Shown piece by piece: positions 1 through 54,297 of a DNA stretch of 54,297 bases. The notes under the pieces are model-generated. The model was not told the origin of the DNA, ran no database searches, and saw only the letters and a list, made by a program, of their open reading frames with translations. The stretch spans positions 1 to 54,297 of the forward strand of contig VGHO01000004.1 of the NCBI GenBank assembly GCA_016868175.1, written 5' to 3'. The stretch comes from Betaproteobacteria bacterium (GTDB lineage: Bacteria; Pseudomonadota; Gammaproteobacteria; Burkholderiales; Burkholderiaceae_E). Every line of letters begins with the position of its first letter. The first letter of the stretch is position 1. The position numbers and the translations under genes are program-made.

Positions 1-172
1 TTGGCATCAGGTGGTGCAGGGCCATCGTTCCGGGCATTTCGTTGGCATGGATCGCCGCCTGGAGATAGGCCTTGGGTCGGGCACCCTTGCGGCCGAAGCG
101 CAACCAGGGGATCGATCGCGCGGTACCGGGAGTCATCACCGGAAGCTGGATGGAATGTTGCTGTACAGACAT
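1..172 (-). CDS. Succinylglutamate desuccinylase/aspartoacylase-type (M14-like) protein, N-terminal part
   Basis: Partial gene: it begins at an ATG at 172 and runs off the left edge, leaving about 57 residues. A strong Shine-Dalgarno (AGGAGA) lies just upstream. The visible stretch contains QAAIHANEMPG, resembling the zinc-binding H-x-x-E segment that opens the M14-like AstE/aspartoacylase domain. Members remove acyl groups from amino acids or cleave small amides in the cytoplasm. The gene is divergent from a peptide-type ABC operon, so a role in processing an imported acylated amino compound is possible, but that is inference. The metal motif supports the family call; the substrate cannot be told from this fragment. 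Confidence 0.65.
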   Translation of the reverse strand, partial: MSVQQHSIQLPVMTPGTARSIPWLRFGRKGARPKAYLQAAIHANEMPGTMALHHLMP

Positions 173-535
173 GTTGTTCTCCTCGCATAAGCCACAACGG
201 AAAGATCGGTTGCAGCGCAAATCGAATCCGTTTACGCTGTTTTACAGCGAAGGTCGCACCCCGGCGGCTAGCGAGTCTCCGAAGTTGATCGAAGTATCCA
301 CTGCGCAAGCGTCGCAGCGCTGCGACTTCCCGCGCCCCGATCACCGGTTACCGCTTCCCACTGCCCCCGCTTCCCGCACCCCGTTTACCGTTTACCGTTT
401 ACCGTTTACCGTTTACCGTTTACCGTTTACCGATTACCGTTTACCGATTACCGATTACCGCTTACCGATTACCGTTTACCGTCTACCACTTCCCAATTCA
501 CCCCTGCATCAGCCAATTGCACAGGAGCACGCCCC
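173..535. other. Divergent intergenic region with heptamer array
   Basis: 363 bases between two outward-reading genes. The left half is ordinary non-coding sequence. The right half is dominated by the tandem heptamer array at 383-487, followed by a Shine-Dalgarno (AGGAG, 523-527) for the next gene. No convincing sigma70 promoter was picked out by eye, although promoters for both neighbours should lie here. Confidence 0.6.
383..487. repeat. Tandem heptamer array, 15 units of GTTTACC/GATTACC
   Basis: Fifteen back-to-back 7-bp units, mostly GTTTACC with GATTACC, GCTTACC and GTCTACC variants. The array is perfectly phased and non-coding (7 is not a multiple of 3). It ends about 48 bp before the start of the ABC substrate-binding protein, so copy-number change would alter promoter or leader spacing. 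Confidence 0.95.
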
Positions 536-2341
536 ATGCGGATCGACGACATCGAACACAGCCTGCGCGCGCAGATCGAGGAGGTCCGCGCAGGGAAGCT
601 CTCCCGCAAAGCTTTCCTCCAGGGCATGGTCCATGCCGGCCTCACGGTGCCCATGGCCGCGCAACTCCTCATGCTTCACGGCGTTGCCAACGCCCAAGCG
701 TACCAGTCGACCTACAAGGCCACCCGCAGGGGCGGAGGTGGGCCGCTGCGGGTGCTCTGGTGGCAGGGTCCCACGCTCCTCAACCCGCACTTTGCCACCG
801 GCACCAAGGATCAGGATGGCTCGCGGGTGTTCTATGAGCCGCTCGCCAGCTGGGACAGCGACGGCAACATGGTGCCTGTCCTTGCCGCGGAAATCCCCTC
901 GGTTGCCGGCAAGACGCTTGCTCCCGACGGACGCTGGGTGATCTGGAAACTCAAGAAGGACGTGCGCTGGCACGACGGTCGGCCCTTCACCGCCGACGAT
1001 GTGCTCTTCAACGCAGCCTACGCCTCCGACCCTGCAACTGCGGCAGTCACGGTCGCGGTGTATCGCGACATCAAGGTGAGCAAGATCGATAGCCACACGG
1101 TTCGCCTGGAAAACCCCGGTCCACGCCCCTTCTGGGCCGACGCCTTCGTGGGCGTGAATGGCATGTTGATCCCGAAGCACCTCTTTGAGGCCTACAGCGG
1201 CGCCAAGTCGAGGGATGCACCCACCAACCTCAAGCCGGTGGGTACCGGACCCTACAAGTTTGCCGACTTCAAGCCCGGCGACATGGTGCGCGGCATCATC
1301 AACACCGACTACCACGAGCCCAACCGTCCCTTCTTCGACACGATCGAGTTCAAGGGCGGCGGAGATGCGGTATCGGCTGCACGCGCCACGCTGCAAACCG
1401 GCGAATTCGACTTCGCCTGGAACCTGCAGGTGGAAGACGAGGTGCTGCAGCGGCTTGAGGCGGGTGGAAAGGGCCAGGCGCGGATCTACCTCGGCGGCAA
1501 CATCGAGTTCATGCAACTCAATTCGGCAGATCCGTGGAGTGAACTCGAAGGCGAGCGCGCTCATCCGAAGAGCCGCCATCCGATCCTCAACGATCCTGCC
1601 GTGCGCTCGGCAATGGCCATGCTGGTCGACAAGGACAGTGTCCAGAAGTTCATCTACGGGCGCACCGGTATTGCCACCGCAAACTTCCTCAACAATCCGA
1701 GCCGCTTTGTGTCGAAGAACCTCAAGTACGAATTCAATCCCGACAAGGCGGCCAGCGTACTCGAGGCTGCCGGCTGGAAGCGCGGCACCGACGGAGTACG
1801 TGTGAAGGACAACAAGCGGCTGAAGTTTGTGTACCAGACCTCGATCAACGCGCCCCGGCAAAAAACCCAGCAGGTGGTGAAGCAGGCCGCTGCGAAGGCC
1901 GGGATCGACCTGGAACTCAAGTCGGTGGCCGCCTCGGTCTTCTTCTCCTCCGATGTGGCCAACCCCGACACCTACACCAAGTTCTTCTGCGACGTGCAGA
2001 TGTACACCACCACGATGACCCAGCCCGATCCCGAGCGCTTCATGGACCAGTTCCTGTCGAACCTCGCGGCGAGCAAGGCCAACAAGTGGCAGGGTCGCAA
2101 CATCACCCGATGGGTCAATGCCGAGTACGACAAGATCTTTGCGGCCGCCGAGATGGAAATGGATCCGGTCAAGCGCGCAGCGCTCTTTGTGCGCATGAAC
2201 GACCTCGCCGTCGGTGACTACACCGTGATTCCAGTGGTGGCACGACCGCGGGTGGCAGGGGTGGCCAACCGTCTCAACGCGCCAACATCGGCCTGGGACA
2301 GCGACATGTGGATGCTCAAGGACTGGTATCGCGAGGTTTGA
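536..2341 (+). CDS. ABC transporter substrate-binding protein, peptide/opine family (SBP family 5)
   Basis: 601-residue periplasmic receptor of the DppA/OppA family. A long N-region is followed by SRKAFLQ (about 23-29) and a hydrophobic stretch ending near ANAQA, a Tat-like signal common in this family. The family core is visible: YEPLASWDSDGN, then WKLKKDVRWHDGRPFTADDV, typical of SBP_bac_5. The ATG at 536 has AGGAG nine bases upstream. Two permeases and two ATPases follow, making a complete five-gene importer. Likely ligands are oligopeptides, opines or similar amides; the divergent aspartoacylase-like gene and the downstream amidase would suit an amide substrate, but this is inference. Confidence 0.9.
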   Translation: MRIDDIEHSLRAQIEEVRAGKLSRKAFLQGMVHAGLTVPMAAQLLMLHGVANAQAYQSTYKATRRGGGGPLRVLWWQGPTLLNPHFATGTKDQDGSRVFYEPLASWDSDGNMVPVLAAEIPSVAGKTLAPDGRWVIWKLKKDVRWHDGRPFTADDVLFNAAYASDPATAAVTVAVYRDIKVSKIDSHTVRLENPGPRPFWADAFVGVNGMLIPKHLFEAYSGAKSRDAPTNLKPVGTGPYKFADFKPGDMVRGIINTDYHEPNRPFFDTIEFKGGGDAVSAARATLQTGEFDFAWNLQVEDEVLQRLEAGGKGQARIYLGGNIEFMQLNSADPWSELEGERAHPKSRHPILNDPAVRSAMAMLVDKDSVQKFIYGRTGIATANFLNNPSRFVSKNLKYEFNPDKAASVLEAAGWKRGTDGVRVKDNKRLKFVYQTSINAPRQKTQQVVKQAAAKAGIDLELKSVAASVFFSSDVANPDTYTKFFCDVQMYTTTMTQPDPERFMDQFLSNLAASKANKWQGRNITRWVNAEYDKIFAAAEMEMDPVKRAALFVRMNDLAVGDYTVIPVVARPRVAGVANRLNAPTSAWDSDMWMLKDWYREV

Positions 2342-2411
2342 GGCCCCTGTCTGCGCTGCGGCCGCCCCGTGCGCACCCGGCCCCTGAGCCAGTGCCGCTT
2401 CAGCGCCTCCG

Positions 2412-3371
2412 ATGACCCAGTACCTCCTGCGCAGGTTGCTGATCGCAGTGCCCAGCCTGCTGGGCATCAGCCTCGTGCTCTTCAGCGTCCTTGCGCTTGC
2501 GCCTGGCGATCCCTTCGGCGAGCTTGCCGCAAACCCCAATGTCCCCCCGGAGGTCGCCGCAGAACTGCGGCGCAAGTTCGGCATGGACGACCCGGTGCTG
2601 GTGCGCTACTGGTCGTGGCTCACTGCGATGCTGCAGGGCAGCTGGGGCTTTTCCTTTGTAAGCAGGATGGATGTGGACCTGCTGATTCTCCAGCGCCTGC
2701 CCACCACGCTGCTCGTGATCGGCTCCTCGCAACTGCTGGCCCTGGCGATCGCCTTGCCGGTGGGCATTTATGCTGCCACCCGGCCGTATTCGATCTTTGA
2801 CCAGATCGCCAGCACGCTCGCCTTCATCGGTTTTTCGCTTCCCACCTTCTTCACCGGGATCGTGCTGATCCTGATCTTTTCGATCACGCTCGACTGGCTG
2901 CCTTTTGTGTACCGCGCCGACATTGCCGAGACCGGCTGGCGCTTCTACTGGGAGCACTTCAGGCAGATGATCATGCCGGTCACGGTGCTCGGCCTTTTCC
3001 AGGCGGGATCCTGGACGCGGTATGTGCGCTCGGCGGTGCTCGATGTGATCCGGCTCGACTATGTCACCACCGCGCGCTCCAAGGGACTCCCGGAGCGCGT
3101 CGTGATCGCCAAGCATGTGGTGCGCAATGCACTCATCCCGGTGGTCACGCTGGTGGCGCTGCAGATGCCTGCGATCTTTGGCGGCGCGATCGTCACCGAG
3201 CAGATCTTCCGGGTACCCGGCATCGGCTCGCTGCTGATTTCGGCCATGCTCGCCAACGACACCCCAGTGATCATGGCAGTCACCTTCGTGTTTTCGGTAC
3301 TCGTGATTCTGTGCAACCTGCTCGCGGACCTGCTCTATGGCTGGCTCGACCCCCGCATCTCCTACCGCTAG
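2412..3371 (+). CDS. Peptide-type ABC transporter permease (DppB/GsiC-like)
   Basis: 319 residues. It has the family's N-terminal signature (YLLRRLLIAVPSLLGISLVLF) with a first membrane helix, then a periplasmic loop beginning APGDPF, then the conserved C-terminal permease domain with the EAA-like loop around RSKGLPERVVIAKHVVRNALIPV (about 220-242). Six membrane segments are expected. It starts 70 bp after the receptor gene with a weak Shine-Dalgarno. It forms the pore together with the next gene, and the substrate is set by the receptor upstream. Confidence 0.93.
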   Translation: MTQYLLRRLLIAVPSLLGISLVLFSVLALAPGDPFGELAANPNVPPEVAAELRRKFGMDDPVLVRYWSWLTAMLQGSWGFSFVSRMDVDLLILQRLPTTLLVIGSSQLLALAIALPVGIYAATRPYSIFDQIASTLAFIGFSLPTFFTGIVLILIFSITLDWLPFVYRADIAETGWRFYWEHFRQMIMPVTVLGLFQAGSWTRYVRSAVLDVIRLDYVTTARSKGLPERVVIAKHVVRNALIPVVTLVALQMPAIFGGAIVTEQIFRVPGIGSLLISAMLANDTPVIMAVTFVFSVLVILCNLLADLLYGWLDPRISYR

Positions 3372-3402
3372 CCCGGCCGCTGCCACCGGCGCAGGGGCGC
3401 AA

Positions 3403-4281
3403 ATGGTCTCGAGCCCCGGGGGGGAAGCCTGGCGACGGTTTCGTCGCCACCGGCTTGCGCTCGGCAGCGCCTTCATCCTCGGCGTGATCCTGCTTGCTGC
3501 GATGCTCGGGCCCTTCGTCTGGACGATACCGATCAACGATATCGACTTCAACGCGAGGCTTTCTCCACCCTCCCTGAAGCACCCCATGGGTACCGACGAC
3601 CTGGGTCAGGATCTGCTGGCGCGCATGCTCTACGGCGGTCGGATCTCGCTCGCGGTTGGTCTCGCGGCCATGGTGATTGCAATCACGGTGGGTGTTCTGG
3701 TTGGCGCTGTCGCGGGAATGTCGCGGGGGTCGGTGGATGCGTTCCTGATGTGGCTGACCGACCTGTTCCTGTCTCTCCCGCAGTTGCCTCTTCTGCTGCT
3801 CATCTTCTACCTCTTCAACGACAGCCTCAAGAAGCTTGTGGGCCCGGAGACCGGGGTCTTCATCCTGGTGGTGGCGGTGATCGGCGGGCTGCGCTGGATG
3901 CCGGTGGCACGCCTCGTCCGAGCCCAGTTCCTTTCGCTCCGCGAAAAGGAGTTTGTGGAGGCCGCGCGCGCGCTCGGCGCATCGCCAGCACGGCAGGTCG
4001 TGCGCCATATCCTGCCCAACGCCATGGGTCCGGTGATCGTGGCCGCCACGATCGACGTGGCTGCGGCCATCATTGCGGAGTCCACGCTGTCCTTCCTCGG
4101 CCTGGGTTTCCCGCCCGACATACCCACCTGGGGGCGGATACTCTTCGACGCGAAAGACCATCTCGACATTGCTCCGCACTGGGCGCTCTTTCCCGGGATG
4201 CTCATCTTCATCACGGTACTCACCATCAACTACATCGGCGACGGCTTGCGCGACGCCTTCGATCCGCGACGGGTGCTCTGA
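3403..4281 (+). CDS. Peptide-type ABC transporter permease (DppC/GsiD-like)
   Basis: 292 residues from the ATG at 3403, which is preceded by an AGGGG-like site. An upstream in-frame ATG at 3337 would add 22 low-complexity residues and overlap the previous gene by 35 bp, so the later start is preferred. It shows a leading [17 protein letters not shown] helix, the [28 protein letters not shown] segment typical of DppC, and an EAA loop ([21 protein letters not shown]). It ends one base before the next gene. Partner permease of the DppB-like protein. Confidence 0.92.
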
Positions 4282-4282
4282 G

Positions 4283-5272
4283 ATGGCTGAGGCTACCGTT
4301 CAGGCGCTGTTGCGTCTGGAGGACCTGAGCATCCACTTCCGCACCGAGGAAGGCACGCTTCACGCGGTCGACCGTATCCACCTCAACATCCATCGGGGCG
4401 AAACCCTCGGGGTTGTCGGCGAGTCGGGATGTGGCAAGTCGGTCACCGCGCTGAGCGTGATGAAGCTTCTCGCGATCCCCCCCGGCTTCATTGCCGGTGG
4501 GCGGATTCTCTTCGAAGGGCGCGACCTGGTGCAGGCTTCGGCCGCCGACATGCAGCGCATCCGGGCGCGCGAAATCGCGATGATCTTCCAGGAGCCGATG
4601 ACCTCGCTGAATCCGGTGTTCAGCGTTGGCGAGCAGATCGCCGAGACGCTCCGACTGCACCAGGGATTGAGCCGCGCGCAGGCACTGGCGAGGGCGATCG
4701 AGATGCTCGCGCTGGTCAACATCCCAAAACCGGACCGTCGGGTGCACGACTATCCCCACCAGTTCTCCGGCGGTATGCGCCAGCGCGTGATGATTGCCAT
4801 GGCGCTGTCGTGCAACCCCAGGTTGCTGATCGCCGACGAGCCCACCACCGCGCTCGATGTGACCATCCAGGCGCAGATCCTCGACCTCCTCACGCGCCTG
4901 AAGGAACAAATCGGCATGGCGGTGATGCTGATCACCCATGCGATGGGTGTTGTGGCCGAAACCACGCAGCGCGTCGTGGTGATGTACGCAGGCCGGGTTG
5001 TGGAGGAGGCGCAGGTGGGGCAACTCTTCGGCGAACCGCTTCACCCCTACACCCAGGGATTGATCCGGTCGATCCCGCGGATCGATCGGAGCGCTGGCGA
5101 GAAACGGAGGCTCGAGGCGATTCCCGGCACCGTGCCCAAGCTCATCAGCCCGCAACCGGGCTGCCGCTTTGCTGCGCGCTGCCCGCAGGTGATCGAGGCC
5201 TGCCGGTCCCAGGATCCTGTGCTGCATGAAGTGAGGCCGGGCCACAAGGTGGCCTGCCTGCGGGTAGCCTGA
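4283..5272 (+). CDS. Peptide-type ABC transporter ATPase (DppD-like)
   Basis: 329 residues, starting at the ATG one base after the DppC-like stop (TGA G ATG), so translational coupling is likely. Walker A GESGCGKS, the signature FSGGMRQRV and Walker [10 protein letters not shown] are all present. The C-terminal oligopeptide/dipeptide extension with the cysteine-bearing CRFAARCPQ segment is also present, as in OppD/DppD proteins that may bind an Fe-S cluster. It powers uptake through the two permeases. Confidence 0.94.
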
Positions 5273-5287
5273 GGTCCGTCGCCCGCC

Positions 5288-6331
5288 ATGTCCCCGCCCG
5301 CCAACACCGTCAACCCTCCCGCCAACACCGTCAACCCGGGCGGCAACGTCGCACGCCAGCACCCTGGACCTCTTCTGGAGGTGCGCGGCCTGGTCAAGCA
5401 CTTTCCGATCCGGGGGGGCCTTTTCGGGGGTGTCATCGACAAGGTGCACGCTATCGACGGGGTGAGTTTCACCGTGGATGAGGGAGAGACCCTCGGGGTG
5501 GTTGGCGAATCCGGTTGTGGCAAGTCAACGACCGGGCGCTGCATCCTGCGATTGATCGAGCCCACCGCGGGCACGGTGTGGTTCGACGGCCTCGAGGTCA
5601 CCGCGATGAACCGGCAAGCCCTGCGCGCCAACAGCCGGGCAATGCAGATCATCTTCCAGGACCCCTTCGCCTCGCTCAATCCGCGCATGACGGTGGCCTC
5701 GATCATCGGCGAGGCACTCGCCATCCATCGCCTGGCAAGCTCGCGCACGCAGGCCGAGCAGCGCATCGTGGAGTTGCTCGAAACAGTCGGGCTGCATCCC
5801 GATCACATGCGACGCTTCCCGCACGAGTTCTCCGGTGGCCAGCGGCAGCGTATCGGGATTGCGCGCGCGCTCGCGGTTTCGCCGCGTCTCATCGTTTGCG
5901 ACGAGCCGGTGTCGGCACTCGATGTGTCGATCCAGGCGCAGGTGATCAACCTGCTGGAGGATCTGCAGGAGCGCTTCAGGTTGAGCTACCTGTTCATTGC
6001 CCACGACCTGTCGGTGGTGGAACACATCAGCGACAGGGTGGCGGTGATGTATCTGGGCCGCATCGTTGAGATTGCGTCTTCAAAGGCGCTCTACCGTCAC
6101 CCGCGCCATCCCTACACCGAGGCACTGCTCTCGGCGGTCCCGATCCCCGACCCTGCGCTCAAGCGCAAGCGCATCGTGCTTGGCGGTGAGGTTCCCAATC
6201 CGATCCATCCGCCTGCGGGCTGCCACTTCCATCCGCGCTGCCCGCACACCATGGAGCGCTGCCGCATCGAAGCACCGATCCTCCGGGATCTTGGCAACCG
6301 ACATCATGCCGCCTGCCACCTCAACGACTGA
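5288..6331 (+). CDS. Peptide-type ABC transporter ATPase (DppF-like) with repetitive N-terminus
   Basis: 347 residues. Walker [10 protein letters not shown], signature FSGGQRQR, Walker [13 protein letters not shown] and the C-terminal CHFHPRCPH cysteine segment identify the DppF/OppF partner ATPase. The first 16 residues are encoded by two copies of a 21-bp repeat (PPANTVN twice) that is not part of the family, so the N-terminus has been lengthened by repeat expansion or the true start lies a little downstream. Last gene of the importer operon. Confidence 0.93.
5297..5338 (+). repeat. 21-bp tandem repeat, 2 copies, at the start of the DppF-like gene
   Basis: Two adjacent 21-bp units, differing only at the last base, encode PPANTVN twice. 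In frame, so the gene stays open. Confidence 0.9.
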
Positions 6332-6372
6332 GCGCGCAACGCGCTGCCCGCTGTGAAAGGCCGCTTGGCGAG

Positions 6373-6390
6373 GGCAAGATCAAGCTTGCC
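6373..6390 (+). terminator. Weak hairpin after the ABC operon
   Basis: GGCAAG, a 6-base loop, then CTTGCC, 42 bp after the DppF-like stop. It lacks a U-run, so it may be an mRNA 3'-end stem rather than a true terminator. Confidence 0.25.
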
Positions 6391-6445
6391 AAACCGCGTA
6401 TTCCTGAAATCACCCCCAGGCTACGCGTTGTGACGCACGCCCAAG

Positions 6446-6543
6446 ACGCTTCAGCGACTCCCTGGAAACTCCCTGAAGACCCCTGACGACACTGGAGCGG
6501 GTACGTTCAGTTGACGTATACTCCTCCCCGCAAGCTGAAGCGT
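6446..6543 (+). promoter_or_regulatory. Candidate control region of the TRAP operon: 10-bp inverted repeat flanking a -10-like element
   Basis: ACGCTTCAGC at 6446-6455 is exactly complementary to GCTGAAGCGT at 6534-6543. Between the arms lies TATACT (6517-6522), a good -10-like hexamer, but no strong -35 was found at 17 bp. It could be a promoter with flanking operator half-sites or a long-loop RNA stem. Read by eye only. Confidence 0.3.
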
Positions 6544-6561
6544 TCGCTGCGGGACGAAAGC

Positions 6562-6591
6562 CCTTACATTCAAAGTCCTTATATTCAAAGT
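6562..6591 (+). repeat. 15-bp direct repeat in the leader of the TRAP receptor gene
   Basis: CCTTACATTCAAAGT followed immediately by CCTTATATTCAAAGT (one mismatch). It ends six bases before the Shine-Dalgarno of the next gene, and is AT-rich compared with its surroundings. Confidence 0.85.
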
Positions 6592-6609
6592 TTTTCTGAG
6601 GAGAACCAC

Positions 6610-7740
6610 ATGGCACAAACCGTGATCCGTCGCAAGTTTCTTGTTGGTGCTGCCGCCAGTTCGGCGGGCGCTGCCACCCTTGGTTTCCCGATGATTGCCA
6701 GGTCGCAGGGCACCACCACCTTCCGGTTTCAGTCCACCTGGCCAGCCAAGGACATCTTCCACGAGTACGCCAACGACTTTGCAAAGAAGGTCAACGACAT
6801 GACCGGGGGCGAACTCAGGATCGAGGTGCTTCCCGCTGGCGCCGTTGTCCCTGCCTTCGGTCTTCTCGATGCAGTGTCGAAGGGTACGCTCGACGGGGGT
6901 CATGGGGTGGTGGTGTATCACTACGGGAAGAACGCTGCCCTCGCATTGTGGGGATCCGGCCCCGCATTCGGCATGGACGCCAACATGCTGCTTTCGTGGC
7001 ACAAATATGGCGGCGGCAAGGAACTGCTCGAGAGACTCTACAGGGCGGTTGGCGCAAATGTGCAGTCGTATGTGTACGGTCCAATGCCCACCCAGCCTCT
7101 GGGCTGGTTCAAGAAGCCGATCACCCGCGCCGAAGACCTCAAGGGGCTCAAGTTCCGCACGGTGGGGATCTCGATCGATGTGTTCACTGCGATGGGTGCT
7201 GCGGTCAACGCGCTTCCTGGCGGTGAAATCATCCCGGCGATGGACCGTGGCCTGCTTGATGCCGCCGAGTTCAACAACGCAAGTTCGGACCGCCTGCTGG
7301 GCTTTGCCGACGTCTCCAAGGTCTGCATGCTGCAGAGTTTCCACCAGAACGCCGAGCAGTTCGAAATCCTGTTCAATCGCGACAAGTACAACGCGCTCCC
7401 CGAAAAGCTGCGCGCGGTAATCGACAACGCGGTCGAGGCGGCATCTGCCGATATGTCGTGGAAGGCGGTTGACCGCTACTCCAGAGACTACGGCGAGCTG
7501 CAGACCAAACTCGGGGTGCGCTTCTTCAAGACCCCTGATGCAATCCTCAAGCAGCAACTCGTGGTCTACGACCAGGTTGTGGCAAAGAAATCCGCCGAAA
7601 ACGCGCTCTTCAAGGAGATCGTGGACTCGCAACGCGCATTCGCTGCACGCACTGTGCGCTGGGATCTCGACACCAATGTGGGCCGGCGGATGGCCTACGA
7701 CCACTACTTTGCAGGCCCGGCACCTGCCACCAAGAGCTGA
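6610..7740 (+). CDS. TRAP transporter substrate-binding protein (DctP family, TakP-like)
   Basis: 376 residues from the ATG at 6610, which has TGAGGAG upstream; the reading frame stays open further 5' but without a better start. The twin-arginine-like signal RRKFLVGAAASSAGAATLG ends near ARSQG. The mature part (FRFQSTWPAKDIFHEYANDFAKKV, then GLKFRTVGISIDVFTAMGAAVNALPGGEI) matches DctP proteins of the mannitol/chloroaromatic or 2-keto-acid (TakP) group, where the conserved Arg in KFR binds the substrate carboxylate. It delivers an organic acid to the QM membrane pair that follows. The exact ligand is unknown. Confidence 0.9.
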   Translation: MAQTVIRRKFLVGAAASSAGAATLGFPMIARSQGTTTFRFQSTWPAKDIFHEYANDFAKKVNDMTGGELRIEVLPAGAVVPAFGLLDAVSKGTLDGGHGVVVYHYGKNAALALWGSGPAFGMDANMLLSWHKYGGGKELLERLYRAVGANVQSYVYGPMPTQPLGWFKKPITRAEDLKGLKFRTVGISIDVFTAMGAAVNALPGGEIIPAMDRGLLDAAEFNNASSDRLLGFADVSKVCMLQSFHQNAEQFEILFNRDKYNALPEKLRAVIDNAVEAASADMSWKAVDRYSRDYGELQTKLGVRFFKTPDAILKQQLVVYDQVVAKKSAENALFKEIVDSQRAFAARTVRWDLDTNVGRRMAYDHYFAGPAPATKS

Positions 7741-7828
7741 CACGCTGAAGACTTGAGCGAGGCGTTGGCCGGATGCTGCACAAGCCTTCCGGTCGACCTC
7801 CCTTCCTTCCCCTCTTTTCATCCTTGCC

Positions 7829-8398
7829 ATGCAGAAAATCCTGCTGTTGGTCGACGCGATTTCGACCTGGATTGGGCACCTTTTCGCCTGGCTCATCCTT
7901 GCCCTCACCGGACTGATCTGCTACGAAGTGTTTGCGCGCTATGTGCTCAACAACCCGCACCCGTGGGCCTTTGATGTGCAGATCATGTTCTACGGCACCC
8001 TCTTCATGATGGCCGGCGCCTACGCCCTGTCGAAAAACGGGCATGTTCGCGGGGACATCCTCTACGGGTTTTTCCAGCCGCGCACCCAGGCCACAATCGA
8101 TCTCATCCTCTACATTGTGTTCTTCATTCCGGGCGTTGTGGCAATCGTGTGGGCAGGCTACTCCTACGCGGGGGAGTCCTTTGCAATACGCGAGCACTCC
8201 TCGATCACTGCCGACGGTCCTCCCCTGTACCCCTTCAAGATGATCCTGCCGCTCGCAGGTGCAGTCCTCCTCCTGCAGGGTCTGGTCGAGATCATCCGAT
8301 GCCTCCTTTGTCTGAAGACCGGTGAATGGACCTCGCGTGAGCATGACGTTGAGGAGGTTGATGTGGAAAAACTCAAGACCATGGTGCAGTCGAATTGA
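7829..8398 (+). CDS. TRAP transporter small membrane subunit (DctQ family)
   Basis: 189 residues with four predicted membrane helices. The conserved ICYEVFARYVLNNPHPWAFDVQ region after helix 1 and the GHVRGDILY segment before helix 3 are DctQ hallmarks. It lies 88 bp after the receptor gene and before the large subunit, the standard P-Q-M order. It scaffolds the large subunit in the inner membrane. Confidence 0.92.
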   Translation: MQKILLLVDAISTWIGHLFAWLILALTGLICYEVFARYVLNNPHPWAFDVQIMFYGTLFMMAGAYALSKNGHVRGDILYGFFQPRTQATIDLILYIVFFIPGVVAIVWAGYSYAGESFAIREHSSITADGPPLYPFKMILPLAGAVLLLQGLVEIIRCLLCLKTGEWTSREHDVEEVDVEKLKTMVQSN

Positions 8399-8485
8399 TC
8401 GTCAACACATTGCGATTGTGGCGATGTCTCGACAGCTCGGCGTGAAGCGCCCGCAGGAAGACATCGTTTAGAGACGGATACCGAG

Positions 8486-10552
8486 ATGCGCAAGGAGCTG
8501 CGGTTCGGCTTTGGCCTGATGGCACTGATCGTGCTCGCGGTGGTGGTTTTCATGCCATGGGGCAACCTCACCAACGGGCATCTCGGACTACTGATGCTCG
8601 CACTGGTGGTGGTAGCAATCATGCTTGGATTTCCCACCGCCTTCACCCTGATGGGTATGGGCATGATCTTCGCGCTCTTCGCCTACGCATCGCGCGATGC
8701 TGACAAGGCCATCGGACTCACGCTCGACCTCATGGTGCAGCGCACCTACGCGGTAATGACCAACGATGTGCTGATCTCGATCCCCCTCTTCGTCTTCATG
8801 GGGTATCTGGTGGAGCGCGCCAACCTGATCTCCAGGCTGTTCCACTCGCTCCAGCTCGCCCTCGCACGGGTACCTGGATCGCTCGCGGTGGCCACGCTTT
8901 TCACTTGTGCGGTGTTCGCCACGGCCACCGGGATCGTGGGTGCGGTGGTCACGCTGATGGGACTGCTCGCCCTGCCATCAATGCTTCGGGCCGGTTACGA
9001 CGTGCGCGTGAGCGCGGGAGCCATCACCGCCGGCGGTTGCCTTGGCATTCTCATCCCACCTTCGGTGATGTTGATCGTTTACGGCGCCACCGCAGGGGTG
9101 TCGGTGGTGAAACTCTACGCGGGGGCGTTTTTCCCCGGTCTGATGCTCGCTGCGCTCTACATGATCTACGTGATCGTGCTTGCCAAACTCAAGCCCCACC
9201 TGATGCCCGCGCTGAGCGCGGCGGACCGACATGTCGATCTCCCGGCGATGTTCGAACTGATCCGGGATCGTTGCGGCCGGCTTGCGGTCCCCTCCCTGAT
9301 CAAGGCGCTCAAAGGCGCACGGAACCTCAATCTGTCAACGCTCGAGATCAGTAAACAGTTACTCCTTGCGCTGCTGCCCGCACTGTTTTGCATCGGATTT
9401 CTGAGTCTCCTGTACCGCGCGGCCATGCCTGCACCTGCCGATGTCGAGGCTTCGTTGCAGGGTGTGCAGGAAATGTCGGCGCCTGCCTCGGGATCGACTG
9501 GACTGAGTGAGCCCCCTTCCTCAACCTCCACAACCGGGCTCAGCGAACCGCCGCGTTCCACTACAGGCCTTGCAGAGCCGCCGGGAGCCTCCTCCACTGG
9601 CTTGAGCGAACCGCCCCGGTCTTCCACCGGGCTCAGCGAACCGCCGCGTTCCACTACAGGCCTTGCAGAGCCGCCGGGTAGCACACCCGCTCCGGTGCCG
9701 GCCGCTGAGCCGGCCGCAGGCACAGCGAGCCCGCCGCAAGGGTCCGCCGCCTCCAGTGCTGCGGGCGTATCGGCTGCAGAGGGCACGCGCTCGATGGCTT
9801 CCCTGCCGCGTTGGTACCAGATCACCGCAGCGATCACGCTCGCGGCGCTCGGGTTGCTCTACTGGAAGCTCACGCTGGTGAGGCTCGAAATCTTCAAGAT
9901 GCTTCTGGCTTCGTTCTTTCCGCTTGCCTTTCTCATCCTGGCGGTGCTTGGCACGATCGTGTTCGGGCTTGCCACGCCAACGGAGGCTGCGGCCGTCGGG
10001 TCACTTGGCGGATTCCTGCTCGCCTTTGCCTACAAGCAACTCAACCTCGAGGTGGTGAAGGAGTCGGTCTTTCTCACTGCAAAGACAAGCGCCATGGTCT
10101 GCTGGCTCTTCGTGGGATCTTCGATCTTCTCGGCGGCGTTCGCTCTGCTCGGGGGCCAGGAACTGATCGAACGCTGGGTGCTCTCCCTGGGACTCTCCAA
10201 GATCCAGTTTCTTCTTCTTTCGCAGGCGATCATCTTCATCCTTGGCTGGCCCCTCGAATGGACCGAGATCATCGTGATCTTCATGCCGATCTTTGTGCCT
10301 CTGCTTGCCAAGTTCGGAGTGGATCCACTCTTCTTCGGGCTGCTCGTTGCACTCAATCTCCAGACAGCCTTCCTGTCGCCGCCTGTTGCCATGGCAGCGT
10401 TCTACCTCAAGGGTGTGGCGCCATCCCACGTCACCCTCAACCAGATCTTCGCCGGGATGATGCCGTTCATGGGTATCCAGGTCATCGCGCTCGCACTGCT
10501 TTATCTCTTCCCCGAGATCGGGCTTTGGCTCCCGCAGGCGGTCTACAACTGA
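8486..10552 (+). CDS. TRAP transporter large membrane subunit (DctM family) with a repetitive Pro-rich insertion
   Basis: 688 residues, far longer than the usual 430-460. The N-terminal half is standard (LGFPTAFTLMGMGMIFAL; ATGIVGAVVTLMGLLALPSMLRAGYD). The C-terminal half resumes with FGLATPTEAAAVGSLGG and ends with AFLSPPVAMAAFYLKG. Between them, residues about 235-450 hold two extra membrane segments and a cytoplasmic or periplasmic loop. That loop is made of Ser/Thr-Gly-Leu-Ser-Glu-Pro-Pro repeats (residues about 332-400) encoded by a 93-bp repeat. Larger DctM variants with a middle insertion are known; the repeat itself looks lineage-specific. It moves the substrate with Na+ or H+. Confidence 0.9.
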   Translation: MRKELRFGFGLMALIVLAVVVFMPWGNLTNGHLGLLMLALVVVAIMLGFPTAFTLMGMGMIFALFAYASRDADKAIGLTLDLMVQRTYAVMTNDVLISIPLFVFMGYLVERANLISRLFHSLQLALARVPGSLAVATLFTCAVFATATGIVGAVVTLMGLLALPSMLRAGYDVRVSAGAITAGGCLGILIPPSVMLIVYGATAGVSVVKLYAGAFFPGLMLAALYMIYVIVLAKLKPHLMPALSAADRHVDLPAMFELIRDRCGRLAVPSLIKALKGARNLNLSTLEISKQLLLALLPALFCIGFLSLLYRAAMPAPADVEASLQGVQEMSAPASGSTGLSEPPSSTSTTGLSEPPRSTTGLAEPPGASSTGLSEPPRSSTGLSEPPRSTTGLAEPPGSTPAPVPAAEPAAGTASPPQGSAASSAAGVSAAEGTRSMASLPRWYQITAAITLAALGLLYWKLTLVRLEIFKMLLASFFPLAFLILAVLGTIVFGLATPTEAAAVGSLGGFLLAFAYKQLNLEVVKESVFLTAKTSAMVCWLFVGSSIFSAAFALLGGQELIERWVLSLGLSKIQFLLLSQAIIFILGWPLEWTEIIVIFMPIFVPLLAKFGVDPLFFGLLVALNLQTAFLSPPVAMAAFYLKGVAPSHVTLNQIFAGMMPFMGIQVIALALLYLFPEIGLWLPQAVYN
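9534..9678 (+). repeat. In-frame repeat inside the DctM gene (93-bp period)
   Basis: A 52-bp stretch at 9534-9585 recurs without change at 9627-9678. The full 93-bp unit consists of three related pieces of about 30 bp, each encoding a TGLSEPP- or TGLAEPP-type peptide. The period is a multiple of three, so copy changes would keep the frame. Confidence 0.9.
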
Positions 10553-10658
10553 TGTTCGACCGTCGCTTCCGCCGGCCTGCGACGTCCGGGTCTACGGGCT
10601 CGCTGCTGATGCCCGCCTGGTTGAGCGCGCGGGCTTGGTTGGCCCCGCTTCAAGGCGC

Positions 10659-11861
10659 GTGACATCCCCGCGTATCCCTGGCGCGCGCTTTCTGCACGCG
10701 CCAGGCCCCACCCGTATACCCGACGAAGTGCTCGATGCAATGCATCGGCAGTCGATCGACCTTGCCGACCCCCGGCTCGATGTGCTGATTCAGGACTGCG
10801 AGCGTGGAATGCAGCAGGTGGTGGACACCGCCAAGGGTGAGGTGTATCTCTACTCCGCCAACGGTCACGGCGCCTGGGAAGTGGCGATCGTGAACATCCT
10901 GGCCGAGGGCGACCTCGTTCTCATTCCTTCAACCGGACACTTCTCGGAGAGCTGGGCGCAACAGACCGAAGCCCTCGATCGGCGCGTTCTGCAAACCGCC
11001 TGGAAACCTGGCTACCCGATCGACCCGAATGAAGTTGAATCGATGCTGCGCAAGGATCGCGAAGGCCAAATCCGCGCGGTGTTTGTTGTGCAGACCGACA
11101 CTTCCACCGGGATCACCAGCGACGTCGAGGCCATTCGGCAAGCGATCGATGCGAGCGGACATCCGGCGCTCTACGTGGTCGACGTGGTGTCGTCACTGGC
11201 TGCGGCCCCCTTCGCAATGGACCGAATGGGTGTCAATCTGGTGGTGGGAGGATCACAGAAAGGCCTGATGCTGCCGCCCGGGATGGGATTCGTCGTCGTT
11301 GATGAGCACGCCAATCAGGCCTCGCTCGACAATCCCTCGCCCAAATACTACTGGGACTGGACCAAGCGCACCGGCACCCACGCCTACCGCAAGTTCTGCG
11401 GCACGCCTCCGCTGCAGATGCTGATGGGCTTGCGCGCCGCACTCGCGTTGCTCCTGCAGGAAGGACTCGACGAGGTTCTCAGGCGTCACAAGCGTCTGGC
11501 CCATGCGGTCTTTGCCGCAGTTGAGGCCTGGTCATCCGCGGGGGCTGTTGGCTTTTTCTGCCGTGACCCGCAGGCCCGCTCGGTCTCGGTCACTGCGGTC
11601 ACCCTCGAAGGCCACGATCCCGAACTCTTGCGCGCTGTGGCGCGTGAACGCTTTCAGGTGGCCATGTCGGGAGGTCTCGGCCCGCTCGCCGGCCGGGTGT
11701 TCCGGATCGGGCATCTGGGCGACATGAATGAGCCCACGATCCTCGGCGCGCTCGCGGGTATCGAGGCGGCGATGCTGCACCTCGGGATCCCGATCGGCAG
11801 GGAGGCCCTGCCGCGCGCCATCGATGCGCTGGCTACCGCTGCGCGCGGCTCCAACGGCTGA
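10659..11861 (+). CDS. Class-V PLP aminotransferase (serine/alanine-glyoxylate aminotransferase type)
   Basis: About 400 residues. It opens with FLHAPGPTRIPDEVLDAM, the typical start of the SGAT/AGAT family. The PLP lysine lies in GGSQKGLMLPPG, and YVVDVVSSLAA supplies the Asp that contacts the pyridine ring. It ends with GHLGDMNEPTILGALAG. The GTG at 10659 (after CAAGG) is chosen over a TTG at 10635, and neither ribosome site is strong. Such enzymes transfer amino groups from serine, alanine or related donors to glyoxylate. The position after a TRAP operon and before an amidase suggests use of an imported organic or amino acid, which is inference. Confidence 0.85.
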   Translation: MTSPRIPGARFLHAPGPTRIPDEVLDAMHRQSIDLADPRLDVLIQDCERGMQQVVDTAKGEVYLYSANGHGAWEVAIVNILAEGDLVLIPSTGHFSESWAQQTEALDRRVLQTAWKPGYPIDPNEVESMLRKDREGQIRAVFVVQTDTSTGITSDVEAIRQAIDASGHPALYVVDVVSSLAAAPFAMDRMGVNLVVGGSQKGLMLPPGMGFVVVDEHANQASLDNPSPKYYWDWTKRTGTHAYRKFCGTPPLQMLMGLRAALALLLQEGLDEVLRRHKRLAHAVFAAVEAWSSAGAVGFFCRDPQARSVSVTAVTLEGHDPELLRAVARERFQVAMSGGLGPLAGRVFRIGHLGDMNEPTILGALAGIEAAMLHLGIPIGREALPRAIDALATAARGSNG

Positions 11862-11885
11862 ACAAGCTATGCACCACCCGGCTGC

Positions 11886-13289
11886 CTACCATTGCTCCAA
11901 CGGCGCACGCATCCGATGGTGCCCACTCGTGCGCTCAAAGGCGGCACCCAGGGCAAGAATCCGGGCCTCATCGAAGGGCTTGCCAACCCATTGCACGCTC
12001 GTTGGCAGGCCGTTGGCAAGACCGCTGGGTTGAGCAAGTGCGCACAGCCCGAGATAGTTCACCGGGCGGGTGAGGTAGGCGGGTAGCGGTGACAACTCGT
12101 CGATCGGGAGCCTCGGAGCCACGGTCGCCACTGTGGGGAGCGAGATCGCGTCGAGTTCGCGAATCGCGTCGAGAAACGCGCTGCGCCGCTGCCGCATCAA
12201 CCTCAACTCGCCCGCATAGTCGGAGGATTTGAAGCACTCAGCGGCGAGTATCCTCTCGCGCACTGCGTCGCCGAGCGGAAGGCTGCGGTCGTGAACGATC
12301 GCCTCGTGCAGGTGGTAGGCCTCTGCAGCGATCACACGGCCGGTTGCCGCTGCGAGGCTGAAGAACCAGGACGGCAGCTTCACAGCCGTGATCTGCGCAC
12401 CCTGCGAGGCGATCGCCCGCACCGCCTCGCGCCAATTTGCAACCACCGCATCCTCCATGAAGTCGGGAAGCTGATCCTCCTCCACCACGCCGATGCGCAC
12501 CCCCTTCACCGACTCCCTGATGCGGGCGAAGCACTCCAGCGGTTGACCGAGCGTGGCCGGATCGCGAGGGTCGGGCCCTGCGAGAACGTCGAGAAGCCAG
12601 GCGCAATCCTGCACCTCGTGCGCCATCGGGCCGATGGTGTCGAGCGTCCACGACAGCAAGCCGGTAGCATGCAATGCGATGCGGCCCCAGGTCACCTTCA
12701 GCCCGGTGATTCCGTTGAATGCGCTCGGAATCCGCACCGAGCCCCCGGTATCGCTTCCGATTCCCGCCGGCGCAAGCCCGCCGGCCACCGCAACGCCAGT
12801 ACCGCTCGATGATCCCCCCGGCACACGGTGCGCACGCAGATCCCACGGGTTGCGCGGCGTGCCCATGAGGGGATTCGTACCCCACCCGCCAAAGGCAAAC
12901 TCGGTCATGTGGACTTTGCCAAGCGGAATCATCCCGGCGCCGAGCAAGCGCTCGACCGCAGCGCTCGTCTCGGGGCTGCACCGATCAACATAATGGCGCG
13001 ATCCGAGCGAGGTTCTGCGACCCTTCATCTCGAGCAGGTCCTTGAGGACGATCGGTAAGCCGTGCAGCGGCGAGGTGGGCCATCCCGCGCGCCGGACTGC
13101 GTCGGCTGCGTCGGCCAGCGCCAGCGCGTACTCGGCATCAACCTGCACAAAGGCATGCAGATGCGCATCGCCTGCCGCGATACGATCCAGGTAGTGTCCG
13201 ACGATGTCGCGGGAACTGCATTCGCGCCGCCCGAGTGCTGCGGAGAGTTCACGCAGGCTGGCTCGGGCGAGTTCCTGGGGAAGGGCCAT
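11886..13289 (-). CDS. Amidase (amidase-signature family)
   Basis: 467 residues with the complete Ser-cisSer-Lys set: Lys83 in VLKDLL, the cis-Ser in GGSSSGTG (about 159-165), and nucleophile Ser184 in GSDTGGSVRIPS. Length and layout match AtzF/GatA-type enzymes. The substrate is open (aryl or aliphatic amide, allophanate, mandelamide and so on); the GatA-specific neighbours gatB and gatC are absent, so a catabolic amidase is more likely. It converges on the aminotransferase and its start codon shares bases with the start of the rightward hydrolase gene. Confidence 0.9.
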   Translation of the reverse strand: MALPQELARASLRELSAALGRRECSSRDIVGHYLDRIAAGDAHLHAFVQVDAEYALALADAADAVRRAGWPTSPLHGLPIVLKDLLEMKGRRTSLGSRHYVDRCSPETSAAVERLLGAGMIPLGKVHMTEFAFGGWGTNPLMGTPRNPWDLRAHRVPGGSSSGTGVAVAGGLAPAGIGSDTGGSVRIPSAFNGITGLKVTWGRIALHATGLLSWTLDTIGPMAHEVQDCAWLLDVLAGPDPRDPATLGQPLECFARIRESVKGVRIGVVEEDQLPDFMEDAVVANWREAVRAIASQGAQITAVKLPSWFFSLAAATGRVIAAEAYHLHEAIVHDRSLPLGDAVRERILAAECFKSSDYAGELRLMRQRRSAFLDAIRELDAISLPTVATVAPRLPIDELSPLPAYLTRPVNYLGLCALAQPSGLANGLPTSVQWVGKPFDEARILALGAAFERTSGHHRMRAPLEQW

Positions 13290-14001
13290 GTCAGTGACTC
13301 GAAGTGAAAGCTTGGAATGCCAGCCTGAATCGTCTCACAGGCCAGAAAACGCGGTGCCTGCCGCCACGGGGCCTGGTGGTCTGGCCGGAGCCCGGCACCA
13401 GCACCGGATTGACGCGCGGCGTCTCATCTACCTGCACGGTTTTCGGTCCTCCCCCGCGTCGTTCAAGGCAGGCCTGCTGCGCAACTGGTTCGAGCAACGC
13501 GGCCTGGGCGGGCGTTTCGTGTGTCCGCAGATTCCGGTGGCGCCACGCGAGGCAATCCGCACGCTGGAGCGGGATTTGCGGCTCACCGCGCACGATGCGC
13601 TCGTGGGTTCCTCGCTCGGAGGGCTCTACGCCCACTGCCTCGCCGAGGCCCATGGGTGTAGAGCGGTCCTGCTCAATCCTGCGGTGCACCCATCGCGCGA
13701 CCTTGCGCGCTTCATCGGCACGGTTCAAGCCTGGCACTCGGAAACGTCTTTCGACTGGCGCAGTGACGACGTGGAGGCGCTGCGCGAACTTGAATCCATC
13801 CCGGTGAGCAATCCTGCGCGCTATCTTCTCGTGGCCGCCACCGGCGACGAAGTGATCGATTGGCGCACCATGACAGCCCGCTACGCCGGGTGCGGTCACA
13901 TCATTGTTGACGGCAGCAATCACGCACTCGACCTGTTCGAAAACTACCTGGAGCGGGTGATCCGCTTTGCCCAATTGGCTCTTCCAGCGCCCTCGGACTG
14001 A
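13288..14001 (+). CDS. YqiA-like alpha/beta hydrolase (esterase)
   Basis: 237 residues from the ATG at 13288 with GGGGAAGG upstream. The conserved part starts at LIYLHGFRSSP (oxyanion HG) and contains the nucleophile elbow GSSLGG, then TGDEVIDW and DGSNHALDLF carrying the expected Asp and His of the triad. About 48 residues precede the YqiA core, so a later start is possible. YqiA-type proteins are small cytoplasmic esterases of uncertain physiological substrate. The start overlaps the divergent amidase start (CATG). Confidence 0.8.
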   Translation: MSVTRSESLECQPESSHRPENAVPAATGPGGLAGARHQHRIDARRLIYLHGFRSSPASFKAGLLRNWFEQRGLGGRFVCPQIPVAPREAIRTLERDLRLTAHDALVGSSLGGLYAHCLAEAHGCRAVLLNPAVHPSRDLARFIGTVQAWHSETSFDWRSDDVEALRELESIPVSNPARYLLVAATGDEVIDWRTMTARYAGCGHIIVDGSNHALDLFENYLERVIRFAQLALPAPSD

Positions 14002-14055
14002 GGTTTGCCGCTCGGCATCCCCCGGACCGCTCCTGCGACGCAGCGGATCGTGCGC

Positions 14056-15225
14056 CTACACGCCCAGACTCCGGCGACGATGGATCACGAGGGAAAACAT
14101 CCCATCCCGGAATCCGAATTCCGGATCCACCGACGCGGCGTTTCTCGCCTCCTCGATGATCTTGAGCGTGCCTCCCCCCCAGTTCTCGAAAAATCCCATC
14201 AGGTAGAGAACCCTTGCAATCAGGCGGTTGCCAGGCCTCGAGGCGTGATGCCGCTTGAGGGACTCAAGAGTGATCGTTGGCGCAAACAGCTCGGCCGGGT
14301 TGTAGAAGAGGAGCGATGAAGGCCTCAGTTCAATGGTGGACTTCACGCCAACGCGGAAGTCACGGTGCGCAATCATGTTAACCAGCGCCTCGCGCAACAT
14401 CGACATGGGAAATTCGAGGCGTTCCACCCCCTGGACATCGCCCTTGCTGTAGGACTTTTGCAGGGAGAGCACCAGAAACTCGAGCACGCGCGCAACCTGA
14501 CTCAGCAGATTGCCTGCGAACTCGTGAGCGTTGAGCATCGTGTCATAGCCCGAGTCCGAAGGAAAGATGGCCGCCTTGATTTCGTAGCAACCGCGGAAGA
14601 ACCGCCGGGGATCGGTGGCAAAAAGGAGCACCGCCGCGTTGGTGATCGCTCCGTTTTTCACGAGGTCGAGCTTTTCGAGGACCTGGTCGACCGGCAGGTA
14701 AAGATTCTGGTTGAGGTCGCGCACCGCGTTGGCCGCCTCCAGAAACGCGTGCACGGCGGATTCGTCGATGTCGGACAATCGGGCATCCCGGCACAAAAGC
14801 GCATCGAATCCGTAGCCGTTACTCTGCTGCTGAATCATCTGCCGGTACTGGTCCTGGCTCAGTTGCTGGGTGCTTGTACCCACCCGCAGATAGGCCCTGC
14901 CGTAGGCCGTGTGCGGCTTGAGCGGGCTCTGCTCCACTGTCAACCGTATGCAGGTCTTTCCCCCGATTTCCACCTTGCGGATTTGTGGATAGAGCTTCGG
15001 GTCGGTGTTGAGCTTGACCGCGTTGGCGAGATTCCTGAGCGTGTCGTCGCTCACCTCCTGTCCAACAAGGCTCCCGTCGTCGGCCACTCCGAAGTAGAGC
15101 ACCCCTCCGCCCTGGTTGGCAAAGGCGCACAAGGTCTGGACAGCTTCCCTGATGGACGCTGTTGACCGTTTGAATTCGAGGCTTTCGGATTCACCCCGGG
15201 AGAGTTCCTGCACCCAAGAGTCCAC
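14056..15225 (-). CDS. AlbA_2 (Schlafen-type) domain ATP-binding protein / putative regulator
   Basis: 389 residues from a GTG at 15225, chosen because GGAG sits five bases upstream and because the frame further 5' only reads through a minisatellite. The N-terminal ESLEFKRSTASIREAVQTLCAFANQGGGVLYFGVADDG is the AlbA_2 (Schlafen AAA_4-like) signature. The C-terminal half carries REALVNMIAHRDF and NPAELFAP, as in the HATPase_c_4/COG2865 proteins. Members are often called transcriptional regulators, but biochemical roles are poorly known. It stands alone between two unrelated genes. Confidence 0.85.
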   Translation of the reverse strand: MDSWVQELSRGESESLEFKRSTASIREAVQTLCAFANQGGGVLYFGVADDGSLVGQEVSDDTLRNLANAVKLNTDPKLYPQIRKVEIGGKTCIRLTVEQSPLKPHTAYGRAYLRVGTSTQQLSQDQYRQMIQQQSNGYGFDALLCRDARLSDIDESAVHAFLEAANAVRDLNQNLYLPVDQVLEKLDLVKNGAITNAAVLLFATDPRRFFRGCYEIKAAIFPSDSGYDTMLNAHEFAGNLLSQVARVLEFLVLSLQKSYSKGDVQGVERLEFPMSMLREALVNMIAHRDFRVGVKSTIELRPSSLLFYNPAELFAPTITLESLKRHHASRPGNRLIARVLYLMGFFENWGGGTLKIIEEARNAASVDPEFGFRDGMFSLVIHRRRSLGV

Positions 15226-15257
15226 AAAAACTCCATCTCTGCGTGACCACGCAACTC

Positions 15258-15346
15258 CGCGCGCCAAGCGCCCCAGGAGTCCCGTGGGCCCCAAGAGCCC
15301 CGGGCGCCGCAAAAGCCCCGGGCGCCGCAAGAGCCACGGGGATCGT
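15258..15346. repeat. 18-bp minisatellite upstream of the AlbA_2 gene
   Basis: Two near-identical 18-bp units (15293-15310, 15311-15328) with degenerate copies on both sides, all built around CCCCGGGCGCCGC. It lies in the 270-bp gap between the AlbA_2 and GST genes. A leftward reading gives Leu/Gly/Arg low-complexity peptide and is not considered coding. The rest of the gap shows no other feature. Confidence 0.85.
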
Positions 15347-15495
15347 ACACGGCCAGGGCAAGCACGATGACCTGGCGCAGAAGGATACTGCGATGTGCCT
15401 GGGCGTGGCGCCGGCGCCCGCCATGCCCTCACGCAGTGGCCCGGCGCCGCGCCCATCACGTATCATCCATCAGCGTCTGGAGTTTCCACCGACCC

Positions 15496-16176
15496 ATGAT
15501 CCAGCTCTACCACTGCATCAACGCCCGGTCGTTCCGGCCCTTGTGGGCGCTCGAGGAAACGCAGCAACCCTACGAACTCAGAGTGCTGCCCTTCCCGCCG
15601 AGGGTGCACGCGCGCCCGTACCTGCAGGAGAATCCGCTTGGCACGGTGCCGCTGCTCATCGACGGCAGTGCCCGCATGACCGAATCGGCCGCGATGTGCC
15701 AATACATCGCCTCCCGCGACCCGCTTCGGCGAATCGACGTGGATCCCACGGATCCGGCCTACCCGGGCTACCTCAACTACCTGCATCACGGGGAGGCCAC
15801 GCTCACCTTCCCGCAAACGCTGGTCTTGCGCTACAGCCGGTTTGAACCGGAGTCGCGACGAAGCCCGCAGGTTGCCGACGACTACGCAAAGTGGTTTCTT
15901 GCACGCCTCCGCGGACTCGATGCCCTGCTGGCCAGGCAGACCTTCGCGTGCGGCGAGCGGTTTACCGCAGCCGACATCTCGCTGGGCTATGCATTGATGC
16001 TCGCCACGCAGGTGGGGCTCGACGATCGCTTCTCGGCGCCGGTGGGCGCCTACTGGTCCCGCCTCAGGGAGCGTGGCGCCTTCAGATCCGCGCTCGAGGC
16101 GCAACAAAGCGCAGCAAGGCGGCAAGGCATATCTGGCGATCCCTTTGCGAGCGTAAACGACAGCCCTGGAAGTTGA
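15496..16176 (+). CDS. Glutathione S-transferase family protein
   Basis: 226 residues from the ATG at 15496. The N-terminal thioredoxin-fold half contains NPLGTVPLLIDGSARMTESAAMCQYIA, with the cis-Pro (VP) and the ES that binds the gamma-glutamyl part of glutathione. The C-terminal helical half has FTAADISLGYALMLA, the conserved Asp N-capping region. It likely conjugates or isomerises small electrophiles in the cytoplasm. The reading frame is open upstream, but the family starts at this Met. Confidence 0.88.
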   Translation: MIQLYHCINARSFRPLWALEETQQPYELRVLPFPPRVHARPYLQENPLGTVPLLIDGSARMTESAAMCQYIASRDPLRRIDVDPTDPAYPGYLNYLHHGEATLTFPQTLVLRYSRFEPESRRSPQVADDYAKWFLARLRGLDALLARQTFACGERFTAADISLGYALMLATQVGLDDRFSAPVGAYWSRLRERGAFRSALEAQQSAARRQGISGDPFASVNDSPGS

Positions 16177-16282
16177 TACGGGGACTTTCTGCAGCGCAGC
16201 ACGCCTTCAGTTGCCTCACTTCCACGGTGCAGGCACTTGCGGTCTCCGGGTTCCCGGGGTTTCGGGGTGGGGTGGCCGGATC

Positions 16283-17251
16283 TCAGCGCGTGTTCTGATA
16301 GTTCGCACGCATGCGTTCGGCCAGGTAATCGCCTGCCGTCATCGCCGGATACTTTCCGCTGAGTGAGGTGATGAGCGCATCGGTGTTGGCCTGACAGAAG
16401 AAAGCCATGCTGTAGCGCGGCCCAAGGTACTCACCGGCGAGTGGCTTGCGCACCCGGTGAAAAGTCGACAAGAGCTGGTTGTCGCTCCAGCGCATGAGCA
16501 TGTCGCCGATATTGCAGGTGACGAGGTCTTCACGGGGATCCACCGGGGTCCATCGCGGCGCATCGAAGGCCCTGCCCGGACAGACCTGCAGGCCCGGCTG
16601 GCCGGTGCGCTGGTAGAGCAGGGTGAGGCAGTTGAAGTCCGTGTGCGCGCCGCCGCGGACCACCTCCAGCTTCTCGAGCAGCTCGGGTGCAATCGCGTAG
16701 TAGTGAAGCAGACGCAGCGTGCACTGGTAGGTGTCGCCTGCGGGATCGTGCACCCGGGTGAAGAAATCGCGATCGAAGCCGATACCTTCCGCGAGGCAGG
16801 AGAGTATCCGCATACCCAGCGACCAGTTCAGTGCCTCGAAATCGAGCATCGTGGCGCGAAACCCGGGCAACTGCTCCTCGGCCGGATAAAGCCCCGCCAT
16901 CCGCGGTCGCGTGATCTGGTAGCTTTCCTTCTGATCGGGCACCCCCGTGGAGGGCCGCACCTGAGCGAGACTTTCCCATCCGGCGTTACGGCACAAGGGC
17001 CACTGCGCCTTGGTCGCTTCGGGGAGCGCAAAGAAACGCTCCGCCATCGCAAAGGCTTCGCGCACCATCCCGGGTGGCACCCCGTGATTGGCCACCTGGA
17101 AGAACCCCACATGGACTGCGGCGTCCAGAAGTTGGGCAGCAATCTCCGCGCGCCGCACATCAAGGTTGGCAAGGTCAATCACGGGAATCGGCTGTTCGTT
17201 GGTCTCCAGCCCCGCCATGCCGAGCTGTGACTCCCGCTCGAGTTCGAGCAT
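16283..17251 (-). CDS. 2-oxoglutarate/Fe(II) dioxygenase, isopenicillin-N-synthase-like
   Basis: 322 residues. The non-haem iron triad is visible as His203-x-Asp205 (GGAHTDF) and His265 (LSTFHRV), with the 2OG-binding pair Arg279/Ser281 (RYSMAFF). The N-terminal DIOX_N domain contains IPVIDLANL and VGFFQVANHGVP. It follows the RidA gene by 15 bp and ends a four-gene leftward operon, so it probably oxidises an intermediate of that pathway. An alternative Met12 start exists; neither has a strong ribosome site. Confidence 0.9.
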   Translation of the reverse strand: MLELERESQLGMAGLETNEQPIPVIDLANLDVRRAEIAAQLLDAAVHVGFFQVANHGVPPGMVREAFAMAERFFALPEATKAQWPLCRNAGWESLAQVRPSTGVPDQKESYQITRPRMAGLYPAEEQLPGFRATMLDFEALNWSLGMRILSCLAEGIGFDRDFFTRVHDPAGDTYQCTLRLLHYYAIAPELLEKLEVVRGGAHTDFNCLTLLYQRTGQPGLQVCPGRAFDAPRWTPVDPREDLVTCNIGDMLMRWSDNQLLSTFHRVRKPLAGEYLGPRYSMAFFCQANTDALITSLSGKYPAMTAGDYLAERMRANYQNTR

Positions 17252-17266
17252 CGGTGGGTAATCCTG

Positions 17267-17755
17267 TCAGCGAAGCGACGCAGCCATCCACACCGTGGCT
17301 TCCACTTCCACCCGAACCCGCGGATCCGGAAGAAGCGCAGCAACGCCCACCACGGTGCTCACCACTGGCGCAGGAAAGAAGATCTGGCGGACCCGGTTGT
17401 AGGCGGGATAGTCGGAGAGTCGCGTGAAGTACTGCACGAGGCGCGAAACATCCTCGAGTCGGGCACCTTCGAGTTCGACGAGCTCACGGATGCGCTCGAG
17501 CACGATCCAGCTCTGCGCCACGATCGGCGCTTCGAACACATCCACGGAAGCCTGCCCGGTGCAGTAACCAAGGTTTTGCAACGACGCTTTCGCCGCCTGG
17601 GAAAGCTGGTCGTAGCGCTCGATCACCTCCCCATCGCGCGGATCCACCGCAACGACTCCACTGAGAAAGAGGAAGTCTCCGAAGCGGCGGCTCGCCGCGT
17701 AGCGCGCAAGCGGCTTACCCAGGCCGTCGACGATGGGTGGGCCCGGAGGGTTCAC
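17267..17755 (-). CDS. RidA/YjgF/YER057c family protein
   Basis: 162 residues from a GTG that overlaps the upstream stop (GTGA). It shows the Rid fold pattern: FLFLSGVVAVDPRDGEVI, QAAKASLQNL, and a C-terminal RVRVEVEATVWM that supplies the carboxylate. Classical RidA hydrolyses reactive imines. Coupling to a FAD oxidase, which would make an imine from an amine, fits an imine-hydrolysing step. The Arg that binds the substrate carboxylate in RidA (normally in an R-x-x-V segment) is near PDPRVRVE. Confident family call, inferred role. Confidence 0.85.
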   Translation of the reverse strand: MNPPGPPIVDGLGKPLARYAASRRFGDFLFLSGVVAVDPRDGEVIERYDQLSQAAKASLQNLGYCTGQASVDVFEAPIVAQSWIVLERIRELVELEGARLEDVSRLVQYFTRLSDYPAYNRVRQIFFPAPVVSTVVGVAALLPDPRVRVEVEATVWMAASLR

Positions 17756-19221
17756 GGTTGCACGTACTCTGCAAGCCAGCCCTCGGTCTTTCCGGGGTTC
17801 ATCAATCCGTGCGGATCGGCAATCTTCTTGAAGTCGATCTGTGCGGAGTCGATGCTTTTCATGCCACCGCTCTCGATCGTGTAGACATGGTTGTCGAAGA
17901 CCAGACAGCCTTCAGCCTCGTGTTCGGCGATGATCTGATAGATCCGATCCCGGTCGAAAAACGCCACAAGCGGCAGCGCAAACACGACGAAACCGTGGCT
18001 GTCGCGGCCAAACTCATGGTGCATGTAGACCTCGTCGCCGTAGCGCTGCATCTGGCGCATCACCAGATCGATGTCGAGCGGCCAGGCATAGACGGTCTGC
18101 AGGTTGGTCCACGAGGGGTCCTTGCGCAGCGCCATAAGTGTGGTGTGATTCCAGGCGCATTCGAAGGCTGGGACGAGTCCCTGCACAAGCAGTTGCTCCT
18201 CCGTGAACGCCATCGATTCCTCGCCGCCGAACCGGCGCATCAAGGCACGCCACCCCTCCAGATCGCGCGGGTTGACCATCGCGAAGACCGCATCGCGGTG
18301 GGCTGGAAAGCGATCGCCGAAGGCCTCGGCGTAGAACGGCGAGAAACGCTGATCAACGGCGGTGATCTCGAAGGCATCGAGCGAAGGACCGGGCCCGGGT
18401 TGTGGAGCGGTTGATCCGCGCAAGGGGTTGGCGCGCGCGCAGGCCTCGGTGGCGGCCACGCCAAACGCGAGCGCGCTGCGGTAATCGTTGAAGAGGGCAA
18501 TGTGGTGCACCCAGTCGATCGCCGGGTTGAGCGCCAGATCGAGTTCGGTCATGATGCCGTTGGTACCGTAGGCGTGGTGTACCTTCTGGATGTCGGCATC
18601 GCGCAACTCGATGATCCGCGGTGGATCCTCCACGGTCACGACGCGCACCCGGGTGACATTGCCCGGATCCTTTAGGATGCCGTTGCGCACGCTGCCCGCG
18701 CCGCCGTAGCCGCCCCCGATGAAACCACCGATCGTGGCAGTGTTGCGGGTGCTTGGATACATGAGCAGCTCCTGCCCGCCCGGCACAAGCGCCGAGCTGC
18801 GTACTGCGCGCTCAATATCCATGATCAGCGCGCCCGCCTGCACCCGCACCGACCCTGGCCTGATCTCGAGGACCTGGTCGAGCGCGGTGATGTCGAGGAT
18901 CACGCCCCCTTCAAGCGGTACGCACTGGCCGTAGTTGCCGGTGCCGCCGCCGCGTACGGTGAGCGGCAGCCGATAACGGGCGCAGGCCGCAGCAACACGG
19001 ATCACTTCGGCCTCACTTGCCGCACGCACAAGGACCTCTCCGCGGCAGGGGTCGAGCCGTTGCTTGAGAATCGGGCTGTACCAGTAGTAGTCGCGGCTTC
19101 TTGCCTCGAGCAGCGCCGGATCGCGGCTCGGCCGCAGATCGGCCAACGCCGCGATGAAGGCCTCGAGCGCTGCCTTGCGCGGATTCGGCCCCCGCGGGTC
19201 ATGCAGACTCGAAGCACTCAC
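17752..19221 (-). CDS. FAD-binding oxidoreductase (GlcD / vanillyl-alcohol-oxidase type)
   Basis: 489 residues from a GTG that overlaps the preceding stop (GTGA); the open frame extends further but begins inside the upstream gene. The PP-loop (LPLTVRGGGTGNYGQC) and TIGGFIGGGYGGAGSVRNG place it in the FAD_binding_4 superfamily. The C-terminal DPHGLMNPGKTEG is the usual closing motif. It would oxidise an alpha-hydroxy acid, amine or related group in the cytoplasm. Tight coupling to creatininase upstream and RidA downstream argues for one catabolic route. Confidence 0.9.
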   Translation of the reverse strand: MSASSLHDPRGPNPRKAALEAFIAALADLRPSRDPALLEARSRDYYWYSPILKQRLDPCRGEVLVRAASEAEVIRVAAACARYRLPLTVRGGGTGNYGQCVPLEGGVILDITALDQVLEIRPGSVRVQAGALIMDIERAVRSSALVPGGQELLMYPSTRNTATIGGFIGGGYGGAGSVRNGILKDPGNVTRVRVVTVEDPPRIIELRDADIQKVHHAYGTNGIMTELDLALNPAIDWVHHIALFNDYRSALAFGVAATEACARANPLRGSTAPQPGPGPSLDAFEITAVDQRFSPFYAEAFGDRFPAHRDAVFAMVNPRDLEGWRALMRRFGGEESMAFTEEQLLVQGLVPAFECAWNHTTLMALRKDPSWTNLQTVYAWPLDIDLVMRQMQRYGDEVYMHHEFGRDSHGFVVFALPLVAFFDRDRIYQIIAEHEAEGCLVFDNHVYTIESGGMKSIDSAQIDFKKIADPHGLMNPGKTEGWLAEYVQP

Positions 19222-20219
19222 GGGCGGGCTTCCGGACTTGTGCCGCCGCCCGCCGCTACCATGCCTCTGGCGTCGTGCGCATCCGCAACCCTGCCGGCGG
19301 TTCCGCCCTGAGCCTCTGACCAACCGGTTGTGTCACGCAGTGTGTGGAGGGGCAGGCGGGCCACCTCGAGCAGCAGCGCAGCAAGCTTGCGTCCTGCGTC
19401 TTCGATCACCGCCTCGCCCTTGGCTGCTGTGGCGATCGATGCATTGCCCGCCGCCCCCATCGGATGCAGGTCCTGCATCTGCCAGGCCAGGCGGGCGGCA
19501 CCCTGTCCGAGCAGCGGGTAGTCGCGGGCACGCTGGATCGAACTCGAAGCGAAATGATCCGCATACTCCATGCGTACCGTGTGGGGTGCGAGCGCAAGCA
19601 TCATCGAGGTCTCGATGTCGCCGGCATGAATGCCGAAGCGGTGCTCCTGCGCGGTGAAGAGCGCCCTCACCTCTTCGGCCATGGGCAAAGTGAACCAACT
19701 CGACGACAAGGTGAGCAGCCCGAGTTCCACCCGCAGATCGCGCGCCACGGTTTCCATCAGCGCCACCTGGCCACCATGCCCGTTGAGAAAGAGCAATCGG
19801 CGAAAGCCGGCGCGCGCAACGCAGGCGCCCAGATCGAACCACACCCGTGCCAGAGTGTCGGCCCCAAGCGTGAGCGTTCCAGGAAAGCGCAAGTGCTCGT
19901 TGCTCTTGCCAACGCTCTGGGTGGGCAGGAAGAGCACACACGCCGAAGCAGGAAGATGCGCGAGACTCGCACGGATCACGCCCTCGGTGAGCGTGGAGTC
20001 GACCGACACCGGAAGATGCGGCCCGTGCTGCTCGATTGCGGCGATCGGCAGTACCGCCACGGCCTCGTCGATCCCTCCATGCGCGCGAAGGTGCACAAAA
20101 TCGCGCGCACTCCAGTCGGACCAGAATCGCGAGGGGGCGCTGACGCTCCACGCAGCGTTCACCGCGCAGGTCCCGCTGGGATCGTGAAGTGGATCGGGCG
20201 CGGGCCCCGGGGCCGACAT
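19218..20219 (-). CDS. Creatininase family amidohydrolase
   Basis: About 333 residues from the ATG at 20219 (no clear ribosome site; a GTG at 20162 is an alternative and nearer the family's usual N-terminus). Metal ligands are visible in PIAAIEQHGPHLPVSVD, LFLNGHGGQ and IHAGDIETSMM. Members hydrolyse cyclic amides or formamides (creatinine, 3-dehydro-scyllo-inosose, FAPy in riboflavin synthesis, mycofactocin-linked peptides). First gene of a leftward operon with FAD oxidase, RidA and a 2OG oxygenase. Confidence 0.88.
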   Translation of the reverse strand: MSAPGPAPDPLHDPSGTCAVNAAWSVSAPSRFWSDWSARDFVHLRAHGGIDEAVAVLPIAAIEQHGPHLPVSVDSTLTEGVIRASLAHLPASACVLFLPTQSVGKSNEHLRFPGTLTLGADTLARVWFDLGACVARAGFRRLLFLNGHGGQVALMETVARDLRVELGLLTLSSSWFTLPMAEEVRALFTAQEHRFGIHAGDIETSMMLALAPHTVRMEYADHFASSSIQRARDYPLLGQGAARLAWQMQDLHPMGAAGNASIATAAKGEAVIEDAGRKLAALLLEVARLPLHTLRDTTGWSEAQGGTAGRVADAHDARGMVAAGGGTSPEARP

Positions 20220-20533
20220 CGACGCGCTGCGGCAGCAACCGGGCGATGCTCCAGTGCGGTCTTTGCCATCGAATACCCAGGCGCAGTGGCTTTCATGCAG
20301 CAGAGAATACCTCAGGACCTGAGCGCACCGTCGTGATGTGCTCCTGCACCAGCCTCGTGCGCCGATCACGCCGCGATGCATGGCGAGCCGAAGACACCCG
20401 GCGGGCGGCGAGTCCTTGCGCGGGTCAATGGCATCCGTCTTGCTTGATGTTGCCCATACTTGCGTCACACTTCATGATGCAGGACTTGCCCTTTCAACGC
20501 ATCTTCCGCCCCGCTCAACCGAGGAGCCGATCC
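20220..20533. promoter_or_regulatory. Divergent promoter region between the two catabolic operons
   Basis: 314 bases between the leftward creatininase operon and the rightward NMT1-type ABC operon. It should hold both promoters. CATACT at 20455-20460 could serve as a -10 for the rightward genes, without a good -35. No regulator gene is adjacent and no clear palindrome was found by eye. Confidence 0.4.
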
Positions 20534-21649
20534 ATGAACCTTCCCATACGCAACACGCCCACGACCGCCATTAACGCTGCCGCAAGCGCAGCCACACCCG
20601 CGGCGGCCACTCCCGCCCCTCCCCCGGCTTCGTCATGGCGCACCTTGCTCCGGACGGGCCTTCAGCGCCTGCGGTGCGTGCTCGGCCTCGGCCTCGGGGC
20701 TTCGCTGGTGGCGCCGGGGATGGCCCTGGCCCAGGAGAAATTCAGCTACATGACCAACTGGTATGCGCAGGCCGAGCATGGCGGCTTTTATCAGGCGCTC
20801 GCCAAGGGCTTCTACAAGCGGGAGGGGCTCGACGTAACCGTGCGGATGGGCGGGCCTCAGGTAAACGGAATGCAACTGCTTGCTGCCGGACAGATCGACT
20901 GCTTCATGGGGTATGACGTGGCCACGATCAAGGGCTGGGAGAACGGTATCCAATCCGTAACCGTCGCAGCCGCCTTCCAGAAGGATCCCCAGGTCCTGAT
21001 CGGCCATCCCGGCGTGCTCAACAGACTCGAGGATCTGCCGGGCAAAACGATCCTCATCTCGAGCGCCGCCAACACCTCGTACTGGCCCTGGCTCAAGGCC
21101 ACCTACAAGCTTCAGGACTCGCAGACCCGTCCCTACACCTTCAATGTGCAACCCTTCATTGCCGACAAGAATGTTGTGCAGCAGGGGTATCTCTCGAGCG
21201 AACCCTATGCGATCGAACAGCAGGCAGGGTTCAAGCCGAATGTGTTTCTGCTCTCCGATCACGGCTGGCCCCCCTACTCCACCACGGTGGTCTGTATGGA
21301 AGACACGGTAAAGCGCAGGCCAAAGGCTGTGGCGGCCTTTGTAAAGGCCTCGATGGAGGGATGGCGCGATTACCTCAAGGGCGACCCTTCCCCCGCCAAC
21401 GCGCTGATCAAGAAGGACAACCCCAACATGACCGATGACAAGATCGCGCATGGGATCCGGATCCTCAACCAGACCGGGATGGTGTTTGGGGGCGATGCTG
21501 CCAAGCTTGGCGTGGGTATCATGACCGACGAGCGCATGAAATCCACCTACGACATGATGGTTTCCATGAAGCTCGTGGATCCCACGAAGGTTCCGTTCGC
21601 GCGCACCTACACCACCGAGTTCGTGCGCAATCTGCGCGTACTCCCCTGA
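20534..21649 (+). CDS. ABC transporter substrate-binding protein, NMT1/THI5 (SsuA-like) family
   Basis: 371 residues from the ATG at 20534, which has GAGGAG seven bases upstream. An Ala/Pro-rich lead precedes the signal peptide (VLGLGLGASLVAPGMALAQ). Mature features include FSYMTNWYAQAEHGGFYQALAKGFYKREGLDVTV and QLLAAGQIDCFMGYD, as in receptors for pyrimidine precursors, nitrate, sulfonates and related small compounds. It heads a receptor-ATPase-permease set followed by an amidohydrolase, suggesting uptake of a purine- or pyrimidine-like heterocycle; that is inference. Confidence 0.9.
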   Translation: MNLPIRNTPTTAINAAASAATPAAATPAPPPASSWRTLLRTGLQRLRCVLGLGLGASLVAPGMALAQEKFSYMTNWYAQAEHGGFYQALAKGFYKREGLDVTVRMGGPQVNGMQLLAAGQIDCFMGYDVATIKGWENGIQSVTVAAAFQKDPQVLIGHPGVLNRLEDLPGKTILISSAANTSYWPWLKATYKLQDSQTRPYTFNVQPFIADKNVVQQGYLSSEPYAIEQQAGFKPNVFLLSDHGWPPYSTTVVCMEDTVKRRPKAVAAFVKASMEGWRDYLKGDPSPANALIKKDNPNMTDDKIAHGIRILNQTGMVFGGDAAKLGVGIMTDERMKSTYDMMVSMKLVDPTKVPFARTYTTEFVRNLRVLP

Positions 21650-21698
21650 GCGCTCGCCAGAGCAATGGGGCTTTGCCGATCCGGCGTATGCTCCCCTG

Positions 21699-22496
<798 letters not shown>

Positions 22497-23285
22497 ATGA
22501 GAGCCCCTGTCCAACGCGTTGCCTACCCGATCCTGGTGGCGATCGTGCTGCTCGCACTCTGGCAGGGGCTCGTCACCGCCTTCAAGGTGCCCCACTACCT
22601 GGTGCCTTCACCGGCACGCGTGGCCTCAACGCTGGTCGAGGATGCCGCGCTGCTCTTTGGCGCCCTCTTCAACACGCTCCAGATCACGCTACTTTCCTTC
22701 CTTGCCGCGGTGGGCGTAGGCATTCTGGTGGCCGCTGCATTTGTGCAGAGCCGCATCATCGAGACGGCGCTCTTTCCCTACGCGGTGCTGCTGCAGGTCA
22801 CACCCATCGTTGCGATCGCCCCGCTGGTGATCATCTGGGTGAAGGATCCCACCGCGTCGCTCGTGATCTGCGCAACGCTCGTTGCACTCTTTCCGATCAT
22901 CTCCAACACCACGCTTGGCCTGCGCAGCGTAAACCCGGGGTTGCTTGCGTACTTCCGGCTTCAACGCGCAACCCGGATGCAAACGCTCTTTCGCCTGCGC
23001 GTGCCCTCCGCGCTGCCCTACTTTTTCGGTGGCCTGCGCATCAGTTCAGGCCTTGCACTGATCGGCGCAGTCGTCGCCGAGTTTGTGGCGGGCACCGGCG
23101 GCACAGGAACCGGACTGGCCTACCAGATCCTGCAGGCGGGCTACCAACTCAACATCCCGCGCATGTTTGCCTCGCTGCTGCTGATCACGCTGGCTGGCGT
23201 GGCCCTCTTCAGCCTGATGTCGCTGCTCTCCAGGTGGGCCCTGGGCAGTTGGCACGAGAGCGAAACCGCACACGACGAGGCCTGA
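22497..23285 (+). CDS. ABC transporter permease (SsuC/TauC type)
   Basis: 262 residues with six predicted membrane helices. The HYLVPSPARVASTLVEDAALLFGALFNTL lead is typical of the family. The EAA-like loop RLRVPSALPYFFGGLRISSGLALIGAVVAEF is also present. It lies directly behind the ATPase and is the membrane channel of the NMT1-type importer. Confidence 0.93.
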   Translation: MRAPVQRVAYPILVAIVLLALWQGLVTAFKVPHYLVPSPARVASTLVEDAALLFGALFNTLQITLLSFLAAVGVGILVAAAFVQSRIIETALFPYAVLLQVTPIVAIAPLVIIWVKDPTASLVICATLVALFPIISNTTLGLRSVNPGLLAYFRLQRATRMQTLFRLRVPSALPYFFGGLRISSGLALIGAVVAEFVAGTGGTGTGLAYQILQAGYQLNIPRMFASLLLITLAGVALFSLMSLLSRWALGSWHESETAHDEA

Positions 23286-23289
23286 TCCG

Positions 23290-24804
23290 ATGCACACGCC
23301 CGAAAGCTCCGAAAGCCCTCGAGGGTCACTCCGGGAGAACCGCGCGCTCCAAAGGCCAGGCTCACCCCGGAGGCCAGGCTCACCCCAAGGGAGCGGCTCG
23401 CTCCTGATCCACGGCGCCGACGCAGTGCTCACGGGCCTGGCCGGCGAGGCGATGCGCGCCGGCAACGGGACCGATCTGCGGATCACCGACGGACGCATTG
23501 CCGAAATCGGCCGGCTGCGGCCGCACGCCGGTGAGGCCCGGCTCGATGCCTCGGGCTGCGTGATCTACCCGGGCTGGGTAAACACCCACCATCACCTTTT
23601 TCAGAGTCTGCTCAAGGGCATTCCCGCAGGGATCAACCTGGGCCTCGTGCCCTGGCTTTCCGCAGTACCGATACCCTACCGACGCTACTTCGATCACCAG
23701 TACGCCTTGCGCCTTGCGGCGCGCGTGGGTCTTGTGGAGTTGCTGCTTTCGGGCTGTACCACGGTTGCGGATCATCAGTACCACTATTGGCCCGGCATGC
23801 ACTTCGACGCCTCGCGCACGGTGTTCGAGGAGGCCGAGCAACTCGGGTTGCGCATGGTGCTGTGCCGTGGCGGACAGACGATCACGCGGGCGCTCAGCGA
23901 TGCACATGCGCCGGAGCAGGCGCAGCCTGAGAGCCTCGAGGGATTCCTTGCCTCGATTGAACACGACGTGAAACGCTTTCATGATCCGGGGCCGATGGCC
24001 ATGCGCCGCGTCGTGAGCGCGGTCACCACGCCCAACTGGTCGTGCACCGCGGAGCACCTTCGCGCGATGGCAAGCCAGGCGCGCAGCCTCGGAATTCGCC
24101 TGCACAGCCATCTTTCGGAGAGTTTCGACTATGTGCGCTGGGCCCACGACACGCACGGTTGCACACCCCTCCAATTCGTGGCCGAACATGGCTGGGTGGG
24201 CGCCGACGTCTGGTTTGCGCACATGGTGCACCTGAGCGATGCTGAAATCCGCCTTTGCGCCGAGACCGGCACCGGCATTGCGCATTGCCCGCAGAGTAAC
24301 GCGCGTCTCGGATCGGGTATTGCCCGTATACCCGAGGCGCTCGCGGCAGGCGTGCCGGTGGGACTCGCGGTAGACGGAGCCGCTTCCAACGAAGCTGCCG
24401 ACATGGCAAGCGAGGTGCACGCCTGCTGGCTCATACACCGCGCCGATCCACGCGCGGGCGAGCGCAGCGCAATGCAACCGGGCGGCAACGCCGCCGCATT
24501 GCGGGCCGAGGACGTTGTGCGTCTGGGCAGTGCCGGCGGCGCACGGATCCTCGGCCTCGACGGCGTTGGCGTCCTCGCACCTGGGATGGCGGCGGACCTT
24601 GCGGTCTACGATCTCGACGATCCGCGCTACTTCGGGCTTCACGATCCAGCGATCGGCCCGGTGGCAAGCGGAGGCCGGCCGTCGTTGCGGGCTCTGCTCA
24701 TCCAGGGCGAGATCGTGGTGGAACACAACACGATCCCCGGCGTGGATCTGCTGCGTCTGCGGCATGAGGCTGCCGACTTCGTGCGTAGTATCCGCGCAGG
24801 CTGA
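23290..24804 (+). CDS. Amidohydrolase of the AtzA/TrzN/8-oxoguanine-deaminase group
   Basis: 504 residues. Metal-binding motifs: THHHLF (about 98-103), RLHSHLSE, WFAHMVHLSD and GLAVDGAASNE, the subtype III set of COG0402 deaminases and chlorohydrolases. The phrases SGCTTVADHQYHYWP and AHCPQSNARLGSGIARIPE recall 8-oxoguanine deaminase. It would remove an amino (or halide) group from a heterocycle in the cytoplasm. It starts five bases after the permease. The first ~40 residues include two copies of RPGSP(R/Q) from an 18-bp repeat and are probably not functional. Confidence 0.88.
   Translation: MHTPESSESPRGSLRENRALQRPGSPRRPGSPQGSGSLLIHGADAVLTGLAGEAMRAGNGTDLRITDGRIAEIGRLRPHAGEARLDASGCVIYPGWVNTHHHLFQSLLKGIPAGINLGLVPWLSAVPIPYRRYFDHQYALRLAARVGLVELLLSGCTTVADHQYHYWPGMHFDASRTVFEEAEQLGLRMVLCRGGQTITRALSDAHAPEQAQPESLEGFLASIEHDVKRFHDPGPMAMRRVVSAVTTPNWSCTAEHLRAMASQARSLGIRLHSHLSESFDYVRWAHDTHGCTPLQFVAEHGWVGADVWFAHMVHLSDAEIRLCAETGTGIAHCPQSNARLGSGIARIPEALAAGVPVGLAVDGAASNEAADMASEVHACWLIHRADPRAGERSAMQPGGNAAALRAEDVVRLGSAGGARILGLDGVGVLAPGMAADLAVYDLDDPRYFGLHDPAIGPVASGGRPSLRALLIQGEIVVEHNTIPGVDLLRLRHEAADFVRSIRAG
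23353..23388 (+). repeat. 18-bp tandem repeat, 2 copies, at the start of the amidohydrolase gene
   Basis: AGGCCAGGCTCACCCC-based units, differing in the last two bases. In frame with the gene. Confidence 0.9.
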
Positions 24805-24813
24805 AGCTCAGGC

Positions 24814-24903
24814 GCGCCACCGAGCGCCACCGAGCCCCCGCCACCGAGCGCCACTTGCCACTCAGCCCCCGCCACCGAGCGCCACTCAGCCCCCGCCACC
24901 GAG
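24814..24903 (+). repeat. GCCACCGAGC / CAGCCCCC minisatellite between two genes
   Basis: About 90 bp of imperfect repeats built from GCCACCGAG and CACTCAGCCCCC blocks. It fills almost the entire gap between the amidohydrolase stop and the next start codon. No ribosome site other than the weak CCGAGG at its end. Confidence 0.85.
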
Positions 24904-24906
24904 GCC

Positions 24907-25500
24907 ATGCGCATCCTGGTCCTTTTCTGCCACCCTGTGGACACGAGCTTTCACGCTTCGCTCCACCGGGATATTGTCGCCACCCTCGAGGCGGCAGGGC
25001 ATGCGGTCGACGACTGTGACCTGTATGCCGAAGGCTTCAACCCGGTGATGTCGAGGGAGGAACGGCTGGGCTACCACCGCGAGCCTGCAAACCGAGAACC
25101 GGTGAAGGCCTACGTTGAGCGGCTGCAGCAGGCGCAGGCGCTGGTGCTCTGCTTTCCGGTGTGGACCTTCGGACCGCCCGCCATGCTCAAGGGATTCTTC
25201 GACCGGGTGTTGATGCCGGGGGTGGCCTTCGACCTCAGTGATCCTGCGCATGTGCGTCCGGCGCTCACCAACATCCGCTTCATTGCGGGCATCACCACCT
25301 ACGGCCGACCGCGCTGGATGGCCTGGTACATGGGCGATCCGCCGCGTCGCATCATCACGCGCTACCTCACCCGACTCACCGGACCTGGTACCCGCACCGA
25401 GTACCACGCGCACTACCACATGAACGTGGCAACGCCCCGATCGCTTGCAGCTTTCCGCACAAGGGTACTGGGGGCAATGCAACGCTTCGGTCGATCCTGA
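24907..25500 (+). CDS. Flavodoxin-fold NAD(P)H oxidoreductase (NQO/Kef-ancillary type)
   Basis: 197 residues starting MRILVLFCHPVDTSFHASLHR, the phosphate-binding start of the flavodoxin_2 family. ALVLCFPVWTFGPPAMLKGFFDRVLMPGVAF is the flavin-binding hallmark. Such proteins reduce quinones or nitro compounds with NAD(P)H. It is the last gene of the operon and may provide a reductive step in the same pathway. Confidence 0.88.
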   Translation: MRILVLFCHPVDTSFHASLHRDIVATLEAAGHAVDDCDLYAEGFNPVMSREERLGYHREPANREPVKAYVERLQQAQALVLCFPVWTFGPPAMLKGFFDRVLMPGVAFDLSDPAHVRPALTNIRFIAGITTYGRPRWMAWYMGDPPRRIITRYLTRLTGPGTRTEYHAHYHMNVATPRSLAAFRTRVLGAMQRFGRS

Positions 25501-25826
25501 GACGCTTAGGGATGCGATCCCGCGCAGGATTGCAGCCGTTTCGAGCAAGAAAAGCCCACCGCCTGTTGCCGCTTGCGCAGCCGCAACCGCTCGGTGCCTG
25601 GACAGAACACCCTGCGATCGGTGATCTGAAGCTGTTCGCTGGCGGCAAGGAATCCCTTTCCGGGCGCAGGCGCCGATGAACGCTTGAGGTCGATCACCAC
25701 GAGGCGTGGAGCAAGCGCCCGCACCTAGCCCTCGGCATCGTCGAGGCGCTGCGGGTCCGCGTGAAGTTCCTGATCGAAGCGGGCGGATCCCTGGGGCCAC
25801 GCGCTCGCGTGATGCGACGGATGCGG
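25501..25826. other. Gene-poor gap, possible decayed sequence
   Basis: 326 bases between convergent genes. A leftward reading frame (25506-25724, 72 codons) yields no recognised family, and no terminator hairpin was clear. It may hold the remnant of a lost gene or simply be intergenic. Confidence 0.4.
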
Positions 25827-27143
25827 TCAGCGTTGTGGCATGTCGCGCGCCGAATAGCCGAGGCTCACCGTTGCATCCGGCGGAATCGGGGGCATGCCGC
25901 GATCCCAGTCCTCCCAGTTGGAGCGCATCTGCGCGAGGCGCTCGGCCTCATTCCGGGCCAGATTGGCACGCTCGCGCTCGTCGTTGCGCAGGTTGAAGAG
26001 GTAGTCGTTGCCGTCCACGCGCAGGTACTTCCAGTCGCCGTTGCGGTATGCCCGTTGCTCGCGGTGAAGCATCCGCCAATACATGCTCCGCGGAAACGCG
26101 AAGTGCGGATTGCGCAGGACGGCACCGAGCGAGACTCCATCGAGTGGGTAGTGCGGATGCGGTTGCGCACCGCCGAGCTCCAGCATGGTTGCCGACCAGT
26201 CCATCGTGAGGCAGTGCTGTGCGCTCACGCCGCCTGCATCGATCGTCGCCGGCCAGTGCGCGATCCAGGGAACACGGATGCCCCCCTCGGTGAGGTCCAT
26301 CTTGCCGCCCACCAGCGGCCAGTTGTCAGAGAAGCGCTCGCCGCCGTTGTCACTGGTGAACACCACCAGGGTGTCATGCAGCCGATCGGCAACGCGCAAG
26401 GCCTCGAGAAGCCAGCCAACACCCTCGTCCATGTGATGAATCATCCGGCGGTAGGTCTCGACACTTCCTCCGTGCAGATGAAAGAGCTGCCCTCTCAGCG
26501 CCTCAGCGAGGTGCGCATCGTTGCGTGTCTCCCAGGGCCAGTGCGGCGCGGTGTAGTGCACGCTGAGAAAAAAGGGCGAAGCACCACGGCTCAGGCGGCA
26601 CACCGTCTCGGCGGCGCGGGTCGAGATCAGGTCACTGAGGTAGCCCACCTCGCGATGCGGCGCTTCTCCCAGGTAGAGGTCGTGCATGCCGTCGCTGCTG
26701 CAGTGGGTGAAATAGTCCACGCCGCCCGACATCGGCCCGAAGAACTCCTCGTAGCCGCTCTTGAGCGGACCAAAGCTCGGCGGGTAGCCCAGGTGCCACT
26801 TTCCGATCAATGCGGTGCGGTAGCCGGCGTCGCGCAGCAAGGACGGCAGCGTGGGATGCGCTGGCGGTAGCCCGAGCGTGCGACTGCCCTTGCTCCTGCT
26901 GCTGATCGGCTCGTGCGCGGCAGCGGGAAGACGATAGTGATAACGCCCGGTCATCAGCGCAAAGCGGGTGGGCGAGCAGACCGGCGCATTGGCATAGCCC
27001 TGGGTGAAGCGCAGCCCCGCAGCGGCCATGGCGTCGATCACCGGCGAGACCTTCCCGAACGACGCGTCACGTCCCCCGTAGCAGCCCAGGTCAGCGTAGC
27101 CGAGATCGTCGGCCACCACGAAGATCAGGTTGGGCCTTTTCAT
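25827..27143 (-). CDS. Arylsulfatase-type sulfatase
   Basis: 438 residues. It opens with RPNLIFVVADDLGYADLGCYGG (metal Asp12/Asp13). CSPTR with Cys56 is the C-x-P-x-R formylglycine site, then TGRYHYR and GKWHLG follow (Lys/His of the sulfate pocket), with FTSDNGGE for the remaining metal ligands. No signal peptide is seen, so it would be cytoplasmic as written. The ATG overlaps the stop of the ArfA-like gene (ATGA). Activity would need a formylglycine-generating enzyme, not present in this window. The sulfated substrate is unknown. Confidence 0.92.
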   Translation of the reverse strand: MKRPNLIFVVADDLGYADLGCYGGRDASFGKVSPVIDAMAAAGLRFTQGYANAPVCSPTRFALMTGRYHYRLPAAAHEPISSRSKGSRTLGLPPAHPTLPSLLRDAGYRTALIGKWHLGYPPSFGPLKSGYEEFFGPMSGGVDYFTHCSSDGMHDLYLGEAPHREVGYLSDLISTRAAETVCRLSRGASPFFLSVHYTAPHWPWETRNDAHLAEALRGQLFHLHGGSVETYRRMIHHMDEGVGWLLEALRVADRLHDTLVVFTSDNGGERFSDNWPLVGGKMDLTEGGIRVPWIAHWPATIDAGGVSAQHCLTMDWSATMLELGGAQPHPHYPLDGVSLGAVLRNPHFAFPRSMYWRMLHREQRAYRNGDWKYLRVDGNDYLFNLRNDERERANLARNEAERLAQMRSNWEDWDRGMPPIPPDATVSLGYSARDMPQR

Positions 27144-27370
27144 GAATCCTCGGGCTCCTTCCGGTTGGAGGCTTTGGACGGTTCGTCACGATCGAGGTTT
27201 CCGGGTCTGTCGAGGTTCCCGCTTCTGTCGAGGTTTCCGCTTCTGTCGAGGTTGTCGAGGTTGTCGAGGACCTTGCGCCGCTTGTCCCCGCTCACCCGCA
27301 TCCGGTACTGCGGGGTGCGGACGGCACGCGCCACCGGGTTTCGTGGACGGCGCGGTGCACGGGGCTTCAT
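27140..27370 (-). CDS. arfA: ArfA-like alternative ribosome-rescue factor with repetitive C-terminal tail
   Basis: 76 residues from an ATG with GAGG six bases upstream, 8 bp after the NylB-like stop. Residues about 9-31 (RNPVARAVRTPQYRMRV then GDKRRK) align without gaps to the E. coli ArfA core pattern N-x-[IV]-x4-x-x-P-x-[FY]-R-x-R-V-x2-[ND]-K-[KR]. ArfA binds ribosomes stalled on stop-less mRNA and recruits RF2. The rest (NLDNLDRSGNLDRSG-type) is encoded by an 18-bp repeat and is unrelated to ArfA. Its stop overlaps the sulfatase start. Small size makes the call moderately confident. Confidence 0.6.
   Translation of the reverse strand: MKPRAPRRPRNPVARAVRTPQYRMRVSGDKRRKVLDNLDNLDRSGNLDRSGNLDRPGNLDRDEPSKASNRKEPEDS
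27192..27269. repeat. 18-bp / 9-bp tandem repeat within the ArfA-like gene
   Basis: Three 18-bp units beginning TCGAGGTTTCCG, followed by two 9-bp TCGAGGTTG units and a partial copy. Leftward they encode NLDRSG and DNL peptides in the tail of the ArfA-like protein. Confidence 0.92.
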
Positions 27371-27377
27371 GGCAACC

Positions 27378-28634
27378 TCAGCTTTCGCGCAGAAGGTGCT
27401 GCGCAAGCGCGCGGTAGGCCGGAAGCGAGGTGGGGTCGAGGTGCACGTTGGCGGCCATCGGATGCGAGGCAAACCGCGCGATCACCATTTCGGCACGGGG
27501 GTCGATGTAGATGGCCTGGCCGTGTACTCCGCGCGCAGTAAACGCTTCGTGTGCATCATGCGCAAACCACCACATGTTGGCGTAACTCCAGCCCGGCAGA
27601 AGGTGGTAGCCCGCTGGCGCAAAACAGGCACGGTCCCCGCCCCGACGGATACTCCAGACAACCTGTTGCGGCACTACCTGTCGCGTCCCCACGCGTCCAT
27701 CGTTGCGCATCAGTTCACCAAAGCGGGCAAGGTCGCGCAGCACCGCGAGCAAGCCGCCGCCTGCGAAATCGAAACCAGCCTGATCGACCTGCATCAGCGC
27801 ATCGCGCTCGGCCCCCATCGGCTCCCAGAGTCGCTCCGCGAGTACCTGCCCAAGCGGTCGATCGCAGATCCGCCGGATGATCCAACCAAGCACGTCGGTA
27901 TTGGGAGTGCGGTAGGCAAAGGTCTTTCCGTGTTCGCCCATCTTCGGCACTGCCCGAAGGTAATCTGCAAAGCATTCGGGACCGCTGTAGTCCCTTGGAC
28001 GCGGGTAAAGCCCGCCGGCGCACAGATGCTTCCAGATGTCTGCCTGAGGATCGGCGTAGGTCTCGTCATGGCGGATGGCTGTGGTCATGTGCATCACCTC
28101 CTCCACCCGTGCGTCGGCAAATCCGCTTGTGGCAAGTTCGGGGACGAGCGTTGCAACAGGCGCTTCCGGATCAAGGCGGCCCTCGTGCACAAGGCAGGCC
28201 CCCAGGGTTCCCACGAAAGACTTGGTGACCGACGCACAAAGGTGCTGACCGCGCGCTCCCAGCCCTCCCAGCTCTCCCAGCGCGCCAGAATAGGCCTCGT
28301 AGACGCGCTTGCCGCGGTGCAGAACCACGATGCCGTCGGTGTAGTTGGCCTCGAGCGATTCCTCCCACGTCATGGGCGAAGTCCCGCCAAGAGGCAAGAA
28401 CTGCACCTGATCGAGGTCGCTGCGCAGAGCGGCCTCGAGCGGAGCGATCGGACCCTGTCCCCGGTCAAGCGTGCGCACCGGCACAAGCTCGCTGCCATGC
28501 GAAAAAGCCCAGCGGATCTGAGGAAAGCGTCGCGCGGTACCATCGCCCATGGTGATCCGATGCGCCGGATCCGGGGGATGTCCCTGCATCCATCCGAGTC
28601 GGTTGGGGTCGCTGCCTTGAGACGCGGTTGTCAC
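27378..28634 (-). CDS. Serine hydrolase of the beta-lactamase fold, NylB (6-aminohexanoate-dimer hydrolase)-like
   Basis: 418 residues from a GTG with GGGAG upstream. Nucleophile Ser135 and Lys138 lie in ASVTKSF, a Tyr in FAYRTPNTDVLGWII, and the third motif in GVHGQ. The order of conserved phrases (RWAFSHGSELVP, YTDGIVVLHRG, YADPQAD, YRTPNTDVLGW, GVHGQAIYIDP) follows NylB closely. Such enzymes cleave linear amides or carboxyl esters. A short Gly/Leu repeat (GALGELGGLGARG, 28255-28281) sits before the active-site motif. First gene of a leftward operon with the ArfA-like gene and the sulfatase. Confidence 0.88.
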   Translation of the reverse strand: MTTASQGSDPNRLGWMQGHPPDPAHRITMGDGTARRFPQIRWAFSHGSELVPVRTLDRGQGPIAPLEAALRSDLDQVQFLPLGGTSPMTWEESLEANYTDGIVVLHRGKRVYEAYSGALGELGGLGARGQHLCASVTKSFVGTLGACLVHEGRLDPEAPVATLVPELATSGFADARVEEVMHMTTAIRHDETYADPQADIWKHLCAGGLYPRPRDYSGPECFADYLRAVPKMGEHGKTFAYRTPNTDVLGWIIRRICDRPLGQVLAERLWEPMGAERDALMQVDQAGFDFAGGGLLAVLRDLARFGELMRNDGRVGTRQVVPQQVVWSIRRGGDRACFAPAGYHLLPGWSYANMWWFAHDAHEAFTARGVHGQAIYIDPRAEMVIARFASHPMAANVHLDPTSLPAYRALAQHLLRES

Positions 28635-28786
28635 ATCAACTCCCTATCGTTTCAGCGTCGTGGTGCTGGTACGCAGCCGCACCGGGCCCGTGTTAGCGCT
28701 GCGCACATGCCTGACCGATCACGTCCGGATTATCGCTTGCCAACGCTCTGCGAACTGCCTCCGGCTGGCCGGGTTGCCAGGTCGCG

Positions 28787-30265
28787 GTGAAGTCGCGATC
28801 CCTCCGCCGGGTGCACTTCTGGAAGCGGATCATCTTCCGGAGTCTTCTCGACCAGCGCTCGAAGTCGCAGGCAAAGAACTACGACAACCTGACCGCCTGG
28901 GTAACGATCCTCTGCGTTGCCCTCGCGCTGCTCCCGTATGACCTCGCCCAGAGCCCTTCAGGGCCCAGCCTGATCGGTGCCATCAACGTTCTTGCGCTCG
29001 TGGTCTTTGCGGCAGATCTTGGGCTTCGCGGATTCACTGCCTCGGTTGCTCCAGCGTTCAAGGCCAGGAACTCGCCTTGGTTGTCCTACCTTGCCTCCGG
29101 ATCCGGATGGATCGATCTGCTCGCAATCGTTGCCATGGCTCTGGTGGCGAGCGGCCTTGCAGGAATGCTGGAGGCTCTGCTTCGTTGCACGCTCGTGCTC
29201 AAGCTCCTGCGGTTCATCCTTCCAGCCTGGGAGGAATTCCGCAGGCTCAATGCGTCGAGGAGCATTCGGCAGAAGGTCTACGCAATCCTGGAACCCACGC
29301 CGCACTCCGGCATCCTGCACCACTACGCCGACAACTTTTTCATCTTCTGGGTCTTGCTCTCGGTTGTGAGCGTCATCGCCGGGACCGTCGATGCACCATC
29401 GATCGCGCAACTGGCCGAGACCTTTACCCGGGTTGAATACGCTTCGCTCGCCGTGTTCTGCTTCGAGTACCTGCTGCGTCTCTACAGCGCGCCCGAAAAC
29501 CCGCGCTGGAGGGCCCGATCCCTGCCGCGCCTCCGGCAGGCCACCACCTTCAGCATGGTCGTTGACCTCCTGGCGATCGTGCCCACCCTGCTCGAGCTCG
29601 TAGGGGGCCATGGACTGGATCTGCGCTTTCTTCGCGTGTTCCGACTGTTGCGTCTGCTCAAACTCACGCGCTACACCAGCGCGGTCGAGGTGCTTTACCA
29701 GGTCGTCCGACGCGAGTGGCAGGTGATGTTTGCCGCCGTGTTCGTGATGATGCTGCTCGTGGTGTTCACCGCGAGTGTTGGCTATCTGTTCGAACACGAC
29801 GCGCAGGCCGACAAGTTCGAAAACATTCCGCAGGCAATCTATTGGGCGGTGATTACGCTCGCTTCAGTGGGCTACGGCGACATCTCGCCAATCACGCCGA
29901 TGGGGCGCGTGATGACCGTGATCCTTGCGCTGCTCGGAATCGGGATCTTTGCCATTCCCGCAGGGCTTCTGGCTTCGGCATTCACCGATCAGCTCCGCCT
30001 CGACCGGGAGGCATTCCGCTCGGATCTGGTTGCAGCGATCGAGCAAGGCGTGTTCGACCCTTTGCGCAACCCGCGACTCGCCGAGCGCGCAGCGCGCCTG
30101 CACCTGTCGAGCGCGGATGTGAAGCGCATCGCCGACCAGGCCAGCAGGGAGGTTGCCGACAGACAGACCGCGTTGGAGCGCTCCGGTGCTCCACTTCTGC
30201 TCGATCCCTTCCGGCAACCGGATCTCGCGGGTTTCGCAAGCCGAGCTTCTTCTGCTCCAGGTTGA
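28787..30265 (+). CDS. Voltage-gated-type K+ channel with an additional N-terminal membrane domain
   Basis: 492 residues. The second half is a standard six-helix channel: S1 about 180-202, S2 212-235, S3 252-270, S4 with regularly spaced Arg/Lys (RFLRVFRLLRLLKLTRY, 276-294), S5 310-333, selectivity filter TLASVGYGD (about 353-361) and S6 370-393. Before it, residues about 38-147 form three or four more hydrophobic helices ending in CTLVLKLLRFILPAW, resembling a second, weakly charged voltage-sensor-like unit. A cytoplasmic tail follows S6. An alternative reading frame after the stop looks coding, so the gene may carry a frameshift near 30225-30235. Confidence 0.85.
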   Translation: MKSRSLRRVHFWKRIIFRSLLDQRSKSQAKNYDNLTAWVTILCVALALLPYDLAQSPSGPSLIGAINVLALVVFAADLGLRGFTASVAPAFKARNSPWLSYLASGSGWIDLLAIVAMALVASGLAGMLEALLRCTLVLKLLRFILPAWEEFRRLNASRSIRQKVYAILEPTPHSGILHHYADNFFIFWVLLSVVSVIAGTVDAPSIAQLAETFTRVEYASLAVFCFEYLLRLYSAPENPRWRARSLPRLRQATTFSMVVDLLAIVPTLLELVGGHGLDLRFLRVFRLLRLLKLTRYTSAVEVLYQVVRREWQVMFAAVFVMMLLVVFTASVGYLFEHDAQADKFENIPQAIYWAVITLASVGYGDISPITPMGRVMTVILALLGIGIFAIPAGLLASAFTDQLRLDREAFRSDLVAAIEQGVFDPLRNPRLAERAARLHLSSADVKRIADQASREVADRQTALERSGAPLLLDPFRQPDLAGFASRASSAPG

Positions 30266-30404
30266 GGCGATCGCGCAGGTACCCACGGTGCGGCAGCGCA
30301 TCCTTGAGCGTCTGAATCAGCAATCCGGGGACGCAAGCGCAAGCAAGCGGCTACGGCAGATCCTTGAGGCAGCGCCAGGGGAGAGCAAGCAGGGCCAGGC
30401 GCGA

Positions 30405-31100
30405 TCAACCTGAGGCAGTTCCGCAGGTGGCCTCGCCGGTGCAGGGCACGAAGGCCACCGGGAGCACACTCGCCCAAGCGAGCTTTCCATCGCGCCCCAT
30501 CTCGGCGCGCCTCAACTCCTGGTAACCGCCGGAGCGTCCCACGGGAAGCACAAGCCTGCCCCCTGGGGCAAGCTGGCGGGAAAGTTCCGGCGGAACGCGC
30601 ACGGGTGCTGCCGTCACCACGATGCCATCGAAGGGAGCCCTCTCGCGCCATCCCTTCCAGCCGTCGCCAACCCGCAGCGCAACCTGGCGGTAGCCGGCCC
30701 GCGCCAGAGCGGCGGCAGCACTTTGCGCAAGCGGCTCGAGAATCTCCACCGAACTCACCTGCATGCCCATCTCGGCAAGTACCGCAGCCTGGTAGCCCGA
30801 ACCGGTGCCGATCTCGAGGACGCGGCTTTCCGCTGCCAGATCGAGAAGGTCGGTCATGAGCGCAACGATGAAGGGTTGCGAGATCGTCTGGCCATGGCCG
30901 ATCGGCACCGGGCGGTTGCGCCAGGCAATCGGACGAAACCCGGCCGGTACGAAGAGATCCCGGGGAACCCTCTGCATCGCCCGCAGTACCGGTGCACCGA
31001 TCACTGCCCGGCCGGTAAGGTGGGCGGTTGCCTGAGCATCCTCGCGGATGTCCCTGAGCATTTCAAGCCAGGGGCAGACGTCGCCCGGATCAGGCGCCAT
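30405..31100 (-). CDS. pcm: Protein-L-isoaspartate O-methyltransferase
   Basis: 231 residues from the ATG at 31100. The frame stays open to an ATG at 31151, but the extra residues (MRARERMRARD) come from an 18-bp repeat. PCMT marks: MQRVPRDLFVP, IGHGQTISQPFIVALMTDLL, SAM motif I VLEIGTGSGYQAAVLA, and motif II-III VTAAPVRVPPELSRQLAPGGRLVLPVG. It methylates isoaspartyl residues in aged proteins, starting their repair. Neither start has a clear ribosome site. It is convergent with the channel gene. Confidence 0.92.
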   Translation of the reverse strand: MAPDPGDVCPWLEMLRDIREDAQATAHLTGRAVIGAPVLRAMQRVPRDLFVPAGFRPIAWRNRPVPIGHGQTISQPFIVALMTDLLDLAAESRVLEIGTGSGYQAAVLAEMGMQVSSVEILEPLAQSAAAALARAGYRQVALRVGDGWKGWRERAPFDGIVVTAAPVRVPPELSRQLAPGGRLVLPVGRSGGYQELRRAEMGRDGKLAWASVLPVAFVPCTGEATCGTASG

Positions 31101-31108
31101 GGCAGGGG

Positions 31109-31166
31109 CGCAAGCCCGGTCGCGAGCACGCATGCGCTCGCGAGCACGCATGCGGTCGCAAGCCCG
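31109..31166. repeat. 18-bp tandem repeat upstream of pcm
   Basis: Two 18-bp CGCGAGCACGCATGCG(C/G)T units (31121-31138, 31139-31156) flanked by CGCAAGCCCGG on both sides. It lies between the pcm and deaminase genes and contributes in-frame ATGs that confuse start assignment. Confidence 0.88.
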
Positions 31167-31190
31167 GGTAGGGTTGGGGTGTGGGTGCCT

Positions 31191-31688
31191 TCACCGGGCC
31201 GGGGTCCGGTGCCAGAACGCACGGTGTTGCGCTGCAATCTGCGCTTCGAGCGCTGCAACTGGCCCCATCACCGTGATCGCACGTTGACCCGCCGCGAACA
31301 CCGTGCGACACGGCAGATCGAGGGTGGGATTATCCGGGTGGTCACCGGTGAGTTCGAGTAAGCGTCGTTCACTCAGGCCGTAGACCAGGCCCCCGATACC
31401 CGCCCAGTATTGGGTGCCTGCGCACATCGCGCAAGGCTCCACCGTACTCACAAGAATGCACTGCGCGCGCACCCCGGCCGAAAAACGCTGTGCGGCTTCG
31501 CGCGCGATCAGGGATTCAGCGTGATTGACCTGATCCACATTGCCCTGTCGGAGCAGCACCGTGCGCCGATCCGGCCCAAGCAGCAGCGCTCCGAAGGGGT
31601 GATGCCCCGCCTCGGCCGCCTGCGCCGCAACCGCGATGGCCTCTCCGAGCCAGTGGACGGCCTCGTCGACCGTGAGGAGTGAGGTCAT
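31191..31688 (-). CDS. Nucleoside/nucleobase deaminase (cytidine-deaminase-like, GuaD/TadA group)
   Basis: 165 residues from the ATG at 31688, where the family begins; an upstream open frame is not supported. Zinc site: NHAES (His and catalytic Glu) and EPCAMC. HHPFGALLLGPD is the usual lead into the active site. It is divergent from urc1, so it may supply uracil or another base to that pathway (for example by deaminating cytosine, guanine or a modified base), which is inference. The TadA, GuaD and cytosine-deaminase alternatives cannot be separated by eye. Confidence 0.85.
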   Translation of the reverse strand: MTSLLTVDEAVHWLGEAIAVAAQAAEAGHHPFGALLLGPDRRTVLLRQGNVDQVNHAESLIAREAAQRFSAGVRAQCILVSTVEPCAMCAGTQYWAGIGGLVYGLSERRLLELTGDHPDNPTLDLPCRTVFAAGQRAITVMGPVAALEAQIAAQHRAFWHRTPAR

Positions 31689-31860
31689 GGTTCTCTTTTG
31701 CGCGATGGGGTTTGCACGATCCCGCAATTGTGGCGCAGCGGGGCATCGCCACTGCCGCAAAGCAACCCTGGATTGAGCCTCGCACGCGAATGCGGGCTGA
31801 GGCTTCGTTACACTTCGCTGCTGATGTTTGCCCTTGCCTGCGCTTAGTGGATGCGAAGCC

Positions 31861-33162
31861 ATGACAGACCACCTTCCCGTCGAGCCCGGCGACACCACCG
31901 CCACTGCCAGGCCGCCCAAGCTGCCCGGCGCGAAACACATCCGACTCACCTCCCACCGCGGAGGCCTCGGCTCGCTACCGATCCGCTGGGGCGAGCGCGA
32001 GGCTGAGGTGCGCGGCCCGGTGGTGGGCAGCACCGGGAGTCACGCACACCGCAACGTGATCGGCGCGCACAGCGGATCCTACAGTGTGTACCGGGCGCTT
32101 GCGGTGGCCTCGGGCGCGCTCTCTGCACACCATCGTCCCGACCTCACCAACACAGCGCCCACGGTTGCGATCGGTCCATATCCTCAATGGTCGGAACCCG
32201 GCAGGATCGTTTCGCTCGACCCTTTCGGCGCCAGCGTGGTGCAGCACTTTGCCGAACAGATTGCGGCCGGTTATGACATCCGGCCAAGCATCGCGGTCAC
32301 GCGAGCCCACGTGATCCTTCCCGAGATTCTTGACGGCCTGCAGCGCGGTCGTCTCAAGGCCGACGGCAAGGTGCTCACCGAACAGGGTGCCGCCCTCGTT
32401 ACCAAGGCTGCGGTCGAGCCGGTGTGGTACCTGCCCGGTATCGCCGCCCGTTTCGGGTGCTCGGAGAACCGTCTGCGGCGGGTGCTTTTCGAGGAGACCG
32501 GGGGCATGTTCCCTGAGCTCGTCACGCGCAGCGACCTCGAGGTGTTTCTCCCGCCGATCGGCGGTCAGACGCTTTACATCTTCGGGCGTGCCGAGGACCT
32601 CGCCAATCCCGGGGTTGAACTCACCGCGCGGATCCACGACGAGTGCAACGGGTCGGATGTGTTCGGTTCAGACATCTGCACCTGCAGACCCTACCTCACC
32701 CACGCGATCGAGGCCTGCATCGAAGGCGCGCAGCGCGGCGGCGTGGGACTCGTGGTGTATGCACGCAAGGAGGGCCGCGCGCTTGGCGAAGTCACCAAGT
32801 TCCTGGTCTACAACGCCCGCAAGCGACAAACAGGCGGCGACACTGCCGACAAGTACTTCGCGCGCACCGAGTGCGTGGCTGGAGTCCAGGACATGCGTTT
32901 CCAGGAGCTCATGCCCGATGTGCTGCACTGGCTCGGCATTCGGCGTATCCACCGGCTGGTGTCGATGAGCAAGGACAAGTTCGAGGCGATCTCGCGCGCC
33001 GGAATCGAAGTGCTCGAGCGGGTAGACATTCCCGAGGCGCTCATTCCGGCCGACGCGCGGGTTGAAATCGACGCCAAGCTTGCAGCCGGCTACTTCAGCG
33101 AGCGTCGTCCTGCCCCCGAGGCCGAGCAATTGCGTCAGACCCGGGGACGGGGACTTGACTGA
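31861..33162 (+). CDS. urc1: URC1: GTP-cyclohydrolase-II-like protein of the uracil catabolism (URC) pathway
   Basis: 433 residues. The C-terminal half is GCHII-like: the zinc motif C-x10-C-x-C is present (HDEC to CTC), and VVYARKEGRALGEVTK matches the catalytic Y-x-R-x-E-G-R-x-x-G loop. The N-terminal ~200 residues (GSHAHRNVIGAHSGSYSVYRALAVASGAL) are characteristic of URC1 and absent from RibA. Known family role: with URC4 and uracil phosphoribosyltransferase, URC1 acts in pyrimidine ring breakdown via UMP (the yeast URC pathway). It is followed at once by urc4 and upp, which fixes the assignment. Start ATG at 31861 after a weak GAAG. Confidence 0.9.
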   Translation: MTDHLPVEPGDTTATARPPKLPGAKHIRLTSHRGGLGSLPIRWGEREAEVRGPVVGSTGSHAHRNVIGAHSGSYSVYRALAVASGALSAHHRPDLTNTAPTVAIGPYPQWSEPGRIVSLDPFGASVVQHFAEQIAAGYDIRPSIAVTRAHVILPEILDGLQRGRLKADGKVLTEQGAALVTKAAVEPVWYLPGIAARFGCSENRLRRVLFEETGGMFPELVTRSDLEVFLPPIGGQTLYIFGRAEDLANPGVELTARIHDECNGSDVFGSDICTCRPYLTHAIEACIEGAQRGGVGLVVYARKEGRALGEVTKFLVYNARKRQTGGDTADKYFARTECVAGVQDMRFQELMPDVLHWLGIRRIHRLVSMSKDKFEAISRAGIEVLERVDIPEALIPADARVEIDAKLAAGYFSERRPAPEAEQLRQTRGRGLD

Positions 33163-34390
33163 GGAGCGCGAAGCCAACGATGCGGCGCGGGCGGTTGCCC
33201 TGCTGCAAAAGCCTGCCACGATTCGCGCCCGCGCAGCGCAACTGCTGGCGCGCGCGCGAGCCGGGCACTCGACCTGCTTTGAGGTGTGCGATGCCTCGAT
33301 CGAAACTGCGGCCCGGCTGGTGGCCAGGCTGAGCCGCGAGCGCTACCCGGGCCGAATACCGCCGCACAGCCGTTGGCGGCACTTCGAGGTTGCCGGCGTT
33401 GACCGGATCAGACTTCACCTCGAGCCTCGCCTGCAGGCCCAGCCCGCTGATGAACGCTGGAGGGCATTGGTTGACCTGTGCATCGTGTCGGTGCTGCTCG
33501 ACGCAGGTGCCGGTGCGCAGTGGAGCTACCGCGAAGCCGGCGGCCTCCTCCATCAGCGCTCCGAAGGTCTTGCACTTGCCAGCCTGCACGGGTTTTGCAC
33601 AGGTATTTTTTCGCACGATCCAGAGCAACCTCTGCAGGTCAGTGCGCAAGGGCTTCGCGCACTCTCGCTGCAGAGCCTTGGAGCGCTGTTCCAGTGCCGG
33701 AGCAACAATGCGCTACCCGGACTCGAGCAACGCCTGCAGTTGCTCCAGTCACTCGGCATGGTCCTGGAGGACTCGCCCGAACACTTCGGCCACCTGGGAC
33801 GGCCCTGCGGGCTGCTGCGCGAGCAGGTGGAGTCGGGCGCCGCAGTGCAGGCAGAGGAACTGCTCGAACTGCTGCTCAAGCGCCTCGGGCGCATCTGGCC
33901 CACGCCAAACTGCATCGGCAACGCTCCGCTTGGAGATTGCTGGCAGCATCCGCAGGTGGAGGGCGAGGGCCTGAGCAGGGGCTGGATGCCGTTTCACAAG
34001 CTCTCCCAATGGCTCGCCTATTCGCTTCTCGAGGCCGTGGAGCGCAGCGGGGTCGCGGTGGCCGAGGGCTCGGCGCTGACCGGGCTGCCCGAATACCGCA
34101 ACGGCGGTCTGATGATCGACACCGGGATCCTCGTCTTCAAGGATGCGCAGGCGCAGCAGCGCGTGTATACCGTGGACGATCCACTGGTGGTGGAGTGGCG
34201 CGCGCTCACGGTGGCGCTGCTCGAGGAAGTGGCGGCTGCAGTGCGGCGGGAACTGGGCCTCGATGCGCGCGCCCTGCCCCTTGCCTGCGTGCTGGAAGGC
34301 GGAACGTGGGCGGCAGGCCGCTGGCTCGCCGCGCGGCGGCGCGGAGGCGAGGCGCCGCTCCGCCTGCAGTTGACTGGAACCGTTTTCTGA
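33155..34390 (+). CDS. urc4: URC4 (DUF1688) uracil catabolism protein
   Basis: About 411 residues from a TTG at 33155 preceded by ACGGGGA and overlapping the urc1 stop by 8 bp; an ATG at 33062 would overlap far more. Conserved URC4 phrases: PPHSRWRHFEVAGVDRI, DLCIVSVLLDAGAGAQWSYRE, SEGLALASLHGFCTGIFS, WMPFHKLSQWLAYSLLE, LPEYRNGGLMIDTGIL and VEWRALTVALL. The biochemical function of DUF1688 is not firmly established; genetics in yeast places it in the URC route. Middle gene of the operon. Confidence 0.9.
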   Translation: MTEEREANDAARAVALLQKPATIRARAAQLLARARAGHSTCFEVCDASIETAARLVARLSRERYPGRIPPHSRWRHFEVAGVDRIRLHLEPRLQAQPADERWRALVDLCIVSVLLDAGAGAQWSYREAGGLLHQRSEGLALASLHGFCTGIFSHDPEQPLQVSAQGLRALSLQSLGALFQCRSNNALPGLEQRLQLLQSLGMVLEDSPEHFGHLGRPCGLLREQVESGAAVQAEELLELLLKRLGRIWPTPNCIGNAPLGDCWQHPQVEGEGLSRGWMPFHKLSQWLAYSLLEAVERSGVAVAEGSALTGLPEYRNGGLMIDTGILVFKDAQAQQRVYTVDDPLVVEWRALTVALLEEVAAAVRRELGLDARALPLACVLEGGTWAAGRWLAARRRGGEAPLRLQLTGTVF

Positions 34391-34414
34391 AGCGTCTTGT
34401 GGAAAGGACCTGGC

Positions 34415-35068
<654 letters not shown>

Positions 35069-35079
35069 GCGCAAACCGC

Positions 35080-35424
35080 TCAAGCCCCCGCGGCCAGTTC
35101 CTGCTCGTTTTCATCCTCGGAAAGCAGGCGTTCGGCGTAACTTGCCTTGAGCCGCTCCACAACCTGCTGCAATGCCGACTCGAAGGCACGCACCGAAATC
35201 GAGTCGCTCACGGCCAGCTCCCAGGTGCCATCGGAACTCGTGCGCACACGGATTTCGCACCGCGCACGCAGGCCGCCCTCTCCGGAGGCTTCAAGGTCCA
35301 CGCTTACCTGAACCGAGACGATGAAATCCTCGTAAGCCCCCAGGCGCTGTTGCACCCTCGTTCGGGCGCTGCGCAGGCCCACAAAAGAAAAACTCTGCGC
35401 AGACTGACGGATCACGATCTGCAT
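35080..35424 (-). CDS. HPF/RaiA-like ribosome-associated protein (sigma-54 modulation family)
   Basis: 114 residues from an ATG with a near-perfect AAGGAGG five bases upstream, indicating strong translation. The pattern MQIVIR...RVQQRLGAYEDFIVSVQVSVDLE, then CEIRVRTSSDGTWELAVSDSISVRAFESALQQVVERLKASYAERL, follows the beta-alpha-beta-beta-beta-alpha layout of HPF/RaiA, which binds idle ribosomes. The sequence is divergent, so the family call is moderate. It converges on upp and is divergent from the SDR gene. Confidence 0.65.
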   Translation of the reverse strand: MQIVIRQSAQSFSFVGLRSARTRVQQRLGAYEDFIVSVQVSVDLEASGEGGLRARCEIRVRTSSDGTWELAVSDSISVRAFESALQQVVERLKASYAERLLSEDENEQELAAGA

Positions 35425-35496
35425 ACCACCCTCCTTGATCGCTGGAGAACGAAACATAAGCGGGCTGTCAAGCCTTCCGCCTAATCCTGAACGTGA

Positions 35497-35518
35497 TTGT
35501 AGAGTTTTCTCTCTACAA
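35497..35518. promoter_or_regulatory. Perfect 8-bp inverted repeat, candidate operator
   Basis: TTGTAGAG, six bases, CTCTACAA. It is AT-rich within a GC-rich region, 73 bp upstream of the HPF-like start and 114 bp upstream of the SDR start. The centre spacing fits a dimeric repressor; a short RNA stem is the other option. Confidence 0.5.
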
Positions 35519-35631
35519 AAGCTATCCAGGCGGGTCCGCGTCGCAGAAGGTGCATCGAAGTCCTTGCGTCGGAGCCCGCAGATCATTGCGGGCGGCGTGA
35601 CGCCTCGGTCTGCCGGTGCGAGAATGCCCGG

Positions 35632-36327
35632 ATGCTGCTTCCAGACACCTTCAACGCGCTCGTGATCGGATCGAGCGGTTCGATCGGGAGCGCCTTCGCA
35701 GGCTTGCTCGCCGGCGAACCGCGCTGCTGTGCACTGCGCCAGCTCGCGCGCAGCGCCCACCCCGGCTTCGATCTGCGATCGCCGGAACGCTTTGCGTCGA
35801 TCGTGGAGACCCTTGTGCCGCAGAGCCCCTTTGGCCTGATCGTGGACGCAACCGGGGCACTCACGCTCCCTGCAGGCCGACCCGAGAAGGCGCTGCGCGA
35901 GCTCGAGGCAGGTCGGCTCGCGGAAGCCTTTTCAGTGAACACGATCGGGCCGATGCTTCTCATGCGCCACCTTGCTCCGCTTCTTGCGCGCGGCCCGTCG
36001 GTTTACCTGAAGCTTTCGGCAAGAGTTGGCAGCATCGGCGACAACCGCAAGGGCGGCTGGTACGGCTACCGCGCTTCGAAGGCAGCGCTCAACATGATGC
36101 TGCAATGCGCCGCGATCGAACTGCAGCGCAACAACCCCCTCACGCAGGTCCTCGCAGTCCAGCCAGGCACCGTACGCTCGGCATTGTCTCAACCCTTCCT
36201 CGCGGGGCAGACCCAGGTGCTCGAGGCGCCCGATGCGGTCGCCGGAATCCTGCGCGCGCTTGACCAGCTCACGCCCTGTGCGGGTGCCCGGTTCATCGAC
36301 AACCGGGGCCAGGACATCGTCTGGTAG
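35632..36327 (+). CDS. Short-chain dehydrogenase/reductase
   Basis: 231 residues. It has the NAD(P) loop GSSGSIGSAF, an N-x-x-G equivalent VNTIGPM, catalytic Ser near KLSARVGS, and the Y-x-x-x-K motif in YGYRASKAALNMM. The closing segment (PGTVRSALSQPF) recalls CsgA-like SDRs. Substrate unknown. It is followed by a photolyase-related gene on the same strand, a pairing seen in other proteobacteria but not understood. Confidence 0.85.
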   Translation: MLLPDTFNALVIGSSGSIGSAFAGLLAGEPRCCALRQLARSAHPGFDLRSPERFASIVETLVPQSPFGLIVDATGALTLPAGRPEKALRELEAGRLAEAFSVNTIGPMLLMRHLAPLLARGPSVYLKLSARVGSIGDNRKGGWYGYRASKAALNMMLQCAAIELQRNNPLTQVLAVQPGTVRSALSQPFLAGQTQVLEAPDAVAGILRALDQLTPCAGARFIDNRGQDIVW

Positions 36328-36384
36328 TCTGACGCGATGCAGTCCGTCCAGAGTACCGGCGCGCTTCGTGAGTTCGACCACCAC

Positions 36385-36427
36385 CCGCGCACGCGGGGCG
36401 ACGGCTGTCCGCGCACGCGGGGCGACG
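36385..36427 (+). repeat. Two copies of a 19-bp sequence, 24-bp period
   Basis: CCGCGCACGCGGGGCGACG at 36385-36403 and again, unchanged, at 36409-36427, in the 244-bp gap between the SDR and photolyase-related genes. Each copy can also fold (CCGCG..CGCGG). The rest of the gap shows nothing recognised. Confidence 0.88.
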
Positions 36428-36571
36428 ACCTTTTGGCTTTGCGCACAGTCCCGTGTGCTCTGGTCCTTGCGCCCGGCAAACACGACCTCTGCCCGCAGGT
36501 TCAGGCTTTCAGGGCGCGCCCCGGGCATTCGCGGCGGATCGACAGCCTTGAGATCCGGGCCTGAAGCAGGG

Positions 36572-37807
36572 GTGGGCAGCTTGGGACCGGCGCCCACGCT
36601 CGAGGCCTGCCTTGAACGCATCGAACGCGTGGACCCGCAGGCCTACGCACGAACACGCAATCATCTTCTCGGCGCGGTCACCGGACTTTCGCCCTGGATC
36701 ACCCACGGCATGGTAACGCTGCGCGAGGTCGCAGCATTGCTGCACCGCAGGCACCGTCTGGAGGTGCAGCACAAGCTCGTGTTCGAACTCGGCTGGCGCG
36801 CCTACTTCCGGCATGTGTGGGCACACCGCAAGGGCGGCATTCGCGCCTCGCTGCATCCCGGCCCCCTTCCGGACAGCGCCTACGCCAGCCGATTGCCTCC
36901 CGACATCCGCGAGGCGCGTTGTGGGGTGCCAGCGGTCGATCAGGCGATCCGCACCCTGTACAGCACCGGACTTCTGCACAACCATGCGCGCATGTGGCTC
37001 GCCAGCTATGTGGTGCACTTGCGGCGCATCCACTGGCGCGCCGGGGCCGACTGGATGATCGGCCACCTGCTCGATGGCGATCTGGCAAGTAACCACCTGA
37101 GTTGGCAATGGGTTGCCGGCACTGCAAGCCGAAAGCCCTACCTCTTCAACGCCGAGAATGTGGCGCGCTACGCCCCCAGGGAGTGGTGGAGCCCTGCGAG
37201 CGCAATCGACCGGTCCTACGCCGAACTCGAGACCATCGCACGCGGCGCCGCGCCAACCGCCCCGCCAGCCTCCCCGCCATACGCCCAACCCGCGGCCCCG
37301 CCAGCCTCCCTGCCTGCCGCCCCCGCAGCAAGACCCGGGGGTATCGATGAACCTGCCCCCGCATCGCTGGAGTCGACACCTGCAACAACGCTTCCTCTCG
37401 TCCTGGAGGCCGAAGCCGTCTGGGTGCTTCACCCCTGGGCTCTGCGCGCCCCGGCACCCCATCCGCAGGGCAAGACCTGGACGGTGGTGGGTTGCCTGCC
37501 CCACGAGGCGATGGGGCAACACGCCTGGAGTGCGCGACGGCTTGCATGGGTGTCCGAAGCGCTGCGCAATCAGGCCCGGCACCTGTACCGATCCTTCGAC
37601 GACCTCGCGGACGCGGTGCAGCCCGGACGCATGATCGGCACCTGGGCCGAGCCCCATCTGAGCCCCTTTCTTGGCGCGCGGATCACGGGTTTCGAGGAAA
37701 GGCCGCTCTTTGCGCCGGTGGCCAGGCGCTGCGACTCGTTTTCGCGGTGGTGGACGGTGGCAACCACGAACATCCGCACGCTGGAGGAACTGCTCGATTC
37801 CACCTGA
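36572..37807 (+). CDS. Photolyase/cryptochrome-related FAD-binding protein with domains in unusual order
   Basis: About 411 residues; GTG at 36572 or TTG at 36581 (AGGGG upstream) are the likely starts. Residues ~15-220 are the helical FAD-binding domain of photolyases: RNHLLGAVTGLSPWITHGMV, QHKLVFELGWRAYFRHVW, LYSTGLLHNHARMWLASYVVH, HLLDGDLASNHLSWQWVAGT. The normal N-terminal antenna-binding domain is missing. Instead, after a Pro/Ala linker of repeats, a C-terminal ~150-residue domain follows (AVWVLHPWAL, TWTVVGCLPHEAM, ending CDSFSRWWTV) that could be an alpha/beta domain. DNA repair or light signalling is likely, but unproven. Confidence 0.75.
   Translation: MGSLGPAPTLEACLERIERVDPQAYARTRNHLLGAVTGLSPWITHGMVTLREVAALLHRRHRLEVQHKLVFELGWRAYFRHVWAHRKGGIRASLHPGPLPDSAYASRLPPDIREARCGVPAVDQAIRTLYSTGLLHNHARMWLASYVVHLRRIHWRAGADWMIGHLLDGDLASNHLSWQWVAGTASRKPYLFNAENVARYAPREWWSPASAIDRSYAELETIARGAAPTAPPASPPYAQPAAPPASLPAAPAARPGGIDEPAPASLESTPATTLPLVLEAEAVWVLHPWALRAPAPHPQGKTWTVVGCLPHEAMGQHAWSARRLAWVSEALRNQARHLYRSFDDLADAVQPGRMIGTWAEPHLSPFLGARITGFEERPLFAPVARRCDSFSRWWTVATTNIRTLEELLDST
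37256..37335 (+). repeat. Pro/Ala-coding imperfect repeat in the photolyase-related gene
   Basis: CCCCGCCAGCCTCCC-type blocks separated by variable codons; encodes the TAPPASPPYAQPAAPPASLP linker between the two domains. Confidence 0.7.
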
Positions 37808-38121
37808 GTTGAGGGGTGCCGCACCCTCCGGCGTGGGGCGCCCGGTGGTGAGAATCTGCTCTTGCGCATCCTCCATAGCGGCACTGCAACCTCTCGAGCC
37901 GCGCCTCCCGCAACACAACCCCGTTGCGGATCTCGGCGGGGAAGAGCCTGAGCAGACCCCACCCCTGCATCGGCCAAACGCCCCGAACTTTTCGTTGCAC
38001 AATAGGGCGCGTTGGAGATGCCGATGAACGGCGCTTATCGGGCGACCGGAGCCCTTCAAGGATCGCCAGTCGGGCACTGCACGCCAACACCACTGCAACC
38101 CCGCCACAGAGGAAGTCAGCC
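37808..38121. other. Intergenic region before the usp gene
   Basis: 314 bases without a supported gene. TTCGTTGCACAATAGG near 37997-38012 is AT-richer than its surroundings and may be a promoter element. AGAGGAAG near the end is the Shine-Dalgarno of the usp gene. Confidence 0.4.
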
Positions 38122-38577
38122 ATGTACCGAAAGATTCTTGTTCCAACGGACGGCACGAGCGGTTCCCAGGCCGCAGTGCTTGCCGCCACCCAGCTCGCGC
38201 ATCACCTGGGCTCGGCAATGCTCGCGCTTCATGTGCGGGTGCCCTACACCCCGCCGGCCTTTGCCGAGATCCCCGCAATCCCGCCGATGAGTGACGAGGA
38301 CTTCGAAGACTCGCTCAGGAAGGCTTCCGAGCACATGCTCGCGGCCGTTGCGGCGGCTGCTCAGGACAAGGGAGTGCCCTGCACCACGCTCAGCCTGAGC
38401 AGCGAACGTGTCTGGGAGACGATCCTCCATGTGGGCAAGGAGGAGGACTGTGACCTGATCGTGATGGCCACGCATGGCCGTCGGGGTTTGGCGGCGCTGG
38501 TAATCGGGAGCGAGGCCAACGAGGTGGTGACCCACAGCAACATCCCTGTACTTCTGTACCGGCGCAGCGGGGATTAG
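38122..38577 (+). CDS. Universal stress protein (UspA family, ATP-binding type)
   Basis: 151 residues from an ATG preceded by AGAGGAAG. It starts MYRKILVPTDGTSGSQAA and carries the ATP-binding motif G-x2-G-x9-G-S (GRRGLAALVIGSEA), then NIPVLLYR. Such proteins form dimers and accumulate under starvation or stress. Single-gene unit, convergent with the CoA transferase operon. Confidence 0.93.
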   Translation: MYRKILVPTDGTSGSQAAVLAATQLAHHLGSAMLALHVRVPYTPPAFAEIPAIPPMSDEDFEDSLRKASEHMLAAVAAAAQDKGVPCTTLSLSSERVWETILHVGKEEDCDLIVMATHGRRGLAALVIGSEANEVVTHSNIPVLLYRRSGD

Positions 38578-38603
38578 CCGCAGCGCACGTCACGGAAGAC
38601 AAT

Positions 38604-39257
38604 TCAGGCGAGCTCCATCTCCCCGATCTCGCCCTCCACGATCAACCGGGCCTGCGTCACCGCCAGAATATCGTTGACGCTTACGCCCGGGGCGCGCTCG
38701 CGCAGGCGCAAGCCTTCCTCCAGGGGTTCGATCACTGCGAGTTCGGTCACGATCAGGTCCACGCGGCGCATCGAGGTGAGCGGCAGCGAACAACGTTGCA
38801 CGATCTTGGCCTCGCCTCTGGCTGCGTGCTGCATGGCCACCACCACCCGCTTGGCACCGGTCACGAGATCCATCGCGCCGCCCATGCCGGGCACCATCTT
38901 TCCCGGCACTTTCCAGTTGGCAAGCAGCCCCTTCTCGTCAACCTGCAGGCCGCCGAGCACTGTCATGTCGAGATGGCCCCCGCGGATCAGCCCAAAACTC
39001 ATTGCACTGTCGATCGAGGCAGCACCCGGCACCGCCGTCACAAAGCCGCCACCGGCGTCGGTGAGGTCCGGATCCTCCATGCCCTCGGGTGGCCGGGCCC
39101 CGAGGCCGATCACCCCGTTTTCGGCCTGAAAAAACACCCCCATCTCCGGCTTCACAAAACTTGCCACAAGGCTGGGCAGTCCGATGCCAAGGTTCACAAG
39201 CGAGCCCGGGCGGACTTCGCGGGCAACCCGGCGCGCAATGCGTTCTTTTGCGTCCAT
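38604..39257 (-). CDS. 3-oxoacid (acyl) CoA-transferase subunit B
   Basis: 217 residues from an ATG with GGAAGGA upstream. LVNLGIGLPSLVASFV and QAENGVIGLG place the catalytic Glu at position 46, which forms the glutamyl-CoA thioester. GGHLDMTVLGGLQVD and MGGAMDLVTGAKRVVV are also typical of AtoA/ScoB/PcaJ. It exchanges CoA between a 3-oxoacid and a donor such as succinyl-CoA. It lies 90 bp after subunit A. Confidence 0.92.
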   Translation of the reverse strand: MDAKERIARRVAREVRPGSLVNLGIGLPSLVASFVKPEMGVFFQAENGVIGLGARPPEGMEDPDLTDAGGGFVTAVPGAASIDSAMSFGLIRGGHLDMTVLGGLQVDEKGLLANWKVPGKMVPGMGGAMDLVTGAKRVVVAMQHAARGEAKIVQRCSLPLTSMRRVDLIVTELAVIEPLEEGLRLRERAPGVSVNDILAVTQARLIVEGEIGEMELA

Positions 39258-39347
39258 CTTTCCTTCCCGTTCAAACGTGGTTGGGCGCGCACCCAGCAAT
39301 TGGGGCCGTGGCGCGCAAGCGGAGTTGCCGGGCCCACGCTCTCAGCA

Positions 39348-40001
39348 TCATGCCGCCCTCTCGAGGATCAGGTCCACCAGAACCCCCGGAGTCTTCACGC
39401 CGTCGGGAGGGATCACCCCCACAGGCACGATCAGGTCGGGCTCGGCGATCACGGTGCTGGCGGCGAGCGCCATCACCGGGTTGAAGTTGTGCGCAGTCAG
39501 CGCATACGCGAGATTGCCCACGTAGTCGGCCTGGTGCGCAGCAATCAACGCGAAGTCACCACGGATCGGCATTTCGATGAGGAAGCGTCTGCCCTGCAAC
39601 TCCACGGTTGGCTTGCCCTCTTCCACCTCGGTCCCCACACCGGTTGCGGTGAGCACGCCGCCAAGGCCTACCCCGCCGGCGCGAATGCGTTCAACGAGCG
39701 TGCCCTGCGGCACGAGTTCAACCTCGATCTCACCGCGGATCATCTTCGCCTGCGTCTCCGGGTTCAGGCCGATATGCGACACGATCAGCCGCGCGATCGC
39801 ACCGGCGCTCACCAGCTTGCCAATCCCGCGCCCGGGCATCGCGGTGTCGTTGGCCACCACCGTGAGATCGCGTACCTTGCGCGCCACCAGGGCGTCGATG
39901 AGCCGGTGCGGCGAACCCACACCCATGAAGCCTCCCACGAGTACCGTGCTTCCGTCGCGGACCATCTCCGCGGCCGCCTCAGCCTTGATCGCGCGTTTCA
40001 T
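39348..40001 (-). CDS. 3-oxoacid (acyl) CoA-transferase subunit A
   Basis: 217 residues. The ATG overlaps the stop of the acetate kinase remnant (ATGA) and has GGAGG eight bases upstream. It shows DGSTVLVGGFMGVGSPHRLIDAL, the glycine loop of subunit A, and GFRIPAGGVGLGG-like ERIRAGGVGLGGVLTATGVGTEV. Partner of subunit B. The overlap shows that an ackA-CoA transferase operon existed before the upstream gene was truncated. Confidence 0.92.
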   Translation of the reverse strand: MKRAIKAEAAAEMVRDGSTVLVGGFMGVGSPHRLIDALVARKVRDLTVVANDTAMPGRGIGKLVSAGAIARLIVSHIGLNPETQAKMIRGEIEVELVPQGTLVERIRAGGVGLGGVLTATGVGTEVEEGKPTVELQGRRFLIEMPIRGDFALIAAHQADYVGNLAYALTAHNFNPVMALAASTVIAEPDLIVPVGVIPPDGVKTPGVLVDLILERAA

Positions 40002-40246
40002 GCGGTGGCCTCCGTTTGGGGTGCGAGATTGCGGGTTGCGCGGGCAATCACCAGTTCCTCGTTGGTGGGGACCACCAGAACCTGGGTACGCGCCTGTTCG
40101 CTGCTGACGATGGTTGCGTTTTGCGCATTGCGGTAGGGATCGAGTTCGATGCCCATCCACGCCAGGCGCGCACAGACGCGATCACGGATACGCGCCGAGT
40201 GCTCCCCGATCCCGCCGCAGAACACCAGCGCATCGAGGTCGCGTCG
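39998..40246 (-). pseudogene. ackA: Truncated acetate/propionate kinase, C-terminal fragment only
   Basis: About 80 residues survive: RRDLDALVFCGGIGEHSARIRDRVC, then LELDPYRNAQN, then VLVVPTNEELVIARAT. This is the last fifth of AckA, including the GGIGE nucleotide-binding motif. Full-length kinases have about 400 residues. Upstream codons (40247 and beyond) no longer resemble AckA and merge into the leader of hoxU on the other strand. Catalytically useless as it stands. The internal GTG at 40225 is unlikely to make a functional protein. Its stop is still coupled to the CoA transferase start. Confidence 0.8.
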
Positions 40247-40273
40247 GCTGCAACTGCCGCGGGAGAACCCTGA
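40240..40273 (+). other. Junction between the ackA fragment and the hox cluster; probable last codons of hoxF
   Basis: On the + strand an open stretch ends with SAATAAGEP and a TGA at 40271-40273 that overlaps the hoxU ATG (TGATG). This is the coupling expected between hoxF and hoxU. Nothing upstream of about 40240 resembles HoxF, so only its extreme 3' end appears to remain. A breakpoint is therefore likely between 40240 and 40265. Confidence 0.5.
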
Positions 40274-40971
40274 TGGACGCGCTCTTCAGTCTCGATGGCC
40301 AGGCGGTCCCCTTCGTGCAGGGTCAGAGCCTGATCGAGGCTGCACACGCTGCCGGACACTTTATTCCGCACCTGTGCTGGCATCCGGATTTCGCGGCGCA
40401 CGGCTCGTGCAAGCTGTGCACTGTGAAAGCCGATGGCCGTTTCGTCGCCGCTTGCACCACCTCCGCAGGCAAGAACCAGCAGGTTGAAAATCGCAGCGCC
40501 GAACTCGATGCCAAACGCTCCACCATGCTGCAACTCCTCTTCGTGGAAGGCAACCATTTCTGCCCTGCCTGCGAAAAAAGTGGCGATTGCACGCTACAGG
40601 CAAGCGCTTACGAACTCGGGATGCTCTCGCCGCACTTCGACCACTTCTTTCCGGACCGCCCGGTGGATGCCTCGCATCCGGAGGTGCTGCTCGACTTCAA
40701 CCGCTGCATCCTGTGTGAACTCTGCGTGCGCGCCAGCCGCACGGTTGACGCCAAGGACGTGTTTGCCATCGCCGGACGCGGAAGCGCCTCGCATCTGATC
40801 GTCAACAGCCCAAGCGGTCTCCTGGTCGACTCGGACTTCGACGCGAGCGACCGCGCCGCGCAGATCTGCCCGGTGGGCGTGATCCTGCGCAAGAGGGTTG
40901 GCTTTGCGGTGCCGATCGGCGAGCGCACCTACGACGAAAAACCGATCAGCTTTGCACGCAGGAGCCCATGA
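40273..40971 (+). CDS. hoxU: NAD-linked [NiFe]-hydrogenase diaphorase small subunit HoxU
   Basis: 232 residues from an ATG with GGGAG seven bases upstream. The N-terminal 2Fe-2S domain carries its cysteines in CWHPDFAAHGSCKLC and FVAACTT. The His-Cys cluster site HFCPACEKSGDC and the ferredoxin-like CILCELC...CPVG follow. This is the HoxU/NuoG-N layout of group 3d enzymes. It passes electrons between the hydrogenase module and HoxF. HoxF, the FMN/NAD-binding partner, is not encoded next to it here. Its stop overlaps the hoxY start (ATGA). Confidence 0.92.
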   Translation: MDALFSLDGQAVPFVQGQSLIEAAHAAGHFIPHLCWHPDFAAHGSCKLCTVKADGRFVAACTTSAGKNQQVENRSAELDAKRSTMLQLLFVEGNHFCPACEKSGDCTLQASAYELGMLSPHFDHFFPDRPVDASHPEVLLDFNRCILCELCVRASRTVDAKDVFAIAGRGSASHLIVNSPSGLLVDSDFDASDRAAQICPVGVILRKRVGFAVPIGERTYDEKPISFARRSP

Positions 40972-41522
40972 GCCTCAACAGTCAACCCAGGGCAAGAGTT
41001 GCCACGGTTTCGCTGGCAGGCTGCTTCGGCTGCCATATGTCGATTCTCGACATCGATGAACGACTGCTCGAACTGCTCGAGCATGTGGAGTTCGACCGCT
41101 CGCCGATCAACGACATCAAGCACTGCGGACCCTGCGACATCGGCCTCATCGAGGGCGGCGTCTGCAACGCCGAGAACGTCCACGTCCTGCGCGAATTCCG
41201 TCGCCAGTGCAAGGTGCTGGTTGCGCTTGGTGCCTGCGCGGTCAACGGCGGCTTACCCGCCCAACGCAACCATCTGCGCATTGGCCGCATTCTTCAGGAG
41301 GTGTATTGCACCGGCACCGGGTTGCAGGCGGGGAGCGCCATCCCAAACGACCCGGAGTTGCCACTGCTGCTCGACAAGGTCCACCCGGTGCATGAGGTGG
41401 TGCGCATCGACTACTTCCTGCCCGGTTGTCCGCCCTCGGGCGATGCGATCTGGAGCTTCCTCAACGACCTGCTCGCCGGCCGCGAACCGAAACTCGGCCA
41501 CGGGCTGCTGCACTACGACTGA
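40968..41522 (+). CDS. hoxY: [NiFe]-hydrogenase small subunit HoxY
   Basis: 184 residues. The proximal 4Fe-4S ligands are visible as Cys19/Cys22 (AGCFGCHMS), the cysteine in ALGACAVNGG and that in LPGCPPSGD. The short length without a signal peptide fits the cytoplasmic group 3 type. Coupled to hoxU by an ATGA overlap. It takes electrons from the HoxH active site. Confidence 0.94.
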   Translation: MSLNSQPRARVATVSLAGCFGCHMSILDIDERLLELLEHVEFDRSPINDIKHCGPCDIGLIEGGVCNAENVHVLREFRRQCKVLVALGACAVNGGLPAQRNHLRIGRILQEVYCTGTGLQAGSAIPNDPELPLLLDKVHPVHEVVRIDYFLPGCPPSGDAIWSFLNDLLAGREPKLGHGLLHYD

Positions 41523-41532
41523 AGGAGCGCCC

Positions 41533-42996
41533 ATGTCGGATCTCGAAACCGCCCGTTTGCCTGCCGAAAGGCTGCGTCGTGTGGCGATCGACCCGATCTC
41601 GCGGGTGGAGGGCCACGGCAAGGTCACCTTGCTGCTCGATGAACACAACCGGGTCCATCAGGCGCGACTCCATATCGTGGAGTTTCGCGGCTTCGAGGTC
41701 TTCATCCAGGGCCGCCCGTATTGGGAGGTTCCGGTGATGGTGCAGCGGCTGTGCGGCATCTGCCCGGTTTCCCATCACCTCGCCGCGAGCAAGGCGCTCG
41801 ACCGCATCCTGGGTGCCGACGTACTCACGCCCACAGCCGAAAAGTTGCGTCGCCTGATGCACTACGGGCAGATCCTGCAATCGCATGCGCTGCATTTCTT
41901 TCACCTCTCCCTGCCCGACATGCTGTTTGGCTTCGAGACCGATCTGCAACGTCGCAACATTGTGGAAGTTGCCGCGAAGTATCCGGAGATTGCTCTGCAG
42001 GGCGTGATGCTGCGCAAGTTCGGCCAGGAAGTGATCCGCCTCACTGCGGGCAAGCGGGTGCATGGCACCGGCTCGGTCCCGGGAGGCGTGAACCGTTCGC
42101 TCAAGAGCGACGAGCGCGCGCTGCTCGCAGGGGGCGCCGCACAGGCTGTGGACTGGAGCGCCGGTGCGGTCGACATCGTGCGCGAGATGCACGAGCGCAA
42201 CCGGGATCTCTACGACAACTTCGGGACCTTTCCGTCGAGCTACATGAGCCTGATCGGCGCCGACGGTACGCTCGACCTCTACGACGGTGCGCTCCGGGTG
42301 ATCGATTCCGAGGGTCGCCGACTCTTCGACGGCATCGATGTGCAGGGCTACCAGCAACTCATCACCGAGTCGGTGAAGCCGTGGAGCTACATGAAGTTCC
42401 CCTACCTGAGCCGGCACGGCGCAGAAGATGGCTGGTATCGCGTTGGCCCGCTCGCGAGAGTGCAGACCTGCGACCGCATGCCCACGCCGCGCGCGGAGGC
42501 AGCGCGCAAGGCTTTCTGCGCCTACAACGGCGGGGCCCTGCGGCATGCATCGCTCGCCTTTCACTGGGCCCGCATGATCGAGATGCTCTGCGCAGCCGAG
42601 ATCGTGGAGGAACTGCTCGCCGATCACGACCTTGAAGGCCACGACCTGGTGGTGAGCGGCGAGCGGCGCCGCGAGGGCGTGGGCGTGATCGAGGCGCCGC
42701 GGGGCACCCTGATCCACCACTACCAGGTCGGCGACGATGACCTGGTCACGATGGCCAACCTGATCGTCTCCACAACACACAACAACCAGGCGATGAACAC
42801 CGCAGTGCGCGAAGTTGCCCGCAACTACTTCGATGGGCGCGAAGTCACCGAGGGGCTCCTCAATCATATCGAGGTGGCCATCCGTGCCTACGATCCCTGC
42901 CTGTCCTGCGCCACGCATGCGCTGGGCCAGATGCCGCTGGTGGTGAGCGTGGTGGATCCCGAGGGCAACGAAGTCGCCCGGAGGGTTCGCGAATGA
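41533..42996 (+). CDS. hoxH: [NiFe]-hydrogenase large subunit HoxH
   Basis: 487 residues from an ATG with GAAGGAG upstream. Ni-Fe ligands: Cys74/Cys77 in RLCGIC and Cys456/Cys459 in DPCLSCATH. About 25 residues after the DPCxxCxxH motif would be removed by HoxW during maturation. IDPISRVEGHGKV is the group 3 opening signature. Catalyses reversible H2 cleavage. It overlaps hoxW by four bases. All active-site residues seen are intact, so the catalytic subunit itself is not decayed. Confidence 0.96.
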   Translation: MSDLETARLPAERLRRVAIDPISRVEGHGKVTLLLDEHNRVHQARLHIVEFRGFEVFIQGRPYWEVPVMVQRLCGICPVSHHLAASKALDRILGADVLTPTAEKLRRLMHYGQILQSHALHFFHLSLPDMLFGFETDLQRRNIVEVAAKYPEIALQGVMLRKFGQEVIRLTAGKRVHGTGSVPGGVNRSLKSDERALLAGGAAQAVDWSAGAVDIVREMHERNRDLYDNFGTFPSSYMSLIGADGTLDLYDGALRVIDSEGRRLFDGIDVQGYQQLITESVKPWSYMKFPYLSRHGAEDGWYRVGPLARVQTCDRMPTPRAEAARKAFCAYNGGALRHASLAFHWARMIEMLCAAEIVEELLADHDLEGHDLVVSGERRREGVGVIEAPRGTLIHHYQVGDDDLVTMANLIVSTTHNNQAMNTAVREVARNYFDGREVTEGLLNHIEVAIRAYDPCLSCATHALGQMPLVVSVVDPEGNEVARRVRE

Positions 42997-43463
42997 CTGC
43001 ACTCGTGCTCGCCTGGGGCAATCCAAGCCGCGGCGACGATGCGCTCGGGCCACGCTTTGCAGAGCAGATCGAACGCTGTGGCTACCCGGGCGTGGAGTGC
43101 CTCGTGGATTTTCAGCTGCAGGTGGAACACGCGCTCGACCTCGAGGGACGGCAGCGGGTGCTCTTTGTGGATGCGAGCCATGCCGCCGGCTGGAGCGATG
43201 CCGAGTGCTTTCGCGTCACCCGCCTCCGCCCGGGGCCGCAAATCACTTGCGGCTCGCACGCCATGCGACCCGATGAGGTGCTCCGCGTCTGGTCGCTGCT
43301 CAAGGCGTCGCCACCGCCCCCGTGCTGGCTGCTTGCCATCCGCGGCTACCGCTTTGCGCTCGGCGAGGAGGTTTCGGATGCCGCGCAACGCTGTCTGCGC
43401 CACGCGCTCGTCTGGGCACAGTCCTTTTTGCAGTCCGGCGCCCACAGCTGCGCCAATGCATGA
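42993..43463 (+). CDS. hoxW: Hydrogenase maturation endopeptidase HoxW
   Basis: 156 residues. It starts with ALVLAWGNPSRGDDALGPRF, where the Glu/Asp (GDD) is a nickel-sensing ligand, and has LFVDASHAAG and CGSHAMRPDEVL with the His that completes the site. It clips the C-terminal tail of HoxH after nickel insertion. ATGA overlap with hoxH; its end overlaps hypA by 8 bp. Confidence 0.92.
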   Translation: MTALVLAWGNPSRGDDALGPRFAEQIERCGYPGVECLVDFQLQVEHALDLEGRQRVLFVDASHAAGWSDAECFRVTRLRPGPQITCGSHAMRPDEVLRVWSLLKASPPPPCWLLAIRGYRFALGEEVSDAAQRCLRHALVWAQSFLQSGAHSCANA

Positions 43464-43806
43464 ACTCAGCATCGCAGCGGGAATCCTTCAGCGGGTGGAG
43501 GAACTTGCACAGCAGGAAGGTTTCTGTGCCGTGGAGGAGTTGCACCTCGAGGTCGGGCAACTGAGCGGCGTGGAAACCGAGTCGCTGCGTTTTGCGCTCC
43601 AGAGCATGGTCGGCGGCTCGCTGCTCGCAGGCGCACGCATCCGGATCGCTGAGCAACCTGGCCGGGCCTGGTGCGGCGTCTGCAACGAACGGGTGGAGGT
43701 GGAATCGCGCGCGCAGGTGTGTCCCCGTTGCGGCAGACCCGGCCTGAGCGTGCTCGAAGGAACAGGACTGCGCCTGGTGGACCTGCTTGTCCGCGACCCG
43801 GCCTGA
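43456..43806 (+). CDS. hypA: Hydrogenase nickel-insertion protein HypA
   Basis: 116 residues starting MHELSIA; His2 is the nickel ligand. Two CxxC pairs (Cys73/76, Cys89/92) bind structural zinc. Standard length. It works with HypB to deliver nickel to HoxH. Confidence 0.95.
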   Translation: MHELSIAAGILQRVEELAQQEGFCAVEELHLEVGQLSGVETESLRFALQSMVGGSLLAGARIRIAEQPGRAWCGVCNERVEVESRAQVCPRCGRPGLSVLEGTGLRLVDLLVRDPA

Positions 43807-43907
43807 GCAACACGGAGGGGTTGAACACGCATGAACCTCTGGAAAGCAGAGCCTGGGCTGAGGCTTGCGGGAGCCTCGCAACCTTGATCATGCAAAGGAG
43901 CTAGGGC

Positions 43908-45110
43908 ATGTGTGTGGTTTGTGGCTGCGGAGAAAGCACTGAGCATCCGGCCAGGATCGAGAAGGGCGGCCACGGCGGCGAGCGCACTTCTGGCGAGCAT
44001 GGGTCCGGCGAGCGCACTTCTGGCGAGCGCACTTCCGGCGAGCACACGTCTGGCGCACGTTCGTCAAGCGACGGCGGAGGCGGGCGTTCTGCGGGCAGCG
44101 CCGCCACCGGTGCATACCCCACAACACTCGACTTCAGCGCAAACGCAGCCAGGGTTTCCGTACCCGGGATGAGTACTGCACGCGCAATACGGCTCGAGGA
44201 GGATGTGCTCGGCGCAAACAACCGGGTCGCAGCGCTCAACCGCAGCCGCTTCGAGGAGCACGGGGTACTTGCGCTCAACCTGGTATCAAGCCCCGGCTCG
44301 GGCAAGACCACCCTGTTGTGCGAAACCCTTTTGCGTTTACAGCGCGCAAGCCCTGAGCTTGGCCTGCTGGTGATCGAGGGCGACCAGCAATCCCGGATCG
44401 ACGCCGAGAGGATCGGGCAAACCGGTGTTGCGGCGGTTCAGGTCAACACCGGCAAAGGGTGCCATCTCGATGCACCTATGGTGGAGCGCGCCTTCACTGC
44501 GTTGCATGCGCACCTGCCGCATGCCCATCACCACCATCCGCACCCACAGCATGCCCATCACCACCATGCGCACCTGCCGCATGCCCATCACCACCATCCG
44601 CACCCACAGCATGCCCATCACCACCATCCGCACCCGCCGCATGTTCACCATGACCCCTCTCACGCCCCGCCCAACGCTGTGGGGGCCCTGCTCTTCATCG
44701 AAAACGTGGGCAATCTGGTCTGCCCGGCGCTTTGGGATCTTGGCGAAGACGCCAAGGTGGTGGTGCTCTCGGTAACCGAGGGCGAGGACAAGCCGCTCAA
44801 GTATCCGGATATGTTTGCAGCGGCGTCGCTGATGCTCCTCAACAAGGTCGACCTGCTTGCGCATGTGCGCTTTGATGCAGACCGCTGCGAGGAACTGGCG
44901 CGACAGATCAGCCCGGGGATCTCGATCCTGCGGGTGTCGGCCTACACCGGTGAGGGCATGGATGCCTGGCTGGGCTGGCTCGGCAGTGCGCTGGCACAAA
45001 AGCGCGAGCGCGCGCAGCGCCTCAGGGCGCAGCGTCTTCGCCAGAGCATCGCTGCCTTGCAGGAGGAACTTGCCCAGGTCGAGGCCCGCGAGCTTCCGGC
45101 CTCGAACTGA
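43908..45110 (+). CDS. hypB: Hydrogenase nickel GTPase HypB with two repeat insertions
   Basis: 400 residues. The N-terminal nickel site CVVCGCG (Cys2, 5, 7), Walker [10 protein letters not shown] (about 127-135), G-domain metal pair Cys185-His186 (GKGCH) and Cys272 (NLVCP) are all present. Two insertions are unusual. Residues ~24-53 are GER/EHTS repeats where other HypBs often have a His-rich linker. Residues 201-250 are five decapeptides rich in His (HAHHHH type) inside the G domain, between Cys185-His186 and Cys272; in E. coli HypB these ligands are only about 31 residues apart. The His stretch could store or buffer nickel. Confidence 0.95.
43977..44066 (+). repeat. 15-bp tandem repeat, 6 units, in the N-terminal linker of hypB
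   Basis: Units of GGCGAGCGCACTTCT and variants, encoding [30 protein letters not shown]. In frame. Confidence 0.95.
44508..44657 (+). repeat. 30-bp tandem repeat, 4 full units and one degenerate, His-rich region of hypB
   Basis: Alternating 30-bp units (44508-44537, 44538-44567, 44568-44597, 44598-44627) that share the last 18 bases, GCATGCCCATCACCACCA plus T. Units 1 and 3 match, as do units 2 and 4, so a 60-bp block has been duplicated. A fifth unit is degenerate. Encodes [10 protein letters not shown] and [10 protein letters not shown] peptides. Confidence 0.95.
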
Positions 45111-45122
45111 GACGGCGCGGCT

Positions 45123-46544
45123 GTGGACGACCCGCAGCGGGCGCCGGCGGTGCTTGGCCTCGGCGCCATGCTCGCCAACCGGGCGGTTCTGGCGAGCGAT
45201 CAGGGTTGGCTCTGGTCGGACCACCACGGCGACCTGCGCAACCCCGGCGCATGCAGGGCGCTGCGCAGCACCGTCGAAGCCTGGCTCGCAAACCCCCGCC
45301 AGAGCATCCTTGCCTTCGCACACGACCGGCATCCGGACTTCTACAGCACGCGGATTGCCCATGAACTCGGCGCGTACTACGCGGTTCCAGTGCTCGCTGT
45401 TCAGCACCACCATGCGCATGTTGCAGCCGTTGTGGCAAAGCACCGCATCGGGGGGCCGGTGCTCGGGCTTGCGCTCGACGGTTTCGGCTGGGGTGCCGAC
45501 GACACGGCTTGGGGCGGCGAGGTACTCCTCGTGCATGCCCACCGCTGGTCGCGGCTTGCCCACCTCCAGCGACTGCCCATGCCAGGCGGCGACCAGGCCA
45601 CGCTGCAACCCTGGCGGCTCGCGCTCGCATGGGCCCATACCCGTGGGGCAGCCCCGGCGCGACTGCGCCGGGGACCCTCCACCGCGCAGTTGCGAACCCC
45701 CTCCGAAGACCCCACCGGTCTGCCCGTGGGCGCACCGGCGTGGAGCGCAGACAGAGCCGCCGTGCTGCACATGCTCGAGCGCGACCTCAACTGCCCCACC
45801 ACCTCGAGCGCAGGGCGGTGGTTCGACGCGATGGCAGCGCTGCTTGGCTTGTGCAGCACCCAGCCCAACGAGGTGCAGGCAGCGCAACTCCTCGAGGCGG
45901 CGGCTGAGCGCTACCTGGCGCAACTTCCCGTGTGCGCTGCACCTCCGGGCGGGTACGGGTCGGACCGGGGCCACTGGGTGCGAGGCACCGAGAGCGAACT
46001 GCCGATCGGAGACCTGGTGTCGGAGCTCCTCGATGAACTTGCCCCAGCAGGCCCGCGCAGCGACCAGCCAGCCTCCAGCCGCGCAGCATCTGCCTCAGAG
46101 GCGCAAGTGAACCGCGCCGCAGCCGGTTTTCACCTCGGTCTTGCCGACGGGCTGGTGCGCAGCCTCGCAAGCTGGGCCCGGCGCTGCGCGGTTGGGCAGG
46201 TGTGCCTGAGCGGTGGATGTCTTGCCAACCGCATCCTGCGCGAGAGACTCTGCGCGGGTCTGCAGCGGGCAGGACTGCAGACCTGGCTCATGGCGCACGG
46301 TGAACATGGCGACGCGAGCCTTGCGCTCGGACAGGCTTTCGTGGCTCGCGCCTGGCTGAGCGCATGGAAAGCCGCCGGACACCCCGCCGCGGATGCACCA
46401 CGCCCTGAAGGGGTTCTGGCAGCGCAGTGCGGTACTCTAGTCCTCGAGGCAGATCCGCAGCCCTGGGAGAGCCTCGTGGAATCACCCCGCCCTGAGGAGC
46501 ATGCACAGTGTGCCTCGCTGTACCGGCCCGCATCGTTGAGTTAG
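45123..46544 (+). CDS. hypF: Short HypF (HypF2-type) carbamoyltransferase, Kae1-like part only
   Basis: 473 residues from a GTG at 45123. It contains the HypF C-terminal domain: VLAVQHHHAHVAAVVAKH (metal site), LALDGFGWGADDTAWGGE, and VCLSGGCLANRILRERL. Missing are the acylphosphatase domain, zinc fingers and YrdC domain that make full HypF about 750 residues. A similar short HypF2 exists in Cupriavidus necator hydrogenase clusters. The missing carbamoyl-adenylate step may come from a full-length HypF elsewhere. A Ser/Ala linker near residues 320-330 is not conserved. Its end overlaps hypC by 37 bp. Confidence 0.88.
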   Translation: MDDPQRAPAVLGLGAMLANRAVLASDQGWLWSDHHGDLRNPGACRALRSTVEAWLANPRQSILAFAHDRHPDFYSTRIAHELGAYYAVPVLAVQHHHAHVAAVVAKHRIGGPVLGLALDGFGWGADDTAWGGEVLLVHAHRWSRLAHLQRLPMPGGDQATLQPWRLALAWAHTRGAAPARLRRGPSTAQLRTPSEDPTGLPVGAPAWSADRAAVLHMLERDLNCPTTSSAGRWFDAMAALLGLCSTQPNEVQAAQLLEAAAERYLAQLPVCAAPPGGYGSDRGHWVRGTESELPIGDLVSELLDELAPAGPRSDQPASSRAASASEAQVNRAAAGFHLGLADGLVRSLASWARRCAVGQVCLSGGCLANRILRERLCAGLQRAGLQTWLMAHGEHGDASLALGQAFVARAWLSAWKAAGHPAADAPRPEGVLAAQCGTLVLEADPQPWESLVESPRPEEHAQCASLYRPASLS

Positions 46545-46720
46545 GCGTCTCGCAGACCGCAGTGGTCGACCTCGGCGGCGTGCGCAAGAGCGTTTCGCTG
46601 GCACTGCTCGACGATGTGCAGGTGGGCGACTATGTGATCGTGCACGTGGGCCATGCGATTGCTCTGGTCGATGCCGAGGAGGCTGCCCAGACGCTTGCGC
46701 TTTTCGATGCGTTTCGTTGA
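46508..46720 (+). CDS. hypC: Hydrogenase assembly chaperone HypC
   Basis: 70 residues from a GTG with GAGGAG upstream. Cys2 (MCLAVPARI) is the essential residue carrying the Fe(CN)2CO unit with HypD. VGDYVIVHVGHAIALVDAEEA is the OB-fold core. Lies within the hypF end and overlaps hypD by 14 bp. Confidence 0.94.
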   Translation: MCLAVPARIVELGVSQTAVVDLGGVRKSVSLALLDDVQVGDYVIVHVGHAIALVDAEEAAQTLALFDAFR

Positions 46721-48071
46721 CGAATTCAGGGACGTCGAACGCGCAAGGGGCCTCGCGCGGGCCATCCACGCCGAGGCGCTCCCCGATCGTCGCTATCGCC
46801 TGATGGAGTTCTGCGGCGGGCACACCCATGCGATCGCCCGTCACGGGCTGAGCGACCTGCTCCCGCAACAGGTGCGCCTGGTTCACGGACCTGGCTGCCC
46901 TGTTTGCGTGCTTCCGATCGGCCGGGTGGACATGGCGATCACGCTGGCGCTCGAAGGCGGCGTCACCCTGTGCACGTATGCGGATACGCTGCGGATACCC
47001 GCTTCGCAGGGCATGACGCTGCTCAAGGCCAAGTCGGCGGGTGCCGACGTGCGCACGGTGTACTCGCCTGCGGATGCACTTGCGATCGCACGCGCCGATA
47101 CTTCCCGCGAGGTGGTTTTCATGGCGATCGGCTTTGAAACCACCACGCCGCCCACGGCTCTTGCGATCGATCAGGCCTGCAGCGAGGGCCTCGGTAACTT
47201 TTCGGTGATGTGCAATCACGTGCTCACACCTCCGGCGATCATGGCCATTCTCGAAGGCGGCGCGAGCGGCCAGGGCGCAAGCCTCGATGGGATCGTTGGG
47301 CCAGGACATGTGAGCCTGATCACCGGCGCGCAAGCCTTCGCACCGGTGGTAAGCCGTCATGGCATGCCGCTGGTGATCGCAGGCTTCGAACCGCTCGACG
47401 TACTGCAGGCGATCCTGCTCCTGCTGCGCCAGATCAACGATGGCAGGGCAGCGCTCGAGAACCAGTTCACCCGCGCGGTCACCCTCGAGGGCAACCGCAA
47501 GGCGCAAGCGCGCATCGAGCGCGTGTTCCAGAGGCGCGAGTCCTTCGAGTGGCGCGGTCTTGGCACCCTCGCCAACTCGGCGCTCCGACTTGCCGACCGG
47601 TACGCGCCCTGGGACGCCGAGCGCAAGTTTTTCATGCACTACCGCACGGTTGCCGATCACAAGGCCTGCGCCTGCAGCGAAGTGCTGCGCGGCATCCGGG
47701 ACCCGCGGGAGTGCAAGATCTTCGGCACCGTCTGCACCCCGGATCATCCGATCGGATCGTGCATGGTCTCGAGCGAGGGCGCGTGCGCGGCGGTGTATCT
47801 GCACCGTTCGAAGCCCCGTGCGGAGCCGCATCGGGAACCTCATGCAAAGCCTCAGCCGAAGCCCCGTGCGGAGCCGCATCCGGAGCCGCATCCGGAGCCC
47901 GATGCCAAGGCCCCTTCCCAGAACGGAGCGCCGGCGCCCGAACCCTTCCAGGCCAAAGACGCGCCTTGCGGCGACGCCTTCCTTCCGGCGCGCACCGGCC
48001 TGCGAGACCCGATCATCCCGGCGAACCCGCCACTTTCCGGGCGCGATGAAGCCATTCGCACCACGGCTTGA
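46707..48071 (+). CDS. hypD: Hydrogenase maturation protein HypD with extended repetitive C-terminus
   Basis: 454 residues; about 375 is usual. All key motifs are seen: FCGGHTH, GPGCPVCVLP, GFETTTPPTA, CNHVLTPPAIMAILE, and the C-terminal 4Fe-4S cysteines in CACSEVLRG, ECKIFGTVCTPDHPIGSCMVSSEGAC. After SEGACAAVYLH, where the family ends, about 80 more residues follow, first a 12-bp repeat encoding KPRAEPH-type peptides, then unrecognised sequence. The start at 46707 overlaps hypC. HypD builds the Fe(CN)2CO group on HypC. Confidence 0.93.
   Translation: MRFVDEFRDVERARGLARAIHAEALPDRRYRLMEFCGGHTHAIARHGLSDLLPQQVRLVHGPGCPVCVLPIGRVDMAITLALEGGVTLCTYADTLRIPASQGMTLLKAKSAGADVRTVYSPADALAIARADTSREVVFMAIGFETTTPPTALAIDQACSEGLGNFSVMCNHVLTPPAIMAILEGGASGQGASLDGIVGPGHVSLITGAQAFAPVVSRHGMPLVIAGFEPLDVLQAILLLLRQINDGRAALENQFTRAVTLEGNRKAQARIERVFQRRESFEWRGLGTLANSALRLADRYAPWDAERKFFMHYRTVADHKACACSEVLRGIRDPRECKIFGTVCTPDHPIGSCMVSSEGACAAVYLHRSKPRAEPHREPHAKPQPKPRAEPHPEPHPEPDAKAPSQNGAPAPEPFQAKDAPCGDAFLPARTGLRDPIIPANPPLSGRDEAIRTTA
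47811..47906 (+). repeat. 12-bp / 48-bp repeat in the hypD tail
   Basis: The 22-bp sequence starting AAGCCCCGTGCGGAGC at 47811 recurs at 47859, giving a 48-bp period built of 12-bp GAGCCGCATCCG-like units. Encodes the Lys/Pro/Glu/His-rich tail of HypD. Confidence 0.85.
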
Positions 48072-49119
48072 CCTGCTCCGCGGGCGGGTGGACCTCAACC
48101 ACGGTGCCGGTGGACGTTCGACCGCCCAGCTGATTGCCCAGCTCTTCGAGCCCGCGCTACGCAACCCGCTTCTCAACACCGCCGAAGATGCGGCAGTGCT
48201 GCCCGGCCTTGCGGCCCATGGCCCGGCATCTGCTGCCGCCGCCAGCGCTCGCCTCGTGGTTGCCTGCGATGCGCATGTGGTGTCGCCGATCTTCTTCCCG
48301 GGAGGCGATCTTGGGAGCCTTGCTGTGCACGGCACGCTCAACGATCTCGCGATGATGGGCGCGCGACCGCTCTACCTGAGTGCGGCGTTCATCCTTGAGG
48401 AGGGGTTTCCGCTTGGCGATCTGCATCGGCTGGCCCGTTCGATGGGCGATGCGGCACGCGCTGCCGGCGTGGCGATCGTGACGGGCGACACCAAGGTCGT
48501 CGAGCGCAACAAGGCGGACGGCGTCTTCATCACCACCACCGGTATCGGGATACTCGACGCGGAGTTGTCGCTCGCCAGCAGTGCTGCGAGGCCGGGCGAC
48601 AGGATCATCGTCTCGGGCAGCATCGGCGATCACGGGATTGCAGTGATCTCGCGACGGGAGTCGTTTGCCTTCGATACCTCCATCGTGTCGGACTCGGCCG
48701 ACCTCACGCCGCTCGTGCGTTGCGTTCTGGAGGCGGGATCCACCGGCGTGCGCGTGCTGCGCGATCCGACCCGCGGGGGGCTCGCCACAGCGCTCAACGA
48801 AATCGCGCACAGTTCACAGGTGAGCCTGCAGATCCGCGAGGAAGCGCTTGTGGTCAAGCCGCAAGTCCACGCAGCCTGCGAACTCCTCGGCCTTGATCCA
48901 CTCTACATCGCCAACGAAGGCAAGGTTGTGCTGATCTGCAACCCCGCAGTGGCGCAAGCTGTGTTGCACGCCATGCGGCAACACCCGCTCGGCGCCGATT
49001 CGGCAGCGATCGGTGAGGTTTGCGCCGGGGAACCCGGCAGCGTGGTGATGCAGACCCGTCTGGGGGGCTGGCGCCTGGTCGACTGGCTGAGCGGCGACCC
49101 GCTGCCCCGGATATGCTGA
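48046..49119 (+). CDS. hypE: Hydrogenase maturation protein HypE
   Basis: 357 residues, ending in PRIC, where the last Cys is converted to the thiocyanate carrier. LNHGAGGRSTAQLI, GTLNDLAMMGARP, GDTKVVERNKADGVFI and RDPTRGGLATALNEIA are the PurM-like ATP-binding signatures. The start lies within the hypD tail (26-bp overlap), so extension of hypD has kept the downstream start in place. It supplies the cyanide ligands with HypF. Last recognised gene of the hydrogenase block. Confidence 0.95.
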   Translation: MKPFAPRLDLLRGRVDLNHGAGGRSTAQLIAQLFEPALRNPLLNTAEDAAVLPGLAAHGPASAAAASARLVVACDAHVVSPIFFPGGDLGSLAVHGTLNDLAMMGARPLYLSAAFILEEGFPLGDLHRLARSMGDAARAAGVAIVTGDTKVVERNKADGVFITTTGIGILDAELSLASSAARPGDRIIVSGSIGDHGIAVISRRESFAFDTSIVSDSADLTPLVRCVLEAGSTGVRVLRDPTRGGLATALNEIAHSSQVSLQIREEALVVKPQVHAACELLGLDPLYIANEGKVVLICNPAVAQAVLHAMRQHPLGADSAAIGEVCAGEPGSVVMQTRLGGWRLVDWLSGDPLPRIC

Positions 49120-49150
49120 CCATGAACCTCTTGAAGGAGCCAGACCCGCC

Positions 49151-49540
49151 ATGCCACGACGCCTGATCACCTCCGGATCCACCTTTGAGGCAAAGGCCGC
49201 CTACAGCCGTGCAGTGGTCGACGGCGATTTCTGCTTCGTTTCGGGCACCACCGGATACGACTATGCGAGCATGACGATTTCGCCCGATGTTGTTGAGCAA
49301 GCCGAGCAATGCTTTCGCAACATCGGCTCGGCGCTGAATGCGGCAGGGTTTGCGCTGGAAGACGCGGTGCGTATCGTGGTGCATCTCACCGACCGGGCGG
49401 ATTTCGAAGCGGTCGCGCCGGTCTTGCGCAAGCATCTGCACGCAACCCGTGCAGCCAACACCACCGTCATCAGCCAGTTGCTTGCGCCGGAGATGCGCAT
49501 CGAGATCGAGGTAACCGCAATGCGGCGCCGCGGGGAGTAA
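49151..49540 (+). CDS. RidA/YjgF family protein
   Basis: 129 residues with the Rid fold pattern: CFVSGTTGYDYASMTI, QAEQCFRNIGSALNAAGF and a C-terminal EMRIEIEVTAMRR. It lacks the full RidA catalytic pattern, resembling other Rid subfamilies. It follows hypE by 31 bp with GAAGGAG upstream. Role unknown; it may be co-transcribed with the hyp genes by chance. Confidence 0.85.
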   Translation: MPRRLITSGSTFEAKAAYSRAVVDGDFCFVSGTTGYDYASMTISPDVVEQAEQCFRNIGSALNAAGFALEDAVRIVVHLTDRADFEAVAPVLRKHLHATRAANTTVISQLLAPEMRIEIEVTAMRRRGE

Positions 49541-49624
49541 CTGCGCAGTTGCCGTGCAGGTGGAGCGGTGGCACTCCACCTGGCACCGAGGTGCGCCTTG
49601 CGATCGTGGACCTGCGAGGGTTGA

Positions 49625-50794
49625 TCAGCGCAGGCTTTTGTAGATCGCCGATTCGAAGGCCTCGAAGAGCGGCACCGACTCCTTGTCGGCGAAGGGAAAC
49701 ATCTGGGTGATGTAAACACCCCCAACGCCGGTGGTTGGGTCGATCCAGTAGTACGAGTTGGCCAGACCCGCCCACATCAATCCGCCGGCCGGCCTGCCGG
49801 TTGGCGCAGCTTCGAGATTGACCTGGAAGGCGAGGCTCCAGGTCTTGTTCACGCCGGGGAAGAACTCCGCGTCGTTGGTGAGCGGATGGGCAGCGATCAG
49901 CCGGGTAACCCGGCAATCACCCATGTGGTTGAGGCCGAGAAGCTCCACCGTCTCAGGGCGAAGCACCCGTTCGCCTCCAAGCTGACCGCCATTGAGGATC
50001 ATGCGCACAAAACGCAGGTAGTCCTGGGCGGTGCTGTAAAGGCCTCCGCCCCCCATCTCGAACTCGGGCTCCTGAGTGAGCTCAAAGGCAAAAGGGGCGA
50101 GTTTTCCATCTTCACCGCGCAAGTGGGTACCCGCGAGGCGCTCCCGCATGGCCGGAGTGATCTTGAACGCGGTGCTGCCCATGCCCAGGGGATCGAAGAG
50201 GTTGGCCTCGAGGAACCGACCCAGGGTGAGACCGCTGACCGCCTCCACCATCAGGCCGGCCCAATCGATGTTGATCCCGTACTCCCAGCGTTCGCCCGGA
50301 TCGAAGAGCAGGGGCAGGGTGAGCGCCTTGCGCGCGCAGGAGGTGATGCTTGGAATGTCGAGCGCAGCCTGCACCCTGGCAATGTCTTGATTCCATATCT
50401 CATAGCTGAATCCGGCGCTGTGGCTGAGCAGATGACGCAGCGTTACCGCGCGCCTGGGTGCACGGAATTGCGGTTGACCGTGGTCGTCGAAACCGGTGAG
50501 GACTTGTGCGTGCGCGATGTTGGGCACCACAAGGCTCGCCGGTGCATCGAGGTCGATCAGTTTGCGCTCCACGCACTGCACCGCAGCGATCGAAGTGATC
50601 GCCTTGGTCATCGAAGCGATCCAGCACACGGTGTCGGGGGTCATCGCCACTCCGGTGCCGAGGATGCGCTCGCCAAAGGCTCCCTCGTAGATGGTGTGCT
50701 CGCGGTTGCAGGCCGTGGCGATCACGCCCGCCACCCGCCCCTCGGATACCGCTTGCTGAAGCAGGGTATCAATACCCAGGTGATCAATCTGCAT
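49625..50794 (-). CDS. Serine hydrolase, beta-lactamase (class C/EstB) family
   Basis: 389 residues from an ATG with GAGGAG upstream. Ser61/Lys64 in ASMTKAIT are the S-x-x-K pair. YGINIDWAG supplies Y-x-N, and LLSHSAGFSYE is a family mark. There is no signal peptide, so it is a cytoplasmic esterase- or amidase-like enzyme rather than an antibiotic-resistance enzyme. It is convergent with the Rid gene. Confidence 0.9.
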   Translation of the reverse strand: MQIDHLGIDTLLQQAVSEGRVAGVIATACNREHTIYEGAFGERILGTGVAMTPDTVCWIASMTKAITSIAAVQCVERKLIDLDAPASLVVPNIAHAQVLTGFDDHGQPQFRAPRRAVTLRHLLSHSAGFSYEIWNQDIARVQAALDIPSITSCARKALTLPLLFDPGERWEYGINIDWAGLMVEAVSGLTLGRFLEANLFDPLGMGSTAFKITPAMRERLAGTHLRGEDGKLAPFAFELTQEPEFEMGGGGLYSTAQDYLRFVRMILNGGQLGGERVLRPETVELLGLNHMGDCRVTRLIAAHPLTNDAEFFPGVNKTWSLAFQVNLEAAPTGRPAGGLMWAGLANSYYWIDPTTGVGGVYITQMFPFADKESVPLFEAFESAIYKSLR

Positions 50795-50823
50795 CGAAAA
50801 GTCTCCTCGTTTCGTGAATGAAA

Positions 50824-51180
50824 TCAGCTGCATTTGAGCGATGCTGCAACAACCTGCCGAACCACGCTGGCCGCGTTGTAGCGGAGCAGTTCGGGTCTGG
50901 AGGCGAGCCTCTGATGGACGGCGGCCACAAGATCGTCGAGTCGCGCCTGCGCACCGAGGCAGACCTCGGGATCACGGGCAAAGACGAGCGCATCCACTAC
51001 CCCCATGATGTAGTGACGACCCGATTCGCGCACTTCGGCCCGGGTATCGTCGAGGCGCGCATAAAGTTCCGCAGTACTCAGAAAGCGCACCGAGGGCTGC
51101 GCGGACACGGGCGAGACCAAAGCGGGTACGACCGCGATGATCAACCCCAGGATGAAGAGGTGCGCAAAACCGCGGCGCCG
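50824..51180 (-). CDS. Small exported protein, Rap1a/Tai-like
   Basis: About 105-120 residues; the start is unresolved because no ATG or GTG lies near the signal peptide (only a TTG at 51144). A hydrophobic segment (LFILGLIIAVVPALVSPVSA) precedes a mature part with HYIMGVVDAL, EVCLGAQARLDDLVAAVHQRL and a final LKC. The GYI-x-GVxDA, C, D-x-V and closing C pattern recalls the Rap1a/Tai immunity-type fold, common as secreted housekeeping proteins too. The coordinates give the supported part only. Confidence 0.55.
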   Translation of the reverse strand, partial: RRRGFAHLFILGLIIAVVPALVSPVSAQPSVRFLSTAELYARLDDTRAEVRESGRHYIMGVVDALVFARDPEVCLGAQARLDDLVAAVHQRLASRPELLRYNAASVVRQVVAASLKCS

Positions 51181-51328
51181 CGGTGCGTGTAGGATCCGTT
51201 GCGGAGTTGGATGTGCAGGGTTCTGTGGTTTCGGAACCGTGCGGTCGGGCAGGAGCCTTCCGCAGGCCTCTCCTGCACCCGCATCAGCATCCCGAGCGCC
51301 TGCTTCAAACATCCTTTGGGAGTGCACC

Positions 51329-51568
51329 ATGTTCAAGACCTCAACGACCGTTGCCATGCTGCTCTTTTCCGGTGCTGTGCTTGCGCACGGTTGCCCCGGT
51401 GAAATGAAGGCCATCGATGCCAAACTGGCAACCCAGCCGAAGGTTGCCGACGCCGACATGGCCAAGGTGAAGAAACTGCGCGCCGACGGGGAGGCAGCGC
51501 ACAAGGCCGGTCAGCACGGCGAATCCATGAAACTCCTCGCCGAGGCGAAGAAGATCCTCGGAATCTAG
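51329..51568 (+). CDS. Small periplasmic helical protein, function unknown
   Basis: 79 residues from an ATG with GGGAG upstream. The signal peptide (MFKTSTTVAMLLFSGAVLA) is followed by HGCPGEMKAIDAKLATQPKV and two predicted helices (ADMAKVKKLRADGEAAHKAGQHGESMKLLAEAKKIL), a TPR-like hairpin. No family with a known role is recognised. It is divergent from the Rap1a-like gene. Confidence 0.75.
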   Translation: MFKTSTTVAMLLFSGAVLAHGCPGEMKAIDAKLATQPKVADADMAKVKKLRADGEAAHKAGQHGESMKLLAEAKKILGI

Positions 51569-51584
51569 ACGATCTGCGGGTTCC

Positions 51585-51665
51585 GGGAGATCCCCGGTAT
51601 TCGGGAGATCCCCGGTATCGGGAACATTCTCGGTATCCAGGAGATTCTCGGGTTCCGGGAGATCC
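51585..51665. repeat. 18-bp tandem repeat, 4.5 units, intergenic
   Basis: Units 51585-51602, 51603-51620, 51621-51638 and 51639-51656, plus half a unit, based on GGGAGATCCCCGGTAT. It fills most of the 132-bp gap between the small periplasmic gene and the convergent Bug gene. Confidence 0.92.
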
Positions 51666-51700
51666 AAGGGGCCGCGCAGATGCCTGGGACAAGCGCACAG

Positions 51701-52840
51701 CTATGCGGGCTTGCGGAGCAGTCCGAGCGCCTCGATCAGCTTGCGCTCGGACTCAACGCTCTGCTTCGCCCAGGCCAGATACTCCTCGCTGCTCCTGTAC
51801 CAGTACTCCTGGTCGAGGGTTTCGAGCATCTTCAGATGCTCAGGATCATCGAGCGCCTTGCGCAATGCATCGTGCAAAAACTTCTGGATCTTCGGGTCAA
51901 GTCCCCGCGGTGCCACGATCCCGTAGGGCGAATTGGAAACGATACCGTAGCCCAGCTCCCTGGCCGTGGGCGCATAGGGCCAGCGGGTGGTGCGTCGTTC
52001 GCCGAAAGTCACAAGCAGGCGCATCTTCCCGGCGTCTACATTGGGCCCCCATCCGGTAGCATCCGAGAGCGCGTCGGTGTGCCCGCCCAGCAGGGCGAGC
52101 GTGTTCTCCGAATTGCCCTTGAAGGGCACATGCAGAAAACGGGCCCCGGTGCGCAGACCAAGTTCCTCCACCACCAGATGCGGTGAGGTTCCCGTCCCGG
52201 TGTTGCCCACGGAGACTTTTTCCGGATTCGCCCGGGCGAAGTCCACCATTTCCTGAATCGTCTTGAAGCGTGAGTCTGCGCGTACGGTGATGCCGAAGGT
52301 GTATCCGGTGAGACCAAGGATGTAGGTGAAGTCCCGGATCGGGTCCCAGGCAACCTGCTGCATGTGCGGGATGCGGAATGCTCCCATCGGGAGTTGCGAA
52401 AGCGTGTACCCGTCGGGCCTGGCCGAAGCTGCCATCGTGGCAGGTCCGAGCATCCCTCCCGCACCGGGCTTGTTTTCCACCACGATGTTCTGACCCACAT
52501 ACCTGCCTGCCACCTCGGCAAACTTGCGCAAGTGGCGGTCGGTGGATCCTCCCGGAGGCCATGGCACGATCAGGGTGATCGGTCGGCTGGGATACCCCGC
52601 AGGACCTTGCACCGCCTGCGCACGCGCCGTGGGGTGTGGCAGCAGCAAGTCTGCGCATCCCATCGCGAGCACGGAACCGCCCGCAGCGAGCACTCGCCGC
52701 CTGCCGCGGATGCCGCCCGCCTGGCCGAACGTGCCGATGCTCCCGCCGAAAACGCTGTGGTCGGTGCCGCCCCCTCTGCAACCGCTTTCTTCGATACGCT
52801 CCGCAGCGTGGGCACCTTCAGCCTTGGTCCTGCATTCCAT
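51701..52840 (-). CDS. Bug-family (tripartite tricarboxylate transporter) substrate-binding protein
   Basis: 379 residues from an ATG with GGAGGAG upstream. A long lead contains RGRRRVLAAGGSVLAMGCADLLLP, a Tat-like signal. The mature start GYPSRPITLIVPWPPGGSTDRHLR, then VVENKPGAGGMLGP and VSVGNTGTGTSPHL, are typical of Bug receptors. It binds small carboxylates in the periplasm. No TctA/TctB membrane genes are next to it, as is common for orphan Bug receptors in the Burkholderiales. Confidence 0.92.
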   Translation of the reverse strand: MECRTKAEGAHAAERIEESGCRGGGTDHSVFGGSIGTFGQAGGIRGRRRVLAAGGSVLAMGCADLLLPHPTARAQAVQGPAGYPSRPITLIVPWPPGGSTDRHLRKFAEVAGRYVGQNIVVENKPGAGGMLGPATMAASARPDGYTLSQLPMGAFRIPHMQQVAWDPIRDFTYILGLTGYTFGITVRADSRFKTIQEMVDFARANPEKVSVGNTGTGTSPHLVVEELGLRTGARFLHVPFKGNSENTLALLGGHTDALSDATGWGPNVDAGKMRLLVTFGERRTTRWPYAPTARELGYGIVSNSPYGIVAPRGLDPKIQKFLHDALRKALDDPEHLKMLETLDQEYWYRSSEEYLAWAKQSVESERKLIEALGLLRKPA

Positions 52841-52944
52841 TGCGCTCCTCCAACCAGCCTGTGTTGTGTCTTCTCCGGGGTGGAGCCCAAAGCGCGGCTC
52901 ACCGTGGCTTGCACGGAGATTGCCACAATTTCGCGCGCTTGAAG

Positions 52945-53190
52945 TCAGCGGTCCTGGCGCTTTGCGCCGCGCAGCGTTTGCGCGATCCGCCAGGCCGAAG
53001 CTGCAGCGATCAGGAAGGATCCCGCAGCAGCCAGGTGCGGACCCCATCGGCGTGCGGCGAGGTAGCCGCCCAGTGCGAACCCCAGTCCAAGCGCCACCGA
53101 GGGCGCCTGCTGGCGCAGGGCCCCACGTTCGCGCTCGCTTTCGAACTGCAGCGCAAGCCTGCGCTGGGCAATCGCCTGCAGGCGGCTCAT
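52945..53190 (-). CDS. YqjK-like small membrane protein
   Basis: 81 residues with a polar, helical N-terminus (LQAIAQRRLALQFESERERGAL) and two hydrophobic stretches (VALGLGFALGGYLAARR; HLAAAGSFLIAAASAW). Sequence is too short for a firm call. Its place after YqjD- and YqjE-like genes supports the YqjK role in the same envelope-associated cluster. Confidence 0.6.
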   Translation of the reverse strand: MSRLQAIAQRRLALQFESERERGALRQQAPSVALGLGFALGGYLAARRWGPHLAAAGSFLIAAASAWRIAQTLRGAKRQDR

Positions 53191-53289
53191 GGGGAACCCG
53201 ACGGGGAATCCCGCACGTGGGGTGCCGGGAAGCCAGGAACCGGCTCAGGCGAACCCTGCCAGGGGCTCACGGGAAACTCAGCCGGATTC

Positions 53290-53667
53290 TCACGGCGGAT
53301 TGGTCGCGCGGCTCGCCAGAAGATCAAGGTCCTTGCGCAGTTCGGCGAGCGTAGCCTGGAGGAAAGGGGCGCGCTTACGCCACAGGCTCCGAAGCTGGAG
53401 CAAAACGATCATGCAACCGAGCGCAAACACGCTGAACACCCCCACGATCGCCTGCACCCGGGCCACGTCCCAATACACCACCACCACAGCGAATCCTGCG
53501 AAAACAAGCGCAAGAAAGGCAAGCATGAGTGCAAGAAGACCGCCAAGCACCACAAGCACGATGCGCAGGATCTCCTCTTCGAGATCGAGCGCAAACATCT
53601 CCAGCCGCTGCCGCAGCACCAGAGCGGCGCTCGCTCCGAGCTGCAAAAGGCTCTGCCGGAGCCCCAT
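53290..53667 (-). CDS. YqjE-like membrane protein (phage holin superfamily III, DUF1469)
   Basis: 125 residues with two membrane helices (LVVLGGLLALMLAFLALVFAGFAVVVVYW; AIVGVFSVFALGCMIVLLQL). The layout SLLQLGASAALVLRQRLEMFALDLEEE before helix 1 matches the family. Despite the holin name, it is chromosomal and sits between yqjD- and yqjK-like genes. The function in the envelope is not well defined. Confidence 0.85.
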   Translation of the reverse strand: MGLRQSLLQLGASAALVLRQRLEMFALDLEEEILRIVLVVLGGLLALMLAFLALVFAGFAVVVVYWDVARVQAIVGVFSVFALGCMIVLLQLRSLWRKRAPFLQATLAELRKDLDLLASRATNPP

Positions 53668-53756
53668 GTTGACTTTCCGGATGGGGTGGCGGGGGAGCCT
53701 AAGCCCGTCTTGAAGGCTGCACCCGGCAACCGTCAGGACGCTTCAGCGGCCGGAAA

Positions 53757-54086
53757 CTACTTGCGGCCAACGAGCAAGCCGAGCAGAAAGCCGATGCCCG
53801 CACCGATGCCTGCGCTGATCCCCACCGCCTGCCATGGGTTGTCGCGCACATACCGATCGGTGACCGCTGCAGCCTCCTTCACGTTGGCCACCACACGCTC
53901 CTCCGCAGCCACCAGGCTGGCGCGGGCCTCCTTGAGGCGACGCTGCAGCGATTCGCGCAACTGCCTCACCTCTTCGCCCGTGTGTTCGGCGGTGCTGCGC
54001 AAGAGCGCCTCGGCATCATCGACCACGGCCTTCACATCCTTGGCCAGTTGCTGTGCAGCCTGTTGGGTGGACTGTTGGGCGTCCAT
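53757..54086 (-). CDS. YqjD/ElaB-like protein (DUF883)
   Basis: 109 residues from an ATG with GGGAGGT upstream. The long amphipathic helix (about 10-80) is followed by the family's C-terminal signature RDNPWQAVGISAGIGAGIGFLLGLLVGRK, a membrane anchor with glycine repeats. E. coli YqjD and ElaB tether ribosomes to the inner membrane in stationary phase. First gene of the YqjD-E-K-like cluster. Confidence 0.9.
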   Translation of the reverse strand: MDAQQSTQQAAQQLAKDVKAVVDDAEALLRSTAEHTGEEVRQLRESLQRRLKEARASLVAAEERVVANVKEAAAVTDRYVRDNPWQAVGISAGIGAGIGFLLGLLVGRK

Positions 54087-54297
54087 GCTTGACCTCCCGC
54101 TGGATTCATGCGCTTCCCGCAAGGCCATCGCCGCAGGAAGCCGTTTTGTTGAGGGCAATATCCACGCTGACTACTGCGCATCCACCGCCCGGCCTGCCTG
54201 AGCGTTGCCGTTTCGATGGTGAAAACCGCCCGAGAGACGATAGCACAGCGCTACCCGCCCGGGGCCATCCACCCGCGCCATGCGCCGAGTAGCCGCC

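Follow-up and report, generated by a model that had tools for sequence, protein, structure and literature searches.

A Histidine-Rich Loop inside the G Domain Marks a Clade of HypB Proteins and Is Probably a Relocated Metal Reservoir

The hypB Gene and Its Neighborhood

We have studied a hypB gene of a betaproteobacterium (Betaproteobacteria bacterium, assembly GCA_016868175.1). It lies on contig VGHO01000004.1 in a window of 54,297 nt, i.e., the whole stretch of DNA analyzed; the draft genome comprises 353 contigs. The order of genes at the locus is hoxH, protease, hypA, hypB, truncated hypF, hypC and hypD, which is that of a hydrogenase maturation cluster:

41533..42996, + strand: hoxH, [NiFe] hydrogenase large subunit (PF00374; start codon checked)
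42993..43463, + strand: hydrogenase maturation protease, hoxW-like (TIGR00072, 68.6 bits)
43456..43806, + strand: hypA (PF01155; start codon checked)
43908..45110, + strand: hypB, nickel-incorporation GTPase of 400 amino acids (open reading frame; TIGR00073, NF053667, PF02492; fold like 2hf8)
45123..46544, + strand: truncated hypF, only the C-terminal Kae1-like part (PF17788, PF22521; TIGR00143 positions 389-740 only)
46508..46720, + strand: hypC (PF01455)
46653..48071, + strand: hypD, with a low-complexity C-terminal tail (TIGR00075, 442.9 bits; PF01924)

The hoxH gene encodes the only [NiFe] large subunit found in this genome, which has one HypB. The only HypF found is the C-terminal half, similar in this to HypF1 of C. 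necator. The latter is described as having just one domain of the three in HypF, and as possibly dependent on carbamoyl adenylate (PMC9100943).

The product of hypB scores 247.5 bits against TIGR00073, above the curated cut-off of 121.2, and the match falls in two stretches with an insert between them. The protein also matches PF02492, and gives a prefix match of 41.3 bits to NF053667. The score against the equivalog NF007775 (PRK10463), 314.6 bits, lies below its cut-off of 385, which leaves membership of TIGR00073 unaffected. Identity as UreG is rejected, with 19.8 bits against TIGR00101 compared with a cut-off of 204.2. The features within the gene are as follows:

43908..43928, + strand: N-terminal MCVVCGC, containing the CXXCGC motif (sequence)
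43977..44055, + strand: 15/30-bp tandem repeat of the N-terminal tail, histidine-poor, coding for [10 protein letters not shown]-type units (TRF; translation)
44295..44309, + strand: P-loop GSGKT, residues 130-134
44379..44429, + strand: region matching switch I (A. fulgidus HypB 65-81), residues 158-174, holding D159, D165 and R168 (alignment with 2wsm; ranges from PMC3262836)
44460..44465, + strand: C185-H186, metal ligands of the G domain
44472..44507, + strand: helix 189-200, running from the metal ligands to the root of the loop (AlphaFold2 model)
44505..44684, + strand: histidine-rich inserted loop, about residues 200-259, predicted to be disordered (block pLDDT 46-63)
44505..44624, + strand: two identical 60-bp tandem copies, each of two 30-bp half-units (TRF; comparison of copies)
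44700..44750, + strand: region matching switch II (A. fulgidus HypB 115-131), residues 265-281, [17 protein letters not shown] (alignment with 2wsm; ranges from PMC3262836)
44721..44723, + strand: C272, third ligand of the CHxnC metal site
44799..44801, + strand: K298, matching A. fulgidus Lys148 (alignment)

The residues of the catalytic and metal-binding core are intact. C185, H186 and C272 of the CHxnC site, together with D159, D165, R168 and K298, are invariant in 20/20 HypBs aligned. Alignment with 2wsm equates the last four with Asp66, Asp72, Arg75 and Lys148 of A. fulgidus HypB, residues that have been tied to GTP binding and dimerization, Lys148 being needed for the GTP-dependent dimerization (PMC3262836).

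A Tandem Repeat Encodes a Histidine-Rich Insert

The translated sequence contains 28 histidines among the 50 residues from 201 to 250, inside HypB, and C185, H186 and C272 stand where the preliminary description had placed them. The presence of a histidine-rich insert within the G domain is therefore confirmed. Its extent can be gauged from the gap between the conserved GCHLD and ENVGN motifs, which is 76 residues in the window HypB and 21 in 74 of 99 HypBs (a collection enriched in insert-bearing proteins). There are thus ~55 extra residues, spanning roughly 200-259, slightly more than the segment first delimited.

At the level of the DNA, a 60-bp block is indeed duplicated, as had been proposed. 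Positions 44505-44564 and 44565-44624 match at 60/60 nucleotides. Within each copy the two 30-bp halves differ from one another, and the repeat runs on to 44654 as a fifth half-unit that has diverged; TRF returns 2.3 copies over 44505-44643. The histidine codons of the insert segment are 14 CAC and 14 CAT. The exact number of 60-bp copies is that of a draft assembly of 353 contigs and is accordingly provisional.

Could the insert be an artifact? Its reading frame continues that of the conserved HypB sequence on either side, and relatives carry histidine-rich inserts of different sequence at the same site; for these reasons it is not a matter of chance. An assembly error is an unlikely source, with inserts at this site on the complete C. 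necator megaplasmid and on plasmid pEP1 of Acidovorax temperans. Alignment with homologs, which the preliminary description had suggested, shows insertions at this position in relatives, so that the insert is not special to the genome of the window. The three other genomes of the genus gave no HypB match at E 1e-25, and comparison of loops and copy numbers is therefore limited to more distant pairs. The turnover of the loop is fast: in two genomes of one genus, 193/200 core residues of HypB are identical, with loops of 51 and 39 residues.

Position of the Insert in the Folded Protein

Where does the insert lie in the structure? We ran AlphaFold2 on the window HypB aligned with 78 HypBs from named genomes (L065, which is present in the tree described below, was left out). 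The core of the model is confident. Helix 189-200 leads into the insert, for which the block pLDDT of 46-63 predicts disorder, and strand 260-265 follows it. Comparison with M. jannaschii HypB (2hf8) gave Z = 31.0 and an rmsd of 1.5 over 209 residues, i.e., the fold is that of a SIMIBI GTPase. The corresponding Z values are 30.0 for H. pylori HypB (4lps) and 22.3 for UreG (5xkt).

The preliminary description had set the repeat beside the metal site of the GTPase. The rise of a helix is 1.5 Å per residue, and the root of the loop is 14 mostly helical residues from H186, a distance that we estimate from the helix rise, and not from coordinates, as ~20 Å from the ligands. The loop therefore emerges from helix 189-200 at the end away from the ligands and does not adjoin the metal site, and a flexible chain of ~55 residues could be long enough to reach back to it. 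The further suggestion that the insert falls in the segment moving between the GTP and GDP states is not supported either, as it is located between the region of switch I (158-174) and that of switch II (265-281); switch II is itself reported to move little in A. fulgidus HypB (PMC3262836). What survives of the earlier interpretation is that the histidine-rich segment is in the G domain and not at the N-terminus, that it plausibly buffers nickel, and that its length differs strongly between close relatives.

This geometry bears on an alternative, an extension of the direct feeding proposed in the preliminary description, in which the loop would be an intramolecular feeder or a sensor of nickel occupancy, either passing ions to C185, H186 and C272 or, on stiffening, acting upon the ligand helix. 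A nickel-filled loop would then alter the helix carrying the Cys-His ligands, or feed the site at the dimer interface directly, such that the nickel stock gated the GTP-driven delivery to HypA; this consequence is as doubtful as the idea from which it comes. In the model the loop does connect the helix beginning behind C185-H186 with the strand running into switch II and C272, and the disordered chain should be long enough to arrive at the site. Yet its root is far from the ligands by our estimate and it lies outside both switches, the presence of anything from 4 to 84 extra residues across HypBs does not point to a tuned mechanical coupling, and an operon with the insert-free HypB2 of C. necator works too (PMC5350229). 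We consider a feeder or sensor unlikely.

The Insert Is Confined to One Clade

We built a tree of 103 HypBs from 221 conserved alignment columns, excluding the loop, taking one HypB per locus and requiring fixed motifs. Five sequences are outside the tree: L010 and L072 (both with a segment of 21 residues) and L055 (a segment of 28 residues free of histidine, and without the tryptophan that marks the clade), which have a deviating metal-site or neighboring motif and would count with the non-clade HypBs, L041, which is partial, and L049, which includes a run of N. The proteins were largely collected by searching named genomes with aligned insert-bearing HypBs and keeping the best 80 of 385 relatives, and are not a random set; a plasmid search found 134 records.

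A single clade, to which the window HypB belongs, holds 27 of the 103 proteins, with an ultrafast bootstrap/SH-aLRT of 100/99 (SH-aLRT 98 in a quick tree). A histidine-containing insert of at least 4 residues is present in 25 of these 27, giving a GCHLD-ENVGN gap of 25-105 residues. In the other 76 HypBs of the tree the gap is 20-25 residues (21 in 73 of them) with 0-1 histidines, and no histidine-rich insert was seen among them. Short inserts free of histidine do occur outside the clade, with 4 extra residues in L011 (no histidine run) and 7 in L055 (no histidine). The clade is further marked by a tryptophan in the sequence CPxxWDLGE, found in 27/27 members, including the window HypB, and 0/76 others.

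Insert-bearing HypBs include those of Rhodoferax, Acidovorax facilis, A. temperans, Leptothrix discophora, Sphaerotilus mobilis, Hydrogenophaga, Variovorax, a Paraburkholderia and HypB1 of C. necator H16. The longest loop among the HypBs compared, 88 residues with 38 histidines, belongs to a Rhodoferax protein (L067:5980-7101).

Histidine makes up 37.7% of the pooled loop residues in the 25 proteins (13-56% in each) and 7.1% of their complete N-terminal tails. The median number of N-terminal histidines is 3 in the 25 clade HypBs with complete N-termini and 15 in 75 others; p = 9e-8 for this difference is overstated because all the histidine-rich inserts fall in one clade, which in the main leaves a single evolutionary contrast. 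The total of N-terminal, loop and C-terminal histidines is 14 in the clade compared with 15 in the others. Within the clade, N-terminal and loop histidines are inversely related (Spearman −0.45, p = 0.02), but neither p value is that of independent data, since the proteins are related and the rows are also non-random. The window HypB has 4 histidines in its N-terminal tail, against the median of 15 in the 75, and so lacks a histidine tail of the B. japonicum type. Part of this tail is filled by the histidine-poor 15-bp repeats, in a place where many other HypBs carry a histidine run.

Exchange of tail for loop is not strict, because there are exceptions: two Methyloversatilis proteins of the clade have just 4 extra residues with 2 histidines at the site, the loop of L054 has 5 histidines in 38 residues, and HypB of Rhodoferax KJN.1 has histidines in both tail (15 N-terminal) and loop (11). 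The two clade members lacking the insert, L012 and L015, have long runs at both ends; the N-termini of the pair have 13 and 33 histidines, the C-termini 26 and 25. The CXXCGC sequence, a high-affinity nickel motif known from E. coli HypB (PMC7055735), is found in 25/25 clade and 75/75 other HypBs with complete N-termini, a count that is not independent because most of the motif also served in picking the start.

These comparisons bear on the possibility that the repeat grew neutrally, in a surface loop tolerant of insertions, and that its histidines are a chance product of slippage where the genome is rich in GC. Such growth would account for a tandem repeat with identical 60-bp copies, for a second, histidine-poor, repeat in the N-terminal tail of the same gene, for the rapid change of loop length, and for the short inserts of L011 and L055. 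It would not lead us to expect that 25/25 loops of differing sequence should be 13-56% histidine when the N-terminal repeat of the window HypB is poor in it, nor that N-terminal histidine should fall in the same clade. Neutral growth thus seems quite improbable.

The neighbors of hypB were examined for 16 of the 27 clade loci. In 13 there are accessory genes of membrane hydrogenases, and 3 have HoxH with HoxW, like the window. All 16 have hypD and hypF parts. The C-terminal part of HypF occurs without the N-terminal part in 15/16 of these clade loci with flanks, and in 3/43 other loci having a HypF match (70 examined).

Frequency of the Insert

Using TIGR00073 we surveyed 74 genomes of the family, together with draws from larger groups of 399 (order), 369 (class) and 398 (phylum) genomes. 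HypB exceeded the cut-off in 10/74, 120/399, 123/369 and 97/398 genomes respectively, corresponding to 338 different genomes by hand count. For most of these the length of the profile match served to gauge the insert; the partial matches in G352 and G669 fall outside this count. Eleven genomes carry 15 or more additional residues at the insert site (G000, G007, G064, G015, G052, G377, G330, G810, G529, G658 and G871; sequences read).

Comparison with Known Systems

C. necator H16 has HypBs of both kinds. HypB1 (WP_011153938.1, encoded on pHG1 within hypA1B1F1CDE) resembles the window HypB in having a histidine-rich insert at the same site and a histidine-poor N-terminal tail; it falls in the same clade, and its gene adjoins a truncated hypF as in the window. 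The insert differs in sequence from that of the window HypB, and HypB1 is part of a membrane-bound hydrogenase cluster, whereas the cluster in the window follows hoxH. HypB1 is reported to serve the regulatory hydrogenase too (PMC9100943). HypB2, from hypA2B2F2 in the soluble hydrogenase operon, has by contrast an N-terminal histidine tail and no insert; it lies outside the clade, and a long HypF2 adjoins it.

An E. coli hypB mutant is rescued by a C. necator operon with either HypB1 or HypB2, and the authors describe both as functional (PMC5350229). Loop position therefore had no effect in that assay. It follows that an insert-bearing HypB works, and that HypBs in general can function without the insert.

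The HypBs of B. japonicum and R. leguminosarum are similarly rich in histidine and thought to store nickel, binding 9 and 4 Ni per monomer (PMC7055735). In these proteins, however, the histidine run is N-terminal, and the G-domain segment is 21 residues long (6 Bradyrhizobium sequences). Outside HypB, the COG0523 (CobW-like) proteins are G3E GTPases with variable histidine-rich stretches that have been read as parts of metallochaperones; the stretch is commonly near the C-terminus, and the metals and targets are different (PMC2770081). RcnA of cable bacteria offers an internal histidine-rich loop that has grown in a lineage-specific manner in a nickel protein, but this is a membrane exporter and not a GTPase (PMC11247825).

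Discussion

From the pattern of sequences we conclude that the insert is probably a metal (nickel) reservoir, relocated from the N-terminal tail to a disordered loop between helix and strand. In the common ancestor of the clade, or early within it, a histidine-rich stretch would have grown in the loop that follows the helix of the Cys-His ligands, and the N-terminal histidine tail would have been mostly lost; we infer both the direction and the number of these gains and losses. The loop would remain disordered and, having a modest affinity for nickel (or for zinc and other metals), would bind several such ions, plausibly buffering nickel, within the very protein that hands it to HypA, and storing it for delivery to the G-domain site. 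The GTPase, the dimerization and the three-ligand metal site should work as in other HypBs, and slippage of the repeat would lead to the fast change in loop length.

A role mainly in protection, in handling zinc or cobalt, or in docking a partner, in place of a store for hydrogenase nickel, could draw on the binding of Zn, Cu and Co by histidine-rich HypBs (PMC7055735) and on the different hydrogenase types adjoining the clade HypBs (13/16 membrane, 3/16 HoxH/HoxW), but hypD and hypF parts in 16/16 clade loci examined with flanks, and one [NiFe] large subunit and one HypB in the genome of the window, speak against it. We think it very improbable.

The HypB literature cited here places the histidine-rich part in the N-terminal tail; in the clade there is approximately equal histidine, mostly in a loop of the catalytic domain, where the length in other HypBs hardly departs from 21 residues. 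A search for nickel-storing HypBs confined to the N-terminus would miss much of the clade. A histidine-rich metal store on HypB is already known. In searches of the open-license literature on HypB and histidine, and on HypF, we found no description of an internal histidine-rich loop in HypB, nor of its position as the mark of a clade. The sequence of C. necator HypB1 has long been public, so a remark in an older paper is possible. Since C. necator has both designs, loop in HypB1 and tail in HypB2, and both operons are functional in E. coli, the position of the reservoir is directly testable. The two proteins make a natural pair for comparing nickel loading, GTPase rate and choice of metal.

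Some minor observations may be added. In HypB of a Breoghania metagenome-assembled genome (L072) the third metal ligand is changed from cysteine to phenylalanine, at the position that reads NLVCP in other HypBs. In the window, the tail of HypD that follows the conserved domain contains EPH-type repeats (47812-47899), and a 7-bp tandem repeat, CCGTTTA, is present in about 15 copies at 381-487, near the start of the contig.
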